DNA of 64,000 bases from an uncultured Ruminococcus sp. (lineage in GTDB: Bacteria > Bacillota > Clostridia > Oscillospirales > Ruminococcaceae): NCBI GenBank assembly GCA_947627275.1, contig CANQVK010000007.1:1-64000 (forward strand). Reading direction: 5' to 3'. Below the pieces are notes generated by a model. That model made no database searches. It had not been told where the DNA came from and saw nothing but the letters and a program-made list of their open reading frames with translations. Of this stretch, positions 1 to 64,000 are shown piece after piece. Within the stretch, counting starts at the first letter, position 1, and each line of letters begins with the position of its first letter. The position numbers and the translations under genes were made by a program.

Positions 1-157
1 AGCTTTTCTGCCTTACTTTCATACCTATATTATAGCATACTTTTCGCCTTTTGTACAGGGGTTTTTAGAGATGCCCCTTTACTGCAACAGGCAATAATAC
101 CTGTGTCTGGGGAAGCAAAAATTCAGCATATAACGAAGCAGAGGATAACGTTGATCC
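1..157. other. Intergenic flank left of the IS, no gene seen
   Basis: No start codon with a ribosome binding site and no continuous coding frame is visible. A short open stretch at 69-158 has no start and ends at the IS edge, so it could be a remnant of a gene interrupted by the insertion, but nothing in it is recognisable. Confidence 0.4.
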
Positions 158-1643
158 GTAAATTCCCAAAGTAAATTCCACAGTTGGAAAGGAGGCGGAA
201 TTTAGCGTAGGAATGGACGGAATTCAGTCTGAGAAAAGTGAAAAGGAGCACTCAAAAGTATTGGAAGTCAATTTTTTTATGCACCTAAAATTGAAAAAGG
301 GCATAGCAAAGCAAGCCTGAGAAAAAATTTCCCAGACTAAATTTAGGTATCGGTGGAATTTACCAGTGGAAAATCAAGCCAGTAGTTTTGGCGACTGGAC
401 AACTTCCTTTGCAGGAATCTCGGATATACCTAAAGCGGCGGCAAGGTCAGCGGAATAGGCGAAGCAGAACATTTCATATGCGCTCTTGCCGTTGAATTGC
501 TTTCTCTTAACCCCGTTGACGTGTGAAAAAATAAGGTTGATAGTTTCCTGCGTGAAATCATCAAAAGACTTTCCTTTAGGAACAATGTTCCTTAACAGTG
601 TGTGATTGTTTTCAACATGTGGTTTTTGCTAGGAACAATTCGGGTCACAAAAGAAAACGGAAGTCTCCTTTTGTCCCTATAAATTGTTTTCAAAGGCGAA
701 AACATCACTGAACTCACCACCGTTGTCCGTGAGCAGAACAGGAAAAATGTCTGCGAAAGAAAAGCCATGAGATTCCAGTGCCTGTTTCAACTGTTTTATC
801 TTTTCTCCTGCCTCAGCAGCCGTTTTATTTTACAGCAAAATGCCGAACATGAAATCAACATTAATGAACTGGAATGTCATGATGACTTTTCCGCCAGGTC
901 TGCCGATACGGTATCCATTTCGGAATAACAGCAGTTTGGATTTTCATCAATAAATTGCAGGAAATCCTCATAGCTTCTGCCAATTTTTAATCCCTTCGGA
1001 ACATACTCGCCTTTTCGTCTCTTACGCTGTTTGAACTTAACCGCTCTCGGCAGATCAATCTTAGAGATCTCGTAGTATCCAAGCTGAATGTGACGATAGA
1101 CGGTTGACTTTGATACAGACAAGTGATTGGCTTGTATCGAATGGTAGATGTGTTGACCGCCTTTCACAGCCTCCGAGATGATACGCTCGTTGGTGTAGAA
1201 TTCTTCTTTGTTCAATGGAATTCCTTCTCGTGATTCAACCAAAGTCGTTTCGTACTCTGTCTGTGCGGTCTTAGCAACGTACTTCCTTCTGGCAAAAGGG
1301 CAGTTACTATGGTTTCTTTTGCTGCAACCGTTGCAAACAAATGGCGCTTTGAACAGCTTTGGACATATCGCGTCTGTCTTGGTAAAGCTGTTACTGTACT
1401 CCTTGGCGTGCAGTTTAACTTTCTTTGATACGGTCGTTGGGTCTTTCCCAATTCGAGATGCTATTGTCTTAAAGGTCATTCCCTTGCCCAGACACTCTTG
1501 TATATCCACTCGGTCTTCTAATGTCATATGTTTGTTCTTCATGATCTGGGATCTCCTTTCCCAGACTAAATTCTACCACAAAACTCTTCCTAAAGTAAAT
1601 TCCTTTTCTAAATTCCACTGTGGAATTTACTTTGGGAATTTAC
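158..1643 (-). mobile_element. Degenerate IS30-family insertion sequence
   Basis: A perfect 27-bp inverted repeat bounds the element: 158-184 at the left and 1617-1643 at the right, each beginning GTAAATTCCCAAAG when read inward. Between them lies a broken IS30-type transposase on the minus strand. A 16-bp direct repeat (TTTCCCAGACTAAATT at 328-343 and 1557-1572) and several further TAAATTCC blocks lie inside the ends, so the true tips could be more internal or the element could be composite. At about 1.49 kb it is longer than a minimal IS30 element. No clear target duplication is visible. The right end lies about 40 bp upstream of the trmB promoter. Confidence 0.75.
374..1542 (-). pseudogene. 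IS30-family transposase, frameshifted and interrupted by stops
   Basis: The first 210 or so codons (1542 down to about 900) are intact and carry an N-terminal helix-turn-helix (TLEDRVDIQECLGKGMTFK, then IASRIGKDPTTVSKKVKLH), a Cys cluster typical of this subgroup, and a second HTH (LSVSKSTVYRHIQLGYYEI). Restoring one base near 900 gives the DDE core: MDTVIGRPGGKVIM with the first Asp, then LLTDNGGEFSDVF with the second Asp, then PHVENNHTLLRNIVPKGKSF with the Glu, ending in SRLP-like and QSPKLLA sequence. In-frame stops interrupt this core near 844, between the second Asp and the Glu near 680, and near 630. The element is therefore inactive in cis. Confidence 0.85.
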
Positions 1644-1681
1644 TGCTAATTTTTGGAAACTTAAATTTTTCTCCACGCCTG

Positions 1682-1710
1682 TTGCAATTTTGGAATTTTT
1701 ATGCTATAAT
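1682..1710 (+). promoter_or_regulatory. Promoter of trmB
   Basis: TTGCAA at 1682-1687 and TATAAT at 1705-1710 with 17-bp spacing, followed by AAAGGAG just before the trmB ATG. It lies between the IS end and trmB, so the insertion left transcription of trmB intact. Confidence 0.8.
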
Positions 1711-1744
1711 AAAAATATCCAAAGTTACGGTAAAGGAGATTTTT

Positions 1745-2410
1745 ATGCGTATCAGACATAAACCGTGGGCAAAGCCCGAATTGGAGGCTTGTCCGTTTTA
1801 TATACCTGTTCCGAGTGAGAGTAAAGGCGGATGGACTGAGCTTTTTGAGAATCCTGAACATCCTCTTTACGTAGAATTGGGCTGTGGAAAGGGCGGATTC
1901 ATATCGCAGGCAGCTCCCGCACATCCCGAGATAAATTTCATAGCTATGGATATAAAGAACGAAATGCTTGTTCTTGCCAAAAGAAAGCTTGAAGCAGCTT
2001 ATAATGAGGCGGGGCGGACTCCCGAAAACGTTAGAATTGCCATTCAGAATATCGAGCGACTGGAGCTTGCATGGGATGAAAATGACCGTGCGGACAGGAT
2101 CTACATAAATTTCTGTAATCCATGGCCGAAAAAGAAGCACAAAAAACGCCGACTTACACATACAAGACAGCTGTTGAACTATAAAAAGTTTCTGAGAGGG
2201 GAACTGTGGTTTAAAACGGACGATGACGAGCTGTTTGAAGAATCGTTCGAGTATTTTGCCGAAGCAGGATACAAAATTAAATTCAGTACATACGATCTGC
2301 ACAGCGAAAGCGGTATAGAGAATTTTGTTACAGAGCATGAAAAAATGTTTACAGATGAGGGCAAAAAAATCAAATTTCTCATAGCGGAGCCTGAAAAGGA
2401 GGTACGATGA
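1745..2410 (+). CDS. trmB: tRNA (guanine-N7-)-methyltransferase
   Basis: The 221-residue product matches TrmB, the SAM-dependent enzyme that makes m7G46 in the variable loop of tRNA. Visible are the SAM-binding motif LYVELGCGKGGFISQAA, the acidic IAMDIKNEMLVLAKRK strand, and the family signature FCNPWPKKKHKKRRLTH with its catalytic-site Asn/Pro-Trp-Pro and basic tail, followed by FKTDDDELFEESFEYF. The ATG at 1745 follows AAAGGAGAT and starts MRIRHKPWAKPEL, the normal N-terminus of the family. Any longer reading frame would begin inside the IS and upstream of the promoter. It runs into the next small gene with a 1-bp gap. Confidence 0.95.
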   Translation: MRIRHKPWAKPELEACPFYIPVPSESKGGWTELFENPEHPLYVELGCGKGGFISQAAPAHPEINFIAMDIKNEMLVLAKRKLEAAYNEAGRTPENVRIAIQNIERLELAWDENDRADRIYINFCNPWPKKKHKKRRLTHTRQLLNYKKFLRGELWFKTDDDELFEESFEYFAEAGYKIKFSTYDLHSESGIENFVTEHEKMFTDEGKKIKFLIAEPEKEVR

Positions 2411-2411
2411 A

Positions 2412-2627
2412 ATGGAATACAGTAAAGAAACTGAAAAATTTTCATACGGCTTCGGCGTGGAAAATTGTAAACTTAAGGATATAGTTTCTGCGGATAAGCC
2501 TCAAAAATCTCAAAAGCAGGAGCTTGCCGAGCTTGCGTTAAGTGCGGCAGCAGTAGTCGGAGTAACATTACTGAGGCTTAAAACTGGCAAAAAGAAGAAT
2601 AAAAAATCCAAAAGAAGATCACGCTGA
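2412..2627 (+). CDS. Small basic hypothetical protein
   Basis: A 71-residue protein begins 1 bp after trmB, preceded by AAAAGGAGGTACG. It has a polar first half (MEYSKETEKFSYGF), a hydrophobic Ala/Val-rich helix (LAELALSAAAVVGVTLLRLK) and a very basic Lys/Arg tail (KKKNKKSKRRSR). This layout suggests a single membrane-associated helix with a cytosolic basic end. I do not recognise the family. Translational linkage to trmB and the good ribosome binding site support it as a real gene. Confidence 0.65.
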   Translation: MEYSKETEKFSYGFGVENCKLKDIVSADKPQKSQKQELAELALSAAAVVGVTLLRLKTGKKKNKKSKRRSR

Positions 2628-2646
2628 TAAAAATTTGGAAAAACCC

Positions 2647-2675
2647 TTTACAATTTGATTACAATGTGGTATAAT
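2647..2675 (+). promoter_or_regulatory. Promoter of the pyr operon
   Basis: TTTACA at 2647-2652 and TATAAT at 2670-2675 with 17-bp spacing. The start of transcription would be near 2682, giving a leader of about 110 nt before pyrC. Confidence 0.85.
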
Positions 2676-2691
2676 AAAAAAAACCCCTGTT

Positions 2692-2758
2692 GATCAGTTC
2701 GAGGTTTGCAAGTTACGGATAATATGCCTGTCTGAAACCTCAGACGGGCTATTTTTTC
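2692..2758 (+). promoter_or_regulatory. pyr operon attenuator: antiterminator versus terminator
   Basis: An intrinsic terminator sits in the leader: a 9-bp stem (2726-2734 with 2741-2749), loop AAACCT, then a T-rich tract 2750-2758. The upstream segment GAGGTTT (2701-2707) is exactly complementary to AAACCTC (2735-2741), which spans the terminator loop and first stem base, so the two pairings exclude one another. The segment CAGTTCGAGGTTTGCAAG (2696-2713) resembles, imperfectly, the PyrR-binding anti-antiterminator consensus of Bacillus pyr leaders. PyrR-uridine nucleotide control of attenuation is therefore likely but inferred; no pyrR gene is in the window. Confidence 0.75.
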
Positions 2759-2793
2759 GTACAAAGACTTGATCAACTGAAATGGAGCATTTT

Positions 2794-4068
2794 ATGTCAA
2801 CAATATTAATAAAAAATATTCGTGCCGTCGATGCGAAAAACGATGTATATACAGACGTTTTTATCAGCGACGGCAAAATTGCGGAGGTAGAGCAGAATAT
2901 CCGTCTTGGTGCGGACGAGGTCATTGACGGAACGGATCTTGTACTTATGCCATCTCTGTTCGATATGCACGTTCATTTCCGCGACCCGGGTTTTACACAC
3001 AAGGAAGACGTGCTTACAGGCTGCGTCGCTGCTCTTGCCGGAGGAGTTACGGGCGTTCTTGCAATGCCAAATACCAAACCGCCATGCGACGACCCTGAGA
3101 TCATACGCTATATAATTGAAAAATCCCGTGATACCGGAGTTGACGTGTATCCTGCGGGCTGCATTACAAGCGGAATGAACGGCACAGACTTGTGCGATTA
3201 TGAAGCGCTTAAAGAGGCGGGCTGCATCTGCATTTCCGATGACGGCAGACCTGTCGAGAATGCGGAAATGATGCGAAGGGCGCTGGAGCTTTCGAAGGCA
3301 AACGGACTTCTTGTGGCGTCGCACTGCGAGGATCTGAACATAATAAACGGCGGGATTATGAATAAAGGCGAGATTTCCGAAAAGCTCGGCGTAAAGGGTA
3401 TGGACAGGGCTTCGGAGGACTATATTACCGCTCGGGAAATGATATTGGCTCATTCAGTTGATGCAAGAATACATATTTGTCACGTTTCAACAAAGGGAAG
3501 CGTTGAAATGATACGCTTTGCAAAGTCAAAGGGAGTTAAGGTAACATGCGAAACCGCTCCGCATTATTTCATGCTGACCGATAAACTTCTTGAAAAGCGT
3601 GACGCTGATTATCGTATGAATCCTCCTTTGAGGACGTCAGAGGATGTGAAAGCGATAATCGAGGGCATTAAAGACGGTACTATCGACTGTATCATCACCG
3701 ACCACGCCCCGCACACCTCGGAGGAAAAGAAGAACTTTGAAACAGCGCCGAACGGCGTAGTAGGGCTGGAAACGTCGTTTGCAGCGGCTTTGACTGCGCT
3801 TTACCATACGGGTGAAATAACGCTTAAGAAGCTTGTTCAGCTTATGTGCGTCAATCCGAGGAGAATTCTGGGACTTGAAATTCCTGCGATTCAGCCCGGA
3901 AAAACAGCAGACCTCATGATAGCTGACCTGAACAGAACGTGGACAGTCGAACCCGATAAACTGCGTTCAAAATCTCATAATACGGTATTCAAAGGCATGA
4001 CTCTTACCGGCAAGCCGCTGGTAACAATATCAAAAGGCATAATACGCTATGATGATAGGAATAAATAG
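2794..4068 (+). CDS. pyrC: Dihydroorotase
   Basis: This 424-residue zinc amidohydrolase interconverts carbamoyl-aspartate and dihydroorotate in UMP synthesis. Family motifs are clear: MHVHFRDPGFTHKED with the first metal histidines, VASHCED and ICHVST with metal-binding His, and IITDHAPHTSEEK with the catalytic Asp. The length fits the class I bacterial enzyme. ATG 2794 is chosen because GGAG at 2784-2787 is correctly spaced for it and overlaps the alternative ATG at 2782. It is the first gene of the pyr operon, and a GGAGG-type site follows in the 15-bp gap to pyrF. Confidence 0.95.
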   Translation: MSTILIKNIRAVDAKNDVYTDVFISDGKIAEVEQNIRLGADEVIDGTDLVLMPSLFDMHVHFRDPGFTHKEDVLTGCVAALAGGVTGVLAMPNTKPPCDDPEIIRYIIEKSRDTGVDVYPAGCITSGMNGTDLCDYEALKEAGCICISDDGRPVENAEMMRRALELSKANGLLVASHCEDLNIINGGIMNKGEISEKLGVKGMDRASEDYITAREMILAHSVDARIHICHVSTKGSVEMIRFAKSKGVKVTCETAPHYFMLTDKLLEKRDADYRMNPPLRTSEDVKAIIEGIKDGTIDCIITDHAPHTSEEKKNFETAPNGVVGLETSFAAALTALYHTGEITLKKLVQLMCVNPRRILGLEIPAIQPGKTADLMIADLNRTWTVEPDKLRSKSHNTVFKGMTLTGKPLVTISKGIIRYDDRNK

Positions 4069-4083
4069 AATGGAGGAAAGAAA

Positions 4084-5007
4084 ATGTCATTCGACAGACT
4101 TATTGAAAAGATCATTGAGCTTAAAAATCCTACGGTGGTAGGTCTTGACCCGAAGCTGGAATACGTTCCCGCTTACATACAGAGACGCTATCTTGAAAAG
4201 GACGGTCTTACGCTTAAAGCGGCAGCAAAAGCGATCTACGACTTCAATCAGTCAATTATTGACGAGATACACGATATTGTCCCTGCTATCAAGCCTCAGG
4301 CGGCTTACTACGAGATGTACGGTCACTATGGTATAAGGGCTTTGGAAAAAACGATACGCTATGCAAAACTCAATGGAATGTTTGTCATAACGGACGGAAA
4401 GCGCAACGACATAGGCGCAACCATGGAAGCGTACACCAATGCGCATCTTGGCTGTACAGCGGTAGGCGAAAATGTTTCTGAAGCTTTTGGAGCTGATGCG
4501 CTTACGGTAAACGGTTATCTCGGAACAGACGGCATAGCCCCTCTTTTAAAGGTATGCAAGGAAATGGATAAGGGAATTTATGTTCTTGTCAAAACATCTA
4601 ATCCGTCAAGCGGCGAATTGCAGGATCTCAAACTTGATGACGGAACTCCGATCTATGCGAAAATGGGCGACCTTTGTGAAAAGTGGGGAGCAGATACGAT
4701 AGGAAAGTACGGATATTCCGCAGTAGGAGCGGTAGTGGGCGCTACATATCCCGAAATGCTTTCAGAGCTGAGAAAGAGACTTCCCCACACCATGTTCCTT
4801 GTACCCGGATACGGTGCACAGGGCGGCGGAGCTGAGGGTTTGAAGGGCGGCTTTGACGAGTCGGGACTCGGAGCTATTGTAAACTCCAGCCGTGCAGTAA
4901 TGTGCGCATACAAAAAGGAAGGCTGCGATGAGCGCGACTATGCAAAGGCTGCTCGACGTGAGGTCATCCGCATGAGGGACGACATAACTCGGTATATAAA
5001 TCTTTAA
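4084..5007 (+). CDS. pyrF: Orotidine 5'-phosphate decarboxylase (long type)
   Basis: This 307-residue protein converts OMP to UMP. It starts with the substrate-loop sequence VVGLDPKLEYVP and carries the catalytic Asp-Lys-Asp region in MFVITDGKRNDIGATMEAY. The phosphate-binding end appears as FLVPGYGAQGGGAEG and IVNSSRAVMCAY. Length and motifs fit the longer OMP decarboxylase subfamily (around 270-310 residues), distinct from the 230-residue form. It is preceded by GGAGGAAAG and co-transcribed with pyrC. Confidence 0.95.
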   Translation: MSFDRLIEKIIELKNPTVVGLDPKLEYVPAYIQRRYLEKDGLTLKAAAKAIYDFNQSIIDEIHDIVPAIKPQAAYYEMYGHYGIRALEKTIRYAKLNGMFVITDGKRNDIGATMEAYTNAHLGCTAVGENVSEAFGADALTVNGYLGTDGIAPLLKVCKEMDKGIYVLVKTSNPSSGELQDLKLDDGTPIYAKMGDLCEKWGADTIGKYGYSAVGAVVGATYPEMLSELRKRLPHTMFLVPGYGAQGGGAEGLKGGFDESGLGAIVNSSRAVMCAYKKEGCDERDYAKAARREVIRMRDDITRYINL

Positions 5008-5024
5008 TTAAATCTAATTAAAAG

Positions 5025-5050
5025 GTGCGGCTTCAATGGCGCAGCCGCAC
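5025..5050 (+). other. Hairpin between pyrF and carA
   Basis: GTGCGGCT (5025-5032) pairs with AGCCGCAC (5043-5050). Only a short weak T stretch follows, so it is more likely a processing or partial-termination structure inside the operon than a full terminator. Confidence 0.55.
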
Positions 5051-5088
5051 TTATACAGCTTCAATTTTATTGAAAGGATCAATCAGAA

Positions 5089-6207
5089 ATGTCTATATTT
5101 GATCAATCGAAAAAAGCATATCTTATGCTTGCGGACGGGCAGGTTTTTGAGGGCAGAAGCTTCGGTAAAGAAGGCACTGTTATAGGAGAAGTAGTTTTTA
5201 CAACAGGTCTTACAGGCTATCAGGAGACGCTTACTGACCCGAGTTATTACGGTCAGATCGTCACCCAGACCTTTCCGCTTATCGGAAATTATGGCGTGAA
5301 CAAGGAAGATAATGAGTCGGCTCAGTCATATGTAAGCGGTTATATTGTACGCGAGTGGTGTACAGCTCCGTCAAATTTCCGTTCTGAAGGTAATATCAAT
5401 AAATTTCTTGAGAAGAATAATATAATAGGAATCTGCAATATCGACACACGCCGTCTTACAAGAACCATCCGTGAAGCAGGCGTAATGAACGGTGTTATAA
5501 CAACAGAGGACGTTTATGCAGACAAAGACGAGCTTCTGCGGAAAATCCGATGTTTTTCCGTTAAAGACGCCGTAAAGTCCGTAACAGCTTCCGAGCCGAG
5601 AACTTATTCGCCAAACGAAAGTAAATATCGTGTCGTGCTTTTTGATTTCGGATACAAGCGCAATATCAGACAGGAGCTTGTGAAAAGGGGCTGCGAGGTA
5701 ATTGTAGTTCCTGCGTGGACAACTGCCGACGAGGTAAAGGCTCTTGCTCCTGACGGGATAATGTTTTCCAACGGACCGGGAGACCCTGCTGAAAATACTG
5801 TTATCATCGAAAATATTAAGGAAATACAGAAGCTTGGCATACCGATCTTTGGTATATGTCTCGGACATCAGCTTATGGCTCTGGCAAACGGAGGTAAGAC
5901 TGAAAAGCTGAAATACGGTCACAGAGGGGCAAATCAGCCCGTTATCGACCTCGAAAGCGGTCTTACCTACGTAACAAGCCAGAATCACGGTTATGCTGTT
6001 ATCGGAGACAGCATTGACCCTGCTGTCGGACATGTTTCCCACATAAACGCAAACGACAAAACATGCGAGGGAATACGCTATACAGCTTCAAACGCACGTA
6101 CAGTTCAGTTTCATCCCGAAGCTCACGGAGGTCCTTTTGATACTTCTTATTTATTCGATGAGTTTGTAGAGACAATGGCAGAAAATACAGAAAGGGCAGG
6201 TGAATGA
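5089..6207 (+). CDS. carA: Carbamoyl-phosphate synthase, small (glutaminase) subunit
   Basis: The 372-residue subunit hydrolyses glutamine and channels ammonia to CarB. The N-terminal CPSase small-chain domain shows GEVVFTTGLTGYQETLTDPS. The C-terminal class I glutamine amidotransferase has the oxyanion strand MFSNGPGDP, the nucleophile Cys in FGICLGHQLMALA, and the His/Glu pair in VQFHPEAHGGP. The start follows GAAAGGATCAATCAG. It ends 1 bp before the carB start, implying translational coupling. Confidence 0.96.
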   Translation: MSIFDQSKKAYLMLADGQVFEGRSFGKEGTVIGEVVFTTGLTGYQETLTDPSYYGQIVTQTFPLIGNYGVNKEDNESAQSYVSGYIVREWCTAPSNFRSEGNINKFLEKNNIIGICNIDTRRLTRTIREAGVMNGVITTEDVYADKDELLRKIRCFSVKDAVKSVTASEPRTYSPNESKYRVVLFDFGYKRNIRQELVKRGCEVIVVPAWTTADEVKALAPDGIMFSNGPGDPAENTVIIENIKEIQKLGIPIFGICLGHQLMALANGGKTEKLKYGHRGANQPVIDLESGLTYVTSQNHGYAVIGDSIDPAVGHVSHINANDKTCEGIRYTASNARTVQFHPEAHGGPFDTSYLFDEFVETMAENTERAGE

Positions 6208-6208
6208 T

Positions 6209-9400
<3,192 letters not shown>

Positions 9401-9446
9401 TCAGCAACTTTAAAAATTGATTTACGTGAAATTGATTGCCGTTCAC

Positions 9447-9475
9447 TTGACTAATTTCCCATAATAGGGTATAAT
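9447..9475 (+). promoter_or_regulatory. Promoter of the mrp-type gene
   Basis: TTGACT at 9447-9452 and TATAAT at 9470-9475 with 17-bp spacing, followed by AAAAAGGAG before the ATG at 9510. It shows that mrp is transcribed separately from the pyr operon. Confidence 0.85.
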
Positions 9476-9509
9476 AATTATTATCATATTAAAAAGGAGA
9501 ATTTTAAAA

Positions 9510-10334
9510 ATGAGCGAATGTACACACGACTGTTCTTCCTGCGGAAGCGACTGCGCAAGCAGAACCGAACCGCAGAGTTTTATCGAAAAGCCGAATCAGC
9601 TTAGTAAGATAGGCAAGGTTATAGGCATTGTCAGCGGAAAAGGCGGAGTCGGAAAAACTATGATTTCTTCTATGCTTGCCGTTGCAGCACAGAGAATGGG
9701 TAAAAATGTCGGTCTGCTCGACGCGGATATTACAGGACCTTCCGTACCAAAGGCTTTTGGTATTCATGAAAAGGCTGACGCTTGTGAGTTTGGCATTATT
9801 CCACGTAAAAGTAAAATGGGAATAGATATAATGTCGATCAATCTTCTGCTTGAAAACGAGTCTGATCCCGTTGTTTGGAGAGGACCAGTTATTGCGGGCG
9901 TAGTTAAGCAGTTCTGGACAGACGTTATCTGGAAAGATATTGATTATCTGTTTGTTGATATGCCTCCGGGAACAGGAGATGTGCCGCTGACTGTATTCCA
10001 GTCTATTCCTGTGGACGGCATAGTTATAGTGACCTCGCCGCAGGAGTTGGTTTCCATGATAGTGGAGAAGGCTGTAAAAATGGCGAAGCTCATGAACATT
10101 CCGATTATTGGAATCGTTGAGAATATGAGTTATTTTGAGTGCCCTGACTGTGGAAAGAAGCACAAGATATATGGCGACAGTCATATTGAGGATATTGCAA
10201 ATGAATACGGGATTCCCGTGCTTGCACAGATACCGATAGCGCCTGAGCTTGCAAGGCACTGTGATCAGGGTACGATCGAGCTGTTTGAGGGCGATTGGAT
10301 AGACCCTGCGATAAATCAAATTATAAATTTATAA
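9510..10334 (+). CDS. mrp: Mrp/ApbC/NBP35-type Fe-S carrier P-loop ATPase
   Basis: This 274-residue P-loop NTPase belongs to the Mrp/ApbC/NBP35 group, which assembles and transfers [4Fe-4S] clusters to target proteins. It has the deviant Walker A IVSGKGGVGKTMISSMLA, the switch sequence LLDADITGPSVPK, and FVDMPPGTGDVPLT. The cluster-bridging CxxC is CPDCGKK near residue 213. The extra Cys-rich N-terminus (CTHDCSSCGSDCASR) resembles the NBP35 N-terminal cluster site, which short Mrp proteins lack. It is a monocistronic unit with its own promoter and terminator. Confidence 0.93.
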   Translation: MSECTHDCSSCGSDCASRTEPQSFIEKPNQLSKIGKVIGIVSGKGGVGKTMISSMLAVAAQRMGKNVGLLDADITGPSVPKAFGIHEKADACEFGIIPRKSKMGIDIMSINLLLENESDPVVWRGPVIAGVVKQFWTDVIWKDIDYLFVDMPPGTGDVPLTVFQSIPVDGIVIVTSPQELVSMIVEKAVKMAKLMNIPIIGIVENMSYFECPDCGKKHKIYGDSHIEDIANEYGIPVLAQIPIAPELARHCDQGTIELFEGDWIDPAINQIINL

Positions 10335-10343
10335 AATCTAAGC

Positions 10344-10368
10344 GGCAGTCGGCATTTAGCCGGCTGCC
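10344..10368 (+). terminator. Terminator of mrp
   Basis: A 10-bp stem (10344-10353 with 10359-10368, one G-U pair) and loop ATTTA, followed by TGTTATT. The T tract is imperfect, and a hairpin repeat starts six bases further on. Confidence 0.7.
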
Positions 10369-10374
10369 TGTTAT

Positions 10375-10534
10375 TATACTAAACGCTATAGCAAAACGCG
10401 CAATAAATGACAAGCAGATTTTGCACATAGCAAGGCGGAGGACGCAGGCATACTGTCGTATGGCAAGGACGACAACGATGCAATGTGTAAAATATGCTGT
10501 CAGATATGCGTGATTTGCTATAGCGTTTAGTATA
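10375..10534 (+). repeat. Hairpin repeat, subfamily A, copy 1 (160 bp)
   Basis: A 160-bp element with perfect 21-bp inverted ends (10375-10395 and 10514-10534; ends TATACTAAACGCTATAGC). The whole length is an imperfect palindrome with an apex CATAC-TGTC-GTATG. Copies 2-4 at 13316, 39243 and 54467 have the same length and near-identical sequence but opposite orientation. No transposase is encoded, so it behaves like a MITE. It overlaps a subfamily B fragment by the two bases TA. Confidence 0.9.
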
Positions 10535-10625
10535 TACTCACCGATAATATGTTTTTGTCGTATCCCTTGACATACGGATTTTCTGTTCAGCATCCTTTGG
10601 ACATTTTGCAGTAGCGGCGAGTATA
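10533..10625 (-). repeat. Hairpin repeat, subfamily B fragment
   Basis: Starts TATACTC and ends GCGGCGAGTATA. It contains GACATACGGATTTTCTGTTC and AGCATCCTTTGGAC, also present in the complete B copy at 39438-39597. One arm and the apex are missing, so it is an internally deleted copy. It abuts copy A1. Confidence 0.8.
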
Positions 10626-10649
10626 TTTATGAAAAAATAAAAAATACCC

Positions 10650-10678
10650 TTTACGTCCGCCTAATTTTGTGATATAAT
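10650..10678 (+). promoter_or_regulatory. Promoter of the metallophosphoesterase gene
   Basis: TTTACG at 10650-10655 and TATAAT at 10673-10678 with 17-bp spacing. Transcription should start near 10685, which places the nearby ATG at 10683 outside the mRNA and supports the TTG start at 10716. Confidence 0.8.
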
Positions 10679-10715
10679 AAATATGATCTCTAAATCCAAG
10701 AGGGAGGTAACAAAA

Positions 10716-11378
10716 TTGATTTACGTTACAGGCGACACGCACGGCGACATTACACGTTTTAAAGATACGCAGATGAAAAAGCTGAAAAAGGGTGATACGC
10801 TTATAATCTGCGGTGATTTCGGATTTATCTGGGACGGCTCAAAGAAGGAAAAGTCCATACTGAAAAAACTGACGGCTCTTGAATATAATATTGCATTTAT
10901 TGACGGCTGCCATGAGAATTTTGATTTGCTGGAAAAATTTCCTGAAAGTACATGGAACGGCGGTATGGCGAGAGTGATCGCTCCTAATCTCATTCATCTT
11001 ATGAGGGGACAGATATACACTATTGAGGGCAAGAAGATATTCACATTCGGCGGAGGTCACAGTCAGGATATTGAATTTCGCCGTGATTCAGATTGGTGGG
11101 AACGTGAGCAGCCTACTCATGAAGAAATAATGGAAGCGGTAAGCAACCTCGAAGCTCACGGAAATGCTGTAGATTTCGTTATAACTCATGAACCTCCAGC
11201 TTCTGTGAAGGATTGTCTTGGCGTTGACGTATTCCAGCGTATTGAAGTTCATGCGTTGTTTGAGGAAATTATCAAAAAATGCCGTTATGAAAAATGGTTT
11301 TTTGGGAAATGCCATATCGACAAGCATATTCCCGTAAAATTTTATGCCGTATTCAATAATGTTACTCCACTGAAATAG
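10716..11378 (+). CDS. Calcineurin-like metallophosphoesterase
   Basis: A 220-residue cytosolic phosphoesterase of the calcineurin-like superfamily; the substrate is unknown. Metal-site motifs in order are TGDTHGD near the N-terminus, ICGDFGFIWDG, DGCHENFD (the GNHE equivalent), FGGGHSQD and THEPP. The last motif is normally GHxHID; here it reads FGKCHIDK, so one of the paired histidines is a Lys. TTG 10716 is chosen because GGGAGGTAAC lies 7 bases upstream and the upstream ATG at 10683 precedes the predicted transcript start. It is a single-gene unit. Confidence 0.85.
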   Translation: MIYVTGDTHGDITRFKDTQMKKLKKGDTLIICGDFGFIWDGSKKEKSILKKLTALEYNIAFIDGCHENFDLLEKFPESTWNGGMARVIAPNLIHLMRGQIYTIEGKKIFTFGGGHSQDIEFRRDSDWWEREQPTHEEIMEAVSNLEAHGNAVDFVITHEPPASVKDCLGVDVFQRIEVHALFEEIIKKCRYEKWFFGKCHIDKHIPVKFYAVFNNVTPLK

Positions 11379-11434
11379 TAATTATCTGCGCAGTTCGTGC
11401 ATAAAATGTACCAATATTGAATCGAGGTGCTTTT

Positions 11435-11902
11435 ATGAAGAAGATAAACAGAACTGACTTATTGATTTTTATTGTTTCAGCAGAGCTTGCAGGAGCTGTT
11501 TCTGCATTGCTTTCAGGCGGATTCGGCAGCTTTTATGCCGAGCTTACTAAACCGCCTTTTTCTCCGCCGGGGTGGATATTTCCCGTTGTATGGGCTGTTT
11601 TATACGCGCTTATGGGAATTTCTGCTTACATTGTCTACAGCAGTGAAAGCTATTCCCGAAAGACGGCTTTGGGAGTTTATATAGCGCAGCTTGCGGTGAA
11701 TTTTTCTTGGAGCATAATTTTCTTCAGATTCAAGCTCCTGAATGCTGCTGCGGTAACGGCTGTTATTCTGGCGATACTTGTGGGTATCATGATATACTGT
11801 TTCGGACGCATACGAAAGTCAGCCGGACTTATAAACATACCTTATCTGTTGTGGAGCGTATATGCGTCATATCTTGCGATCGGTACGGCACTTCTTAATT
11901 AA
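11435..11902 (+). CDS. TspO/MBR family membrane protein
   Basis: A 155-residue protein with five predicted transmembrane helices, of the TspO / peripheral benzodiazepine receptor family, which binds porphyrins and related ligands in the membrane. The signature is strong: AELTKPPFSPPGWIFPVVW followed by YALMGISAYIVY, then LAVNFSWSIIFFRFKLLNAA in helix 3 and LLWSVYASYLAIGTALLN at the end. The ATG at 11435 follows GAGGTG; an in-frame TTG further upstream has no binding site. The role in this organism cannot be told from context. Confidence 0.9.
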   Translation: MKKINRTDLLIFIVSAELAGAVSALLSGGFGSFYAELTKPPFSPPGWIFPVVWAVLYALMGISAYIVYSSESYSRKTALGVYIAQLAVNFSWSIIFFRFKLLNAAAVTAVILAILVGIMIYCFGRIRKSAGLINIPYLLWSVYASYLAIGTALLN

Positions 11903-11904
11903 TA

Positions 11905-12017
11905 GACTTCCTCGGAAACTAACGCACACCGTCTGTAAAATTTTTTGCCATATAGCTGCGTTGAACATCCTCGACAGGCGACAGCATGTCTTGCGTGGTT
12001 CTTCTTGCATCGAGTAT
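11905..12017. repeat. Possible decayed hairpin-repeat remnant
   Basis: The stretch ends GCATCGAGTATA, like the outer end of subfamily B, and begins shortly after the tspO stop with TAGACTTCCTC. Internal similarity is weak. It is listed because it abuts a clear repeat at 12020 and holds no gene. Confidence 0.35.
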
Positions 12018-12019
12018 AT

Positions 12020-12183
12020 TATACTTCCCTCTACTGCAAATCCAAACAATGCTGCTGATATAATTTCTGTCACTCTGCGTCAGAAATCCTCACCATACAG
12101 CAAGTATGCTTTCGGTTTTCTTCCTTGATTGACGAAAATTCTATTCATCATTTTTATTTGGATTTGCAATAGAGGAAAGTATA
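12020..12183 (+). repeat. Hairpin repeat, subfamily C (164 bp)
   Basis: Inverted ends of about 27 bp (TATACTTCCCTCTACTGCAA against the complement of the right end, with about two mismatches) and an apex CATAC-AGCAA-GTATG. Size, end pattern TATACT...CTATTGCAAA and apex match subfamilies A and B, while the arm sequences differ. Confidence 0.8.
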
Positions 12184-12213
12184 TAAGGCAAAAAAATTTC
12201 CAATAATTTATCA

Positions 12214-12242
12214 TTGATTTAACGAGAAGTTTGTGCTATAAT
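12214..12242 (+). promoter_or_regulatory. Promoter of the 16-codon peptide unit
   Basis: TTGATT at 12214-12219 and TATAAT at 12237-12242, 17-bp spacing. Transcription would start near 12249 and end at the terminator at 12401-12439, a transcript of about 190 nt. Confidence 0.75.
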
Positions 12243-12326
12243 AAAATTATCCCAAGAGGGGAAATAAAATCGACGCAAAAGAATGTGCGCAGTCCTTGCG
12301 CGGCGATGAATTTGGAGGTACTTAAT

Positions 12327-12377
12327 ATGTGTAATCTTTGGAAAATGCTCTGCGACCTGTTTAAGTGCTGCAGATAA
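12327..12377 (+). CDS. Candidate 16-residue Cys-rich peptide
   Basis: The sequence MCNLWKMLCDLFKCCR followed by TAA is preceded by a strong ribosome binding site (GGAGG at 12314-12318, 8 bases from the ATG). It is the only plausible coding content of a complete transcription unit with its own promoter and terminator. The peptide is amphipathic, with four Cys and alternating bulky hydrophobic and charged residues. I do not recognise it. It could be a secreted or membrane-active peptide, a leader peptide or a small regulatory protein. The transcript could also act as an RNA: a GCGCA/TGCGC hairpin lies in its 5' part near 12287. Confidence 0.55.
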   Translation: MCNLWKMLCDLFKCCR

Positions 12378-12400
12378 ACATTAAGCTTTGATGATGAAAA

Positions 12401-12439
12401 ACGACCCGATAGGATACTGTTCCTGTCGGGTCGTTTTTT
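12401..12439. terminator. Bidirectional terminator
   Basis: ACGACCCGA (12401-12409) pairs with TCGGGTCGT (12425-12433), followed by a run of six T on the plus strand and preceded by a run of A that serves as the U tract on the minus strand. It ends the peptide unit and the convergent flavoprotein gene. Confidence 0.9.
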
Positions 12440-12440
12440 A

Positions 12441-13130
12441 TTATTTCCACGGACGTTTATTTCCCGTCCAGCCTTTGGTTTCCCAGTATTTTTTATCAGC
12501 CTCGTTAAAGCCGTTTTTTTGCATTTGCCGCATAATGGCAAAGAAGAGCTTTGTTTTGAGAGTTGGTTTGACGCGGTTTTCTTTAGCGGCTATCTTTCGT
12601 GCAAGAGCGTCAATATCTTTTTCAATTTTATTTTTTCTTTTTAGGCTTACTTTATCCCATGAAACTTCTCTTACAGCAAGACCGTATTTGTAGGTTTTGG
12701 CAATTCCCCAGAAAAAAGTACTGTCAGCCATGTCTTTGTTGGTGCTTTTCATTCCGGCGCCGGCGGCTGTTGAGATACATACGGCTTGCTTTGAGAACAT
12801 TTTTTCTTCGGGACGATGTACCATCCAACGCCAACCGTAATGATCAAGGAAAGACTTCATTGCGCCTGTTGAGTGATAAACATAGACGGGGCTTGCAAGT
12901 ATTATCAAATCAGCATTGTCAATCGCCCTCGTCAGCGGAAGAAGCTTTTCATAGTGGGGGCATTCAGTTTCAGATTTTTGAAAGCACGTACAGCATCCAA
13001 GACAAAATTCTCCGAAGTCCCTCGGCAGGAAAAATTCTTCATATTCGCTTCCGAGTTTTTTTGCCAGCATTCTTGCAATATGGCAGGTTGAGCCGTTATG
13101 ACTTTGACCGTGTATTATTGCGATCTTCAT
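12441..13130 (-). CDS. NAD(P)H-dependent FMN reductase-like flavoprotein
   Basis: A 229-residue protein of the flavodoxin-fold NADPH-dependent FMN reductase group. The N-terminal phosphate-binding loop is IIHGQSHNGSTCHIARML, and the FMN-contact segments ADLIILASPVYVYHSTGAMK and AVCISTAAGAGM follow. A Cys-rich insert near residues 44-58 (FCLGCCTCFQKSETECP) is typical of the iron-sulfur flavoprotein-like clade but lacks the strict Isf cluster spacing. The C-terminal 70 residues are basic and helical. The start follows AAGGGGGAAATT. The substrate is unknown. Confidence 0.85.
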   Translation of the reverse strand: MKIAIIHGQSHNGSTCHIARMLAKKLGSEYEEFFLPRDFGEFCLGCCTCFQKSETECPHYEKLLPLTRAIDNADLIILASPVYVYHSTGAMKSFLDHYGWRWMVHRPEEKMFSKQAVCISTAAGAGMKSTNKDMADSTFFWGIAKTYKYGLAVREVSWDKVSLKRKNKIEKDIDALARKIAAKENRVKPTLKTKLFFAIMRQMQKNGFNEADKKYWETKGWTGNKRPWK

Positions 13131-13166
13131 AATTTCCCCCTTATAGGTCTATAATCTGATTTGTAA

Positions 13167-13300
13167 ATTATAGTGAACGTCAAAATAAATTTGAAGTTCA
13201 CTATAATTTTGATTTTAATTGCCTCGCACATTCGCTCACTAACGTTCGCTACGTGCGGCTCGGCAAATAGCAAACGCCAAAATATTTTGTCGTTTGCTAT
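13167..13300. repeat. Compound inverted-repeat region
   Basis: Two separate perfect hairpins flank a GC-richer centre: ATTATAGTGAAC (13167-13178) with GTTCACTATAAT (13196-13207), and ATAGCAAACG (13267-13276) with CGTTTGCTAT (13291-13300). The centre holds repeated CGCTCACTAACGTTCGCTACG-like words. It lies upstream of the flavoprotein gene, so the first hairpin may overlap its promoter. No gene is present. Confidence 0.65.
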
Positions 13301-13315
13301 AATTGCAGTAGTATA

Positions 13316-13475
13316 TATACTAAACGCTATAGCAAATCACGCATATCTGACAGCATATTTTACACACAGCGTCGTTGTCGTCCTTGCCATACGACAGTAT
13401 GCCTGCGTCCTCCGCCTTGCTATGTGCAAAATCTGCTTGTCATTTATTGCGCGTTTTGCTATAGCGTTTAGTATA
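13316..13475 (-). repeat. Hairpin repeat, subfamily A, copy 2 (160 bp)
   Basis: Same length and ends as copy 1, in the opposite orientation, and nearly identical over its length. It lies just downstream of rnfB and could act as the 3' boundary of the rnf transcript, since no separate terminator is seen there. Confidence 0.9.
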
Positions 13476-13503
13476 GATGAGAAATATTTCAATTAAAGGC
13501 GGA

Positions 13504-14283
13504 TCAGTGAATTGCTTTTACCGGACACGCATCTTTGCAGATACCGCAGCTTGTGCATTTTTCATAGTCTATCACAGCATGGGCATTTTCGACTTTTATT
13601 GCGCCGTTAGGGCACTTACGTTCGCACATCTTACAGCCTATACAGCCGTTCGAGCAAGCGAGTTTTGTTGCTTTTCCGTTAGCCTCGGAGGAACAAAGTA
13701 CGTCTACGGTTTTGGCTTTAGGCTTTATAGATATAAGTTTATTGGGGCACACTGCCGCACATTGTCCGCACGCTCCGCACAACGAGGGAATGACTTTTGC
13801 TAAACCGTTTTCGATTTTTATGGCGTCATGTTCGCATATTGCGGCACAGTCTCCCAAACCGATACAGCCGTATTTACAAAGACCGTTTCCGCCGTAAAAT
13901 CTCTTTACTGCTTTACATGACTGAACTCCGTCAAAATCAAACTGTGTTTTTGTTGCATTACAATCTCCGTTGCAATGAACAACAGCAGTCATAGGAACTA
14001 CGTCCGCCGCCGAAGTGCCCAGTATCTCAGCGATCTTTGCAGCAGCGCCACTTCCTCCGGGACGGCACAGATTAGTTGGCGCACCGCTGTTTACGACAGC
14101 GTCCGCATAGTCCGCACATCCTGCAAAGCCACATGCTCCGCAGTTTGCCTGAGGGAGAGCTTCGCTGATTTTCTCGATACGTTCATCGACCTCAACGTGA
14201 AATATTTTAGAAGCGACAGTGAGAAGCACTCCTGCAAGGATTCCGCAAACTCCCAAAATAAGAGCGGGTATCAGGTATGTCAT
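13504..14283 (-). CDS. rnfB: Rnf complex ferredoxin-like subunit RnfB
   Basis: A 259-residue subunit of the ferredoxin:NAD+ oxidoreductase Rnf, which couples electron transfer to Na+ or H+ export. A single N-terminal membrane helix (LIPALILGVCGILAGVLL) is followed by the Fe-S domain ANCGACGFAGCADYADAV and then ferredoxin-type CxxCxxCxxxCP clusters (CKYGCIGLGDCAAIC, CGACGQCAAVCP, CIGCKMCERKCP, CTSCGICKDACP). RnfB is the likely entry point for electrons from reduced ferredoxin. It is the last gene of rnfCDGEAB, 12 bp after rnfA. Confidence 0.95.
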   Translation of the reverse strand: MTYLIPALILGVCGILAGVLLTVASKIFHVEVDERIEKISEALPQANCGACGFAGCADYADAVVNSGAPTNLCRPGGSGAAAKIAEILGTSAADVVPMTAVVHCNGDCNATKTQFDFDGVQSCKAVKRFYGGNGLCKYGCIGLGDCAAICEHDAIKIENGLAKVIPSLCGACGQCAAVCPNKLISIKPKAKTVDVLCSSEANGKATKLACSNGCIGCKMCERKCPNGAIKVENAHAVIDYEKCTSCGICKDACPVKAIH

Positions 14284-14295
14284 ATCCGCACCTCC

Positions 14296-14874
14296 TTAGC
14301 TAAAAAGTCCCGAAAAGCCCATAAAGCTTACGGAAACGATCGAAGCCGCCGCAAGGGTAGCGGGGACGCCATTGAATGTCTCGGGAATATCGGCATATTC
14401 AAGCTTTTTGCGCACGCCTGAAAAAATCACAAGTGCAAGCATAAATCCTAATCCTCCGCCAAGAGCGTTTACGATTGACTGAATAAAACCATAGCCGTTG
14501 TCAATGTTGAGAACTGTAACTCCGAGAACGGCGCAGTTTGTGGTGATAAGCGGCAGATACACACCCAACGACTTATAAAGCGGCGGCAGCATTTTCTTTA
14601 AAGCAATTTCCACAAGCTGAACAAACAAAGCTATAACAAGAATAAACACGACCGTATCGAAGTATTCCAATCCGTTCGGAACAAGTATTCCGTGGTGTAT
14701 CGGGTATGTGACGATAGTCGCGCATATCATAACGAATGTAACGGCTATTCCCATTCCCGAAGCGCTGTCAAGCTTTTTGGAAACTCCCAGAAAAGGGCAT
14801 ATTCCCATAAATTTTGAAAGCACAAAGTTATCCGTAAGCATTGCCGAAAGAAGTATGACACCTAAGGTTTTCAT
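14296..14874 (-). CDS. rnfA: Rnf complex membrane subunit RnfA
   Basis: A 192-residue integral membrane subunit with six helices. The family hallmark NFVLSKFMGICPFLGVSKK near the N-terminus contains the conserved Cys that in characterised Rnf/Nqr complexes holds an intramembrane iron site with RnfE. The later half mirrors RnfE with LPLITTNCAVLGVTVLN. Its ATG overlaps the rnfE stop (ATGA), indicating coupled translation. Confidence 0.96.
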   Translation of the reverse strand: MKTLGVILLSAMLTDNFVLSKFMGICPFLGVSKKLDSASGMGIAVTFVMICATIVTYPIHHGILVPNGLEYFDTVVFILVIALFVQLVEIALKKMLPPLYKSLGVYLPLITTNCAVLGVTVLNIDNGYGFIQSIVNALGGGLGFMLALVIFSGVRKKLEYADIPETFNGVPATLAAASIVSVSFMGFSGLFS

Positions 14875-15596
14875 GAGGCTTTCTCCTCCTTTTTATCGCA
14901 TTTTCCCGACATCGGGCAGTTATCGCAGCCACCGCACTCGATTTCCTGCGGCGGTTTTCTGTTTGCAAGCTTGTTTACCATTGCGATTATCATGCCAAGC
15001 GTAAAAAATCCTCCTGCGGGCATAATAAACAGAAGCATCGGATTGTCTCTTATAAATGGGATAGAAATTGGTTGCCAGTCGTCTATGCCGACCAGTTGCC
15101 CGAGCCCCGCAAGCCATTGTCCGGAGCCGATTATTTCACGGACAGAACCCATTATAAAAAGCGCAAGGGTAAATCCAAGACCCATGCCTATTGCATCGCA
15201 AGCAGAAGCTATTACGTTGTTTTTGCTTGCGAACATTTCTGCACGTCCAAAAATAATGCAGTTTACGGTTATGAGCGTAAGATAAATTCCGAGACTTTCG
15301 TAAAGAGGCGGAACGAAGCCTTCAAGCAGGAAGCCGACAAGCGTTACAAAGCTTGCGATGATAACGATAAATGCAGGAATGCGCACCTTATCAGGAATAA
15401 TTTTTCTCAGAGCCGATATTACGATGTTTGAGCCAAGGAGTACAAATGTAGTTGCAAGTCCCATGCCGATACCGTTGCTTGCCTGCGTTGTAACGGCAAG
15501 CGTGGGACACATGCCGAGAAGCATCACAAGCGTTGGATTTTCCTTAATGATACCTTTGGAAATTTCTTTTATAAGGGGAGTTTTATTTTCCGCCAT
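14871..15596 (-). CDS. rnfE: Rnf complex membrane subunit RnfE
   Basis: A 241-residue partner of RnfA with the same fold: NPTLVMLLGMCPTLAVTTQA at the N-terminus and YLTLITVNCIIFGRAEMFAS in the second half. The protein ends with a soluble tail of about 25 residues containing four Cys (ECGGCDNCPMSGKC), absent from the short proteobacterial proteins and able in principle to bind metal. The start overlaps the end of rnfG and follows AAGGAGGCGATTTTAA. Confidence 0.95.
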   Translation of the reverse strand: MAENKTPLIKEISKGIIKENPTLVMLLGMCPTLAVTTQASNGIGMGLATTFVLLGSNIVISALRKIIPDKVRIPAFIVIIASFVTLVGFLLEGFVPPLYESLGIYLTLITVNCIIFGRAEMFASKNNVIASACDAIGMGLGFTLALFIMGSVREIIGSGQWLAGLGQLVGIDDWQPISIPFIRDNPMLLFIMPAGGFFTLGMIIAMVNKLANRKPPQEIECGGCDNCPMSGKCDKKEEKAS

Positions 15597-16116
15597 TTAA
15601 AATCGCCTCCTTATTTTCAGTGTACACTTTTAACGCCGTATCAACGGCGTTTTTCATTCCCTTAGAGGAGAAGGTCGCACCGCTGATGGCGTCGAGCGGA
15701 ACATCCGGATCTGTCGCGCCGTAAAACTGTTCGCGGAAATCAGCTTCGTCGCGAACCTTTGAACCAAGTCCGGGAGTTTCGCCCAAGGAAACAAATTCTA
15801 TACCCGAAACTGCTCCGTTCTCGTCGATACCCACAAGGATATTTATACCGTCTTTTGAGTAGCCGTCTGCCGATACCTGAACGGCGGTTTTTCCGTCCGA
15901 AGTAACGGCGATCGCCTGTACAGAATCCTCTCCGAAGTTATCTTCAATAAGAACGCTTTCCGTTTTACCGAAAAGCGCTTCAACGCTTGCGTTGAAGCGG
16001 AGCGATTTCTGTTCAGCAATATTTTCTTTAGTCAGCTCGTGAGCAAAGACAAGCAAAAGCGATGCAATAACGCATATTACAGTCAGTACTACCGGCGGCT
16101 TTATGTTATCCTTCAT
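15583..16116 (-). CDS. rnfG: Rnf complex FMN-binding subunit RnfG
   Basis: A 177-residue protein with one N-terminal membrane anchor (VVLTVICVIASLLLVFAHEL) and an extracytoplasmic FMN-binding domain. The covalent-flavin motif S(T/A)GAT(S/T) appears as DAISGATFSSKGM near residues 148-160, where the Thr would carry FMN. SLGETPGLGSKV is the other conserved block. ATG 16116 is used because AAAGGAGGC lies just upstream; this overlaps rnfD by 11 bp. Confidence 0.94.
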   Translation of the reverse strand: MKDNIKPPVVLTVICVIASLLLVFAHELTKENIAEQKSLRFNASVEALFGKTESVLIEDNFGEDSVQAIAVTSDGKTAVQVSADGYSKDGINILVGIDENGAVSGIEFVSLGETPGLGSKVRDEADFREQFYGATDPDVPLDAISGATFSSKGMKNAVDTALKVYTENKEAILNGGK

Positions 16117-17053
16117 TTTTTTCAGCCTCCTTTGCACCGAAAACCTTTGTTCGTGTGAGCTGCTCGATATATGGAGTAAGCACGTTCATAAGAAGTATAG
16201 AGAACGACACGCCCTCTGGGAACGTTCCGAAATGGCGTATAACAAACGTGATGATTCCGCAGCCTAAGCCGAATACGATTTTTCCCTTTTTAGAAATAGG
16301 CGTTGTTGCGTAATCGGTCGCCATGAAGAACGCTCCGAGAAAAACACCGCCTGCAAGTATCTGATAAAGCGGATCGTCGCCGGCAATAAACGACAGAAGC
16401 GCAAGACTTCCTATAAATGACAGGGGAGCGGCAAGGCTTATTATCTTTCTTGCTGCAAGGTAAAGTCCGCCTGCAAGAAGCGCCAATGCGCACGTTTCGC
16501 CGATGCAGCCGCCGACATTCCCGAGGAATAGATCAAGGTATGAGGGAAGCTCCGAACCCTTTTCGAGAGCCAGCGGAGTTGCTCCCGTTATAGCGTCAGC
16601 GGTTTCCTCACGCCAGAAAAACGGTACGACCCAATGAGTCATAGCGGAGGGAAAGCTTACCATCAGCACGATTCGTGCGGTAATAGCCGGGTTTGCAAAG
16701 TTCTGACCGAGTCCGCCGAAAAGCTGTTTAACTACGGCTATAGCCGTAAATGAACCTATTACAGCCATCCAAAGGGGGAGAGTAACGGGGAGGTTCATTG
16801 CAAGGAGCATTCCCGTAACGACTGCCGAAAGGTCGCCTATTGTGTTTTCACGCTTCATAAGCTTTCGGCACAAAAACTCAAAAAGCACACAGCTTCCTAT
16901 ACATACGGCTGTTAGCAGAAGCGCGCGTAAACCGAACAGTACGCAACCTGCCGCAAGTGCGGGTAAAAGAGCAATGCAGACATTCAGCATTATTAACGAT
17001 GTTTTTGTATAATTCTCGTCATGGGGAGACGGCGAAACGATAAGTTTGTTCAT
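16106..17053 (-). CDS. rnfD: Rnf complex membrane subunit RnfD
   Basis: A 315-residue integral membrane protein, homologous to NqrB, that carries the second covalent FMN. It begins MNKLIVSPSPHDENYTKTS and shows the flavinylation segment DAITGATPLALEKG, the early MLLAMNLPVTLPLWMAVIGS block and PISKKGKIVFGLGCGIITFV late in the protein. The ATG at 17053 is preceded by GAGGTGGAGT; an upstream ATG would overlap rnfC heavily in another frame. It starts 8 bp after the rnfC stop. Confidence 0.95.
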   Translation of the reverse strand: MNKLIVSPSPHDENYTKTSLIMLNVCIALLPALAAGCVLFGLRALLLTAVCIGSCVLFEFLCRKLMKRENTIGDLSAVVTGMLLAMNLPVTLPLWMAVIGSFTAIAVVKQLFGGLGQNFANPAITARIVLMVSFPSAMTHWVVPFFWREETADAITGATPLALEKGSELPSYLDLFLGNVGGCIGETCALALLAGGLYLAARKIISLAAPLSFIGSLALLSFIAGDDPLYQILAGGVFLGAFFMATDYATTPISKKGKIVFGLGCGIITFVIRHFGTFPEGVSFSILLMNVLTPYIEQLTRTKVFGAKEAEKNEG

Positions 17054-17061
17054 ACTCCACC

Positions 17062-18339
17062 TCACTTTCTCGGTATCAAAGCCTTGGCAAGCTGATTTGT
17101 TTCCGCTAATTTTCTGTTGGCAGGACAAACATATGTGCAGCTTCCGCAGTTCATGCACAGCATGACTTTAAGCGCTTTGAGATCGTCAATATCTTTAATT
17201 TTATATGCCTTGTCGATTTCAGCAGGCATAAGTCCAAGCGGGCAAACGTTTACACATCGTCCGCAGCGTATACATGCCGAGGTTTTCCGTTCGTCGTAAT
17301 GATTGAACGCCAGAAGAGCGTTAGTTGTTTTGACTACAGGCATATTTATATCGGGGATGCACATTCCCATCATCGGACCGCCCGAAATAAGCTTTTTTAT
17401 TGAATCAATATCAGTTTTGCAGAAATTAAGAATATCAATAAAAGGAGTTCCGACAGGGGCTAAGACATTTTTGGGTTCTCCAACAGCATTTCCGTCAACC
17501 GTGATACGCCTTGTAATAAATGGCATACCTGTTCTGGAATAACGGCAGAGAAAAGCCGCTGTTGAAATGTTCAGGACGATTACACCAACGTCAGACGGCA
17601 GCTTTCCCTCCTCAACGATCCGCCCTGTAGTGTTGTAGATTATTACTTTTTCCGCACCCTGAGGATATGAGGAGGGGAGGGTAACAATGTCGATAGTATC
17701 ATCGTTTTCAGCCATATTCTCGAATTTTTTTATTGCCTCGGGCTTGTTGGCTTCTACAGCTATTTTAGCGTTTTTTATTCCGAGTTTTTCCTTAACGAGC
17801 CGGATTCCGCAGAGTACGTCTTCGGTGTTTTCCATCATTTCACGATAATCGGCAGTTATGTATGGTTCGCATTCAGCAGCGTTTATTATAAGAGTATCAA
17901 TTTCGGTTTTGGGGTTGAGCTTGATATGCGTTGGGAAACCTGCGCCGCCCAGTCCGCATACTCCGCTTTCGCGTACAGCTTTGATGAAGCTTGCTTTATC
18001 GGTTATAACAGGCGGTTTAACCTCCTCTGAAATATCCTGCCGACCGTCGGTTTCAATTTCAACAGCCTTGCATACCGTTCCCGTAGGCGTCTGATAGTCG
18101 CTTATCGACGTGACTTTACCTGATACGGAAGAATGTATCGGAACGCTGAAAGGAGCGTCTGAATCTCCTATTTTCTGACCGACCTTTACAGTGTCGTCTG
18201 TTTTTATCATCAGCGTACACGGCGCTCCCATGTGCATTGACATGGGCAGCTTGATTTTATGAGGCAAAGGCAGACTTACGGTCGCGCAGTTTTCAGTATT
18301 TTTGCGGTGCTTCAGCCTTATACCGTTGAGCTTTTTCAT
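17062..18339 (-). CDS. rnfC: Rnf complex NADH-binding subunit RnfC
   Basis: A 425-residue peripheral subunit that binds NADH/FMN and passes electrons between NAD and the membrane subunits. It has a biotinyl-like N-terminal fold (LPLPHKIKLPMSMHMGAPC), the Gly-rich nucleotide loop RESGVCGLGGAGFPTHIKL, NAAECEPYITADYREM, and two 4Fe-4S motifs near the C-terminus (CIRCGRCVNVCP and CMNCGSCTYVCP). First gene of the operon, with AAGGAGG before the ATG. Confidence 0.96.
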   Translation of the reverse strand: MKKLNGIRLKHRKNTENCATVSLPLPHKIKLPMSMHMGAPCTLMIKTDDTVKVGQKIGDSDAPFSVPIHSSVSGKVTSISDYQTPTGTVCKAVEIETDGRQDISEEVKPPVITDKASFIKAVRESGVCGLGGAGFPTHIKLNPKTEIDTLIINAAECEPYITADYREMMENTEDVLCGIRLVKEKLGIKNAKIAVEANKPEAIKKFENMAENDDTIDIVTLPSSYPQGAEKVIIYNTTGRIVEEGKLPSDVGVIVLNISTAAFLCRYSRTGMPFITRRITVDGNAVGEPKNVLAPVGTPFIDILNFCKTDIDSIKKLISGGPMMGMCIPDINMPVVKTTNALLAFNHYDERKTSACIRCGRCVNVCPLGLMPAEIDKAYKIKDIDDLKALKVMLCMNCGSCTYVCPANRKLAETNQLAKALIPRK

Positions 18340-18405
18340 GAAAAACCTCCTTATATAAAAATCAATATTAATTTACAGAACATTTTCATGTACACACATA
18401 ATATA

Positions 18406-18434
18406 ATTATACTATGTTTTTGTTGATTTTGCAA
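18406..18434 (-). promoter_or_regulatory. Promoter of the rnf operon
   Basis: On the minus strand, TTGCAA (18434-18429) and TATAAT (18411-18406) with 17-bp spacing, giving a leader of about 60 nt to rnfC. It is divergent from the promoter at 18473. Confidence 0.8.
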
Positions 18435-18472
18435 TAGTTTTTTTGCATTTTGAAATTTTTTTCGGAAAAGAC

Positions 18473-18501
18473 TTTATTTTCATAAAAATATGTGTTATAA
18501 T
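18473..18501 (+). promoter_or_regulatory. Promoter of the carboxypeptidase-like gene
   Basis: TTTATT at 18473-18478 and TATAAT at 18496-18501 with 17-bp spacing, followed by TGAAAGGAAT before the ATG at 18539. Confidence 0.7.
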
Positions 18502-18538
18502 AAAAATGTATATTATTTTTTGAAAGGAATCTTTCCAA

Positions 18539-19933
18539 ATGAAGTCTAAAATTTTCGCAGCAGTATCGGCGGCTGTGGTTATTCTGCCGTTTTTGCGCTG
18601 TTCCGATGCCGAAGCTGTAAGCTTCACTATGAAAAGCACCCTACACAGTGATTCGGCTATTATATTAAATCTCGACAGCGATATTGTTATCCATGAAAAA
18701 AATGCGGACAAAAAACAGATGCCCGGTCCGCTGGTAAATATTATGACAGCGGTTGTATGTATGGAGAATTGTTCCGACCTTAATCAGGAGATCACCATTG
18801 AGGAGGACATTTACTCCGATCTGTACGTTACGGATTATCCCGATGATCTGCGTTTTGCTGAAATCCTTGACGGTGATGTGCTGACATATAACGACCTTCT
18901 CTATGCCATGATGCTGACCTCATCTATCGAGGCTTCGCAGACTATTGCATACAATATCGGCGGAGAGAGCGTATCGGCGTTCGTTGAACTGATGAATGAA
19001 AAAGCGGCAGCGCTTGGAATGTCCTCAACCAATTTCACAAATCCTACGGGAATGTACGATGCAGAGCAGTACACTACCGCAAGAGATATGGCTATCCTTA
19101 CAAAATACGCAATGAGCATGTCTCATTTTGATGATATTTGTTCGACTTATGCGTATACGCCGTCTATCCCGAATGAGGAAAGGCATCCTGTACGAGAATC
19201 GTGGCGGTGGTTTCATTCCAATATCATGATGGACGAGGAGAGCGACAGCTATTACAAGGGCGTTCGTGGAGTAAAGACGGGTAATCTTGAACTCGGCGGA
19301 CGCAATATCGTTGCTGCGGCGAGCAAGGACGGTCACAATTATCTTGTGATAGGAATGAGAGCGCCTATTAATGACCCCGACGGAAACACAGCATTTTATC
19401 ATATCGAGGATGCCGAGACTATGCTTGACTGGGCATTCGGACATTTTTCCTATCAGGTAGTTCTTGCGGAAACTGCGGAGCTTGGCGAGCTTCCTGTAGA
19501 ACTGGCTGACGGCAACGATTACGTGCTTGCAAGACCAAAGGAGGAAGTTTCGCTCCTATGGTATGACCAGATAGACCTTTCTCTTATCAGCAGAGATAAC
19601 ATTACTTGGTATCAGACTAAGCTTCAGGCTCCCGTAAAAAAAGGAGATCCGCTTGGAAGAGTTACACTTGAATACTCTGGTGAAAGACTGGCAGATGTTG
19701 AGCTTGTAGCAGTTTCAAATGTTGAGCGGTCAACGTCAAAGTATAATTTCTATGCGGCAAAGCTGTTCACAAAATCAAGTTGGTTCAAGAAATCGTTTAT
19801 TGTTGCGGGACTGATCTCGATTCTGTACATTATAATTTGCATATATTCGTATGTGCTTTTCAAGAGCCGTGCAAAACCCGTAAAACCGATGTACGCTGTT
19901 CCAAAGGTCGATAGGAGAAAAAAGAAAAAATAA
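18539..19933 (+). CDS. S11-family D-Ala-D-Ala carboxypeptidase homologue, probably inactive
   Basis: A 464-residue exported protein with a signal peptide (residues 1-26), a penicillin-binding S11 fold, a PBP5-type C-terminal domain, a membrane helix near 420-442 and a basic tail. True enzymes have SxxK as the nucleophile/base motif followed by IMTA; here the aligned segment is PGPLVNIMTA, so Ser is Pro64 and Lys is Asn67. The SxN motif is SSI (128-130). Only KTG (246-248) remains. The fold landmarks LLYAMMLTSS, NPTGMYDAEQYTTARDM and GVKTGNLELGGRN make homology certain. It is probably a peptidoglycan-binding or regulatory pseudoenzyme. It stands alone between divergent and convergent neighbours. 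Confidence 0.85.
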   Translation: MKSKIFAAVSAAVVILPFLRCSDAEAVSFTMKSTLHSDSAIILNLDSDIVIHEKNADKKQMPGPLVNIMTAVVCMENCSDLNQEITIEEDIYSDLYVTDYPDDLRFAEILDGDVLTYNDLLYAMMLTSSIEASQTIAYNIGGESVSAFVELMNEKAAALGMSSTNFTNPTGMYDAEQYTTARDMAILTKYAMSMSHFDDICSTYAYTPSIPNEERHPVRESWRWFHSNIMMDEESDSYYKGVRGVKTGNLELGGRNIVAAASKDGHNYLVIGMRAPINDPDGNTAFYHIEDAETMLDWAFGHFSYQVVLAETAELGELPVELADGNDYVLARPKEEVSLLWYDQIDLSLISRDNITWYQTKLQAPVKKGDPLGRVTLEYSGERLADVELVAVSNVERSTSKYNFYAAKLFTKSSWFKKSFIVAGLISILYIIICIYSYVLFKSRAKPVKPMYAVPKVDRRKKKK

Positions 19934-19940
19934 TATGTAA

Positions 19941-19975
19941 AAAAATGACATCCGTAAAAGGATGTCATTTTTTCA
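19941..19975. terminator. Bidirectional terminator
   Basis: A 13-bp stem (19941-19953 with 19960-19972), A-rich on the left and T-rich on the right, between the convergent genes ending at 19933 and 19982. Confidence 0.9.
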
Positions 19976-19981
19976 ACATAA

Positions 19982-22942
19982 TTATTCAGTTCTGAGAGCC
20001 TCAACAGGATCTTTTCGTGCAGCAACTCCCGAGGGGATAAGTCCAGCAATAAACGTCAGGAACATGCTTATTGCAACGAGTATGATTCCTCCGACGGGCG
20101 GCAGGCTCGAATAAAGCGTATCAAGGCTTGTAAGACTGTGAATTATCAGGTTTATGGGAATATTGATCAGTATAGTGCAGCCGATTCCGATAAGTCCGGC
20201 ACAAAGTCCCACAAGAAGCGTTTCGGCATTAAATACGGTTGAAACATCGTGCTTTGAAGCGCCTATGGCACGGAGTATTCCGATCTCTCTTGTACGCTCC
20301 AGTACGGATATATATGTGATAATGCCTATCATGATAGACGATACCACGAGAGAGATTCCGACAAATGCGATAAGCAGGTACGAAATTCCGCTTATGATGC
20401 TTGTTATAGAGGACATAAGAAGCGCCACCATATCGGTGTAGTGAATAACGTCCTTTTCTTCTTTACCCTTGTTGTAATCCTTGATAATGTCCGAGATCTC
20501 GTCCTTATCTTCAAAAGTTTTAGCAAATATACTGATAGAAGACGGGTCGCTTAAATCAGCTTTTCCGAGCTTCTTCATATTATCGTCATAGGAATAATCT
20601 GAAATTTCCTCGGGAGTAAATTCATCGCATACGAGGGCATAGGTTTCTGTGGAAATTTTTGCCTTATCCAGAGCCTTTGCAAGCTCCTTGTTAGTTTTTG
20701 AGGCGAGCTGAGCCTGTGCCTGCGCTGCATACTGCTCTGTCATCTGAGCCTTCATTGCTTCTTCCGCAAATACTTTCAGATCATCGTCTGACATTGAAGA
20801 AATGTATGTTTCTATTTGTTCTGCGCTTACACCGATCTCCTCGGCATAATTTGCTTTTATCTGCTCGATAAATGTTTTTCTGTCGAACTCCTTCATCATC
20901 TCAGAAATTTGCGCTTCGATCTGCGAAGGATCAGGCTGAGACATTACAAAACGGTATATATCAGCTTTTTCGTCCTCATCAGCCGACTTGATGTACTCTT
21001 TAGCAGTTTCAGCTTTTTCCTCGGGCGTAGGTTCAACGTATTCGTCCGTCATGAACTTTGTACCTGTGAGGAGGTCGTTTTCCTTGTCGGCTTCCTGAGC
21101 CTTTACAAGCTCGGATTCGTTCGTCTTGTCGATAGCATATTGGGTAAGTTCGGCTGTATATCCAAGATAACTGCTTATCATAGCGTTCTTGACGTCTTCA
21201 CCGGGACGTATGAAGCCGACTATTTTGACATCCGTACCAACATCGTTAGATGTGAAAAGGAAATCCAGACCTGTTTCATTGGCGGTAAGATCGGTTGCGG
21301 TCTTAGTTTCCGAATCATATTGGTATGTCTCAAAAGGAAGTATCATTTTGAACTTTTTGTTCATAAGCTCATCGAGATCCCATTCAAGCTGACCGTAATC
21401 GTCAATGGTCTCCTCGTTCATGACCGCTTTTATGTGGGATTTGAATTCATCCGGGTCTTTAAGTCCCATAGCATAGAGAATGAAATCAGGTATCTCGTTG
21501 TTTTTGGTAAGTACCACAACAGCTTCGTCATAGGCTTCGGGCCATCTTCCTTTTACAACGTCGTACTGCTCCTTGACAATATCGTTTACGCCTGTACCGT
21601 CCTCATTAGGGAGCAGTTCTTCCATAACGCTGAAGCCCATCATTGACATTTCTGCGCCTGCCATTGAACTTCCGAGCATATTGTTGACCATTGCGCTGTT
21701 TCCCATATCGAAAGCGTCGGCATAAAGCTTCATGAAGTCAACCTTGAGTATATCGCCGTTGGGAGCCTCGGTATAAATATTAATCGGAATATCGTATGAG
21801 TAGGCGATAGCTGTGGAATGCTCGGCGATTCCCTCATTTGTATCAAGAAAGGTTTTGAAGTCCTTCATATTGTTTATCTGTTTTGCTGAGGAATTCATCG
21901 AGTTAAACATATCGTAAACTGTTGTGTTTGAATACAGCTTATCGTCCTCGAAAACCTTTTTCTCATACTCCTTCTGATTCTCCATCATAGCGGTTATCAT
22001 ACTTGAAGTATCGGCATTTTCTCTGTTGATCTGCAACGGATACGAGGACAAGGTCTCCTCCTGAATATCGTTTATGTATGTATTTATACCCGTTGAAAGC
22101 GAAAGTATCGTAGCGATGCCTATTATGCCTATAGAACCTGCAAAGGCAGTTAAAAAAGTACGGCCTTTTTTTGTCATAAGGTTATTTAGCGAAAGAGAAA
22201 CGGCAGTTCCGAACGACATGGAAACGCGCTTTTTCTTGGCAGGTTTTTCCTTTATTTCGGCCGCTTCAAAAGGATTGCTGTCGCCTATTATCTTACCGTC
22301 CCTGACCTTTACGATACGGTTTGCATAGTTTTCCGCAAGCTCGGGGTTGTGGGTTACCATTATAACGAGCTTATCCTTGGCTATCTCTTTCAGAAGCTCC
22401 ATTACTTGTATTGAGGTTTCGCTGTCTAAAGCGCCGGTAGGCTCGTCGGCAAGCAGAATATCGGGGTTATTTATAAGCGCACGCGCAATGGCAACACGCT
22501 GCATCTGACCGCCTGACATCTGATTGGGTTTTTTGTGGAGCTGATTTCCCAAGCCGACCTTTTCAAGAGCTTCTTTTGCACGTTTTTTTCTTTCGGATTT
22601 TGAGACTCCCGAAATTGTCAGAGCAAGTTCAACGTTGGCGAGAACCGTCTGATGCGGGATAAGGTTGTAGCTTTGGAATACAAAGCCGATAGAGTGATTT
22701 CTGTAAGCGTCCCAGTCTCTGTCCTGATATTGTTTTGTTGATACCCCGTTGATGACAAGATCGCCTGACGTGTAATGGTCAAGCCCCCCGATGATGTTGA
22801 GCATTGTGGTCTTGCCGCAGCCCGAATGACCGAGTATAGCCACGAACTCATTTTCACGGAAAGTAATGCTTACGCCGTTAAGAGCAGTTACAACATTCTC
22901 TCCGCTGCCGTAAGTTTTTACGACATTCTTCAATTGAAGCAT
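19982..22942 (-). CDS. MacB-like fused ABC ATPase/FtsX-type permease
   Basis: A 986-residue protein with an N-terminal ABC ATPase of the LolD/MacB type (Walker A GHSGCGKTT, Q-loop FVFQSYNLIPHQT, signature MSGGQMQRVAIARAL, Walker B ILLADEPTGALD) and a membrane part of four helices: one near residue 270, a long extracytoplasmic domain of about 480 residues, then three C-terminal FtsX-type helices ending GVAARKDPVEALRTE. The large outer domain has a long helical Gln/Ala-rich stretch (YAAQAQAQLASKTNKELAK). Such proteins couple ATP hydrolysis to movements outside the cell, for example peptide export or antimicrobial resistance. The ATG at 22942 follows GAAAGGGAATTATT. No accessory gene adjoins it. 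Confidence 0.88.
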   Translation of the reverse strand: MLQLKNVVKTYGSGENVVTALNGVSITFRENEFVAILGHSGCGKTTMLNIIGGLDHYTSGDLVINGVSTKQYQDRDWDAYRNHSIGFVFQSYNLIPHQTVLANVELALTISGVSKSERKKRAKEALEKVGLGNQLHKKPNQMSGGQMQRVAIARALINNPDILLADEPTGALDSETSIQVMELLKEIAKDKLVIMVTHNPELAENYANRIVKVRDGKIIGDSNPFEAAEIKEKPAKKKRVSMSFGTAVSLSLNNLMTKKGRTFLTAFAGSIGIIGIATILSLSTGINTYINDIQEETLSSYPLQINRENADTSSMITAMMENQKEYEKKVFEDDKLYSNTTVYDMFNSMNSSAKQINNMKDFKTFLDTNEGIAEHSTAIAYSYDIPINIYTEAPNGDILKVDFMKLYADAFDMGNSAMVNNMLGSSMAGAEMSMMGFSVMEELLPNEDGTGVNDIVKEQYDVVKGRWPEAYDEAVVVLTKNNEIPDFILYAMGLKDPDEFKSHIKAVMNEETIDDYGQLEWDLDELMNKKFKMILPFETYQYDSETKTATDLTANETGLDFLFTSNDVGTDVKIVGFIRPGEDVKNAMISSYLGYTAELTQYAIDKTNESELVKAQEADKENDLLTGTKFMTDEYVEPTPEEKAETAKEYIKSADEDEKADIYRFVMSQPDPSQIEAQISEMMKEFDRKTFIEQIKANYAEEIGVSAEQIETYISSMSDDDLKVFAEEAMKAQMTEQYAAQAQAQLASKTNKELAKALDKAKISTETYALVCDEFTPEEISDYSYDDNMKKLGKADLSDPSSISIFAKTFEDKDEISDIIKDYNKGKEEKDVIHYTDMVALLMSSITSIISGISYLLIAFVGISLVVSSIMIGIITYISVLERTREIGILRAIGASKHDVSTVFNAETLLVGLCAGLIGIGCTILINIPINLIIHSLTSLDTLYSSLPPVGGIILVAISMFLTFIAGLIPSGVAARKDPVEALRTE

Positions 22943-22996
22943 AATAATTCCCTTTCTCATTAAATTTTTTTGTTTTGCATTAAATGTCCAAAGAAA

Positions 22997-23025
22997 ATTA
23001 TAGCACTTTGACGAAAATATGTCAA
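22997..23025 (-). promoter_or_regulatory. Promoter of the MacB-like gene
   Basis: On the minus strand, TTGACA (23025-23020) and TATAAT (23002-22997), 17-bp spacing: a consensus housekeeping promoter. Confidence 0.9.
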
Positions 23026-23082
23026 TGCTTTTGGAGAGGTTTCACAAAAATTTCATTTTTGCTTACAGCCTATAAAATGCAA

Positions 23083-23120
23083 ATACGGCGTTAATAATAA
23101 AAATTACAAACGCCGTATAT
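23083..23120 (-). terminator. Hairpin downstream of the VOC gene
   Basis: ATACGGCGTT pairs with AACGCCGTAT across an A/T-rich loop. On the minus strand it follows the VOC stop codon by about 20 bp; the U tract is weak (TTGCATTTT). Confidence 0.65.
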
Positions 23121-23141
23121 CTTTAGTTTTTAATAATTAGA

Positions 23142-23543
23142 TCAATGTTCAAATGGTCTGTTGAAAGAGCCAATCTCTATCAGATTTCCTTCGGGGTCGG
23201 CAATATAGCAGGTTCTTTGTCCCCACGGTTCGTTTTCGGGAGCTAAAACGGGAACAGCGCCTTTGCTGACCGCATTGGCAAATTCTGTATCGACTTCTTC
23301 AAAAGTGTCAACATACAGCGCAATTTCAGAATGACCGTTAAGTCCCTTGATGTATTCATATTTTCTGTTTGTCATTTTTTCAAAGTCATTTCTTCCGTAC
23401 ATTAAGAAAAGTGTTCCGTCCTTTACGAGATATACATTTGACGTATCCTCGTTTTCCTTAATTTCAAAGCCGAGAACGTCACGATAGAAACGTATCATAG
23501 ACGGCATATCGTTTACGAAAATTCCAAAACCGTCAAGCTTCAT
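23142..23543 (-). CDS. VOC superfamily (glyoxalase/bleomycin resistance-like) protein
   Basis: A 133-residue vicinal-oxygen-chelate protein. It opens with the paired beta-alpha-beta module FGIFVNDMPSMIRFYRDVLG and closes with AVPVLAPENEPWGQRTCYIA and DPEGNLIEIGSF, where the terminal Glu is the usual metal ligand. The substrate cannot be assigned: members include glyoxalases, dioxygenases and antibiotic-binding proteins. It lies between the MacB-like gene and the Gld-like operon but is separated from both. Confidence 0.85.
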   Translation of the reverse strand: MKLDGFGIFVNDMPSMIRFYRDVLGFEIKENEDTSNVYLVKDGTLFLMYGRNDFEKMTNRKYEYIKGLNGHSEIALYVDTFEEVDTEFANAVSKGAVPVLAPENEPWGQRTCYIADPEGNLIEIGSFNRPFEH

Positions 23544-23615
23544 AAGTCATTCCTCCATTTTTTCTTTAAACATTTTTTAATTTGTTTCATTCTTATGCGG
23601 TGACTTTAAAAAATG

Positions 23616-25007
23616 TTAATTTATATTTGCTTGTCTGCAAAGCAATTCAAAAGCTGCCGAAACGGAGTCGTTTCCGTAGATAAACTGATTGCTTGTAAGA
23701 GTTCCTGTGTATTCGCCGTCAACAAAAACGAAACAAAGACCTCCGCTGCCTGCGGAAACGAAATCTACCTGAGAGCTGCTGCCATCGTTGTTGACATATT
23801 TTGCGGTAAACATAGGATCTTTCAGTTCGGGCTGCATTTCCACGCCGATGTCAACAATGCCTATATACGCAAACAAGTCGAAGAAATTCTCAAAATAGCC
23901 GTTAAGTTCTGCATTTGTAAGATCAATGCGTGTTCCGCGGCATTCCGCCCAACCCTCTGATGCGTTTACGGTGAACTTTTCATTGACCGCTTCGCTGATT
24001 ATCTCAAATTCTGAAACAGTATACATATCAGCGCATTCAACTGTTTTCATAACAAAATCAATCGGACGTTTGTCAATGAAGTCGAGATCGGAGGCGTAAT
24101 AAACCTCGACCTGTTTGGCTTCCTGATTGTAAACGTGAGTATACGTATCGGCATTCTGACCGTATCGGCTGAAAAGCAGCGTCTTTGACGTTCCGTCGGA
24201 GCTTTTGACAACAAATTCCGCAGTTGGTTCGTCGAAGCCGTATGCCGTTACATCATCGTCATTCTCGGGGAGCATTTCTTCTGCCGAAAGACGTGTTATC
24301 AATGTTACTACGTTTGACACTTTAGTCTGATCGACTGTCAGCATTTCGTATTTATCGGGAAGCTTCCAGATGTGATTTTCAGTATCATAGTTCAGTTCAT
24401 AAACCTGCGTACCGTCCCGAATGAGTTCAAGTCCGATAATTTCCGAATCCTTATAGGGAATAAAATTATTGTCCTTGAGGCTCAGGCGTGTCGTAAGTAT
24501 GGAGCTTGCGTCCACAGAACGAATTGCATAAACTTTTTCTTTTTCCGGCGTATAGCCATAGTAATATTCGCCCGTGGGACTTTTGCTGCCTATGTATAGC
24601 GTATGAGAATCCTTGCCGTCCGAAACGGTTACTGTGTACGGATCATCAAGACCGTATGTCGTTTTATTTTCCTCTGTCAGCTCACCATAATTTGTATCGG
24701 CAGTAAGCGTGGAAATAAACGTACATAAACCTTGTACGGTAACTTGATTAACGTCAAAGGAAGTTCCAGTGTTTTCGGCAAGCGCCCATTTTTCGTCCTT
24801 TAGTTCTATTATGTAGCTGCCGTCGGAATTGATTATTTCAACCTTATTGATACTGGCGGAATCAATATCGAACAGTACGTTGTCCGCAAGAGCAATTTCG
24901 TTATTTTTAGTCTCCGTTTCGCTTTTAGATTTGACCGCAAGAAATGCTCCTATGGAAATTCCAGCGGCAGCTAAAAGTACGGCAACTGCAATAATCGCTT
25001 TTTTCAT
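23616..25007 (-). CDS. DUF4340-type exported protein of the Gld-like ABC operon
   Basis: A 463-residue protein with one N-terminal membrane anchor (AIIAVAVLLAAAGISIGAFL) and an outer beta-rich region resembling DUF4340, which often accompanies GldG-like proteins. Repeated segments of similar form are visible (VNKVEIINSDGSYIIELK-like, then LELIRDGTQVYELNYD). ATG 25007 is chosen because AAGGAGA lies about 10 bases upstream; it overlaps the previous stop codon. It is the last gene of the four-gene operon. Its function is unknown. Confidence 0.75.
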   Translation of the reverse strand: MKKAIIAVAVLLAAAGISIGAFLAVKSKSETETKNNEIALADNVLFDIDSASINKVEIINSDGSYIIELKDEKWALAENTGTSFDVNQVTVQGLCTFISTLTADTNYGELTEENKTTYGLDDPYTVTVSDGKDSHTLYIGSKSPTGEYYYGYTPEKEKVYAIRSVDASSILTTRLSLKDNNFIPYKDSEIIGLELIRDGTQVYELNYDTENHIWKLPDKYEMLTVDQTKVSNVVTLITRLSAEEMLPENDDDVTAYGFDEPTAEFVVKSSDGTSKTLLFSRYGQNADTYTHVYNQEAKQVEVYYASDLDFIDKRPIDFVMKTVECADMYTVSEFEIISEAVNEKFTVNASEGWAECRGTRIDLTNAELNGYFENFFDLFAYIGIVDIGVEMQPELKDPMFTAKYVNNDGSSSQVDFVSAGSGGLCFVFVDGEYTGTLTSNQFIYGNDSVSAAFELLCRQANIN

Positions 25008-26488
25008 TAAGCATGTCTCCTTTTCAGCCATACGATCAGACCAAAGAGAGCGAAAATGACGGGGATAACAAAAAACAGTCTTATGGTTCTTGAAGCTTCA
25101 TCACCGTCAGCAAAGGTCATTGTGTCGTAGGAATTGAATTTATTCTCAATACCGAGGTCAACGTCGCTGGAGTGAAGCCATGTATTGGAGAACATTATAA
25201 GGCGGCGTGTTCCAAATGTTGGTACATGAAGAGTATCGTCAATAGGTTCATCACAGCCTACAACGATAAGCTTTGCGCCTGTCTGCTTATTATAAGAGTA
25301 GTATCCCATTACAAGAGGCTGATTGGATTTTTTTCTTGCATCAGCGGACGTAACAGCGTCTCCTCCCATAGGTTCGCTTATGGTAGTATATTCTTCGCTG
25401 TCCATGGCGGTAGGCAGATTTTCAATTATTGAAGCCTTTTCTATCATTTCACCGGAGGAAGTCAATTCATAGAAGCTGCGGATATTTGAAACTCCCGATT
25501 CATAAGTGCCGTCGGCAATAAGCGTATTGATCTCAGTAGTGAGGTCCTCGGAATAATCCTCAGCTTTTGTGGGGTATGAAACGGTAAAGTAGTTGTCGAC
25601 CTGTTCAGAACTAAGATTTTTAAGCTGCCATTTTGTGTTCTTCTCTTTAACAATGTTGTAGTCCATACCGATCTCGAATTTGGCAAGAAGATACTCGATA
25701 TTTTCAAAACGTCCTTCTGTATCGCATGGGGAGAGGAGCATCTGCATCTTTCCGCCGTTGTCGATGTATTCGCTGAGCTTGTCACGATCGGAATCGGTAA
25801 TATCACGAGTTGGCGCGGCAATACAGATAATAGCTGTTTCTTCGGGAACTTTATCTACAGTTGAAAGATCGAGCTCCTTTACTTCATAATTATCTGTTTT
25901 AACCATATCCCTGTATGAAGAATAATTTCCGTCAAGAGTCTTGTCGCTGTATCCTTTAAGAAAATAAATAGTCGGGAGATTGCCGGAAGCACATTGATAA
26001 ATAGCTCCCGCAATGAGATTTTCACCGGCATATTCAATAATATCGTTTGAATCGGTCTGAAAGAGATTTCCCGAAATTTGTCTTATCGTATCGCCGCACT
26101 TTACGAAAACATCATTTCTTTTGACTTCAAGAACTCCCGTAGGATTGAGTGAATTTGCAAGTTCGGCATTTTCATCAGGGTCAAAACATGTGAGCGTAAT
26201 ATTTTCTCTTTTGTCGAGTTCCATAAAAGTATGGTAGACAGGCAAACAGTTCGGCTCGCTTTTCAGATTGAAAAGCGTATTTAAAAAGTATACTTCGATC
26301 TGTTTATCGGAGGTATCGTCAAGAAGCTGCTCTGTGATAGGGTCAAGCGAATATTTACCTGAAGGGGTCATATCGTATACCTTATCATAGTAAGCGAACA
26401 TCATATTTACAGGCACAAAGACAAGAAGTACAAGGAATGCAAGTACAAACGCAAAAGCGCCCGAAAGATTAAGTTTTTTCTTATTCAT
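25007..26488 (-). CDS. GldG-like auxiliary component of an ABC exporter
   Basis: A 493-residue protein with a membrane helix near each end (AFVLAFLVLLVFVPVNMMFA near 15-34, and LFFVIPVIFALFGLIVWLKR at the C-terminus) and a large outer domain resembling the GldG/intraflagellar-transport-like region: YDMTPSGKYSLDPITEQLLD, ITLTCFDPDENAEL and IICIAAPTRDITDSDRDKL followed by YIDNGGKMQML. In Bacteroidetes gliding bacteria GldG works with GldA and GldF; in Firmicutes the substrate is unknown. It lies 5 bp after the permease gene. Confidence 0.8.
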   Translation of the reverse strand: MNKKKLNLSGAFAFVLAFLVLLVFVPVNMMFAYYDKVYDMTPSGKYSLDPITEQLLDDTSDKQIEVYFLNTLFNLKSEPNCLPVYHTFMELDKRENITLTCFDPDENAELANSLNPTGVLEVKRNDVFVKCGDTIRQISGNLFQTDSNDIIEYAGENLIAGAIYQCASGNLPTIYFLKGYSDKTLDGNYSSYRDMVKTDNYEVKELDLSTVDKVPEETAIICIAAPTRDITDSDRDKLSEYIDNGGKMQMLLSPCDTEGRFENIEYLLAKFEIGMDYNIVKEKNTKWQLKNLSSEQVDNYFTVSYPTKAEDYSEDLTTEINTLIADGTYESGVSNIRSFYELTSSGEMIEKASIIENLPTAMDSEEYTTISEPMGGDAVTSADARKKSNQPLVMGYYSYNKQTGAKLIVVGCDEPIDDTLHVPTFGTRRLIMFSNTWLHSSDVDLGIENKFNSYDTMTFADGDEASRTIRLFFVIPVIFALFGLIVWLKRRHA

Positions 26489-26493
26489 ATCAT

Positions 26494-27225
26494 TTACCCC
26501 CTGTTCCAGCGTCTTTTCTCAATGGCGATATAATTCCATACGAGACATACTATGATCGCCGATAAGAAGAACACTATATCCGAAAGTCTGATAAAGCCCT
26601 GCGAGAAGTACGCAAATCTCGGCTGTGCGGCAAATGCGTAAAGGGCTGCCTGAATCGCCGGATACTGGGCGATAAAATCAGTCATGGCGAAGTTGTCGAT
26701 AAAAAGGAATACAAACATAACGATCTCGCCGAATATAGCAGCGATAATGGAATTTTCGGTAAAGCATGATATAAGCTGACCGATAGCTATGTACATTGCT
26801 CCCCACAGGAAGAATCCGAGGTATGCGCAGGTAAGCTGACTGACAACTACTTCGCCTTTGATAGCCGTAAATATCGGGAAAAACATAGCGCTTGCAAGCA
26901 TAAATATGAATACGGTGATGTTCGCAAGATATTTGCCCAATATGATCTGAACAACGTTTACGGGGGAGGTCATAAGAAGAACCTCTGTGCCGAATTTACG
27001 TTCATCGGCAAACGTCCTCATGGTAAGTATGGGTATCAGGAAAATGAAGAATATGATTACATTATAAAATATGTCCGGAAAAGTGAAGCTAAAGGTCGCC
27101 TGATCGAGCGTTCCAAGACCCGAATTGAACATATAAGTAAACATAAACAGGAACAAAGCCGTTACAACATATGCAAACGGTGTGTAAAAGAAGGATTGAA
27201 GATCCTTTTTATAGACAGAAAACAT
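26494..27225 (-). CDS. ABC-2 type permease, GldF-like
   Basis: A 243-residue protein with six predicted membrane helices. The first block (MFSVYKKDLQSFFYTPFAYV) and the loop IPILTMRTFADERKFGTEVL followed by LMTSPVNVVQIILGKYLA are typical of ABC-2 permeases of the GldF/NosY kind. Its start overlaps the stop of the ATPase gene, so the two are made together. Confidence 0.88.
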   Translation of the reverse strand: MFSVYKKDLQSFFYTPFAYVVTALFLFMFTYMFNSGLGTLDQATFSFTFPDIFYNVIIFFIFLIPILTMRTFADERKFGTEVLLMTSPVNVVQIILGKYLANITVFIFMLASAMFFPIFTAIKGEVVVSQLTCAYLGFFLWGAMYIAIGQLISCFTENSIIAAIFGEIVMFVFLFIDNFAMTDFIAQYPAIQAALYAFAAQPRFAYFSQGFIRLSDIVFFLSAIIVCLVWNYIAIEKRRWNRG

Positions 27226-28241
27226 TATTCTTCCTCCTTTTCCGCATTATCGGCAGTTTCGGCTTTAATTTCTTCGTAAAGCTCCTCGATGCCTGATTTT
27301 GAGGTCTTGCTGTTGATAAGCTGAACAAATACCGATTCAAGATCGGGTTTTTCGGTGTAGATCTCGGTAATATGGATGCTGTTTTTAAGGAGTTCACTCA
27401 TAATATCGCTTCGTACCGCATCGCCGTCACCCGCAATATGAACGATAAACTCATAAAAATCATTGCCCTCAGCCTCGATTTTTACGATCTCCTCAACGCC
27501 CTTTACCATTTCAATGATATTGGCAGCCGTAGTTCTGCTGCCCTTTATCTTTACGTGGAGCGTGAGACTTCCGCCTGTCTGTTTCTCGAGATTTTCAATA
27601 GTGTCTATCGCCTTAATGTCGCCCTTGTTGATGATAACGACCCTGTCGCACACAGCGGAAACCTCAGACAAGATATGCGAACTGAAAATTACCGAATGAT
27701 CTTTTTTTAAGTCGGTTATAATGTTTCTGACCTCGGTTACCTGTTTGGGGTCAAGACCTACCGTAGGCTCGTCAAGAATGAGGAACTTCGGGTCACCCAA
27801 GAGAGCCTGAGCAAATCCGACACGCTGTTTATAGCCCTTTGAAAGATTCTTTATCAGCTTGTCCTTGACGTCGGTGATTTTCAGCAGCTGCATAACTCTG
27901 GTTATTTCACTGCTTTTTTTTGTCATGGGTATACGTTTAAGACCAGCACAGAAAGAAAGATATTCTCTGACCCTCATATCGGGGTAAACAGGCGGTATCT
28001 CGGGGAGATAGCCGATATTTCTCTTAGCCTTTACAGGTTCTTTGGAAATATCGCTGCCGCAGATAGTGACCTTGCCCGCAGTCATGGGCAAATAGCCGGC
28101 TATCATGTTCATGGTTGTGGATTTTCCGGCGCCGTTAGGTCCGAGAAATCCAAGGATCTCATTATCATTTATTGTAAAGCTTATATTGTTTACGGCACGG
28201 TTTTTTCCGTAATACTTTGTCAGATTTTCAATAGTAATCAT
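27225..28241 (-). CDS. ABC transporter ATP-binding protein, GldA-like
   Basis: A 338-residue ATPase with Walker A GFLGPNGAGKSTTMNMIAGY, signature NLSKGYKQRVGFAQAL, Walker B FLILDEPTVGLDPKQ and switch His in SVIFSSHILSEVSAVC. About 110 extra C-terminal residues form a regulatory domain and an acidic tail (EEIKAETADNAEKEEE). It heads an operon with the GldF-like permease, the GldG-like protein and the DUF4340 protein. AAAGGAGGCG precedes the ATG. Confidence 0.9.
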   Translation of the reverse strand: MITIENLTKYYGKNRAVNNISFTINDNEILGFLGPNGAGKSTTMNMIAGYLPMTAGKVTICGSDISKEPVKAKRNIGYLPEIPPVYPDMRVREYLSFCAGLKRIPMTKKSSEITRVMQLLKITDVKDKLIKNLSKGYKQRVGFAQALLGDPKFLILDEPTVGLDPKQVTEVRNIITDLKKDHSVIFSSHILSEVSAVCDRVVIINKGDIKAIDTIENLEKQTGGSLTLHVKIKGSRTTAANIIEMVKGVEEIVKIEAEGNDFYEFIVHIAGDGDAVRSDIMSELLKNSIHITEIYTEKPDLESVFVQLINSKTSKSGIEELYEEIKAETADNAEKEEE

Positions 28242-28684
28242 GAGAACGCCTCCTTTATTGTAGATTTTGTTTATAAGTATTTAGATTAATGCGGACTTCT
28301 CAATACATTTATATAATGAAAGGACTAAGCATTGTCGATAAAATATCATAGTAAGATGTCCACTATCTATAGTATTATCTCAAATCAATATGTACGTGAA
28401 ATGAACAAATAGTGTACAAAATGTTAAATCCGAAAATATGCAAAAAATGCTCTTGTGCAAAATATGTAAAAATTATATATTTTATGTGTGTAAATGGGGT
28501 GAAAACTTATTGTGAATACGATGAATCTTGAATTATAGGTTAAACGAAAGGCTTTATTAACTTTAAATTCATAAATTGGCTTTAAACAGAAAAGAGACAA
28601 TAGGCAAAATATACAAAAATGCCATTTGGAATTGTGCATTGCAACAAAAAAATGCCTGCTGATTAGCTAAAATCCCACAAGCTA
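28242..28684. other. AT-rich intergenic region between divergent units
   Basis: About 440 bp with very high A+T and no credible coding frame. It must hold the promoter of the minus-strand Gld-like operon, but no consensus pair is clear; TTGAGA followed by TATAAA on the minus strand near 28300-28275 has poor spacing. The stretch 28420-28640 has repeated TGCAAAA and ATATGTAAAA words that could be regulator sites for the cellulase gene, but this is only a possibility. Confidence 0.45.
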
Positions 28685-28713
28685 TTGACTTTAAGGAAAA
28701 ATTGACTTATAAT
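28685..28713 (+). promoter_or_regulatory. Promoter of the GH48 gene
   Basis: TTGACT at 28685-28690 and TATAAT at 28708-28713 with 17-bp spacing. Transcription should start near 28720, giving an unusually long 5' leader of about 140 nt. Confidence 0.85.
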
Positions 28714-28762
28714 ATATATGAAAATAGTTTGAGAATTGTATGAACTGCCAAAAGCTCATACA

Positions 28763-28808
28763 GTGTACGAAGTATTTTCGTATACGCATTCTGCCGCAAA
28801 GGCAGAAT
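28763..28808 (+). promoter_or_regulatory. Tandem hairpins in the GH48 leader
   Basis: Hairpin 1 (TACGAA at 28766-28771 with TTCGTA at 28777-28782) and hairpin 2 (ATTCTGCC at 28788-28795 with GGCAGAAT at 28801-28808, loop GCAAA). No U tract follows, so these are not terminators; they may stabilise the mRNA or bind a regulator. The ribosome binding site GAGAGGGG follows some 35 bases later. Confidence 0.65.
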
Positions 28809-28858
28809 AAAACCGTTTTTTAAACCAAATAAATTAATATTGAGAGGGGTTAAAAACA

Positions 28859-31378
28859 ATGATAAGCAAGAAGAACAAGGCGCTTGCAGCAGGAGTTCTC
28901 TCTGCAGCTATGACAGCTACAGCAGTTATTCCCGCTTTCGCTTCAGCTGCTACAGAATATGCAACTGAAAACGGCGCCAACGAATCCTATGCTGCAATGT
29001 TTGAGTCGCTCTACGCTGACGTTATTACCAACGGCGTTGAGAACGGCTACATGAGCAACCAGAAGAACGGTGATTCCTTTGGAATCCCCTACCACGCTGC
29101 TGAAACATTCGTCGTTGAGGCTCCTGACTACGGTCACGAGACAACATCCGAGGCTATGTCTTACATGGCTTGGGTAACGGCTATGCACGATGTACTTGCA
29201 GAAAAAGGCGTTATCAGCGATTCCAACAGGGATCTTGAAAAGGGTTGGAGAACTCTTGAAGCTATGATTCCGGGTTGGTCTGAGATAGCGTACGGCTATA
29301 ACACCGTAAAGTATGATACGATTTTCGAGCAGGAAAGACTTAAGGCTGATTGCGCCACAGAGGAGAATGATCCTTCAAAGTATCCTGCAACACAGAATGG
29401 CGTTGAAGCTATCAATCCAATTTATGATGACATGAAGTCCTCATACGGCGGAGAAAACGGTTACTACCTCATGCACTGGCTTGCTGACGTTGACGACTGG
29501 TACGGCTTCGGCGGCGGAAAAGGTCAGTTCACATTCATCAATACATTCCAGAGAGGCGAACAGGAGTCATGTTTTGAAACAGTTCCCCAGCCTTGTCTTG
29601 AGGAACTTCTCTATGGTATGAAGAGCACTAATACAGATAACGGTAACGGTATCAAGGCTATCTTCAACGGTGAGGATTCTGTTCCTAAGCAGTATGCTTT
29701 CACAAACGCTCCCGATGCTGAAGATCGTGCTATCCAGGCTATTTATTTTGCAAGCAATTTCGGCGTAGACTGCGGTGAACTTTCATATCTTGCAGGTAAA
29801 ATGGGCGACCAGTGCCGTAACGACATGTTCGATAAGTACTACAAGGAGATCGGCTGCCAGAATATTGATGCTCCATCAGCAGGTCTTAAGTCACAGCACT
29901 ATCTCATGTCTTGGTATACATCATGGGGCGGACAGCTTGACGCTTCATGGGGCGAGTATCAGTGGGCTTGGCAGATCGGCTGCTCACACTCACACCAGTT
30001 CTATCAGAACCCCCTTGCTGCATATGCTCTTGCATATGACAAGAACATGGGCGACGGAATCAAAACCAAGAACTTCCAGTCAGACTATCAGGAGTCTCTT
30101 AAGAGACAGATCGAAATGTATCTCTGGCTTCAGTCCGCTAACGGTCCTTATGCAGGCGGATGTACAAACTCTAAGGAGGGTCAGTACAAGACATATGACG
30201 CTTCCGAGTCTACTTTCTACGACATGGTTTACGTTGAGCATCCTGTATATGCTGACCCCGGTTCAAACCACTGGATCGGTAACCAGGTATGGTCAACTCA
30301 GCGTCTTGCAGAGCTTTACTACTATGTTAAGACAAACGGCGACCTTTCAAAGGGACAGACATATGGCGGCTTGACACTCGAAGAAGCTCTTGAAGCTCTC
30401 CTCAGCAGATGGATCGACTGGTTCCTTGAGAACATTAAGTTCGATTACACAGCAGAGGACGGAACAGAAATGGCTTACGCTATTCCTTCAAGCCTTGACT
30501 GGAGCGGTCAGCCTGCTACATGGAACAAGACTTATGATCCCGATGCAAACAAGGGACTTACATGTACAATTACCGGTTACGGTCAGGGAGATATCGGATG
30601 CGTATCTTCACTCTGTAATACACTTATCTTCTATGCTGCTGCTAACAAGACTCCTGCTTCAGCCGGTTCTACAGAAGGCGGTTCTACTCGCGGCGAGAAG
30701 GCTCTCTACATGGCTAACAAGCTCATGAGCGCTCAGTGGAACGCTGCTCGTGATGAAATTGGTCTTGCTTATGAGGATCATAACGGTTCACTTAAGAGAG
30801 TTTTTGAGCAGGAAGTTTATATTCCTGATTACTATAGTGGAACAATGCCTGACGGTTCTAAGCTTGAGCCCGGCGCAACATTCAGCTCTATCCGTGAATC
30901 TTACGCTAAGGATCCTATGTATCAGGAGTGTAAGAAGGTTTATGATGATACAGGCGCAACTGACGATTATACTTTCAAGCTTCACAGATTCTGGCACATG
31001 GGCGATGCTCTGATGACAACAGGTACAATGGCTCTCCTCTATCCCGAGGTTAAACCTCTTAGTGAGGATCCTACACCTACTCCTACAGATCCTACTCCCA
31101 CAGATCCTGTACCGACAGATCCTGATACAACTCTTTGGGGTGATGCTAACTGTGACGGTCAGGTAACGATCGCTGACTCTACAGCTATTCTTCAGGCTCT
31201 CGGTAATCCCGACAAGTATGGTCTGTCAGCTCAGGGCGCTATCAATGCCGATGTTATCGACAACGGCAGCGGTGTTACTACGGCAGATGCTCTTGCAATT
31301 CAGGCTGTAGACGCTAAGCTCATCAAGCAGTCTCAGTTCCCCATGACACAGGCTGATTATGATGCAGCTGCAAAGTAA
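28859..31378 (+). CDS. GH48 cellobiohydrolase with C-terminal dockerin
   Basis: An 839-residue secreted cellulase: signal peptide 1-30, GH48 catalytic domain to about 735, Pro/Thr linker (PTPTDPTPTDPVPTDP) about 737-758, and a dockerin 759-825. GH48 enzymes cut cellulose chains processively from the reducing end and are usually the most abundant exoglucanase of a cellulosome. The catalytic acid is Glu98 in GHETTSEAMSYMAW by comparison with the family; ADVDDWYGFGGGKG and LKSQHYLMSWYTSWGGQ are further hallmarks. The dockerin shows two Ca-loop repeats (DANCDGQVTIADS and NADVIDNGSGVTTADA); the second loop is irregular. Codon use is biased as in a highly expressed gene. Confidence 0.95.
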   Translation: MISKKNKALAAGVLSAAMTATAVIPAFASAATEYATENGANESYAAMFESLYADVITNGVENGYMSNQKNGDSFGIPYHAAETFVVEAPDYGHETTSEAMSYMAWVTAMHDVLAEKGVISDSNRDLEKGWRTLEAMIPGWSEIAYGYNTVKYDTIFEQERLKADCATEENDPSKYPATQNGVEAINPIYDDMKSSYGGENGYYLMHWLADVDDWYGFGGGKGQFTFINTFQRGEQESCFETVPQPCLEELLYGMKSTNTDNGNGIKAIFNGEDSVPKQYAFTNAPDAEDRAIQAIYFASNFGVDCGELSYLAGKMGDQCRNDMFDKYYKEIGCQNIDAPSAGLKSQHYLMSWYTSWGGQLDASWGEYQWAWQIGCSHSHQFYQNPLAAYALAYDKNMGDGIKTKNFQSDYQESLKRQIEMYLWLQSANGPYAGGCTNSKEGQYKTYDASESTFYDMVYVEHPVYADPGSNHWIGNQVWSTQRLAELYYYVKTNGDLSKGQTYGGLTLEEALEALLSRWIDWFLENIKFDYTAEDGTEMAYAIPSSLDWSGQPATWNKTYDPDANKGLTCTITGYGQGDIGCVSSLCNTLIFYAAANKTPASAGSTEGGSTRGEKALYMANKLMSAQWNAARDEIGLAYEDHNGSLKRVFEQEVYIPDYYSGTMPDGSKLEPGATFSSIRESYAKDPMYQECKKVYDDTGATDDYTFKLHRFWHMGDALMTTGTMALLYPEVKPLSEDPTPTPTDPTPTDPVPTDPDTTLWGDANCDGQVTIADSTAILQALGNPDKYGLSAQGAINADVIDNGSGVTTADALAIQAVDAKLIKQSQFPMTQADYDAAAK

Positions 31379-31410
31379 TTAGTTACTTTGAATATGCTTA
31401 AATAGTTCAA

Positions 31411-31443
31411 CGCACCTTCCCAACTGGGAGGGTGCGTTTTTTT
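31411..31443 (+). terminator. Terminator of the GH48 gene
   Basis: CGCACCTTCCC pairs with GGGAGGGTGCG (31411-31436, loop AACT), followed by seven T: a very strong intrinsic terminator. Confidence 0.95.
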
Positions 31444-31510
31444 GAAACCTTCAGTGAATTTTTGTTACTTATATAATAGAAGCTTCTATTTCAGTGGAAG
31501 GAGGAAAAGC

Positions 31511-32062
31511 ATGGAAGATACTGATATTGTTGAGCTGTATTTGAGCAGAAATGACCATGCTGTCGAGGAAACTAAGAATAAGTCCGGCGTTTACTGTAAG
31601 GCTATAGCTCAAAATATACTTCGCGATTCTCGGGACGTTGAAGAAGCAGTAAATGAAACGTGGTTAAAGGCGTGGATAAGCATACCGCCGGCAAAACCAA
31701 GAGTATTATCTGCATTTTTAGGCGGTATAACGCGAAATATCAGTCTGAATATTATTCGCATAGGCAATGCCCAAAAATGTTCCTTAAGCTATGTCGAATC
31801 CTATGAGGAACTTGATGATTTAATGGGCGGCGGTGATGTTGAAGATGAATTTGACGCTAAAGAGCTTGAAAACGCTGTGAATGTCTTTGTGGCGAAACTT
31901 CCGAAAATGCAGCGTGACGTATTTATATGCCGTTACATGTACTTTGAATCTATCGACCGAATTGCCGATAGATTCGGGTACAGCAGGGGAAAGGTGAAGT
32001 CCATGCTCTTTCGCATACGAAAGCGGCTCAAAGAAACGCTTGACGAGGAGGGTCTATTATGA
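31511..32062 (+). CDS. ECF-type RNA polymerase sigma factor
   Basis: A 183-residue sigma-70 family protein of the extracytoplasmic-function type, with region 2 (YCKAIAQNILRDSRDVEEAV then NETWLKAWISIPP) and region 4 (LPKMQRDVFICRYMYFESID then RIADRFGYSRGKVKSMLFRI). ATG 31511 is preceded by GGAAGGAGGAAAAGC. Its stop overlaps the next ATG, so sigma and anti-sigma are co-translated. It directly follows the GH48 terminator, but no sequence evidence links it to cellulase control. TGAAAC at 31443-31448 upstream resembles an ECF -35 element, which could mean autoregulation. Confidence 0.9.
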   Translation: MEDTDIVELYLSRNDHAVEETKNKSGVYCKAIAQNILRDSRDVEEAVNETWLKAWISIPPAKPRVLSAFLGGITRNISLNIIRIGNAQKCSLSYVESYEELDDLMGGGDVEDEFDAKELENAVNVFVAKLPKMQRDVFICRYMYFESIDRIADRFGYSRGKVKSMLFRIRKRLKETLDEEGLL

Positions 32063-33081
32063 AAAGAACCGATCTACTGATTGACGCAATAGGCAAAATC
32101 AAAGACGAATACACGTTGGATGCGTGCTTGCCGAAAAGAAGAATCGGCAGAAAAGGTATAAAATGGCTTGGTTTAGCCGCAGCAGCGGTGATATGTATTG
32201 CTGTGCCATTGCCAGCGGCAACAGCTCTCGGAATGGACGAAGCATATCGTTTGCTGTATATGATGTCACCGAAAATCGCTCAGACATTTAAACCCGTAGA
32301 ACTTACGTGTGAGAGCAACGGTATAAAAATGACGGTAATTTCCCAAAAGATCAATGAAGAAGAGGGAAGCTTCTATATCTCCATGCATGGGGATAATCTT
32401 GACGAGACTGTCGATCTTTTTGATAGCTATTACATCAATTGCCCCTATGACAGCATTGGGCATGTGAGTTTGTCAGAGTTTGACGAGGTGACGAAAACGG
32501 CGTATTTTGTTGTGAATGTGAAAACAATGAACGGGGAAAAAATCCCATATGACAAGCTCACATTTGGAGTCAGGGAGCTTATATTCGGTAAATGTGATTA
32601 TAAGGGATTTATTGAAGATGTGGATTTGTCCGATATACCGAAAGATCCGCCGGTTATGAAAAATGTAAACGGCAGGAGTTGGGGAGGCTTTAGAGTAAAT
32701 GATGAATTTAACTACAATTCGCTCAGTTACCTTATTCCTGCCGAAACGCCTCTTGCTGAGCCTACAGAAGGCGTGACGGTAACCGGAGTTGGATTTGTTG
32801 ACGGCGCACTGCATATTCAGGTATGTTACGAGGATATTTTGCATACTGATAATCATGGCTTCATTGAGGTTGTCGATAAAAATGGCGAAAAAGTATTTTC
32901 GGACGAGGATTCCTACTATCTGAATGTCAGCTTTTGGGATGAGGAAAGCGTCAACAGCTATGATGAAATTATTATTCCGACAGGCATTGAAGATTTGGGA
33001 GATTATGTGCTTTATGGAGAATTTTTGACAAGCACCGGCTATAAATCGGGGGATTGGGAAGTAACGTTTCCTGTAAAATAA
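32059..33081 (+). CDS. Probable membrane anti-sigma factor with DUF4179-like domain
   Basis: A 340-residue protein with a cytosolic N-terminus of about 36 residues, one membrane helix (IKWLGLAAAAVICIAVPLPA, about 38-57) and an outer beta-rich domain similar to DUF4179 (ALGMDEAYRLLYMMSPKIAQ, ESNGIKMTVISQKI). This family usually sits next to an ECF sigma factor and is thought to sequester it until an outside signal is sensed. It overlaps the sigma gene by 4 bp. The short N-terminus lacks an obvious zinc-type anti-sigma motif. Confidence 0.75.
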   Translation: MKRTDLLIDAIGKIKDEYTLDACLPKRRIGRKGIKWLGLAAAAVICIAVPLPAATALGMDEAYRLLYMMSPKIAQTFKPVELTCESNGIKMTVISQKINEEEGSFYISMHGDNLDETVDLFDSYYINCPYDSIGHVSLSEFDEVTKTAYFVVNVKTMNGEKIPYDKLTFGVRELIFGKCDYKGFIEDVDLSDIPKDPPVMKNVNGRSWGGFRVNDEFNYNSLSYLIPAETPLAEPTEGVTVTGVGFVDGALHIQVCYEDILHTDNHGFIEVVDKNGEKVFSDEDSYYLNVSFWDEESVNSYDEIIIPTGIEDLGDYVLYGEFLTSTGYKSGDWEVTFPVK

Positions 33082-33084
33082 ATC

Positions 33085-33117
33085 AAAACGGACAGTCACA
33101 TTGACTGTCCGTTTTTA
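33085..33117. terminator. Bidirectional terminator
   Basis: AAAACGGACAGTCA pairs with TGACTGTCCGTTTT across a CAT loop, between convergent genes ending at 33081 and 33122. Confidence 0.92.
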
Positions 33118-33121
33118 ATTA

Positions 33122-33580
33122 TTATTTTTTAAATAATTGTCTTATTACAAGCCCGCCGCCGGCAGCTGTGAGACCGAACATAAGCACAAACATGTAAGCG
33201 TTTGTAGTACGCCAACGCATTTGTACGCTCATAAGAACTGCGGCAAGAATGATAACAAGTCCTACGGCAAGCACTATCCAACCGAAGATTTTTCTGTCCA
33301 TAAGGAACAGCATAACTATTCCAATAAACAGAGGAATGAAAATCGTACCGTTTGGCAAATGAAACCCACCGAAATTGAATAGATAACCTCCGCCGCCCCA
33401 ACTGCTTGTAATGGACAAATTCTGGAAAATCATGAATACGCCTGCGGCAAGCATAAGCAGTCCGCAGAAAAATTGAAGCAAGTCGTTCTTGTTCTGATTT
33501 TTCTTTTGGTTGTAATCATGCAGCTCGCGGTAAGCCTCCTCAAGTTCCTTATCGTATTTTGCTTTTTTAGCCATAGCCAT
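33122..33580 (-). CDS. Small membrane protein of unknown function
   Basis: A 152-residue protein with a charged N-terminal helix (KKAKYDKELEEAYRELHDYN) followed by four predicted transmembrane helices (LLQFFCGLLMLAAGVFMIFQ; TIFIPLFIGIVMLFLM; GWIVLAVGLVIILAAVLM; YMFVLMFGLTAAGGGLVI). A Gly-rich stretch SSWGGGGYLFNFGGFHLPNG connects helices 1 and 2. The family is not recognised. GGAGG precedes the ATG. It is about 75 bp beyond the end of upp and may be read from the same transcript. Confidence 0.7.
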   Translation of the reverse strand: MAMAKKAKYDKELEEAYRELHDYNQKKNQNKNDLLQFFCGLLMLAAGVFMIFQNLSITSSWGGGGYLFNFGGFHLPNGTIFIPLFIGIVMLFLMDRKIFGWIVLAVGLVIILAAVLMSVQMRWRTTNAYMFVLMFGLTAAGGGLVIRQLFKK

Positions 33581-33656
33581 TAACCTCCAATAATCTTTGC
33601 ATCAGCCGATTTGCCCTCGGATTCTTATTCCCCGATCAAGGACAGAATCTAACGAC

Positions 33657-34286
33657 TTATCGTGTGCCGAATATTCTGTCTCCTGCGTCTCCAACGCCGG
33701 GAACAATATATTTATCTTCGTTGAGTCCCTGATCCATAACGCCTGTGTAAATATCAACATCAGGGTGAGCTTCACGAACCTTGTCAACTCCCTCTGGAGA
33801 GCAGATAATGCACATGAACTTTATGTGGCTTACGCCTAACTTCTTGACCTCATCAATAGCGGCAATGGCGGAATGTCCTGTAGCCAGCATCGGGTCAATT
33901 ATAATAACATCACGCTCGGCAATATCATCAGGCATTTTTGAGTAGTATTTAACAGCCTCCTTTGTATCAGGCTGTCGGAAAATACCCATGTGACCTATTT
34001 TTGCGGCAGGCACAAGAGCGGTTACACCATCGACCATACCTAAACCTGCACGAAGTATAGGTACAAAAGCAAGTTTGCGACCTGAAATAACTTTGGTTTT
34101 GGCGACTGCAACTGGAGTCTCGATCTCGATTTCCTTAAGCGGCAGATCGCGAGTTGCTTCGTAGCATATAAACATTGCAATTTCTGAAACAAGCTCACGA
34201 AATTCCTTTGTACCTGTGTTTTTATCTCTCAAAAGAGATATTTTATGCTGAACCAGCGGATGATTTATGATATGTAAATTTGCCAT
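33657..34286 (-). CDS. upp: Uracil phosphoribosyltransferase
   Basis: A 209-residue salvage enzyme that converts uracil and PRPP to UMP. It shows the N-terminal block [20 protein letters not shown], the [15 protein letters not shown] strand and the PRPP loop [20 protein letters not shown]. The C-terminal uracil-binding end is [26 protein letters not shown] precedes the ATG. Last clear gene of the fhs-tsaE-tsaB-rpiB-upp run. Confidence 0.97.
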
Positions 34287-34297
34287 ATTTTTACTCC

Positions 34298-34735
34298 TTA
34301 ATTATTATTTTCTATATCGGCTATAAGGTTGATGCGCCTTTGATGTCGTCCGCCCTCAAAATCGGTCGAGAGGAATATTTCTGCAAGCTCGCAGGCAAGT
34401 CCGATACCGATAGTTCTTGCTCCCATGCACATAATATTTGCATCGTTGTGGAGACGCGTATATTTTGCGGAAAAAGAATCCGAACAAAGAGCTGCGCGTA
34501 TTCCCTTGATTTTGTTAGCCGCAATAGACATTCCGATACCCGTACCGCAGATGAGAATGCCTTTTTCACACTCTCCCGAATTTACAAGGGCACAAACAGC
34601 TTTTGCCATATTCGGGTAATCGCAAGGTTCTCCGTCGGTTCCCATGTCTTTCAGCTCGTAGCCCTTATCTGTAAGGGCTTTGATAACCTCTTTTTTCATT
34701 TCTACTCCCGCATGGTCGCAGCCAATAGCTATCAT
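34298..34735 (-). CDS. rpiB: Ribose 5-phosphate isomerase B
   Basis: A 145-residue isomerase of ribulose and ribose 5-phosphate. The N-terminus [20 protein letters not shown] and the catalytic-loop segment [20 protein letters not shown] with the active-site Cys are diagnostic, as is [16 protein letters not shown]. Its start overlaps the tsaB stop (ATGA), and it has a good AAAGGAGA site. Confidence 0.96.
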
Positions 34736-35448
34736 GATAATATCTCCTTTTTTAGATTCTTGGTTGATTCAAGGTCTTTTTCCGCTTTGACTTTTTGTAA
34801 ATAGGAAACTTCCAATTCATCAGCGGAAACAAATTCCTTCGATAATGCGCCTAAAACAACTCCGCAGGCTGATTGAAGCCGTCCCTGCGGCGGAGCGATT
34901 ATCAGCATAGGTGAACGGTAGGTCATGAAAAAGTCGGCTGCACCGTCGCCGCAAAGCAGAACTTCCGTACCGTTGAATGCAAGAAATTCCGCAAGTTCAT
35001 CACAGCTTATGAGTTTTTCCTCCATAAGCTGTTCAAGACCGTAGCCGTCGCTTTTGAAAACGCATGCGTAGACAAGAGCTTCTCTTGCTTTCATAATGGA
35101 GCAAATTGTTCCTTTATGAGCGATGTTGTTATATGCGAGAGCTTCAAGAGTGGAAACTCCACAGCATTTGCAGCCGAGGGCAAATCCCATTGCCTTTACT
35201 CCCGCAATGCCTATACGCAGCCCCGTATAGCTTCCCGGACCTTTGGCAACGGCGATCAGTTCAATATCCTTAACTGTTTTCCCTGATTGCTCGATAATTC
35301 CCTTTACCATAGGCATGATAACCTGAGAATGAGTTTTTTGCGTATACAAGGAGCTTTCAGCGAGAAATACTTCATTTTCTGTATCAAATAATGCGGTGGA
35401 GGCTGTTTTGCCCGACGTGTCAATTCCAAGCAGCAGCAAAGCGTTCAT
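34732..35448 (-). CDS. tsaB: tRNA threonylcarbamoyladenosine biosynthesis protein TsaB
   Basis: A 238-residue ASKHA-fold protein that pairs with TsaD and TsaE to make t6A37 in tRNAs reading ANN codons. It begins LLLGIDTSGKTASTALFDTE and has the family segments HSQVIMPMVKGIIEQSGK and IAVAKGPGSYTGLRIGIAGV. It overlaps tsaE by 29 bp. The purine-rich site GAGGGA lies only two bases before the ATG, so the TTG at 35439 (third codon) may be the real start. Confidence 0.93.
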   Translation of the reverse strand: MNALLLLGIDTSGKTASTALFDTENEVFLAESSLYTQKTHSQVIMPMVKGIIEQSGKTVKDIELIAVAKGPGSYTGLRIGIAGVKAMGFALGCKCCGVSTLEALAYNNIAHKGTICSIMKAREALVYACVFKSDGYGLEQLMEEKLISCDELAEFLAFNGTEVLLCGDGAADFFMTYRSPMLIIAPPQGRLQSACGVVLGALSKEFVSADELEVSYLQKVKAEKDLESTKNLKKEILS

Positions 35449-35866
35449 CTCCCTCTAAAATTATCTCCCTTTTCAGTTCGTCAAGGGTGTTTATAGTAAT
35501 GCGTATCATATTTTGCGGCAAAAAGCTCCCGATGTTTTCCGACCACTCAACCACAGCTATATTGTGAGCAAAATCGTAATCATAAAATCCCGAAGATTCC
35601 AGATCCCATTCAGTCTCAATGCGGTACATATCAAAATGATAAAGATTTAATTTATCTCCCGAATACTCATTGACAAGGGCGAAGGTCGGCGAGCTTACAA
35701 CATCTCCGAGTCCAAGACCAAGAGCAAGCCCTCGTGTAAATGTTGTTTTCCCTGCACCAAGACCGCCGCTGTAGGCGATAATATCTCCCGGTTTAAGAAG
35801 CTTTCCTATTTTTTGCGCAGCCAAAATTGTTTCTTCGGGTGAATTTGTAATTACACGTTCTGTCAT
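35420..35866 (-). CDS. tsaE: tRNA threonylcarbamoyladenosine biosynthesis ATPase TsaE
   Basis: A 148-residue P-loop ATPase. Visible are Walker A YSGGLGAGKTTFTRGLALGL, switch SSPTFALVNEY, the YHFDMYRIE strand and the late VVEWSENIGSFLP motif. The ATG at 35866 sits at the fhs stop (TGATATG), so the two are coupled; a longer frame exists but would overlap fhs. It acts with TsaB and TsaD in t6A formation. Confidence 0.93.
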   Translation of the reverse strand: MTERVITNSPEETILAAQKIGKLLKPGDIIAYSGGLGAGKTTFTRGLALGLGLGDVVSSPTFALVNEYSGDKLNLYHFDMYRIETEWDLESSGFYDYDFAHNIAVVEWSENIGSFLPQNMIRITINTLDELKREIILEGDERFAAAWN

Positions 35867-35867
35867 A

Positions 35868-37547
35868 TCAGAAAAGTCCCGTAATATTTCCGCTGCCGTC
35901 ACAGTCAATGTTCAAGGCAGAGGGTTTTTTCGGAAGTCCGGGCATAGTAAGAATATCTCCTGTGTAAATAACTACAAAGCCGGCTCCTGCGGATACTTTT
36001 GCGTCACGGACGGTAATGGTAAAGCCCTTTGGTTTGCCGAGCAGCGCAGGATTATCAGACAGTGAGTACTGAGTTTTAGCCACACATACAGGCAGTTCGC
36101 GGAAGCCTATAGCCTCGATTTCTTTGATAGCCTTTTCAGCCTGCGAGGTATAAGTCACGCCGTCGGCGCGGTAAATTTCCCGAGCGATCGTCTCAATTTT
36201 TTCCTTTATCGAAAGTTCGGTGGAATACAGTGTGCGGAACGGCTCGCAGCTGTTTTCACAGAGCGAAATAGTCTCGCAGACCTTGTTTGCCAGATCAATG
36301 CCGCCTTCGCCTCCTTTTGCAAAGACTTCGCACATAGAGACTTCAACGCCCATTTCGGAACAGAAGCTGCGGACGAACTCGATTTCAGCGTCAGTGTCGG
36401 TATTGAATCGGTTTATAGCAACAACGACAGGCACATGGAATTTGTGCATATTTTCTATATGCGTTTGCAGATTAACTATTCCTTTCTCCAAAGCCCACAT
36501 ATTCTCTTTGGAAAGGTCTTCCTTGCGAACCTTTCCATTGTATTTCAAAGCTCGTATTGTAGCCACAAGTACAACGCAGGACGGTTTAAGTCCGCCATAA
36601 CGGCATTTAATATCGAAAAACTTTTCCGCACCCAGATCGGAACCGAAGCCGGCTTCTGTAATACAGTAGTCGCCGAGTTTAAGGGCAAGCTTTGTCGCAC
36701 GGATAGAGTTGCATCCGTGAGCAATATTTGCAAAAGGGCCTCCGTGGATAAAGGCGGGATTATTTTCAAGCGTCTGAACAAGATTAGGTTTGAGAGCGTC
36801 TTTAAGAAGCGCTGTCATAGCTCCCGTACAGCCCAGTTGCTCTGCAAACACAGGCTTTCCGTCAAGGTCATAAGCAACAAGAATATTGCCGAGACGCTTT
36901 TTAAGGTCGCTAAGATCGGTTGCAAGGCAGAGTATCGCCATAACTTCGGAAGCAACGGTAATATTAAAGCCGTCCTCACGGGGAACTCCGTTAGCCTTTC
37001 CTCCAAGTCCTACAACAATATTACGCAGTTCACGGTCGTTCATATCCATACAGCGTTTAAAAAGAATACGTCGCTGGTCTATACGAAGCTCGTTGCCCTG
37101 CTGGATATGATTGTCGAGCATAGCGCAGAGCAGATTATTCGCCGCAGTAATGGCGTGCATATCGCCTGTGAAATGCAGGTTGATGTCTTCCATGGGAACT
37201 ACCTGAGCATATCCGCCGCCGGCAGCTCCGCCCTTAATGCCGAATACAGGACCGAGGGACGGTTCACGGAGAGCGAGAACGGCGTTTTTCCCGATCCTGC
37301 CCATAGCCTCTGCAAGACCAACGCTTACCGTAGTTTTACCCTCTCCGGCAGGAGTTGGATTTATGGCTGTCACAAGTATAAGTTTGCCGTCCTCACGGAA
37401 AGCTGTCTGTGAATAAAGACTTTCGGAGAGCTTTGCCTTATAGTGACCGTAGGGTTCGAGACAGTCTTCGGAAATACCCAGTAATGAGGCAATTTCGCCG
37501 ATTTTTTTCATTTTCGCATTCTGAGCGATCTCTATATCAGATAACAC
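35868..37547 (-). CDS. fhs: Formate-tetrahydrofolate ligase
   Basis: A 559-residue ATP-dependent ligase making 10-formyl-THF, which feeds purine synthesis and one-carbon metabolism. The phosphate loop is [20 protein letters not shown], followed by [35 protein letters not shown] and [17 protein letters not shown] also match the family. The start is a GTG at 37547 preceded by AGGGGGTCAG. First gene of the minus-strand run leading to upp. Confidence 0.96.
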
Positions 37548-37644
37548 TTTTCTGACCCCCTGATTAACGTCTGCTGTAAGCAGCGAAGTTTTTATGATCT
37601 GATTGGAAGAAAGTCTGACAGTCTTATCTTCCGATACACATTAT

Positions 37645-37673
37645 ATTATATCACACTATCCGGATAATTGCAA
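37645..37673 (-). promoter_or_regulatory. Promoter of the fhs-upp run
   Basis: On the minus strand, TTGCAA (37673-37668) and TATAAT (37650-37645), 17-bp spacing, giving a leader of about 90 nt. Confidence 0.85.
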
Positions 37674-37743
37674 GAAAATTTTTGAATTTCTTCTGATCGG
37701 TAGTAAATTGACGTTCGATGTTTTGCTTTAAAGAAGGATATGA

Positions 37744-39138
37744 TCAGTTATCGACGATGTTATTGATCCACACATCGCTTTTGACCATAAAATATCCGAT
37801 AACAACTTTAATGAGTTCCGAAAAGGTCACAACAGCAAAAAGTAGTCTGATATTCATTTGTGTGAAGTACGCCAGTAAAAACGCCAGAGGTATCATTATA
37901 AGAAAAGTATATCCGAAGTCAAAAAGAAAAGTTATACCGGTTTTTCCGCCGCTTCTTAAAGTAAAGTAGCATGCGTTGGTATACGACCAAAGCGGCATGG
38001 CAAGAGCCTGTATAACTATCATATATGTTGCAAGGTCGCGTATATTCTCCTCTGTCTGGTAGAGATGCGGAAAGATCTTTGCCAACGGAAGTACCGTTGC
38101 AGCTACCGCTATCGCTGCCGCAACACTGAAAAAAAGCAGCTTATTGTCAATAATACGCGCTTCTTTTATTTTATTTGCTCCCAGCTTCGCACCTACGATG
38201 ATGCCTATGCACGCACCAAGCTGAATATATACTGATCCGAAAAGATTTGTCATAGTACTTGAAATATTCCGGGCAGCCACAACGTCAAGTCCACGGACAG
38301 AGTAGCACTGAGCTATTACAGACATTCCTGCCGCCCATAAAAATTCGTTCAAAAGCAACGGAACGCCTTTTTCGATCATTCTGATAGTCAGCTCCGTCGG
38401 AATTTTAAAGCTCCTGTAAGCTCTGATAATATATTTGTTTTTTACAGTATGAGTGTGCGTGTGTAAAATGATAATAAAAGCCTCGATAAATTTTGCAACT
38501 ACCGTAGCTATCGCTGCGCCTTTAACTCCCATTTCAGGAAAACCGAATTTCCCGAAAATAAGAACATAATCGAGAAGGAGATTTATACATACAGCCGACA
38601 TAGCCCCAACCATAGGAATTCTTGTTTCTCCGCACTCCCGCACTACGCTTGAATAAGCCTGTCCGATACCAAACGGGAGAAGTCCGGCAAGCATTATGAA
38701 CATATATTCTTTGCCGTATTTAAGCGTTGCAATGTTTTTTTCAGGGGCGTCCTCATTGCTGATAAACAGCGAAATAAGCTGATCGTCAAAAAAGTAAAAT
38801 ACTGCGGCGCATATTGCAATAATTGCGGTTACGGTCAGGATCCTGAAACGAAACGTATAGCGTTGACCCTCGTGATCGCCCTTACCGAAGAACTGTGCGC
38901 CAAAAATTCCCGGACCTGCCACAGTACCGAAAATACTTATATTAAATACAAAAATAAATTGATTGACAATGGAAACACCGTTCATCTGTTCTGTGCCTAT
39001 TTGTCCGACCATGATATTATCAATGAGGCTCACAAAATTTGTGACAAGATTTTGCAATATCATGGGAACTACCATGATGAGAACATTTTTGTAGAATAAT
39101 TTGTCGCCGATGAATTTCTCTCTGATTTTTCTAAGCAT
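37744..39138 (-). CDS. MATE-family multidrug/Na+ antiporter
   Basis: A 464-residue integral membrane protein with twelve predicted helices. It opens with the MATE pattern VLIMVVPMILQNLVTNFVSL then IDNIMVGQIGTEQMNGVSIV, and the second half repeats it (MIEKGVPLLLNEFLWAAGMS). AYSSVVRECGETRIPMVGAM is the equivalent of the family's QGVLRGLGDT loop. It would export cationic compounds using an ion gradient; the substrate is unknown. It is a single-gene unit. Confidence 0.9.
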   Translation of the reverse strand: MLRKIREKFIGDKLFYKNVLIMVVPMILQNLVTNFVSLIDNIMVGQIGTEQMNGVSIVNQFIFVFNISIFGTVAGPGIFGAQFFGKGDHEGQRYTFRFRILTVTAIIAICAAVFYFFDDQLISLFISNEDAPEKNIATLKYGKEYMFIMLAGLLPFGIGQAYSSVVRECGETRIPMVGAMSAVCINLLLDYVLIFGKFGFPEMGVKGAAIATVVAKFIEAFIIILHTHTHTVKNKYIIRAYRSFKIPTELTIRMIEKGVPLLLNEFLWAAGMSVIAQCYSVRGLDVVAARNISSTMTNLFGSVYIQLGACIGIIVGAKLGANKIKEARIIDNKLLFFSVAAAIAVAATVLPLAKIFPHLYQTEENIRDLATYMIVIQALAMPLWSYTNACYFTLRSGGKTGITFLFDFGYTFLIMIPLAFLLAYFTQMNIRLLFAVVTFSELIKVVIGYFMVKSDVWINNIVDN

Positions 39139-39168
39139 TTTACCACTCCGTATTCAAATTCCTAACAT

Positions 39169-39197
39169 ATCATACCACTATAAGTAATGAATGTCAA
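39169..39197 (-). promoter_or_regulatory. Promoter of the MATE gene
   Basis: On the minus strand, TTGACA (39197-39192) and TATGAT (39174-39169), 17-bp spacing. Confidence 0.85.
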
Positions 39198-39201
39198 GGT
39201 T

Positions 39202-39244
39202 TATACTTGCTTCTATTGCAAAATATCCAATAACGCCGAGTATA
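39202..39244. repeat. Mini derivative of the hairpin repeat (43 bp)
   Basis: Starts TATACTTGCTTCTATTGCAA and ends GCCGAGTATA, so it is little more than the two ends of a C/B-like element. It overlaps the start of copy A3 by the bases TA. Confidence 0.7.
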
Positions 39245-39402
39245 TACTAAACGCTATAGCAAATCACGCATATCTGACAGCATATTTTACACACAGCGTC
39301 GTTGTCGTCCTTGCCATACGACAGTATGCCTGCGTCCTCCTCCTTGCTATGTGCAAAATCTGCTTGTCATTTATTGCGCGTTTTGCTATAGCGTTTAGTA
39401 TA
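39243..39402 (-). repeat. Hairpin repeat, subfamily A, copy 3 (160 bp)
   Basis: Same 160-bp length, inverted ends and orientation as copy 2, differing from it at very few positions (for example CCTCCTCC for CCTCCGCC). It lies between the divergent MATE and gltB promoters. Confidence 0.9.
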
Positions 39403-39437
39403 CCATATTATCTTAAAATTGTAAACGGATTATATTA

Positions 39438-39597
39438 TATACTCGACGCTATTGCAAACCATCCAGTAATGCTGACATAAAATCCGTTTGTCTGCGTCAT
39501 CCTCCTCACCATACGCCAGTATGCTTTCGTCGTCTTCCTTGACATACGGATTTTCTGTTCAGCATCCTTTGGACGTTTTGCAATAGCGTCGAGTATA
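39438..39597 (+). repeat. Hairpin repeat, subfamily B, complete copy (160 bp)
   Basis: Inverted ends TATACTCGACGCTATTGCAA on both sides (39438 on, and the complement ending 39597), apex CATAC-GCCA-GTATG, again 160 bp. Its arms differ from subfamily A but share the CGTCATCCTCCTCACCATAC / GTCCTTGCCATAC region. It ends 58 bp before the gltB -35. Confidence 0.9.
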
Positions 39598-39655
39598 ATA
39601 TTATAGTTCGGAGCGCAAAGAAACTGTTCAATATCAACAAATCTTATTTTGGGTA

Positions 39656-39684
39656 TTGACATTTCTTTAATTATATGATAAAAT
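39656..39684 (+). promoter_or_regulatory. Promoter of gltB
   Basis: TTGACA at 39656-39661 and TAAAAT at 39679-39684, 17-bp spacing. Transcription would start near 39691, about 150 nt before the gltB start. Confidence 0.85.
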
Positions 39685-39694
39685 AATACAGAAC

Positions 39695-39747
39695 AAGGAC
39701 GTTCCCGACAGACTAAGTGTCTGCTGAGGATGTCCTTTATTTTTTTA
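39695..39747 (+). terminator. Terminator in the gltB leader (candidate attenuator)
   Basis: AAGGAC (39695-39700) pairs with GTCCTT (39732-39737), enclosing an inner CAGAC/GTCTG hairpin (39709-39723), followed by TTTATTTTTTTAG. It lies between the gltB promoter and its start codon, so it must be read through for gltBD expression. No competing antiterminator pairing is obvious in the short upstream leader, so the mode of control is open. Confidence 0.75.
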
Positions 39748-39841
39748 GTCCGTATACGGTTCGGCAATGGGGCTGTATCCGATCATTCGGGGAGAATATT
39801 TATACGGAATAAAACAATAATAACGAAAGGTCGTGAACCTA

Positions 39842-42800
39842 ATGGACGATTTCAGAAACGAAGCTCCATTTCAGAGACAGGGACTTTACCGCCCACAGTT
39901 TGAACATGAAAACTGCGGAATAGGTGCGGTAGTCAATATCGGCGGAGAAAAGTCGCGCAGAGTAGTTGAAGACGCTCTTACGATCGTTGAAAAGCTTGAA
40001 CACCGTGCAGGCAAGGACGCTGAGGGTAAAACAGGCGACGGCGTAGGAATCCTTTCACAGATACCTTATGATTTCTTTAAAGCTCAGACCGAAAAACTCG
40101 GCTTTGACATAGGCGGCGCAGGGGACTTCGGCGTTGGCATGTTCTTCTTTCCTCAAAGCGAGCTGAAACGTAATCAGGCTAAGAAAATGTTCGAGATAAT
40201 CCTGAAAAAACAGGGTATGGAGTTCATCGGCTGGCGTAACGTTCCATCCGACCCGTCCGTACTCGGTCAAAAAGCGGTTGACAGTATGCCGTTCATTATG
40301 CAGGGATTTGTTAAGCGTCCGAACGGATGTCAAAAGGGAATTGATTTTGACCGTAAGCTTTATATTGCAAGGCGTGTTTTTGAGCAGGCAAATGAGAACA
40401 CCTATGTATGTTCTCTTTCAAGCCGCACCATAGTATATAAAGGAATGTTTTTGGTTGATGAGTTGAGAAAGTTCTACAGCGATTTGCAGGACGATAATTT
40501 CATATCTGCTATTGCAATGGTTCACAGCCGTTTTTCTACCAATACTCAGCCAAGCTGGCAGAAAGCGCACCCTAACAGACTGATAGTCCATAACGGAGAA
40601 ATAAATACTATCACAGGCAACGCCGATAAAATGCTTGCCCGTGAGGAAACTGTTCACTGTGAGGCTTTCGGTGATGATATGAGCAAGATACTGCCTGCAA
40701 TAAACGCAGACGGTTCTGATTCAGCAAGACTTGACAATGCCCTTGAATTTATGGTAATGTCGGGAATGCCTCTCCCTCTTGCAGTTATGATAACCATTCC
40801 CGAGCCATGGAAAAACAATCGAACGATTTCTCAGGAAAAATACGATTTTTACCAATATTACGCCACAATGATGGAGCCTTGGGACGGTCCCGCTTCTATC
40901 CTCTTTTCGGACGGAGACGTTATGGGCGCAGTTCTTGACAGAAACGGTCTGCGTCCTTCAAGATACTGCCTGACAGCCGATGGATTTCTTATTCTTTCTT
41001 CTGAAACGGGCTGCATAGACGTTCCGCCTGAAATGATAATCAAAAAGGACAGACTGCGTCCCGGAAAGATGCTGCTTGCGGACACAAAGCAAAAGCGTCT
41101 TATCGACGATGATGAGATAAAGTCTTTCTATGCTTCTCGCCGTCCTTATGGTGAATGGCTTGACAGTAACCTTGTCAAGCTCAATGAACTGCATATCCCC
41201 AACAAAGGCGTACAGAACTACACTCATGAGGAGCTTGAAAAGCTGCAAAAAGCGTTCGGCTACAGCTATGAGGATATACGCACAAGTATTCTTCCTATGG
41301 CAGAAAACGGAGCTGAGCCTATTGCATCAATGGGTTCGGATATACCGATACCGCCTCTTGACAGCGAAGATCCGCCGCTGTTCAATTACTTCCGTCAGCT
41401 TTTTGCGCAGGTTACGAATCCGCCTTTTGACGCTATCCGGGAGGAGATAGTTACCGATACAAGCACATATATAGGCGAGGACGGCAATATACTTGAGGAA
41501 AAGCCTGAGAACTGCCATGTTCTTAAGGTTGAAAATCCTATCCTGACCAGCACCGATATGCTTAAGATCAAGAGCATGAATGTGGACGGTCTGAAAACTG
41601 CGGTGATCCCGATAACCTATTATATAGGCACGTCCCTCGAACGCGCTATCGAGCGTCTTTTCATTGAAGCTGACAAGGCTTACCGCGAGGGTGCGAATAT
41701 ACTGATACTTTCAGACAGAGACGTTGACGAATATCGTGCGGCTATCCCGTCGCTGTTAGCAGTTGCAGCGCTCCAGCAGCACCTTGTTTCCACGAAAAAG
41801 CGTACAGCCGTGGCTATAATACTTGAAAGCGCAGAGCCGAGAGAGGTTCACCATTTTGCCGCGCTTCTCGGTTACGGCGCATGTGCGGTCAATCCCTATC
41901 TTGCACAGTCTACTATCCGCGACCTTATTGACACGGGTATGCTCGACAAGGATTTCTACGCAGCCGAAGCCGACTATAACAGCGCAGTCCTCCACGGTAT
42001 CGTAAAGATCGCTTCAAAAATGGGCATTTCCACGATACAGTCCTATCAGGGATCGAAGCTTTTTGAAGCCATAGGAATTTCAGAGGACGTAACGAATAAA
42101 TATTTCAGGGGAACGGTAAGCCGTATCGGAGGAATTACTCTTGACGATATAAGCAGACGTACCGAAAAGCTTCATAATGCGGCTTTTGATCCCCTCGGTC
42201 TGAATGTGAGCAGAGAGCTTGAAAGCTCCGGCAGTCATAAGCTACGTTCAGGCAAGTCCGATCATCTTTATACTCCCGAGACTATCCACCTTCTTCAGGA
42301 GGCTGCGCGTACCGGAAACTATGATACGTTCAAAGAGTATTCCGCTGCTGTAAACCGCGAAGACAACGAGCTTACTTTGAGAAGTCTCCTCGATTTTAAA
42401 TTTGACGAAAATGGCGGAATCCCCATAGATGAAGTCGAATCCGTTGAAAGCATCTGCCGCCGCTTCAAAACGGGCGCAATGAGCTACGGTTCGATCTCTC
42501 AGGAGGCTCACGAGTGCATGGCTGTGGCTATGAATAAACTCGGCGGAAAGTCCAACTCCGGCGAGGGAGGAGAGTCCCCCGAAAGATTGAAGTCCGACCG
42601 ATGCTCGGCTATCAAGCAGGTGGCTTCGGGCAGATTCGGAGTTACTTCGGAGTACCTTGTTTCCGCAAAGGAAATTCAGATAAAAATGGCGCAGGGAGCT
42701 AAACCCGGAGAGGGCGGTCATCTTCCCGGCGGCAAGGTCTATCCATGGATAGCAAAAACACGTCATTCTACGGCAGGCGTTGGACTAATTTCACCTCCTC

Positions 42801-44377
42801 CGCATCATGACATCTACTCTATCGAAGATCTGGCTCAGCTTATATACGACTTGAAAAATTCAAACAAGGACGCAAGAATTTCTGTAAAGCTTGTTTCGGA
42901 AGCAGGCGTCGGAACTGTTGCGGCAGGCGTTGCAAAGGCAGGCGCACAGGTAATACTTATATCGGGATATGACGGCGGTACGGGCGCAGCTCCGAGAAGC
43001 TCCATTTACAACGCCGGACTTCCTTGGGAAATAGGCCTTGCGGAAGCTCACCAGTCTTTAATGATGAACGGACTACGCACAAGAGTAATGATCGAGACGG
43101 ACGGAAAGCTCATGACAGGCAGAGACGTGCTTGTTGCAGCTCTTTTGGGTGCGGAGGAATACGGTTTTGCAACAGCTCCGCTTGTAACTATGGGCTGTGT
43201 AATGATGAGAGTGTGCAACCTTGATACTTGCCCCATGGGTATTGCAACACAGAATCCCGAGCTTAGAAAGCGTTTCAAGGGCAAGCCCGAGTATATCGTC
43301 AACTTCATGCACTTTATTGCACAGGAGCTTCGTGAATATATGGCTAAACTCGGTATACGAACGGTCAACGAGCTTATCGGACGCACTGATCTTCTTTATA
43401 AAAAGTCCGAGAAAGGCAATATTGATTTTTCCGAGATACTTTGCGGAGCTGTTGAGAACAACGGCAGCGGTCAGTACTTCAGGCAGGAGGATATTTACGA
43501 CTTTGAGCTTGAAAAGACAGTTGATGAGACTGTCATTATGAAGAAACTCGGATCTGCTCTCAAAAATAAAACCAAGAAAACAATCGAGATAAAGGTAAAA
43601 AACACTGACCGTGCGTTTGGAACGCTGTTCGGCTCTGAAATCACCAAAAAGTGGGGAGACAGCGCCCTTGATGATGATACCTTCACTGTAAAATGCCTCG
43701 GCAGCGGAGGACAGAGCTTCGGCGCATTCATACCGAAAGGTCTGACTCTGGAACTTATCGGAGACAGCAACGACTACTTTGGAAAGGGACTTTCGGGCGG
43801 AAAGCTGATACTTTATCCGCCGAAGGGTTCAGGATTCAAAGCGGAGGAAAATATTATTGCAGGAAACGTTGCTCTCTATGGTGCAACAAGCGGAAAGGCG
43901 TTTATCAACGGTATTGCCGGAGAACGGTTCTGCGTAAGGAACTCGGGAGCGTCTGCCGTATGCGAGGGCTGCGGTGATCACGGCTGCGAATATATGACCG
44001 GCGGACGCGCGGTTATTCTCGGCAGAACAGGCAAAAACTTTGCCGCAGGTATGTCGGGCGGCATCGCATATGTTCTCGACGAGGACAGAGATCTTTACAT
44101 GAAGATAAACAAGTCGCTTGTTTCCCTTGAATCGGTAACAAACAAGTACGACATCATGGAGCTTAAAAATATTATTCAGGAACATTTTGACGCAACAGGC
44201 TCCGAAAAAGCCAAAAGAATTCTTGACAACTTTGCAGGTTATATCGGAAACTTCAAGAAAATACTTCCTCATGACTATGCTAAGATACAGAGTACCGTTG
44301 TTGCCTTGGAGGAAAAGGGCATGAGCAGCGAGCAGGCTGAGATCGAAGCGTTCTACATTACGAAAAAGGAGGCGTGA
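39842..44377 (+). CDS. gltB: Glutamate synthase, large subunit
   Basis: A 1511-residue enzyme making two glutamates from glutamine and 2-oxoglutarate. The N-terminal class II glutamine amidotransferase begins at Cys22 (HENCGIGAVVNIGG) after a short propeptide. The FMN synthase domain shows GEGGESPERLKS, GAKPGEGGHLPGGKVYPWIA, and LISGYDGGTGAAPRSS; the 3Fe-4S Cys are in MGCVMMRVCNLDTCPMG. The C-terminal GXGXG helix domain has SGGKLILYPPKG and GNVALYGATSGKAF. ATG 39842 is preferred to a GTG at 39833 that lies too close to the AAGG site. It is followed by gltD after 3 bp. Confidence 0.96.
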   Translation: MDDFRNEAPFQRQGLYRPQFEHENCGIGAVVNIGGEKSRRVVEDALTIVEKLEHRAGKDAEGKTGDGVGILSQIPYDFFKAQTEKLGFDIGGAGDFGVGMFFFPQSELKRNQAKKMFEIILKKQGMEFIGWRNVPSDPSVLGQKAVDSMPFIMQGFVKRPNGCQKGIDFDRKLYIARRVFEQANENTYVCSLSSRTIVYKGMFLVDELRKFYSDLQDDNFISAIAMVHSRFSTNTQPSWQKAHPNRLIVHNGEINTITGNADKMLAREETVHCEAFGDDMSKILPAINADGSDSARLDNALEFMVMSGMPLPLAVMITIPEPWKNNRTISQEKYDFYQYYATMMEPWDGPASILFSDGDVMGAVLDRNGLRPSRYCLTADGFLILSSETGCIDVPPEMIIKKDRLRPGKMLLADTKQKRLIDDDEIKSFYASRRPYGEWLDSNLVKLNELHIPNKGVQNYTHEELEKLQKAFGYSYEDIRTSILPMAENGAEPIASMGSDIPIPPLDSEDPPLFNYFRQLFAQVTNPPFDAIREEIVTDTSTYIGEDGNILEEKPENCHVLKVENPILTSTDMLKIKSMNVDGLKTAVIPITYYIGTSLERAIERLFIEADKAYREGANILILSDRDVDEYRAAIPSLLAVAALQQHLVSTKKRTAVAIILESAEPREVHHFAALLGYGACAVNPYLAQSTIRDLIDTGMLDKDFYAAEADYNSAVLHGIVKIASKMGISTIQSYQGSKLFEAIGISEDVTNKYFRGTVSRIGGITLDDISRRTEKLHNAAFDPLGLNVSRELESSGSHKLRSGKSDHLYTPETIHLLQEAARTGNYDTFKEYSAAVNREDNELTLRSLLDFKFDENGGIPIDEVESVESICRRFKTGAMSYGSISQEAHECMAVAMNKLGGKSNSGEGGESPERLKSDRCSAIKQVASGRFGVTSEYLVSAKEIQIKMAQGAKPGEGGHLPGGKVYPWIAKTRHSTAGVGLISPPPHHDIYSIEDLAQLIYDLKNSNKDARISVKLVSEAGVGTVAAGVAKAGAQVILISGYDGGTGAAPRSSIYNAGLPWEIGLAEAHQSLMMNGLRTRVMIETDGKLMTGRDVLVAALLGAEEYGFATAPLVTMGCVMMRVCNLDTCPMGIATQNPELRKRFKGKPEYIVNFMHFIAQELREYMAKLGIRTVNELIGRTDLLYKKSEKGNIDFSEILCGAVENNGSGQYFRQEDIYDFELEKTVDETVIMKKLGSALKNKTKKTIEIKVKNTDRAFGTLFGSEITKKWGDSALDDDTFTVKCLGSGGQSFGAFIPKGLTLELIGDSNDYFGKGLSGGKLILYPPKGSGFKAEENIIAGNVALYGATSGKAFINGIAGERFCVRNSGASAVCEGCGDHGCEYMTGGRAVILGRTGKNFAAGMSGGIAYVLDEDRDLYMKINKSLVSLESVTNKYDIMELKNIIQEHFDATGSEKAKRILDNFAGYIGNFKKILPHDYAKIQSTVVALEEKGMSSEQAEIEAFYITKKEA

Positions 44378-44380
44378 GCT

Positions 44381-45865
44381 ATGGGAAAGCCTACAGGATT
44401 TATGAATTTTGAAAGATGCGGCAATGAGGCGGCTCAGCCTTTGGAGCGTATTAAGAATTACAATGAATTTCACCAGCCGCTGACTGATGAACAGCGTAAA
44501 TTGCAGGCGGCGCGTTGCATGGACTGCGGCGTACCGTTTTGTCAGAACGGCAAGATGATGCGTGGTATGATTTCGGGATGTCCCTTGAATAACCTTATTC
44601 CCGAATGGAACGATCTCCTTTACCGAGACCACAAGGAACAGGCGCTGCAAAGACTTCTTATGACAAATAACTTTCCGGAGTTCACATCAAGAGTTTGTCC
44701 TGCTCTCTGCGAAAAAGCGTGTACCTGCGGTCTCGGCGGCGACCCTGTTACAGTAAAGGAAAACGAGAACGCCATTATAGAATACGGTTTTGAAAGCGGA
44801 CTTATTAAGCCGGAGATCCCGAAAGTCCGCAGCGGTAAAAAAATTTCCGTTATAGGTTCAGGTCCTGCCGGTCTTGCGGCTGCCGATACGCTGAACAAGA
44901 GGGGACATTCGGTTACCGTTTATGAACGCGAGGACAGACCCGGCGGTCTGCTTATGTACGGGATACCCAATATGAAACTTGAAAAATCCGTTATCAATAG
45001 GCGTGTTGAAATAATGAAAGCTGAGGGCGTTAAATTTGTAACCAATGCGGACGTGGGGCATAACGTTTCGGCTAACGAGCTTCTCAGCAAATCGGATGCG
45101 GTGATTCTTGCCTGCGGTTCGTCGAATCCCCGTGACATCAAAGCGGAAGGACGAGACGCTGACGGTATTTACTTTGCGGTGGACTTTCTGAAATCAACTA
45201 CAAAGAGCCTTCTCAATTCTGCAATGGCAGACGATAATTATATTTCCGCAAAGGGTAAAAACGTAGTGATAATCGGAGGCGGAGATACAGGTAACGATTG
45301 TGTTGGGACGTCTGTCAGACACGGTTGTGCTTCCGTGGTTCAGCTTGAAATGATGCCGAAGCTGCCAGACGAGAGAGCAGAAAGCAATCCGTGGCTCGAA
45401 TATCCGAGGGTATGCAAGACAGATTACGGTCAGGAGGAAGCCGCGGCGTTATTCGGCAGCGATCCGAGAAGATACTGCACAACAGTCAAGGAATTCATAA
45501 AAGGTGAGGACAACAGGCTTGCCGCTGTGAAAACGGTTCGTCTTGATTTTGTAAAGGACGCTGAGAGCGGCAGAATGATACCGAAAGAAATAGAAGGCAG
45601 CGAAGAAATTCTCCCCTGCGAGCTTTGTCTTATTGCAGCAGGTTTTCTGGGAACTCAGGGATATATTGCAGAGGCTTTTGGCGTTGAGCTTAACGGTCGA
45701 AGCAATGTGAATACCGATACGGGAAGATTCCGTACAAACGTGGAAAAGGTTTTCACGGCAGGCGATATGCACATAGGTCAGTCTTTGGTTGTACGCGCGA
45801 TACGCGAGGGCAGGGACGCCGCTAAAGAAGCCGATGAATATCTTATGGGATATACAAATTTATAA
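44381..45865 (+). CDS. gltD: Glutamate synthase, small subunit
   Basis: A 494-residue NAD(P)H-oxidising subunit that feeds electrons to GltB. The N-terminal Fe-S region has CMDCGVPFC, SGCPLNNLIPEW and CPALCEKACTCG. The FAD-binding fingerprint is VIGSGPAGLAAADTL, the pyridine-nucleotide one VVIIGGGDTGNDCVGT, and the C-terminal FAD contact VFTAGDMHIGQSLVVRAIRE. It starts 3 bp after gltB with GGAGGCGTGAGCT upstream. Confidence 0.97.
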   Translation: MGKPTGFMNFERCGNEAAQPLERIKNYNEFHQPLTDEQRKLQAARCMDCGVPFCQNGKMMRGMISGCPLNNLIPEWNDLLYRDHKEQALQRLLMTNNFPEFTSRVCPALCEKACTCGLGGDPVTVKENENAIIEYGFESGLIKPEIPKVRSGKKISVIGSGPAGLAAADTLNKRGHSVTVYEREDRPGGLLMYGIPNMKLEKSVINRRVEIMKAEGVKFVTNADVGHNVSANELLSKSDAVILACGSSNPRDIKAEGRDADGIYFAVDFLKSTTKSLLNSAMADDNYISAKGKNVVIIGGGDTGNDCVGTSVRHGCASVVQLEMMPKLPDERAESNPWLEYPRVCKTDYGQEEAAALFGSDPRRYCTTVKEFIKGEDNRLAAVKTVRLDFVKDAESGRMIPKEIEGSEEILPCELCLIAAGFLGTQGYIAEAFGVELNGRSNVNTDTGRFRTNVEKVFTAGDMHIGQSLVVRAIREGRDAAKEADEYLMGYTNL

Positions 45866-45876
45866 TTTATGATGAA

Positions 45877-45916
45877 CTATCCGCAGCTTAAGCATATTTT
45901 GCTTAAGCTCGGATAG
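45877..45916 (+). promoter_or_regulatory. Long hairpin before the glutamine synthetase-like gene
   Basis: CTATCCG plus AGCTTAAGC (45877-45893, one bulged C) pairs with GCTTAAGCT plus CGGATAG (45901-45916). No U tract follows, so it is not an intrinsic terminator. It could be an RNase processing site, a protein-binding hairpin or a partial transcription block between gltD and the next gene. Confidence 0.65.
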
Positions 45917-45939
45917 CTATCGTAAAAAGGGGAGAGTTT

Positions 45940-47235
45940 ATGATTTATACAGAAAATGAGGTTTTATCATATATAGACGAAAACGATGTAAAATTTGTCA
46001 AGCTTACATTCTGCGACATTAAAGGAGCGCTTAAAAATATATCCGTGCTTTCTTCGGAAATGACGGCAGCTTTCGAGCGTGGAGTACGTATAACGGCAAA
46101 GAAGATCTGCGGATTTTCCATTGCAAAGGGACGTGATCTTTATATTTATCCCGACGCTCAGACTATGAAGGTACTCCCTTGGAGACCTCAGCACGGCAGA
46201 GTTATACGCATGTTTTGCTATATAAAATACGGCGATGGCGCTCCTTTTGAGGGTGACGGAAGATACTTTTTAAAGCAGGCTGCGAAAAAAGCTCTTAACA
46301 AGGGTTGGTGTTTCCGTTTCGGCACTTCAAGCGAATTTATGCTTTTCAGAAACGATGAAAGCGGAATGCCTACAAAGATACCTCACGATTATGCAGGGTA
46401 TTGTGATATTGCTCCTGACGACAAGGGGGAGAATTTTCGCCGTGACGTATGCTTTACTCTGGAGCAGATGGGAATACACCCTGTTTCCTCACGCCATGAG
46501 GCAGGTCACGGTCAGCATGAGATAGACTTCAACGCCTCGTCTGCACTTAAAGCGGCGGACACCTTTCTCAGCTTTAAATCGGCTGTAAAATCGGTTGCGG
46601 AGCAGCACGGCATCCATGCGAGCTTTATGCCGAAGCCTGTTAAAAACGACTGCGGAAACGGTATGCACATTGGCGTTAATGTATTCCGTGACAGCGATTT
46701 TTTCGACAACGATTCACCAGACGATAATTCGGCGGAGGTCAATATGGCGGCAGCAGGCATTATGAACTTTATCCGACAGTATACGGTATTTACCAATTCT
46801 ACGGTAAATTCCTACAGCCGCTTCGGAGAATTTTCTTTGCCGAGATATATTGCATGGTCTACAGAGGAGCAGGAACAGCTTGTAAAATTGAATATCGAAA
46901 CGGGCGGAGAAGCGCCTATTGTGCTGAGAGCGCCCGACTGCGTATGCAATCCGTATTTTGTGTTTGGTCTTATAATTTACGCAGCTGTAGAGGGAATCGA
47001 GGGAAAAATGGAAATGCCCGAAAAATTTGAGCCTTCCAGCGCAAGTTATGAAAAATTGCCTGTCAATCTTTTGGAAGCGGCGGAAATTGCAGATAATTCG
47101 GAATTTCTGAAAAGATATATTCCCGAAGAACTTTTGAAGCTTGTCGTAAGCAGCGCTAAGGATGAATGGAAAGAATATTCCGCCGAATACGATAAAGAAC
47201 TGTATGAAGAAAAAAAGTATTTCTACAGTTTATAA
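45940..47235 (+). CDS. Glutamine synthetase-like protein with a degraded active site
   Basis: A 431-residue homologue of GSI over its full length. In E. coli GS numbering, n1 metal ligands remain (E131 in SSEFMLF, E212 and E220 in RHEAGHGQHEIDF) and H269 remains (GNGMHIG), but n2 ligands E129 and E357 are Ser and Val (GTSSEF; IVLRAPD). The ammonium-site residues D50 and E327 are also gone: the DGSS segment reads ITAKKICGF (51-59) and the PGYEAP flap reads FGEFSLP (295-301). The ARNRS arginines that hold phosphate are STEEQEQ (307-313). Catalysis is therefore unlikely; a ligand-sensing role is inferred. It follows gltBD and precedes the ANTAR gene by 12 bp. Confidence 0.85.
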   Translation: MIYTENEVLSYIDENDVKFVKLTFCDIKGALKNISVLSSEMTAAFERGVRITAKKICGFSIAKGRDLYIYPDAQTMKVLPWRPQHGRVIRMFCYIKYGDGAPFEGDGRYFLKQAAKKALNKGWCFRFGTSSEFMLFRNDESGMPTKIPHDYAGYCDIAPDDKGENFRRDVCFTLEQMGIHPVSSRHEAGHGQHEIDFNASSALKAADTFLSFKSAVKSVAEQHGIHASFMPKPVKNDCGNGMHIGVNVFRDSDFFDNDSPDDNSAEVNMAAAGIMNFIRQYTVFTNSTVNSYSRFGEFSLPRYIAWSTEEQEQLVKLNIETGGEAPIVLRAPDCVCNPYFVFGLIIYAAVEGIEGKMEMPEKFEPSSASYEKLPVNLLEAAEIADNSEFLKRYIPEELLKLVVSSAKDEWKEYSAEYDKELYEEKKYFYSL

Positions 47236-47247
47236 CGGAGGATTAAT

Positions 47248-47829
47248 TTGGAAAATGTTATTGTAATTTCAAGCAGCAGCTCTGCGGCGGAATCCCTTTC
47301 GGCATTTATCAGAGAGTTCTTTCACTGTCAGGTTACAATAGCTGAGAACGGGCGTCAGGCAAGAGAGATACTGAGCAGCAGACGAACCTTTGAGCTTGTT
47401 CTGATCAACAGTCCGCTTGCTGACGAAGCAGGGATCGAGCTTGCCGAGTACGCTTCGGAGGCAACGGCAGCAAGCTGTCTTGTTCTTATAAAAAGCGAAA
47501 ATTACGAAAAGGTAAGTCCCAGAGCCGACCGCGGCGATATAATACTCGTTGTAAAGCCATTTTCAAGACAGGTTTTGCATCAGGTCATAAAGGCGGTAAA
47601 TATCGCTTTAAGACGTTCGTACGCCATGTATGAAGAAACAGTACGTCTTGAACGAAGAATCGAGGAGATAAAGCTTGTTGACAAGGCGAAATTCAGGCTC
47701 ATGCAGTACAGAAACATGACAGAGGAGGAAGCTCATTCCTACCTTGAGCAGTATGCTATGAAAAATCGAAAGAAAAAGACTATAGCTGCATCGGAGATAA
47801 TTGATAAAATATCCGAACAATATATGTAG
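47248..47829 (+). CDS. ANTAR-domain antiterminator with an aspartate-less receiver
   Basis: A 193-residue protein. The first 120 residues form a receiver fold, but the acidic pair is replaced by Ser (VIVISSSSSAAE) and the phospho-acceptor Asp by Asn (LVLINSPLADEAG); the Lys in VVKPF is kept. The C-terminal ANTAR RNA-binding domain (about 130-185) shows the pattern IKLVDKAKFRLMQYRNMTEE then EAHSYLEQYAMKNRKKKTIA. ANTAR proteins release transcription terminators by binding leader RNA. The start is TTG 47248, with GGAGG 6 bases upstream. Position after the GS-like gene suggests control by protein contact rather than phosphorylation. Confidence 0.88.
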   Translation: MENVIVISSSSSAAESLSAFIREFFHCQVTIAENGRQAREILSSRRTFELVLINSPLADEAGIELAEYASEATAASCLVLIKSENYEKVSPRADRGDIILVVKPFSRQVLHQVIKAVNIALRRSYAMYEETVRLERRIEEIKLVDKAKFRLMQYRNMTEEEAHSYLEQYAMKNRKKKTIAASEIIDKISEQYM

Positions 47830-47830
47830 T

Positions 47831-47981
47831 TATACTCGCCGCTATTCCAAAGAATGCTGAACAGAAAATTCGTATGTCAATGAAGACGACGAAGGCATAC
47901 TGACGTATGGCGAGGAGGATGACGCTGACATACGGATTTTATGTCTGCATTACTGGATATTTTGTAATAATGGCGAGTATA
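47831..47981 (-). repeat. Hairpin repeat, subfamily B variant (151 bp)
   Basis: Starts TATACTCGCCGCTATTCC one base after the ANTAR stop and ends ATGGCGAGTATA; apex CATAC-TGAC-GTATG. Ends and arms match subfamily B with several differences and a small deletion. Confidence 0.85.
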
Positions 47982-48026
47982 TAAAACGAATCGTGCAGCA
48001 GCTCGAACTAAAAAGGCGGATCTATT

Positions 48027-49445
48027 ATGTTTAATGAAATTCATGAGGAATGCGGAGTTTTCGGGATATATGAGAAAAACACAGCCGATGCGGCGTCCTC
48101 TGTATATTTCGGACTGTATTCCTTGCAGCACCGAGGACAGGAAAGCTGCGGTATAGCGGTCTGTGACGACGGCGTGTTCAGCCACAAAAAGGCAGACGGT
48201 CTTGTGTCCGATGTATTCAGCAAGGGCGAATTGGAACGTTTGGGCAAGGGAAATATCGCAGTCGGACACGTTCGCTATTCTACCTTTGGCGGAAAAAACC
48301 CAAATAATATCCAGCCCCTCGTTATCCGCCATATAAAAGGAAATCTTGCGCTCGTTCACAACGGCAACCTTATAAACGCCGATGAGCTTCGGCGTGAATT
48401 TGAGATGTCCGGAGCTATTTTTCATGGAACTTCCGATACCGAGGCGATCGCGTATGCAATTGTTCGTGAACGCCTTTCAAGTCATTCTACCGAAGCTGCG
48501 GTGGAACGTGCAATGCCCCGAATCAAGGGCGCATATTCCTGCATTATCATGACGGCTACAAAAATGATCGCCTTTCGTGATCCTGATGGATTCAGACCGC
48601 TGTGCATAGGCAAAACGTCAGACGGAGCTTTTGTTGCCGCATCGGAGTCATGCGCTCTTGAAACCGTGGGAGCAGAATTTCTTCGGGATGTAGAGCCGGG
48701 AGAGATCGTAGTATTCAGTGAAGGAAAAATGAAGTCGATACGCACTCATGTGCGTGAAAAAGGCAGTATTTGCATTTTTGAATATATCTACTTTGCCCGT
48801 CCCGATTCCGTAATAGAAGGAAAATCGGTTCATCGAGCAAGAGTACGGGCAGGGGAGATACTTGCAGAATGCAGTCCCGCCGATGCGGATATTGTTATAG
48901 GGGTTCCCGATTCGGGTCTTGATGCGGCTCTCGGTTATGCAAACAAAAGCGGTATTCCATACGGGATAGGATTTATAAAAAACAAATATATTGGCAGAAG
49001 TTTTATTCAGCCTCAGCAGAACCAGCGTGAAAATGCGGTCAAAATAAAACTCAATGCTGTTCGTGAAAGTGTTGAGGGCAAGCGTGTTGTAATGATAGAT
49101 GATTCGATCGTCAGGGGAACTACAAGCGCAAGGATAATCCGTTTGCTCAGAGATGCAGGAGCTAAGGAGGTTCATGTGAGAATATCTTCTCCGCCTTTTC
49201 TGCATTCCTGCTATTTCGGTACTGATATTGACAGCGAAGAAAATCTTATAGCAAGTCATTGCGGTTCATTGGAAGAAATTACAAAGATGATCGGTGCAGA
49301 TACTCTTGCTTATCTGCCTGTTGAAAAGCTTTGCGAACTCGCCGACAGAGACAATTTCTGCAAGGGCTGCTTTACGGGAACATACCCGATTGACGTGTCG
49401 GGTGCAAGTCAAAAAAATAAATTTGACGAAAAGATCCATAAATAA
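48027..49445 (+). CDS. purF: Amidophosphoribosyltransferase
   Basis: A 472-residue first enzyme of purine synthesis, making phosphoribosylamine from PRPP and glutamine. After a short propeptide (MFNEIHEE) the nucleophile Cys9 begins CGVFGIYEKN. The PRTase domain has the PRPP loop VVMIDDSIVRGTTSARI. Four Cys matching the [4Fe-4S] ligands of the Bacillus-type enzyme are seen (SICIFEYIYFARPDS, HSCYFGTDID, FCKGCF), so it is the oxygen-sensitive Fe-S form. It stands apart from other purine genes and within a glutamine-using cluster. Confidence 0.95.
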   Translation: MFNEIHEECGVFGIYEKNTADAASSVYFGLYSLQHRGQESCGIAVCDDGVFSHKKADGLVSDVFSKGELERLGKGNIAVGHVRYSTFGGKNPNNIQPLVIRHIKGNLALVHNGNLINADELRREFEMSGAIFHGTSDTEAIAYAIVRERLSSHSTEAAVERAMPRIKGAYSCIIMTATKMIAFRDPDGFRPLCIGKTSDGAFVAASESCALETVGAEFLRDVEPGEIVVFSEGKMKSIRTHVREKGSICIFEYIYFARPDSVIEGKSVHRARVRAGEILAECSPADADIVIGVPDSGLDAALGYANKSGIPYGIGFIKNKYIGRSFIQPQQNQRENAVKIKLNAVRESVEGKRVVMIDDSIVRGTTSARIIRLLRDAGAKEVHVRISSPPFLHSCYFGTDIDSEENLIASHCGSLEEITKMIGADTLAYLPVEKLCELADRDNFCKGCFTGTYPIDVSGASQKNKFDEKIHK

Positions 49446-49513
49446 ATTTTACGGCAAATTATTAATATTCAGGAACATACGACGATTTGTTGCTGAACGG
49501 GGAGGAAATTCAG

Positions 49514-51094
49514 ATGTGTACAATTATGGGCTATTGCGGCGTAAGCGGCGGTAGGAAATATGTTGCGGAGGGACTTGAAGCTACTGTTTCAAGAGGTCCA
49601 GACGACTGTAGAATTATAGAGCTTGAGGACGGCGTGCTTGGTTTTCAAAGACTGTCTATCATGGGTCTGACACCCGAGGGAATGCAGCCCTTCGAGCTTA
49701 ACGGAAATTACGCAGTCTGCAACGGCGAGATATATGGCTTTCTGAAACAGCGTGAGGAGCTTAAGAAAAAGGGATATACCTTTAAAAGCGACAGCGATTG
49801 TGAGATTCTTTTGCCTATGTATAAGGAATTTGGCGTTGATATGTTTGATAAGCTGGACGCTGAATTTGCCTGCATTATTTATGATTCGGAAACGCATGAG
49901 TTTATTGCCGCAAGAGACCCAATCGGCATACGTCCGCTGTATTATGGAAAGTCCGCTGACGGAACGATGGTTTTTGCAAGCGAAGCGAAGAATCTTGTAA
50001 AGATCTGCGATAAGATCGCTCCGTTCCCACCCGGATATTATTACAAGGACGGAAAGTTCGTCTGTTATCGTGATATTACAGCCGTTGACAATATAATATA
50101 TGATGATATTGAAACAGTCTGCAAGAATATTCATGATAAGCTTGTTGCAGGCATTGAAAAACGTCTTGCGGCAGACGCTAAGATCGGCTTTTTGCTTTCA
50201 GGCGGACTTGATTCCTCGCTTGTCTGTGCCGTAGCTCAGCAGAAAAGCGATAAGCCTATAAGAACCTTTGCAATTGGTATGAATACCGACGCCATAGACC
50301 TTAAATATGCTAAACAGGTCGCTGACTACATAGGCAGCGAACATACGGAAGTCATTATAACTAAGGACGATGTGCTTGAATCTCTCGAAACGGTTATTCG
50401 TCTGCTGGGAACATATGATATAACGACTATTCGTGCCAGTATGGGAATGTATCTGCTGTGTAAGGCTATCCACGAGCAGACAGACATACGTGTCCTCATG
50501 ACAGGTGAAATTTCAGACGAGCTGTTCGGATATAAATATACTGATTTTGCACCGAATGCGGAGGAATTTCAGAAGGAATCGGTCAAGCGTGTTCATGAGC
50601 TTCATATGTACGACGTTCTACGTGCAGACCGTTGTATTTCCGTAAATTCCCTTGAAGCGAGAGTACCTTTCGGCGATCTTGATTTTGTCAGGTATGTTAT
50701 GGCAGTTGATCCGGAAATAAAACTTAATAAATATAACAAGGGCAAGTATCTTCTCCGTCACGCTTTTGAGGGCGATTACCTTCCTCACGATATACTTTAC
50801 CGTGAAAAAGCGGCGTTTTCAGATGCAGTCGGACACTCTATGGTAGACTATCTGAAAATGTATGCGGAGGAACAGTATACACAGGCTGAATTTGAAGAAA
50901 AGTCGGCGAAATACAGCCATGCAAGACCATTTACCAAGGAGTCGCTCCTGTATCGTGAGATATTCGAGAAATATTACTCGGGCAATTCCGAAATGATTGC
51001 GGATTTCTGGATGCCGAATAAGGAGTGGGAGGGCTGCAATGTAAACGACCCGTCAGCCCGTGTGCTTTCAAACTACGGTGAAAGCGGAAAATAA
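49514..51094 (+). CDS. asnB: Asparagine synthase (glutamine-hydrolysing)
   Basis: A 526-residue enzyme converting aspartate to asparagine with glutamine and ATP. The mature N-terminus Cys2 (MCTIMGYCGVSGG) is the glutaminase nucleophile; the synthetase half has the pyrophosphate loop IGFLLSGGLDSSLVCAVAQQ, and GEISDELFGYKYTDFAPNAE further on. ATG 49514 follows CGGGGAGGAAATTCAG; this start is required to expose Cys2. Length and motifs fit the AsnB rather than the AsnA type. Confidence 0.95.
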   Translation: MCTIMGYCGVSGGRKYVAEGLEATVSRGPDDCRIIELEDGVLGFQRLSIMGLTPEGMQPFELNGNYAVCNGEIYGFLKQREELKKKGYTFKSDSDCEILLPMYKEFGVDMFDKLDAEFACIIYDSETHEFIAARDPIGIRPLYYGKSADGTMVFASEAKNLVKICDKIAPFPPGYYYKDGKFVCYRDITAVDNIIYDDIETVCKNIHDKLVAGIEKRLAADAKIGFLLSGGLDSSLVCAVAQQKSDKPIRTFAIGMNTDAIDLKYAKQVADYIGSEHTEVIITKDDVLESLETVIRLLGTYDITTIRASMGMYLLCKAIHEQTDIRVLMTGEISDELFGYKYTDFAPNAEEFQKESVKRVHELHMYDVLRADRCISVNSLEARVPFGDLDFVRYVMAVDPEIKLNKYNKGKYLLRHAFEGDYLPHDILYREKAAFSDAVGHSMVDYLKMYAEEQYTQAEFEEKSAKYSHARPFTKESLLYREIFEKYYSGNSEMIADFWMPNKEWEGCNVNDPSARVLSNYGESGK

Positions 51095-51117
51095 GCTGAA
51101 ATTCAAGAACTGTATCT

Positions 51118-51170
51118 ATGCAAGTCTTGCGGAAGCGTTGAGAACAACATTTCTGCAAAACTTGCATTTT
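51118..51170 (+). terminator. Terminator of asnB
   Basis: ATGCAAGT (51118-51125) pairs with ACTTGCAT (51160-51167), and TTGC with GCAA inside, followed by a short T-rich run. The 3' arm contains the -35 of the next promoter. Confidence 0.7.
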
Positions 51171-51190
51171 ATATTTAACTGTGATATAAT
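51162..51190 (+). promoter_or_regulatory. Promoter of the OmpR-type regulator
   Basis: TTGCAT at 51162-51167 and TATAAT at 51185-51190, 17-bp spacing. The leader of about 90 nt contains ACCTCC (51241-51246) facing GGAGGT (51268-51273), which could pair. Confidence 0.8.
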
Positions 51191-51289
51191 TATTAAGGCA
51201 TTGCCATAAAGTAGATGTTCAGTGCTGCCTAAAAAAATAGACCTCCGGTGTTATTAAGTTTTCAAGGGGAGGTAATATAAGGAGGATTT

Positions 51290-51961
51290 ATGAGTAAAAC
51301 AATACTCATAGTTGAGGATGATACAGAGATAAATCATATGCTGCAAATTCTGCTGAAAAATAACGGCTACGGCACTATCAGCGCATATTCGGGAACTGAA
51401 GGTATCCTTGTACACAATAAATCCGTAAGTCTTATTCTGCTCGATCTTATGCTGCCAGGCCGCAGCGGCGACGATATAATAAAAGATCTCAAACAAAAGC
51501 ATAACGTTCCCATAATAGTCATGAGCGCTGTGCATGATGTAAGCAAAAAAGTGGATCTATTCGCTCTCGGTGCTGACGATTACGTTACCAAGCCGTTTCA
51601 TAATGACGAGCTTTTGGCAAGGATAGCTGCAAGGCTCAGAACAGGCGTTCCAACGGAAAACGATGTGCTTACATACAAAGGTATAGAATTGGACAAAAGA
51701 AATTTTTCCGTAAAATGCTGCGGAATCCCCGTAGAATTTTCGAGGCATGAGTTTAATCTGCTCAGCCTGCTTATGGAGAATCCAAACCGTACCTGCACAA
51801 AAAGCATGATTTACGATAACGTTTGGGACGATGAAAATTCTGCCGATGATAACACTCTGAACGTTCATATCAGCAAGATAAGAAAAAAATTTAAGCAATG
51901 CGATCCCGAATGCGAATATATAGAAACTGTATGGGGAATTGGGTATCGTCTTAAAAAATAA
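51290..51961 (+). CDS. OmpR/PhoB-family response regulator (orphan)
   Basis: A 223-residue two-domain regulator. The receiver is complete: acidic residues in TILIVEDDTEINHML, phospho-acceptor Asp in LILLDLMLPGRSG, Thr/Ser in IVMSAVHD and Lys in DYVTKPFHND. The C-terminal winged helix (FSRHEFNLLSLLMENPNRTC then ETVWGIGYRLKK) is of the OmpR/PhoB type. No histidine kinase gene is adjacent, so its partner and targets are unknown. GGAGG precedes the ATG. Confidence 0.93.
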   Translation: MSKTILIVEDDTEINHMLQILLKNNGYGTISAYSGTEGILVHNKSVSLILLDLMLPGRSGDDIIKDLKQKHNVPIIVMSAVHDVSKKVDLFALGADDYVTKPFHNDELLARIAARLRTGVPTENDVLTYKGIELDKRNFSVKCCGIPVEFSRHEFNLLSLLMENPNRTCTKSMIYDNVWDDENSADDNTLNVHISKIRKKFKQCDPECEYIETVWGIGYRLKK

Positions 51962-52016
51962 GCGGCGAGTATAATGTTAATTCTTCAAAATATCCACCAA
52001 TTATGCAAATAATCCA

Positions 52017-52045
52017 TTGACAAATATAGATAAAATATGTACAAT
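52017..52045 (+). promoter_or_regulatory. Promoter of the GH43 gene
   Basis: TTGACA at 52017-52022 and TACAAT at 52040-52045, 17-bp spacing, with transcription starting near 52052. Confidence 0.85.
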
Positions 52046-52078
52046 ATTAATAGAAATAATATTTGTAGGAGTGATTTT

Positions 52079-54463
52079 ATGCACAGGTCTTTTCTTAAAA
52101 AGGCAGCAGCCTGTTTTTTGGCATTGGCTGTGACTGCCGCTGTCATGCCAATTGCAGATAATATAAGTAAGGAAACAGGGATTATGGCGTCTGCTGTTTC
52201 ATCGGCTGCAAACCCTGTTATATGGTCGGACGTTCCTGACTGCGATGTTATCCGTGTCGGCGACACGTATTATATGGTAAGCACGACTATGTTTTTCAGT
52301 CCCGGCGCTCCGATCATGAAATCCAAGGATCTGGTCAGCTGGGAAATATGTTCCTATGTATATGATACTCTTGCTGACGGAGACGTTCAGAATCTTACCA
52401 ACGGAAAGCACGATTACGCTCACGGACAATGGGCTGCCAGCCTTCGATACCATGACGGAATGTTTTATGTCTTTTTCGGCAGCTATGGTACTGGAAAATC
52501 CTATATTTATAAAACCAACGATATTGAAAACGGTGAATGGACACGTTCCGAGCTTAACGGCATGTATCACGACGCTTCAATGCTTTTTGACGATGACGGC
52601 AGAAACTATCTTGTTTACGGAGGCGGCGGAGAAATAAAGATAAAAGAACTCAACTCCGAAATGACTGATTTCAAATGGGGCGGACTTGAAAAAACTCTTT
52701 TTAAAACAGGTCTTGACAATTTGGCGGGTGAGGGTTCTCATATTCAGAAAATCGGCGATTACTACTACGTTTTTATCATCGCATGGCCAAGCACAAGCGG
52801 ACGTATTGAGCTTTGTTACCGAAGCAAAGACCTCAACGGAGCTTTTGAGGGGAAAACTGTGCTTAATTCAGGTCTGGGAACATACGGTTCAGGGGTTGCT
52901 CAGGGCGGAATCGTTGATACGCCCGACGGTAAATGGTACGGTATGCTCTTTCAGGATCATGGTTCGGTTGGACGTATTCCGGTACTCGTCCCTGTAACAT
53001 GGGTCGATGGCTTTCCAATGATGGGTGTAAACGGAAAAGCGCCTGTTGCTCTTGAAGTTGACGGAGACTTTAAAGGTACGCATCTTGCCAAAGACGACGG
53101 CTTCAGCTACAGCTCAAATGACCTTGCCCTTGAATGGCAATGGAATCATAACCCCGATAATACCGCATGGTCGGTCACAGAACGCGACGGGTGGCTTAGA
53201 CTTAAAAACAAGACTGTTGCAAAAAGCATAATAAATGCCAGAAATACACTTACTCAGCGAACCGAAGGTCCGTCCTGTTCGAGCGTTATAAAGCTTGATT
53301 CAAGCGGAATGAAAGCAGGTGACTACGCAGGATTTTCAGCCTTTCAGTTCAAATACGGAAATGTCGGTGTACGTGTTGCAGACGACGGTTCAAAGAAAGT
53401 GTACATGGCTGAAAACGGCGGATACTCATCAAATGCGAATATAATGGACAGCTATGACAAGATTATTGAAGAGGCGCCGCTTAACGGCAATGAAGTTTAC
53501 CTAAAAGTGGATTTTCATTTCAATAATGTTGACGAAAATCTTAACTCCTCGTACAATATTGACAAAGCCAACTTCTTCTATTCATATGACGGAAGCAACT
53601 GGACGAAAATCGGCAGCGAGCTGAGCATGTCTTATGATTTAAAAATGTTTACGGGCTACAGAAGCGGTATTTACAGCTATGCAACCAAGAATACAGGCGG
53701 CTATGCAGACATTGATTTCTTTGATTATGAAAATTACGGCTGGAATTCTCCGACAGTTATTGAACCGAATTCATTTGGCTGGTACTTCTGCAACGGCTTT
53801 GAATCCTCAAAAGAAGAATGGTCTCCAAGAGGCGGCGTGACCGTTGAAGTAAGCGGCGATAATTCGTTTGTCGGTGAAAAGTCTCTGTATGTTGACGGTC
53901 GCACAAGCGCATGGAACGGTGCATTTCGTCCCTTGAATCCAAATGCCTTTGCGCCGGGAAACGAATACAGCTTCAGTGCAAACGTTATGTTCACCGACGG
54001 CGGCGCAAGCGATAAGTTTCTTATGAAGCTTCAATATACTGATGAAAACGGTGATGTTAATTATTCAACGATTGCGGAAGGACGAGCAAAAAAAGGCGAA
54101 TGGGTGCAGCTTGCAAACATGAATTACAAGATACCGGATGACGCGTCAGATATGCAGCTTTATATCGAAACGGCTGATTCCGTCAATTCCTTCTATATAG
54201 ACGAAGTTATCGGAGCTGTCGGCGGAACCGGCATTCTCGGAGCAGGCGTACCGAAGAATGTCATTTTAGGCGACCTGAATGATGATGAAGTCGTTGATGT
54301 ATACGATCTAGTTTTGGCAAGAAAAGTATATTTTATCCAGAACTCCGACAGCTTTCCTGAAGCTGCTGACGTTGACTGTGACGGCGTTTTCGGCATAAAC
54401 GATATTTTGCTTTTGTCGGAATTTGTATTGGGCACAATACAGGAGTTTCCAAATAACGGATAA
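52079..54463 (+). CDS. GH43 glycosidase with CBM22-like module and dockerin
   Basis: A 794-residue secreted hemicellulase: signal peptide about 1-25, GH43 five-bladed propeller from about 44, a beta-sandwich of the GH43 C-terminal type near 350-565, a CBM22/CBM4_9-like module about 570-715 (NGFESSKEEWSPRGGVTVEV onward), and a dockerin 728-794 (GDLNDDEVVDVYDLVLARK and ADVDCDGVFGINDILLLSE). Probable catalytic base is Asp54 (DVPDCDVIRVGDTYYMV) and acid the Glu in AGEGSHIQKIGDYYYVF. Likely acts on xylan or arabinoxylan side chains; exact specificity cannot be read. ATG 52079 follows TAGGAG; a Met at 52037 precedes the transcript start. Confidence 0.92.
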   Translation: MHRSFLKKAAACFLALAVTAAVMPIADNISKETGIMASAVSSAANPVIWSDVPDCDVIRVGDTYYMVSTTMFFSPGAPIMKSKDLVSWEICSYVYDTLADGDVQNLTNGKHDYAHGQWAASLRYHDGMFYVFFGSYGTGKSYIYKTNDIENGEWTRSELNGMYHDASMLFDDDGRNYLVYGGGGEIKIKELNSEMTDFKWGGLEKTLFKTGLDNLAGEGSHIQKIGDYYYVFIIAWPSTSGRIELCYRSKDLNGAFEGKTVLNSGLGTYGSGVAQGGIVDTPDGKWYGMLFQDHGSVGRIPVLVPVTWVDGFPMMGVNGKAPVALEVDGDFKGTHLAKDDGFSYSSNDLALEWQWNHNPDNTAWSVTERDGWLRLKNKTVAKSIINARNTLTQRTEGPSCSSVIKLDSSGMKAGDYAGFSAFQFKYGNVGVRVADDGSKKVYMAENGGYSSNANIMDSYDKIIEEAPLNGNEVYLKVDFHFNNVDENLNSSYNIDKANFFYSYDGSNWTKIGSELSMSYDLKMFTGYRSGIYSYATKNTGGYADIDFFDYENYGWNSPTVIEPNSFGWYFCNGFESSKEEWSPRGGVTVEVSGDNSFVGEKSLYVDGRTSAWNGAFRPLNPNAFAPGNEYSFSANVMFTDGGASDKFLMKLQYTDENGDVNYSTIAEGRAKKGEWVQLANMNYKIPDDASDMQLYIETADSVNSFYIDEVIGAVGGTGILGAGVPKNVILGDLNDDEVVDVYDLVLARKVYFIQNSDSFPEAADVDCDGVFGINDILLLSEFVLGTIQEFPNNG

Positions 54464-54466
54464 TAT

Positions 54467-54626
54467 TATACTAAACGCTATAGCAAATCACGCATATCTG
54501 ACAGCATATTTTACACATAGCATCGTTGTCGTCCTTGCCATACGACAGTATGCCTGCGTCCTCCGCCTTGCTATGTGCAAAATCTGTTTGTCGTTTATTG
54601 CGCATTTTGCTATAGCGTTTAGTATA
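54467..54626 (-). repeat. Hairpin repeat, subfamily A, copy 4 (160 bp)
   Basis: Again exactly 160 bp with the same inverted ends and apex, starting three bases after the GH43 stop codon and ending next to the convergent terminator. Confidence 0.9.
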
Positions 54627-54672
54627 ACGGGTTTTTACAGTATAATTAAACACTGTAAAAACCCGTTTTTTG
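54626..54672. terminator. Bidirectional terminator holding the MATE stop codon
   Basis: AACGGGTTTTTACAGT pairs with ACTGTAAAAACCCGTT, followed by a run of T. On the minus strand the TAA stop of the MATE gene lies in the loop. Confidence 0.9.
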
Positions 54673-55956
54673 TCGTTTTAATTTTGTGTAGATAAGCGTC
54701 AATATCAGTGTGAAAACTTCCGCTGCGGGAAAAGCCGCCCACACACCGTATATGCCGAAAAAGTGTGACAATACGAATGCAAGGACCACAATTGACACAA
54801 TGCCTCGTGAAATCGAAATAATCCAGCATTCCTTTGCTGCGCCAGACGCTCCGAAGAATCCGGCATTCACTATATTGACTGCCGCAGCAATAAATCCAGG
54901 AGTATACATTCGCAGACCCGTAACAGCGTATTCGGCAAGCTGTGCGGAATTTTCACTGTTGAAAACCGAAGTAATAACAGGTGCAAATATACAGATAGCT
55001 CCCACAAGTATCAAAGCAGCGGCAGACGAAATTTTCAGGGAATATCGCAAAATTCTCTTTGCGGAATCCTTATCTCCAGAGCCTGACGCTTCGCTTGCCA
55101 TTGGCTGTAATCCTTGAGAAATACCGTTGAAAACCGCAATTCCCACAAGTGAAATATTTGCGACAACGCCGTAAGCTGCAACTGCCGTATTTCCTGCTAT
55201 GCTAAGAAGTATAAAATTAAATGAAAGGCTTGTGACAGCATTTGAGATCTCGCCGACAAAGCCCGATATACCTATAGTACATGCTCGTATCAGCCGTGTC
55301 GGCGACGGGAGCTTTAGTTTGAAACGGATATTGTTACTTGATGAGAGAAAATGTATCATACATACTCCCATGCTGACAACAGGAGAAATTCCAGTTGCAA
55401 GCGCTGCGCCTGTCATTCCCATTTTCAGCGGAAACATAAAGATATAGTCAAAGATAATATTGAATATACTGCTTGAAAGTGTTGCCGCCATAGCGATATT
55501 TGGCGCTTTGTCGTTCCGTACAAATGCTGTAAAGGTGTAGTTGAGCATAAAGCACGGAGCGAACAGCAGAACAGTTTTCATGTAGCTGCGTCCTGTTTGC
55601 AGAATATCTGTGTCTGCCCCCATGAGCTTCAGTACGCTTTCGGGGGAAATTGATCCCGCTGCGACAAAAATAAGACTAAAAATAAACGCCCATATTACCG
55701 AGTCGGAAAAATAATCAAGAGCGTCTTTTTTGCCGAGAGCTTTAAGTATACTGTAGCGTGTTGCAGAACCAAGTCCTATCATCGAGCCTATGGCGAACAT
55801 CAGTCCGAAAATCGGGAGAGTCAGATTCAATGCTGTAATTCCGTCTGCGCCTGCGGATGCGGACACAAAAAAAGTATCGGCGAGGACATAGCAGGAAATG
55901 CCTATCATCGCCAGTATATTTGGCAGCAGATATTTTCTTAAATTTTTTTCGATCAT
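54646..55956 (-). CDS. MATE-family efflux transporter
   Basis: A 436-residue membrane protein with twelve predicted helices. The N-terminus (ISCYVLADTFFVSASAGADG then ITALNLTLPIFGLMFAIGSM) and the loop FTAFVRNDKAPNIAMAATLS resemble the DinF/NorM-related branch; AYGVVANISLVGIAVFNGIS then QGLQPMASEASGSGDKDSAK marks the second half. It sits 10 bp downstream of the Rrf2 regulator gene, which suggests co-transcription and control by that regulator. Confidence 0.88.
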   Translation of the reverse strand: MIEKNLRKYLLPNILAMIGISCYVLADTFFVSASAGADGITALNLTLPIFGLMFAIGSMIGLGSATRYSILKALGKKDALDYFSDSVIWAFIFSLIFVAAGSISPESVLKLMGADTDILQTGRSYMKTVLLFAPCFMLNYTFTAFVRNDKAPNIAMAATLSSSIFNIIFDYIFMFPLKMGMTGAALATGISPVVSMGVCMIHFLSSSNNIRFKLKLPSPTRLIRACTIGISGFVGEISNAVTSLSFNFILLSIAGNTAVAAYGVVANISLVGIAVFNGISQGLQPMASEASGSGDKDSAKRILRYSLKISSAAALILVGAICIFAPVITSVFNSENSAQLAEYAVTGLRMYTPGFIAAAVNIVNAGFFGASGAAKECWIISISRGIVSIVVLAFVLSHFFGIYGVWAAFPAAEVFTLILTLIYTKLKRQKTGFYSV

Positions 55957-55966
55957 GTATTAATCC

Positions 55967-56395
55967 CTAAATGCTGTAATTGTTTCCTTTCTGAATACGG
56001 TCAACTATGTCCTGTATAGTGATCCCGTCAAGATATTCCGAGACTTTCTTGTACAAACCCTCCCATATAAAAAGTGTAGCGCATTCTTCGGATCTCGGGC
56101 AGTTGTTTGGTTCGTATTCAAGGCATGATACTGGGGCGAGGGTACCTTCCGCTGCCCTGAGAACATCCCCGACATTAAGTTCGTCGGCAGACGTGGCAAG
56201 CATATATCCGCCCTTATTACCTCTGTTTGTACGCAGTATACCGTTGCTGCTGAGGAGAGGAACTATTTGTTCCAAATATTTTTTTGATATTCCCTGACGC
56301 TGTGCAACATCTTTCAGAGAAACGCAGACTTCGCCCTGAGAGGCAAGGTCAACGACCATTCGCAGAGCATATCTGCCTTTGGTGGAAATTTTCAT
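55967..56395 (-). CDS. Rrf2-family transcriptional regulator
   Basis: A 142-residue regulator with the Rrf2 winged-helix N-terminus (MKISTKGRYALRMVVDLASQ, then GISKKYLEQIVPLLSSNGIL and RTNRGNKGGYML). Three Cys are clustered (VSCLEYEPNNCPRSEECATL), the position where IscR/NsrR-type members bind an Fe-S cluster, so redox or Fe-S sensing is likely. It precedes a MATE transporter gene in the same direction. AAAAGGAG precedes the ATG. Confidence 0.93.
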   Translation of the reverse strand: MKISTKGRYALRMVVDLASQGEVCVSLKDVAQRQGISKKYLEQIVPLLSSNGILRTNRGNKGGYMLATSADELNVGDVLRAAEGTLAPVSCLEYEPNNCPRSEECATLFIWEGLYKKVSEYLDGITIQDIVDRIQKGNNYSI

Positions 56396-56444
56396 GTAAT
56401 AACTCCTTTTTAAACAATTTACTCCGACAATTTTTCTTTATTTA

Positions 56445-56473
56445 ATTATACACTAACATTATAATAAAGTCAA
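56445..56473 (-). promoter_or_regulatory. Promoter of the Rrf2-MATE unit
   Basis: On the minus strand, TTGACT (56473-56468) and TATAAT (56450-56445), 17-bp spacing. Confidence 0.85.
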
Positions 56474-56507
56474 TATCAAGATACGATTTTTCAGTGAAAA
56501 CAAAAAA

Positions 56508-56540
56508 TTGCTTCGGGCAGTACGAACAAACCCGAAGCAA
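56508..56540 (-). terminator. Terminator of the pectate lyase gene
   Basis: TTGCTTCGGG pairs with CCCGAAGCAA; on the minus strand the second arm runs into TTTTTTG. It lies 7 bp after the stop codon. Confidence 0.9.
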
Positions 56541-56546
56541 TAAAGG

Positions 56547-59402
56547 TTACTGATTTATAGTGAGTTTTCTCAGAACAATAAGGTCATACGCATCTATAAT
56601 ACTATCGTTGCAGACATCTGCAAACTTGCATTGTTCGGCTGTGAGACTGCTGTCTCCCAGAAGATGTTTGCTGAGAAGAACAAGATCGGCAATTCCTACT
56701 GTGCCGTCATTGTTAATGTCCCCGTCAGTATGCTCGTGAACAGGTTCAGTTGTTGTTTCCGTTGGCTGAGGTGCGGCTGTAGTAGTTGTATCAGTGGTAG
56801 TCGTAGATGTTTCTGTTGTGGTGGTCGCGATTGTCTCCGCAGACCATTTTTGACAATTGCTGTTTGTGGGAGACCACTGCTGAATATTAGCGCCTCCTTC
56901 AAGGTTTGCACCTGCTGTCTCAACAAGACAGGCGTCCTTAGAAGCTCGCGTCAAGATATAATATGTGCCGTCCGGATTTTTTGAGAACTTAAAGAGCATT
57001 GAACTGTCTTTGGAAGAATATTCGGCAATACTGATATTTCCTCCGTTTACTGAGTCCTCAGCTCTCAAAACGTAATTCGTATCCGCTGCGGAGTATATAT
57101 AGTAATAATTTCCGCCGCCTGTAAACGCTTTCAGAATCCATTTCTGACAATCCAAACCGTTTGCTGTCCACTGCTGAACATTACTGCCCGATTCCATTTT
57201 TCCGTTTACAATATCCATGACCAAACCGCTGTTGACATTTTTGAATTCATAAATTACGCTTGTGTTCATTTTACAGCCCGGATCTGAAACCTTCTCCATA
57301 ATCCAGTCCTGACAGTTCGCTCCGTTTTCTTCCCACTGCTGTACATTTGCGCCGCTCTGAGCCGAACCCCCTGCAACCTCGACAACCGATGTTTCTCCGC
57401 TTATTCTGGTACGAATTTTATATGAGCCGTCAGAATTTTTCGTCAGCATAAACTGCTGGTTTGTTCCGCCGTTATAGTTATAAATGTCGATATTTGTACC
57501 GTTGGCGGTTTTTTTACCTGCAACGTCAAGCATATATGTTCCGCCATCGCCAACAGCAGAAGCAATGTAGTAGTATCCGTCACCGGCATCAATAAGTTTC
57601 CAAATATCGTGTATAGTGTCATCAGAAGTTCCCCACTGCTGTACATTTGCGCCGTTTTCGGCGGCTGCGCCTGCTGCCTGCATATAAAGTCCCGAATTAA
57701 CGTTCTTAAATCTGTAGGTTGAACCGTTATTGAAAATTTCCGCTACAGGTTTCATGGGGGCGCTTGGAGCTTCCGTATAGCCAGCGCTGGGAATTCCCTT
57801 AGACGAGTATCTGAGATACATCATATTTCCGCTGGAGGACTGACATCCGCTGTATGTATCGCAATATTTTTTTGCCTGATCAGCTGAAAGAGTAACATAG
57901 CTGTAGTTGCTTTCAGGTCTCCATGTGCAGACCTTAGCCTGCCCCTCGATGCCAAGTCGTTTGCAGTTTACGCCCTTTGAACCTGAATCGGCAAATGCGC
58001 CCGGATGTGTGACCGAGTTCCAGTCGCAAACGACGTTGCCTTTTGTCGATGCGCCGTCATAGTAGCAGTTTTCCGCAAAAAGCTTGCAATCAGAATGCAC
58101 AGTGTATGCCATGCTGAAATTATAAACGTAGTTATTAAGCGAATGAAAATATCCGTAACGCATAAGTCCCGGAGCTCTTGTTAGGGTATCCTTGAATTTA
58201 TTGCTGATAAGGGTCATTCTCGGGAAGTTGTTCCTGTTTTTATAGGACTCCTCCGTATCATCAGGATAGCCTAAAATAAGACCGTATTCGTGAAGTCCGA
58301 ATGAACAGTCGGAAACGGTGCAGTAATCCGCATCATAGCAACATGCGAGGAACTTATCCCAATCGGGAGTTGCTTCGCCGAGCGTATTGTAACCCGAATG
58401 GCCGATAAATGTTACATGATCGACCCAAAGGTTCTGCCCTGAACCAAAATAAACGACTATAGAATCATTGCCGTTGGATTTGGCATCGTGTTTCATCTCA
58501 AAATTCTTAATGATAACATTGTTTCCTTTTCCGCTGCCTCTTTTTGTACAGAACTGGACATTGTTGAGAGAGTGATTTCCGTAGCTTCCGACGATCGTTT
58601 TGTTGTCTCCGATATAAATTCTGCCATCGGGACAGTAATAATGATTCTGTGAATCCATTGTAAGATTGGTAACGCTTATATTGTTCTTTACAATAATTGT
58701 ATAAGGCGCGTCTGATTCGGCGTATTTTTTCAGATCTGCAAAATTAGAAACTTCAACTGTTTCGCCGAAAAGTCCTCCTATGTTCGCCGCCTTTATATTG
58801 CCTGTGTTGTCATTGGAGCAGTACCCTGCAAATCCTTGAAGTCCATCTGCATTGAGCAGCCAGAGCTGGTTATCGGCGCCTGTATACTTTGCAAGCGTCA
58901 TGCCGCCTGATCCCTGCGTAATGGCAAGATCGGGATCTGAATAGTTTACTATTTTGTAGTAAAGACCGTTTCCGAGACGATCGTTTTTTACGGGAACTAC
59001 AAACCAATGCTGACATTGATGCGATTCGCTTCCGTAGATAATAACGTCCGTACCTGCTGAAACATTATAGTTTGCAGGAGTTATAAGTCTGCCCGACTGA
59101 GCGCTTGTTATCTTGAAAAAAACGCCTGTCGAATTAGCGCCGACACGGTCAAAGCGCCATGAAGGCGCCAGATCTCCTCCAAGAGCCTTGACTGAAAGCG
59201 TCGAGCCGTCAGAAGTTCCGTTTTCTGTAAGGACTTTTGAGTTGTTCTTTACTGCGATGTTCATTAACTGAGCAGGGTAGTCAACGGACGCTGCGTATGT
59301 CGCTATCGGGACTGCGAGTTCAGCCGATCCCGTAACAACTCCGCATACCATAGATAGACAAACCATTACAGCCGTAAACAGCGCACGTAATTTTTTCTTC
59401 AT
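56547..59402 (-). CDS. PL1 pectate lyase with ricin-type modules and dockerin
   Basis: A 951-residue secreted polysaccharide lyase: signal peptide about 1-38, an N-terminal ricin-like beta-trefoil (about 44-195), a PL1 parallel beta-helix (about 200-510), two ricin B-type carbohydrate-binding repeats (about 555-850, with repeated QWG/QQW words such as SGANVQQWEENGANCQDW), a Thr-rich linker and a dockerin (about 892-951, GDINNDGTVGIADLVLLSKH and ADVCNDSIIDAYDLIVLRK). PL1 hallmarks are QNLWVDHVTFIGHSG and the catalytic-Arg region LTRAPGLMRYGYFHSLNNY. It cleaves pectate by beta-elimination as a cellulosome component. GGAG precedes the ATG. Confidence 0.93.
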   Translation of the reverse strand: MKKKLRALFTAVMVCLSMVCGVVTGSAELAVPIATYAASVDYPAQLMNIAVKNNSKVLTENGTSDGSTLSVKALGGDLAPSWRFDRVGANSTGVFFKITSAQSGRLITPANYNVSAGTDVIIYGSESHQCQHWFVVPVKNDRLGNGLYYKIVNYSDPDLAITQGSGGMTLAKYTGADNQLWLLNADGLQGFAGYCSNDNTGNIKAANIGGLFGETVEVSNFADLKKYAESDAPYTIIVKNNISVTNLTMDSQNHYYCPDGRIYIGDNKTIVGSYGNHSLNNVQFCTKRGSGKGNNVIIKNFEMKHDAKSNGNDSIVVYFGSGQNLWVDHVTFIGHSGYNTLGEATPDWDKFLACCYDADYCTVSDCSFGLHEYGLILGYPDDTEESYKNRNNFPRMTLISNKFKDTLTRAPGLMRYGYFHSLNNYVYNFSMAYTVHSDCKLFAENCYYDGASTKGNVVCDWNSVTHPGAFADSGSKGVNCKRLGIEGQAKVCTWRPESNYSYVTLSADQAKKYCDTYSGCQSSSGNMMYLRYSSKGIPSAGYTEAPSAPMKPVAEIFNNGSTYRFKNVNSGLYMQAAGAAAENGANVQQWGTSDDTIHDIWKLIDAGDGYYYIASAVGDGGTYMLDVAGKKTANGTNIDIYNYNGGTNQQFMLTKNSDGSYKIRTRISGETSVVEVAGGSAQSGANVQQWEENGANCQDWIMEKVSDPGCKMNTSVIYEFKNVNSGLVMDIVNGKMESGSNVQQWTANGLDCQKWILKAFTGGGNYYYIYSAADTNYVLRAEDSVNGGNISIAEYSSKDSSMLFKFSKNPDGTYYILTRASKDACLVETAGANLEGGANIQQWSPTNSNCQKWSAETIATTTTETSTTTTDTTTTAAPQPTETTTEPVHEHTDGDINNDGTVGIADLVLLSKHLLGDSSLTAEQCKFADVCNDSIIDAYDLIVLRKLTINQ

Positions 59403-59423
59403 ATGCTATTACTCCTTTTATTA

Positions 59424-59474
59424 TATACTCGACGTTACCGCAAATAACCTATGATCTGCAATAGAGCCGAGTAT
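59424..59474. repeat. Mini derivative of the hairpin repeat in the pectate lyase leader
   Basis: Starts TATACTCGACGTTACCGCAA and ends TGCAATAGAGCCGAGTAT, 51 bp, so only the two ends remain. It lies between the promoter (59494-59522) and the ribosome binding site of the pectate lyase gene and would form a hairpin in its 5' leader. Confidence 0.75.
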
Positions 59475-59493
59475 CTGAGAATTTTATAATAAT

Positions 59494-59522
59494 ATTATAC
59501 AAAAATTTAACGCATTAGTCAA
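59494..59522 (-). promoter_or_regulatory. Promoter of the pectate lyase gene
   Basis: On the minus strand, TTGACT (59522-59517) and TATAAT (59499-59494), 17-bp spacing. The leader of about 85 nt carries the mini repeat. Confidence 0.85.
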
Positions 59523-59651
59523 TGGAATATAGTCTCTTTTTCAAAATACTTTTCTACGGATTTAAAAATGCCTGTAGAAAATAATTTCTTAATTGTGACT
59601 TTGGAATATTATTTTTCATATAAAGCGTCTGTTTTTCTTAAAACAAAGCCT

Positions 59652-61907
59652 TTAAGAATACTGTTCGCTGATATAAACGGAAGCACGGTTTTGAATTATT
59701 TCCGCAGTTTCTTCGGCAGAGCGTTCGCCCTCAAAATAATATACGAGTTCTTCACGCAGAATAGAAATTAAAGTACTGTCCGCAATACACACATTTTTGA
59801 CAGCTTCACGAACAAGAGCTTCATATTCTGCTCGCTGTTCCTCAGTAAGAGGGCGAATATCTGTTTCATGAAGTTCAGGCGGAGTTTCGTCATCATACCA
59901 CATTCCTCCGTTATCATACCACATGAATAACTCGCCCGTATATTCTTCTCCTGTTTCGGGGTCGATCTCAATATGCTCTTTAACAGATTCCGCCGCCTGT
60001 TCCTCAAATTTTTTCTCCAGACCGGAAAAATAAAATCTCGTATCCTTATTTTCATCGAACAGATAATATTTCAGAAACTCCCATGCTCCTTCAATATTAT
60101 CAGAGTTTGCCATTATACCGTAACCGCCGTTTATACTGCGGTAATTTCCGCAGTCGTTTTCTGTGGGATAACCGATAAAAGCAGTCGGCTCACCCATATA
60201 GCCTTGTTCTATCTCTTTGAATCCGTAAAAGCCTTTGATTGGCTCGAACGTCAGCGCAAGAGCTTTATCTGAACGGTGAATTTCGGCATAATAATTTCCG
60301 TTGTATTGCCTTTCACTATTCCACAATTCATCTTCGGTCAGACCGATTTTGTTTTCGCCGATTAATTTCATTGCATTTATAAATTCCGGAGAGTCAAAAT
60401 TACAGACGGCATTATCGTAATCGACAAATTCACTGTAGTTGATAAAAGACATAAAAACATCGCTTCGGGTCTTTGAAGCAGCTTCCGATGAGAAAAACAT
60501 ATCTTCGGGCATATTCCGATAAACGTTCTCGAACTGTTTATAATTCCAGCTTGTAAGACCATTCAGGAATTTCTCCTTAACAGAAACCGTGCTGACCGTA
60601 AATTCAGTATCGAACATCAGCAGTTTCCCGTTAGTTTCATAGCCCTCAAGAAAACCGTCAAGGAAATCGTCACGGCTTATATCCCTATCATTATCAATAA
60701 GCGTATACAGATCGACAAACATGCCGTCCCGTGAACCGAAAGTGTTTACAGGAATATCGGAATCAAATTTAATAATGTCGGGAGCGTTGCCTGCAATAAT
60801 ATCTCTTCTGAGAGCATCAAAACATTGCGACATATCATCGCTTGTATTGCCGTAATTCACAAGCTCCACCTTATAGCTGTCGCTCTCGGAATTGAATTTT
60901 TTGAGCCGTTCATCAATTATATCGCTTCCTTTACCTATTACAAGAGACATGGTAAGTACTGATTTTGACTTTATTTCGAAAATATCGCGTTCGGTAAGCA
61001 GACGCATTTCACATCCGCCCGAGTTCGCTGAAATAATTACTGCAAACTCGTTTTCAGATAACATTTCACATGCAATGATGTTGTATGGATTGAAGTCGTT
61101 GTCGGAAAAGTCGCTGCGCTTCTGCCATTCCGTGCCTTTCAATACATACAGTCCGTCAGAGAATACGGCTGAGGCGGAATATTCTCCGCAGCCTGAGCCG
61201 AAACCACGAACGTTAGAGCCGAGATCGCCGCAATATGTTTCCTCGCCAAGCTGACCGTCCACAAGCTTTACGTAATACTGCTTTTCGTTTTCACAAAACA
61301 GCACAGCAGGCTGATTTTCGCTGTCATTGGCGAAACCGCATATCGTTCTGTTTCCTGTAATGATATTTTCAACATATTCGCCGCCGCTGCTGACAAAGTA
61401 CATTTTATCGGAATCAGAGCTGAAAAAGAATCCGTCATCTGACGCAATAAGCGATATATACGAATCAGGGGCGATAACTTCGCCGCAGTTCAGAGTATTT
61501 TCGAGAGCGCCGTTTTCTGAGAAAACGTACAGCAGGGCATCGCCGTCAAGGCAGGTCATAACAGCAAATCCGCCTGTTCTCATGATTGCGGCGGACTTTA
61601 CTGTTTCGCCCTCCTGAGGTGTAAATTGAAAAGTCTTTTTTTCGGAGAAATGAGGGTCTGTAATATATCCGCTGTATATTCCGCTGTGTAGTTTGCCGAA
61701 AATGAGGATATAATTTGAACGCTTGTCCAGCGAGATTATTTCGCTGAAGTCGTCAGCCATTTGTATATCGACAGTCTTGTAAGAAAACAAGGGAGCAGTC
61801 TGAACTGAAACCGTTTTTTCTGATCGTTCGGACTTATCGTTTCCATTGCATGAAACTGAAGTGATAAGAAGGGAGAAAGCTCCCAATAAAGCAAGTATTT
61901 TTTTCAT
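59652..61907 (-). CDS. Large lipoprotein with an extracellular solute-binding domain
   Basis: A 751-residue lipoprotein: lipobox LLITSVSC with the acylated Cys20. Residues 40-330 are rich in beta strands with repeated SDDGFFFSSDSDKMYFVSSG-like patterns, resembling a beta-propeller. Residues from about 335 on look like a family 1 extracellular solute-binding protein (SYKVELVNYGNTSDDMSQCF, AGNAPDIIKFDSDIPVNTFG, GGYGIMANSDNIEGAWEFLK). No permease genes are near, so its partner is unknown; it may be a sensor or a binding protein for a distant transporter. About 90 extra acidic C-terminal residues follow the binding domain. Confidence 0.75.
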   Translation of the reverse strand: MKKILALLGAFSLLITSVSCNGNDKSERSEKTVSVQTAPLFSYKTVDIQMADDFSEIISLDKRSNYILIFGKLHSGIYSGYITDPHFSEKKTFQFTPQEGETVKSAAIMRTGGFAVMTCLDGDALLYVFSENGALENTLNCGEVIAPDSYISLIASDDGFFFSSDSDKMYFVSSGGEYVENIITGNRTICGFANDSENQPAVLFCENEKQYYVKLVDGQLGEETYCGDLGSNVRGFGSGCGEYSASAVFSDGLYVLKGTEWQKRSDFSDNDFNPYNIIACEMLSENEFAVIISANSGGCEMRLLTERDIFEIKSKSVLTMSLVIGKGSDIIDERLKKFNSESDSYKVELVNYGNTSDDMSQCFDALRRDIIAGNAPDIIKFDSDIPVNTFGSRDGMFVDLYTLIDNDRDISRDDFLDGFLEGYETNGKLLMFDTEFTVSTVSVKEKFLNGLTSWNYKQFENVYRNMPEDMFFSSEAASKTRSDVFMSFINYSEFVDYDNAVCNFDSPEFINAMKLIGENKIGLTEDELWNSERQYNGNYYAEIHRSDKALALTFEPIKGFYGFKEIEQGYMGEPTAFIGYPTENDCGNYRSINGGYGIMANSDNIEGAWEFLKYYLFDENKDTRFYFSGLEKKFEEQAAESVKEHIEIDPETGEEYTGELFMWYDNGGMWYDDETPPELHETDIRPLTEEQRAEYEALVREAVKNVCIADSTLISILREELVYYFEGERSAEETAEIIQNRASVYISEQYS

Positions 61908-62130
61908 AGCGATCTCCTTTTTGTAAAATTAAAAAGCAAATATTTAAAAAGCCTCTATATATAAGTGATTTTAAATTCCAAAAAAGACGAAGGAATATGA
62001 AAATTTTTTCAAAAATTCGTTATCTATAGCTAACATTGCGCTAAAATAGCAAAAAACGCAAAATCAATTGATCGTAAAAATTATATGATCTGTGAAGTTT
62101 TGTAAACAGGAGTTTACAATATTTCACAAA

Positions 62131-62152
62131 AATCCGCCTTATGCGGCGGATT
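62131..62152 (-). terminator. Terminator holding the stop codon of the third MATE gene
   Basis: AATCCGCC pairs with GGCGGATT; the six-base loop contains the TAA stop (62139-62141), and a short U run (TTTTTG) follows on the minus strand. Confidence 0.85.
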
Positions 62153-63491
62153 TTGAGTGTGTAAGATTATTAAGCCAGAGATACTTTTTATAATGCCGAT
62201 AGACTGCGGGTAGCTTGATTATCTCATCTATATTTATAATAATGTAAATTAGAGGTACGGGAAGATGAAGAACGAGAGAGCATATAATACCCAACGGCAC
62301 TGTAACACACCACATTGTGATAGTGTCGCACTTCAAGCCGAATTTTGAGTCTCCTCCGGCAGGGAAAATTCCCGATATGACTGTGGAATTCATAGCTTTT
62401 CCGATCACATAATAGGAACTTACGGCAAGCATGACCTTAAGATACCCCTGAGCAACGGGAGTGATAGTTTTAAACAGGGGAACAAACGGAATAACGCAAA
62501 GTATAACTGCTCCCGAAATAAAACCGCATAAAAGAGAAATGCGGCAAAGCTTAGAACCGTATTCCTTTGCAATATCAATGCGTCCACGCCCCAGCTCTGC
62601 GCCGATCATAACGCCGCTTGCACTCGATACGCCCTGACCGAGACAAACCGCAAGATTTTTAACGATGTTTGCAATTGAATTAGACGCTGCCGCATCGTTA
62701 CCAAGATGTCCGAGAATAACGCTGTACATTGTGAAGCCTACGCCCCATCCGAGGAGATTTCCCAAAAGCGGAAGTGTGTATTTTTTGAAATCACTGCTCA
62801 GGAGTTTATCGTTATGTATGACAAATGGAATGCGGACTTTAATATTTTCACCGCGAAGCATTATAATGTATGTCAATATCAGTTCGACAGCTTTGGAAAT
62901 AACCGTTGCAACCGCAGCGCCTCTGACTTCCATTCTCGGGAAAAATCCCACGCCGAAAATAAGAAGCCAGTTAAAAAGAATATTCAAAACTACCGAGACA
63001 GAGCTTATCAATGAGCTTTTTCCAGCATGTCCGCAGTTCTTCATAATGCACAAGTATGCCTGAGAAAGTCCTATAAATAAATATGACGGTGAAACTGCTC
63101 GAAGATACTGCGCTCCAAGCTCGATCAACACCTTGTCCGACGCAAAGCATTTCATTAAAAGTTCAGGAAATAATGCCGTACATATAAAGAAAGGAAGCGA
63201 AGAGAATATCAGCATTTTTAAGCCAATACCGAGTATTTTTTCAACCGAATCCCTGTCTTTAATGCCCCAATATTGAGCGGCAAGTATGGAAGTTCCGCCT
63301 GTTATCGAAAAAGTGAAAAGTGTGAAAACAAATTGAACCTGTCCTGCAAGGGAAACGGCTGAAAGTGAGTCCTGATTGAGAAAGCCCATCATTACAGCAT
63401 CGGTAAAACCTACAAGCGCAAGCATGAGCTGCTGTAAAGAAATTGGTATCACAAGTCTCAAGAGCTTATTTCTGAATTCTTTCCTGTTCAT
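62139..63491 (-). CDS. MATE-family efflux transporter
   Basis: A 450-residue membrane protein of the MATE family with twelve predicted helices. The two halves begin LLRLVIPISLQQLMLALVGF and KKYTLPLLGNLLGWGVGFTM; FTDAVMMGFLNQDSLSAVSL and SQAYLCIMKNCGHAGKSSLI are the conserved loops. It has its own promoter, and the three MATE genes in the window are clearly different paralogues. The substrate is unknown. Confidence 0.9.
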   Translation of the reverse strand: MNRKEFRNKLLRLVIPISLQQLMLALVGFTDAVMMGFLNQDSLSAVSLAGQVQFVFTLFTFSITGGTSILAAQYWGIKDRDSVEKILGIGLKMLIFSSLPFFICTALFPELLMKCFASDKVLIELGAQYLRAVSPSYLFIGLSQAYLCIMKNCGHAGKSSLISSVSVVLNILFNWLLIFGVGFFPRMEVRGAAVATVISKAVELILTYIIMLRGENIKVRIPFVIHNDKLLSSDFKKYTLPLLGNLLGWGVGFTMYSVILGHLGNDAAASNSIANIVKNLAVCLGQGVSSASGVMIGAELGRGRIDIAKEYGSKLCRISLLCGFISGAVILCVIPFVPLFKTITPVAQGYLKVMLAVSSYYVIGKAMNSTVISGIFPAGGDSKFGLKCDTITMWCVTVPLGIICSLVLHLPVPLIYIIINIDEIIKLPAVYRHYKKYLWLNNLTHSKSAA

Positions 63492-63557
63492 ATTTATTCA
63501 TCTCCTTATCAAAATCACACCTAATGGGAAACGTCTTTTGCGGTTATATCATTGCAT

Positions 63558-63586
63558 ATTATAGCACAAGGAGCTGAAACATGCAA
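63558..63586 (-). promoter_or_regulatory. Promoter of the third MATE gene
   Basis: On the minus strand, TTGCAT (63586-63581) and TATAAT (63563-63558), 17-bp spacing. Confidence 0.85.
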
Positions 63587-63682
63587 CCTATAATAATGAC
63601 GAAATATTTTGCAATAGAAATGCGATTTTTCAGAATAAGTTACAAAAAAATCTCTCCGAATATGACGGAGAGAATAAACGCT

Positions 63683-64000
63683 CTACACAGCCTGTTGTTG
63701 GACGCTTCTTGCAGCAATATCCTTGCGGAAAAGAAATTTGAATACTGTACGTACCAAAGGCTGTATGAAAAACAGTTGTGAGAAAAACGCAAACGGGAAA
63801 TTATAGCAGACAAGCTTTATCCAGTTTGCAATAAGAGTAAGTATATTAAACCCTGCTTTTTTATGTCGTCAAAAACTCCCGATGCGCCTTCATTTACAGC
63901 TATAAGCGTATTTACGTTGACAACGTAAAGACTGTAGAAAACATAGGCGTGAACCGTTACAAGAACGGTGAGAAAGGCAAAAACCATTCTCTGAAATTGA
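63683..64000 (-). pseudogene. DUF2798-family membrane protein, internally deleted, cut by the window edge
   Basis: Read from the right edge, the minus strand encodes QFQRMVFAFLTVLVTVHAYV then FYSLYVVNVNTLIAVNEGAS, the N-terminal part of a DUF2798-type protein. Near 63850 it changes frame and continues AGFNILTLIANWIKLVCYNF then PFAFFSQLFFIQPLVRTVFK, the C-terminal part of the same family, ending at a TAG at 63683. The middle portion (about 90 residues by comparison with the family) is missing and the two parts are out of frame, so one deletion destroyed the gene. The first codons lie beyond the window. Recognition rests on recall of the family, not on a search. Confidence 0.75.

Follow-up and report, generated by a model that had tools for sequence, protein, structure and literature searches.

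The question raised by this locus is what a glutamine synthetase (GS) homologue does when it stands beside the glutamate synthase (GOGAT) genes of a Ruminococcus and lacks much of the machinery with which such enzymes make glutamine. The window, by which we mean the whole analysed stretch of 64,000 nucleotides, belongs to a genome of 2.44 Mb in 49 contigs that is 96% complete; an initial annotation had read the gene as a GSI pseudoenzyme, not simply decaying, that may still bind glutamine or glutamate and act as a nitrogen sensor.

The open reading frame is intact from an ATG start to a TAA stop and encodes 431 residues (Table 1). Both the GS beta-grasp domain (Gln-synt_N, PF03951, 53.9 bits) and the catalytic domain (Gln-synt_C, PF00120, 234.2 bits) score above their Pfam cut-offs, and the closest solved structures are GSI enzymes (best E 3.6e-85); the GlnA equivalog TIGR00653, with its cut-off of 429.15, is not reached (265.1 bits). 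When aligned to E. coli GlnA (from NC_000913), whose numbering is used for GS residues throughout, the protein retains E131, E212, E220, G265, H269, R321 and R359, with the n1 metal ligands (E131, E212 and E220) and the glutamate-site arginines present, and carries the replacements D50T, S53K, E129S, E327S, R339Q, R344K, R355P and E357V. In GSI enzymes, E129, H269 and E357 bind the n2 metal, which positions ATP, D50 and E327 bind and deprotonate ammonium, and R339, R344 and R355 are the ATP-placing arginines. Two of the three n2 ligands are therefore gone, H269 staying in place; the ammonium site is gone; and the three arginines have become Gln, Lys and Pro. At the column of the adenylylation Tyr of GSI-beta enzymes (397) the protein has a gap. 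The GSI landmarks and n1 ligands described in the initial annotation are thus present, and the five replacements it had named (D50, E129, E327, R339 and E357), together with the losses of the n2 and ammonium sites, are all borne out by the alignment, which adds S53, R344 and R355. Since residues for the n2 metal, for placing ATP and for ammonium are lost, the protein, hereafter pseudo-GS, should make no glutamine; since E131, G265, H269, R321, R359 and the n1 ligands are kept, it probably binds glutamine or glutamate.

Table 1. Features of the operon and its leader in the window
Feature	Coordinates	Strand	Basis
Promoter-like site TTGACA-17-TAAAAT with TG ahead of its second hexamer, immediately preceding the leader	39656..39684	+	Site scan
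Leader attenuator of the gltBD-pseudoGS-ANTAR operon	39691..39744	+	Model R1, covariation, terminator fold
gltB, glutamate synthase large subunit, first gene behind the leader	39833..44377	+	NF008730, 1657.9 bits
gltD, glutamate synthase small subunit	44381..45865	+	TIGR01317, 671.5 bits
Pseudo-glutamine synthetase, GSI fold, 431 aa, group A	45940..47235	+	ORF, Pfam, GSI structures, alignment to E. coli GlnA
AmiR-like antiterminator, receiver-like domain and C-terminal ANTAR domain	47248..47829	+	Pfam, Rv1626 alignment
purF, amidophosphoribosyltransferase, next gene 3' of the ANTAR gene	48027..49445	+	TIGR01134, 512.8 bits
asnB, glutamine-hydrolysing asparagine synthase	49487..51094	+	NF006949, 620.4 bits

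The gene order is gltB, gltD, pseudo-GS, ANTAR gene, purF and asnB, with gltB and gltD directly upstream of pseudo-GS, as the annotated proximity to GOGAT had implied; seven further loci (L083, L085-L090) have open reading frames that match this operon in size and order, the comparison being by size only. Two other features of the region were noted in passing. A dispersed repeat of about 120 bp lies both in the gap between the ANTAR gene and purF (47840-47965) and 5' of the gltB promoter (39455-39573); it has 46 matches in its own genome including itself, many of them partial, and near-full-length copies are 87-93% identical. Further downstream (52037-54463), Pfam identifies a glycosyl hydrolase family 43 protein with a GH43_C2 domain, a carbohydrate-binding domain and a C-terminal dockerin, which fits a cellulosome-bearing Ruminococcus.

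Working glutamine synthesis in this organism likely comes from GSIII (GlnN). The initial annotation had proposed looking for a canonical glnA or glnN elsewhere in the genome, and a Pfam search of the genome finds no canonical GSI and four GS genes: the window gene, a GSI-like gene on contig C16, and two genes of GSIII size (on C21 and C25) that both carry the GSIII N-terminal domain. GSIII is a separate, longer family (696 aa); the C25 protein can be aligned over its whole length with the GSIII structure 3o6x, its active-site motifs, read by eye, looking intact. Among genomes of the genus that carry a pseudo-GS, 30 of 33 have GSIII. The C16 gene belongs to a second pseudo-GS/ANTAR pair (L072:5591-7588), in which Arg and Lys replace the metal ligands E129 and E212.

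How general the losses are was assessed in 60 genomes, the window genome and 59 relatives, where a search at a threshold of E 1e-30 gives 71 GSI-like matches in 48 genomes. Within the genus these fall into group A, to which the window gene belongs (26 genomes), and group B (30 genomes), both being found in 23; most Ruminococcus genomes sampled hold two pseudo-GS/ANTAR modules. None of the 55 genus sequences examined is a canonical GSI; those of group B number 29, from all 30 genomes except G027. In the group A alignment of 38 sequences (26 loci and 12 named records, some partial and with at least one genome in both sets), D50 (one gap), E129, E327 and R355 (two gaps) are kept in none, R339 in 3, E357 in 16 and R344 in 25, while E220, G265, R321 and R359 are kept in all 38, E131 and H269 in 37, and E212 in 35. 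New near-invariant charges appear in or near the pocket: K52 (34/38), K53 (37/38) and R210 (37/38). Group B lacks E129, E212, H269 and E327 in 29/29 and keeps E131, E220, R321, R344, E357 and R359 in 29/29; Lys or Arg at 129, Lys or Arg at 207, and K212 are each found in all 29. Judged from these alignments, the catalytic residues were lost by different routes in the two groups, and the losses of the window protein are neither chance nor a private accident; a single joint clade of A and B, as expected of one duplication, is not rejected (p-AU 0.295). The nearest named records of the window protein are Ruminococcus metagenome-assembled genomes (MAGs), one called R. flavefaciens, and one close record is labelled Alistipes, probably by mistake.

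Selection on pseudo-GS is purifying, and not that of a decaying gene, because dN/dS is low in the pairs with usable dS: 0.05-0.09 in group A (7 of 153 pairs) and 0.015-0.073 in group B (11 of 55 pairs). With core losses common to the orthologues examined, dN/dS in this range and a likely working enzyme in GSIII, the pseudoenzyme reading is well supported at the sequence level.

The gene that follows pseudo-GS encodes a protein with a Pfam ANTAR domain (PF03861, 51.7 bits against a cut-off of 27.3), preceded by a receiver-like domain that scores 25.7 bits as Response_reg, under the cut-off of 30.2; alignment to Rv1626 (1s8n) places Asn at the position of the phospho-acceptor Asp. The association of the two genes is nearly exclusive. 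Of the 71 ANTAR domains in the 60 genomes, 70 are encoded by the gene that immediately follows a GSI-like gene in the same orientation, and an ANTAR gene in turn comes next after 70 of the 71 GSI-like genes; the sole exception (G037) keeps its catalytic residues, and its genome gave neither an ANTAR nor a GSIII match. The phospho-acceptor Asp is kept in 7 of 78 GS-linked ANTARs versus 11 of 11 unlinked ones (Fisher 9e-10, with related rows that overstate independence), the 7 being divided among group A (0/26), group B (3/29), others in the order (2/14) and sequences from outside it (2/9). The last of these sets alone differs from the unlinked ANTARs with a Fisher value of 5e-4 (rows related), both the 9 linked and the 11 unlinked sequences having been hand-picked from the 75 linked and 28 unlinked ANTARs of a class-wide sample. 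In the ANTAR part, A147, K148, H163 and M171 (window numbering) are invariant in all 69 aligned GS-linked proteins; M171 is, in our reading, EutV Met172. As the usual phosphorelay input is mostly absent, another input is needed, and the simplest source is the neighbouring GS-like protein; by analogy with AmiC-AmiR and NasS-NasT, the absence of the Asp suggests that the signal probably passes by contact with pseudo-GS.

A candidate target for the antiterminator lies before gltB, where a leader motif was found by reading conserved upstream DNA. Its hairpin, GAAC-AAGGAC-GTTC, presents a hexaloop with A1 and G4, and its loop together with its 3' arm doubles as the 5' arm of a terminator (-21.7 kcal/mol, z -3.87); the leader matches model R1 with E 8.3e-8 and is itself among the R1 seeds. 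The preceding promoter-like site is the best-scoring of 12 in the region, weak on its own since shuffles average 11.9 sites, and is placed alike in relatives. No known RNA family could be assigned, since nothing in the window or in five loci attained an Rfam gathering score, and the classical dual hexaloop was likewise rejected (3 sites in the window against 0-4 in eight shuffles, none at gltB). Among 24 aligned leaders, by eye, only the first hairpin has a common A1/G4 hexaloop. The minimal ANTAR motif has been redefined as one hexaloop in work on EutV (available part of PMC8934654), and the single A1/G4 hexaloop of this leader therefore fits an ANTAR target as far as that published single-hexaloop binding goes.

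Covariation supports both the hexaloop and the competing terminator. Most of the 24 leaders were collected by a scan demanding a promoter-like site, an AARG loop, a stem of at least three pairs and a T-run, so that loop conservation and hexaloop stem pairing are partly products of selection (97.9% of cells paired, 20 double-change cells); the terminator stem, which was outside the scan criteria, is paired in 95.8% of cells with 31 double-change cells. For both stems the pairing percentage, the double-change cells and the covariation score lay above every shuffle; on the two measures counting pairs or pair types, 45 and 14 of 500 shuffles did at least as well as the hexaloop, and 2 and 2 of 500 as well as the terminator. 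A model built on terminator pairs only, its letters still taken from the seeds, gives 108 matches in 83 loci; in these, the hexaloop stem is paired in 91.0% of cells with 86 double-change cells, and none of 500 shuffles is as high or attains the covariation score, while pairs with double changes (129/500 shuffles) and further pair types (470/500) did not exceed shuffles.

The genes behind the leaders are mostly nitrogen genes. In the window genome, model R1 has only two strong matches, both seeds: that before gltB (E 8e-8) and one before an operon on C25 (E 8e-6) that comprises a fused amtB-glnK, the CTP synthase gene pyrG and glnN. In the wider set, 44 of 60 genomes have a leader match (E <=0.05, with stricter filters applied), namely 41 of 47 that bear an ANTAR gene versus 3 of 13 that do not (Fisher 2e-5, the related rows again overstating independence). 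We surveyed the genes behind 100 matches (97 of the 108 matches of the 60-genome search, the other 11 having short or unretrieved flanks, plus 3 weaker ones of the terminator-only model), 95 of which are followed by an open reading frame within 450 bases. In 74 this is gltB (25), amtB-glnK (24), a more distant amtB (2), glnN (8), a gene resembling the glutaminase domain of GOGAT (6), asnB or another amidotransferase (4), pyrG or a pyrG-like amidotransferase (3), or a GS-like gene before an ANTAR gene (2). NAD synthase accounts for five of the other 21 and asnA for three, identified either through their family or through 85-91% identity to a confirmed member; a dihydropyrimidinase, a C26 peptidase and a protein of the ornithine-cyclodeaminase family occur once each. 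Running against the nitrogen pattern are two genes without family, a glycosyl hydrolase, an ABC transporter and an ATP-grasp protein, and five lay outside the family scan. In G028, which has no gltBD before pseudo-GS, the leader is directly upstream of the pseudo-GS gene itself. The C16 pair has no strong R1 match of its own in the window genome, and no convincing leader directly precedes group B genes in the loci scanned, two of which (L046 and L075) have long hairpins without the promoter/AARG arrangement.

Beyond the genus, the pairing is older in appearance than the loss of catalysis. A class sample of 196 genomes, counted without the window genome's two pairs and two ANTAR matches below cut-off, contains 112 GSI-like and 103 ANTAR genes, and 75 of the former are placed no more than 1200 bases ahead of one of the latter. 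Residues were scored in 43 of these 75 (at most two per family, three further genes and four same-order genomes being left out) and, with one gene per family, in 17 of the remaining 37. Among the ANTAR neighbours, 17 of 43 are changed at one or more of 14 catalytic positions and in distinct ways, the changes including E327K, E131K/E327K, E327R, E327C, E131N/E212A/E220Q, D50N or D50H with E327, R339 and R344 changes, E129R/E220Q/E327K/R355I/E357S, and E129G/R339Q/R344K; most E327K sequences keep the other 13 positions. The remaining 26 of these 43 sequences from outside the genus keep all 14 residues, so that pairing with ANTAR does not require a dead enzyme, and the dead forms look like later steps than the pairing. 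None of 16 clear non-neighbours is changed (Fisher 0.0026 against 17/43, with independence overstated by related rows). The only one of the 17 non-neighbours to differ is L314 (E327K), which is probably a broken GSI-ANTAR pair, lying near a contig end in a genome whose ANTAR gene is near the start of another contig; counting it as a non-neighbour gives a Fisher value of 0.012. In 33 named records (L103-L135), four of seven ANTAR neighbours differ, one only by E327D, and the 26 non-neighbours are unchanged apart from L134, where R321 and E327 fall in gaps. At least eight switches between intact and changed are needed on a tree of 113 rows with 13 catalytic columns removed, a count that includes mild cases (E327D, a lone R359L) on a tree with 39 of 110 inner branches weak. 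It is a tentative proposition, somewhat short of an even chance in our estimate, that GS was turned several times independently within Clostridia into a dedicated nitrogen sensor in which a dead GS is joined to a dead receiver and the small-molecule state of the former active site replaces phosphorylation as what drives an RNA-binding antiterminator.

Several individual cases deserve record. One GS beside an ANTAR gene (L279, genome G073) has lost the n1 ligands (E131N, E212A, E220Q) and keeps E129, E327 and the arginines, a route opposite to that of group A, and in two ANTAR-adjacent proteins, from a Vallitaleaceae MAG (L113) and a Firmicutes MAG (L114), R339 and R355 are the sole changes among the 14. 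The E327K proteins of six loci (L032, L033, L039, L040, L043 and L053) measure 399-410 aa, some 30-40 residues less than intact members of the set, and two (L033) or none retain a residue at the 397 column; this C-terminal shortening could change the oligomer. In G095 (C1:2277610-2280980; L321, L276) two intact GS genes stand in tandem, one GSI directly before a GSI-ANTAR pair, which is a possible early step in a division of labour.

We consider it probable that the catalytically dead GSI is a glutamine- or glutamate-binding sensory partner that gates an AmiR-like antiterminator of nitrogen assimilation. With glutamine plentiful, liganded pseudo-GS would hold the ANTAR protein inactive and the leaders would terminate; as glutamine falls, the ANTAR protein would be freed, dimerise and bind the hexaloop at the leader start, and this binding would block the terminator and let transcription proceed through gltBD-pseudoGS-ANTAR-purF-asnB and amtB-glnK/pyrG/glnN. 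The ligand, the protein contact, the binding of ANTAR to the leader and the sign of control are the parts of this scheme that we infer. Both modules possibly serve one nitrogen regulon, and in group B a side chain, rather than a metal ion, may hold the pocket, given the Lys or Arg at former metal ligands. The nitrogen-sensor role suggested in the initial annotation is supported by context only, through ANTAR coupling, loss of the phospho-acceptor, a nitrogen regulon under the leader and a kept amino-acid site. Against the scheme stand a leader with one A1/G4 hexaloop and not the usual two, 6 of 47 ANTAR-bearing genomes without a leader match and the 3 of 13 ANTAR-less genomes with one, the C16 pair with no strong leader of its own, and the 7 GS-linked ANTARs that retain Asp.

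E327 corresponds, as we take it, to Glu304 of the feedback-inhibited GS (FBI-GS) of B. subtilis. This flap Glu contacts glutamine in that enzyme (available part of PMC9249791), and because it is lost in both groups, affinity for glutamine may be weak, which is the main point against a tight glutamine ligand. The same loss, the new near-invariant charges in or near the pocket of both groups, and the presence of glnK, fused to amtB, within the same regulon would all suit a dead GSI that partners ANTAR but responds to another signal, such as ammonium, 2-oxoglutarate or a nucleotide, or acts by way of GSIII or GlnK. We regard this as unlikely, though the most serious of the alternatives, in view of E131, R321 and R359, which are kept in 37, 38 and 38 of 38 group A and in all 29 group B sequences.

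Considerably less probable is that pseudo-GS is a non-catalytic subunit that assembles with and regulates another GS, for example GSIII, the ANTAR gene being merely co-regulated. GSI chains form large oligomers (compare the available part of PMC9249791), and GSIII accompanies pseudo-GS in nearly all of the genus genomes that bear it; but GSIII is a different and longer family, the gene behind the GSI-like gene is an ANTAR gene in 70 of 71 cases, and two genomes (G013 and G034) have GSIII with no match for the GSI-like gene, ANTAR or leader. An active ligase with altered specificity, like the gamma-glutamylpolyamine or methylamide synthetases, is more improbable still: a new amine substrate would be compatible with a protein that had lost just its ammonium site, and with the E327K sequences otherwise intact, but group A has also lost E129, R355 and mostly R339, with E357 lost in 22 of 38, and group B has lost E129, E212 and H269 throughout. 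The metal and ATP residues (E129, R339, R355, E357, E212 and H269) are needed by other GS-fold ligases. That pseudo-GS is a decaying glnA left after GSIII took over, as the lost catalytic residues could suggest, is rejected as the initial annotation had foreseen, since the window frame is intact and frames are open in the loci examined where frameshifted orthologues would be expected, dN/dS is low in usable pairs, near-invariant residues are new, and gene order is kept.

If the sensory reading is true, a central enzyme has become a pure sensor with living intermediates, from intact pairs through E327-only changes to full pseudoenzymes, and the way in which many gut and rumen Clostridia may sense nitrogen has a concrete explanation open to test. 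The results also suggest that some glnA annotations in gut genomes do not denote glutamine synthetases, which matters for metabolic models. No report of a GS pseudoenzyme paired with ANTAR was found in the literature searched, weak evidence of absence as most subscription papers lie outside it. Although each part of the system is of a known kind, that literature has no dead GSI as a likely ANTAR partner, a pairing present twice per genome in most members of the genus sampled and recurring across Clostridia.

In solvent-producing Clostridium, an ANTAR antiterminator is reportedly linked to glnA (glnA-nitR). In C. thermocellum, the ANTAR gene Clo1313_2030 is numbered next to Clo1313_2031, annotated as glutamine synthetase (available part of PMC4676874). 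The present locus resembles both glnA-nitR and the C. thermocellum GS/GOGAT-ANTAR cluster in linking an ANTAR gene to glnA or GOGAT with proposed control of ammonia assimilation (for the latter, the same part of PMC4676874, which makes no claim of an inactive GS). It differs from them in that the window GS-like protein lacks catalytic residues, occurs in two pairs and is accompanied by GSIII, which would carry out the chemistry.

AmiC and NasS are periplasmic-binding-protein-like sensors and differ in this from the GS fold of the sensor proposed here. In AmiC-AmiR a ligand-binding protein controls an ANTAR antiterminator, AmiR having a non-phosphorylated pseudo-receiver (PMC3369936), and in NasS-NasT an ANTAR antiterminator is likewise under a ligand-binding protein (available part of PMC3795266); like AmiR, the window ANTAR protein has a receiver without the phospho-acceptor Asp. 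EutV-type leaders also set an A1/G4 hexaloop in competition with an intrinsic terminator (available part of PMC3369931), but they have two hexaloops and EutV is activated by phosphorylation, whereas the window leader has one and the receivers mostly lack the Asp.

The closest parallel in GS itself is the FBI-GS of Bacillus, Staphylococcus, Listeria and Paenibacillus, a GSI that reports glutamine to the co-encoded GlnR by direct contact (available part of PMC9249791). There an active enzyme meets a MerR-like DNA binder, whereas in the window a GS without catalytic residues neighbours an RNA-binding antiterminator, the gene adjoining pseudo-GS encoding an ANTAR protein and not a MerR-type GlnR. 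If the proposed partnership is true, it would give a second example in which GSI communicates with a gene regulator, along a path distinct from that of GlnR.
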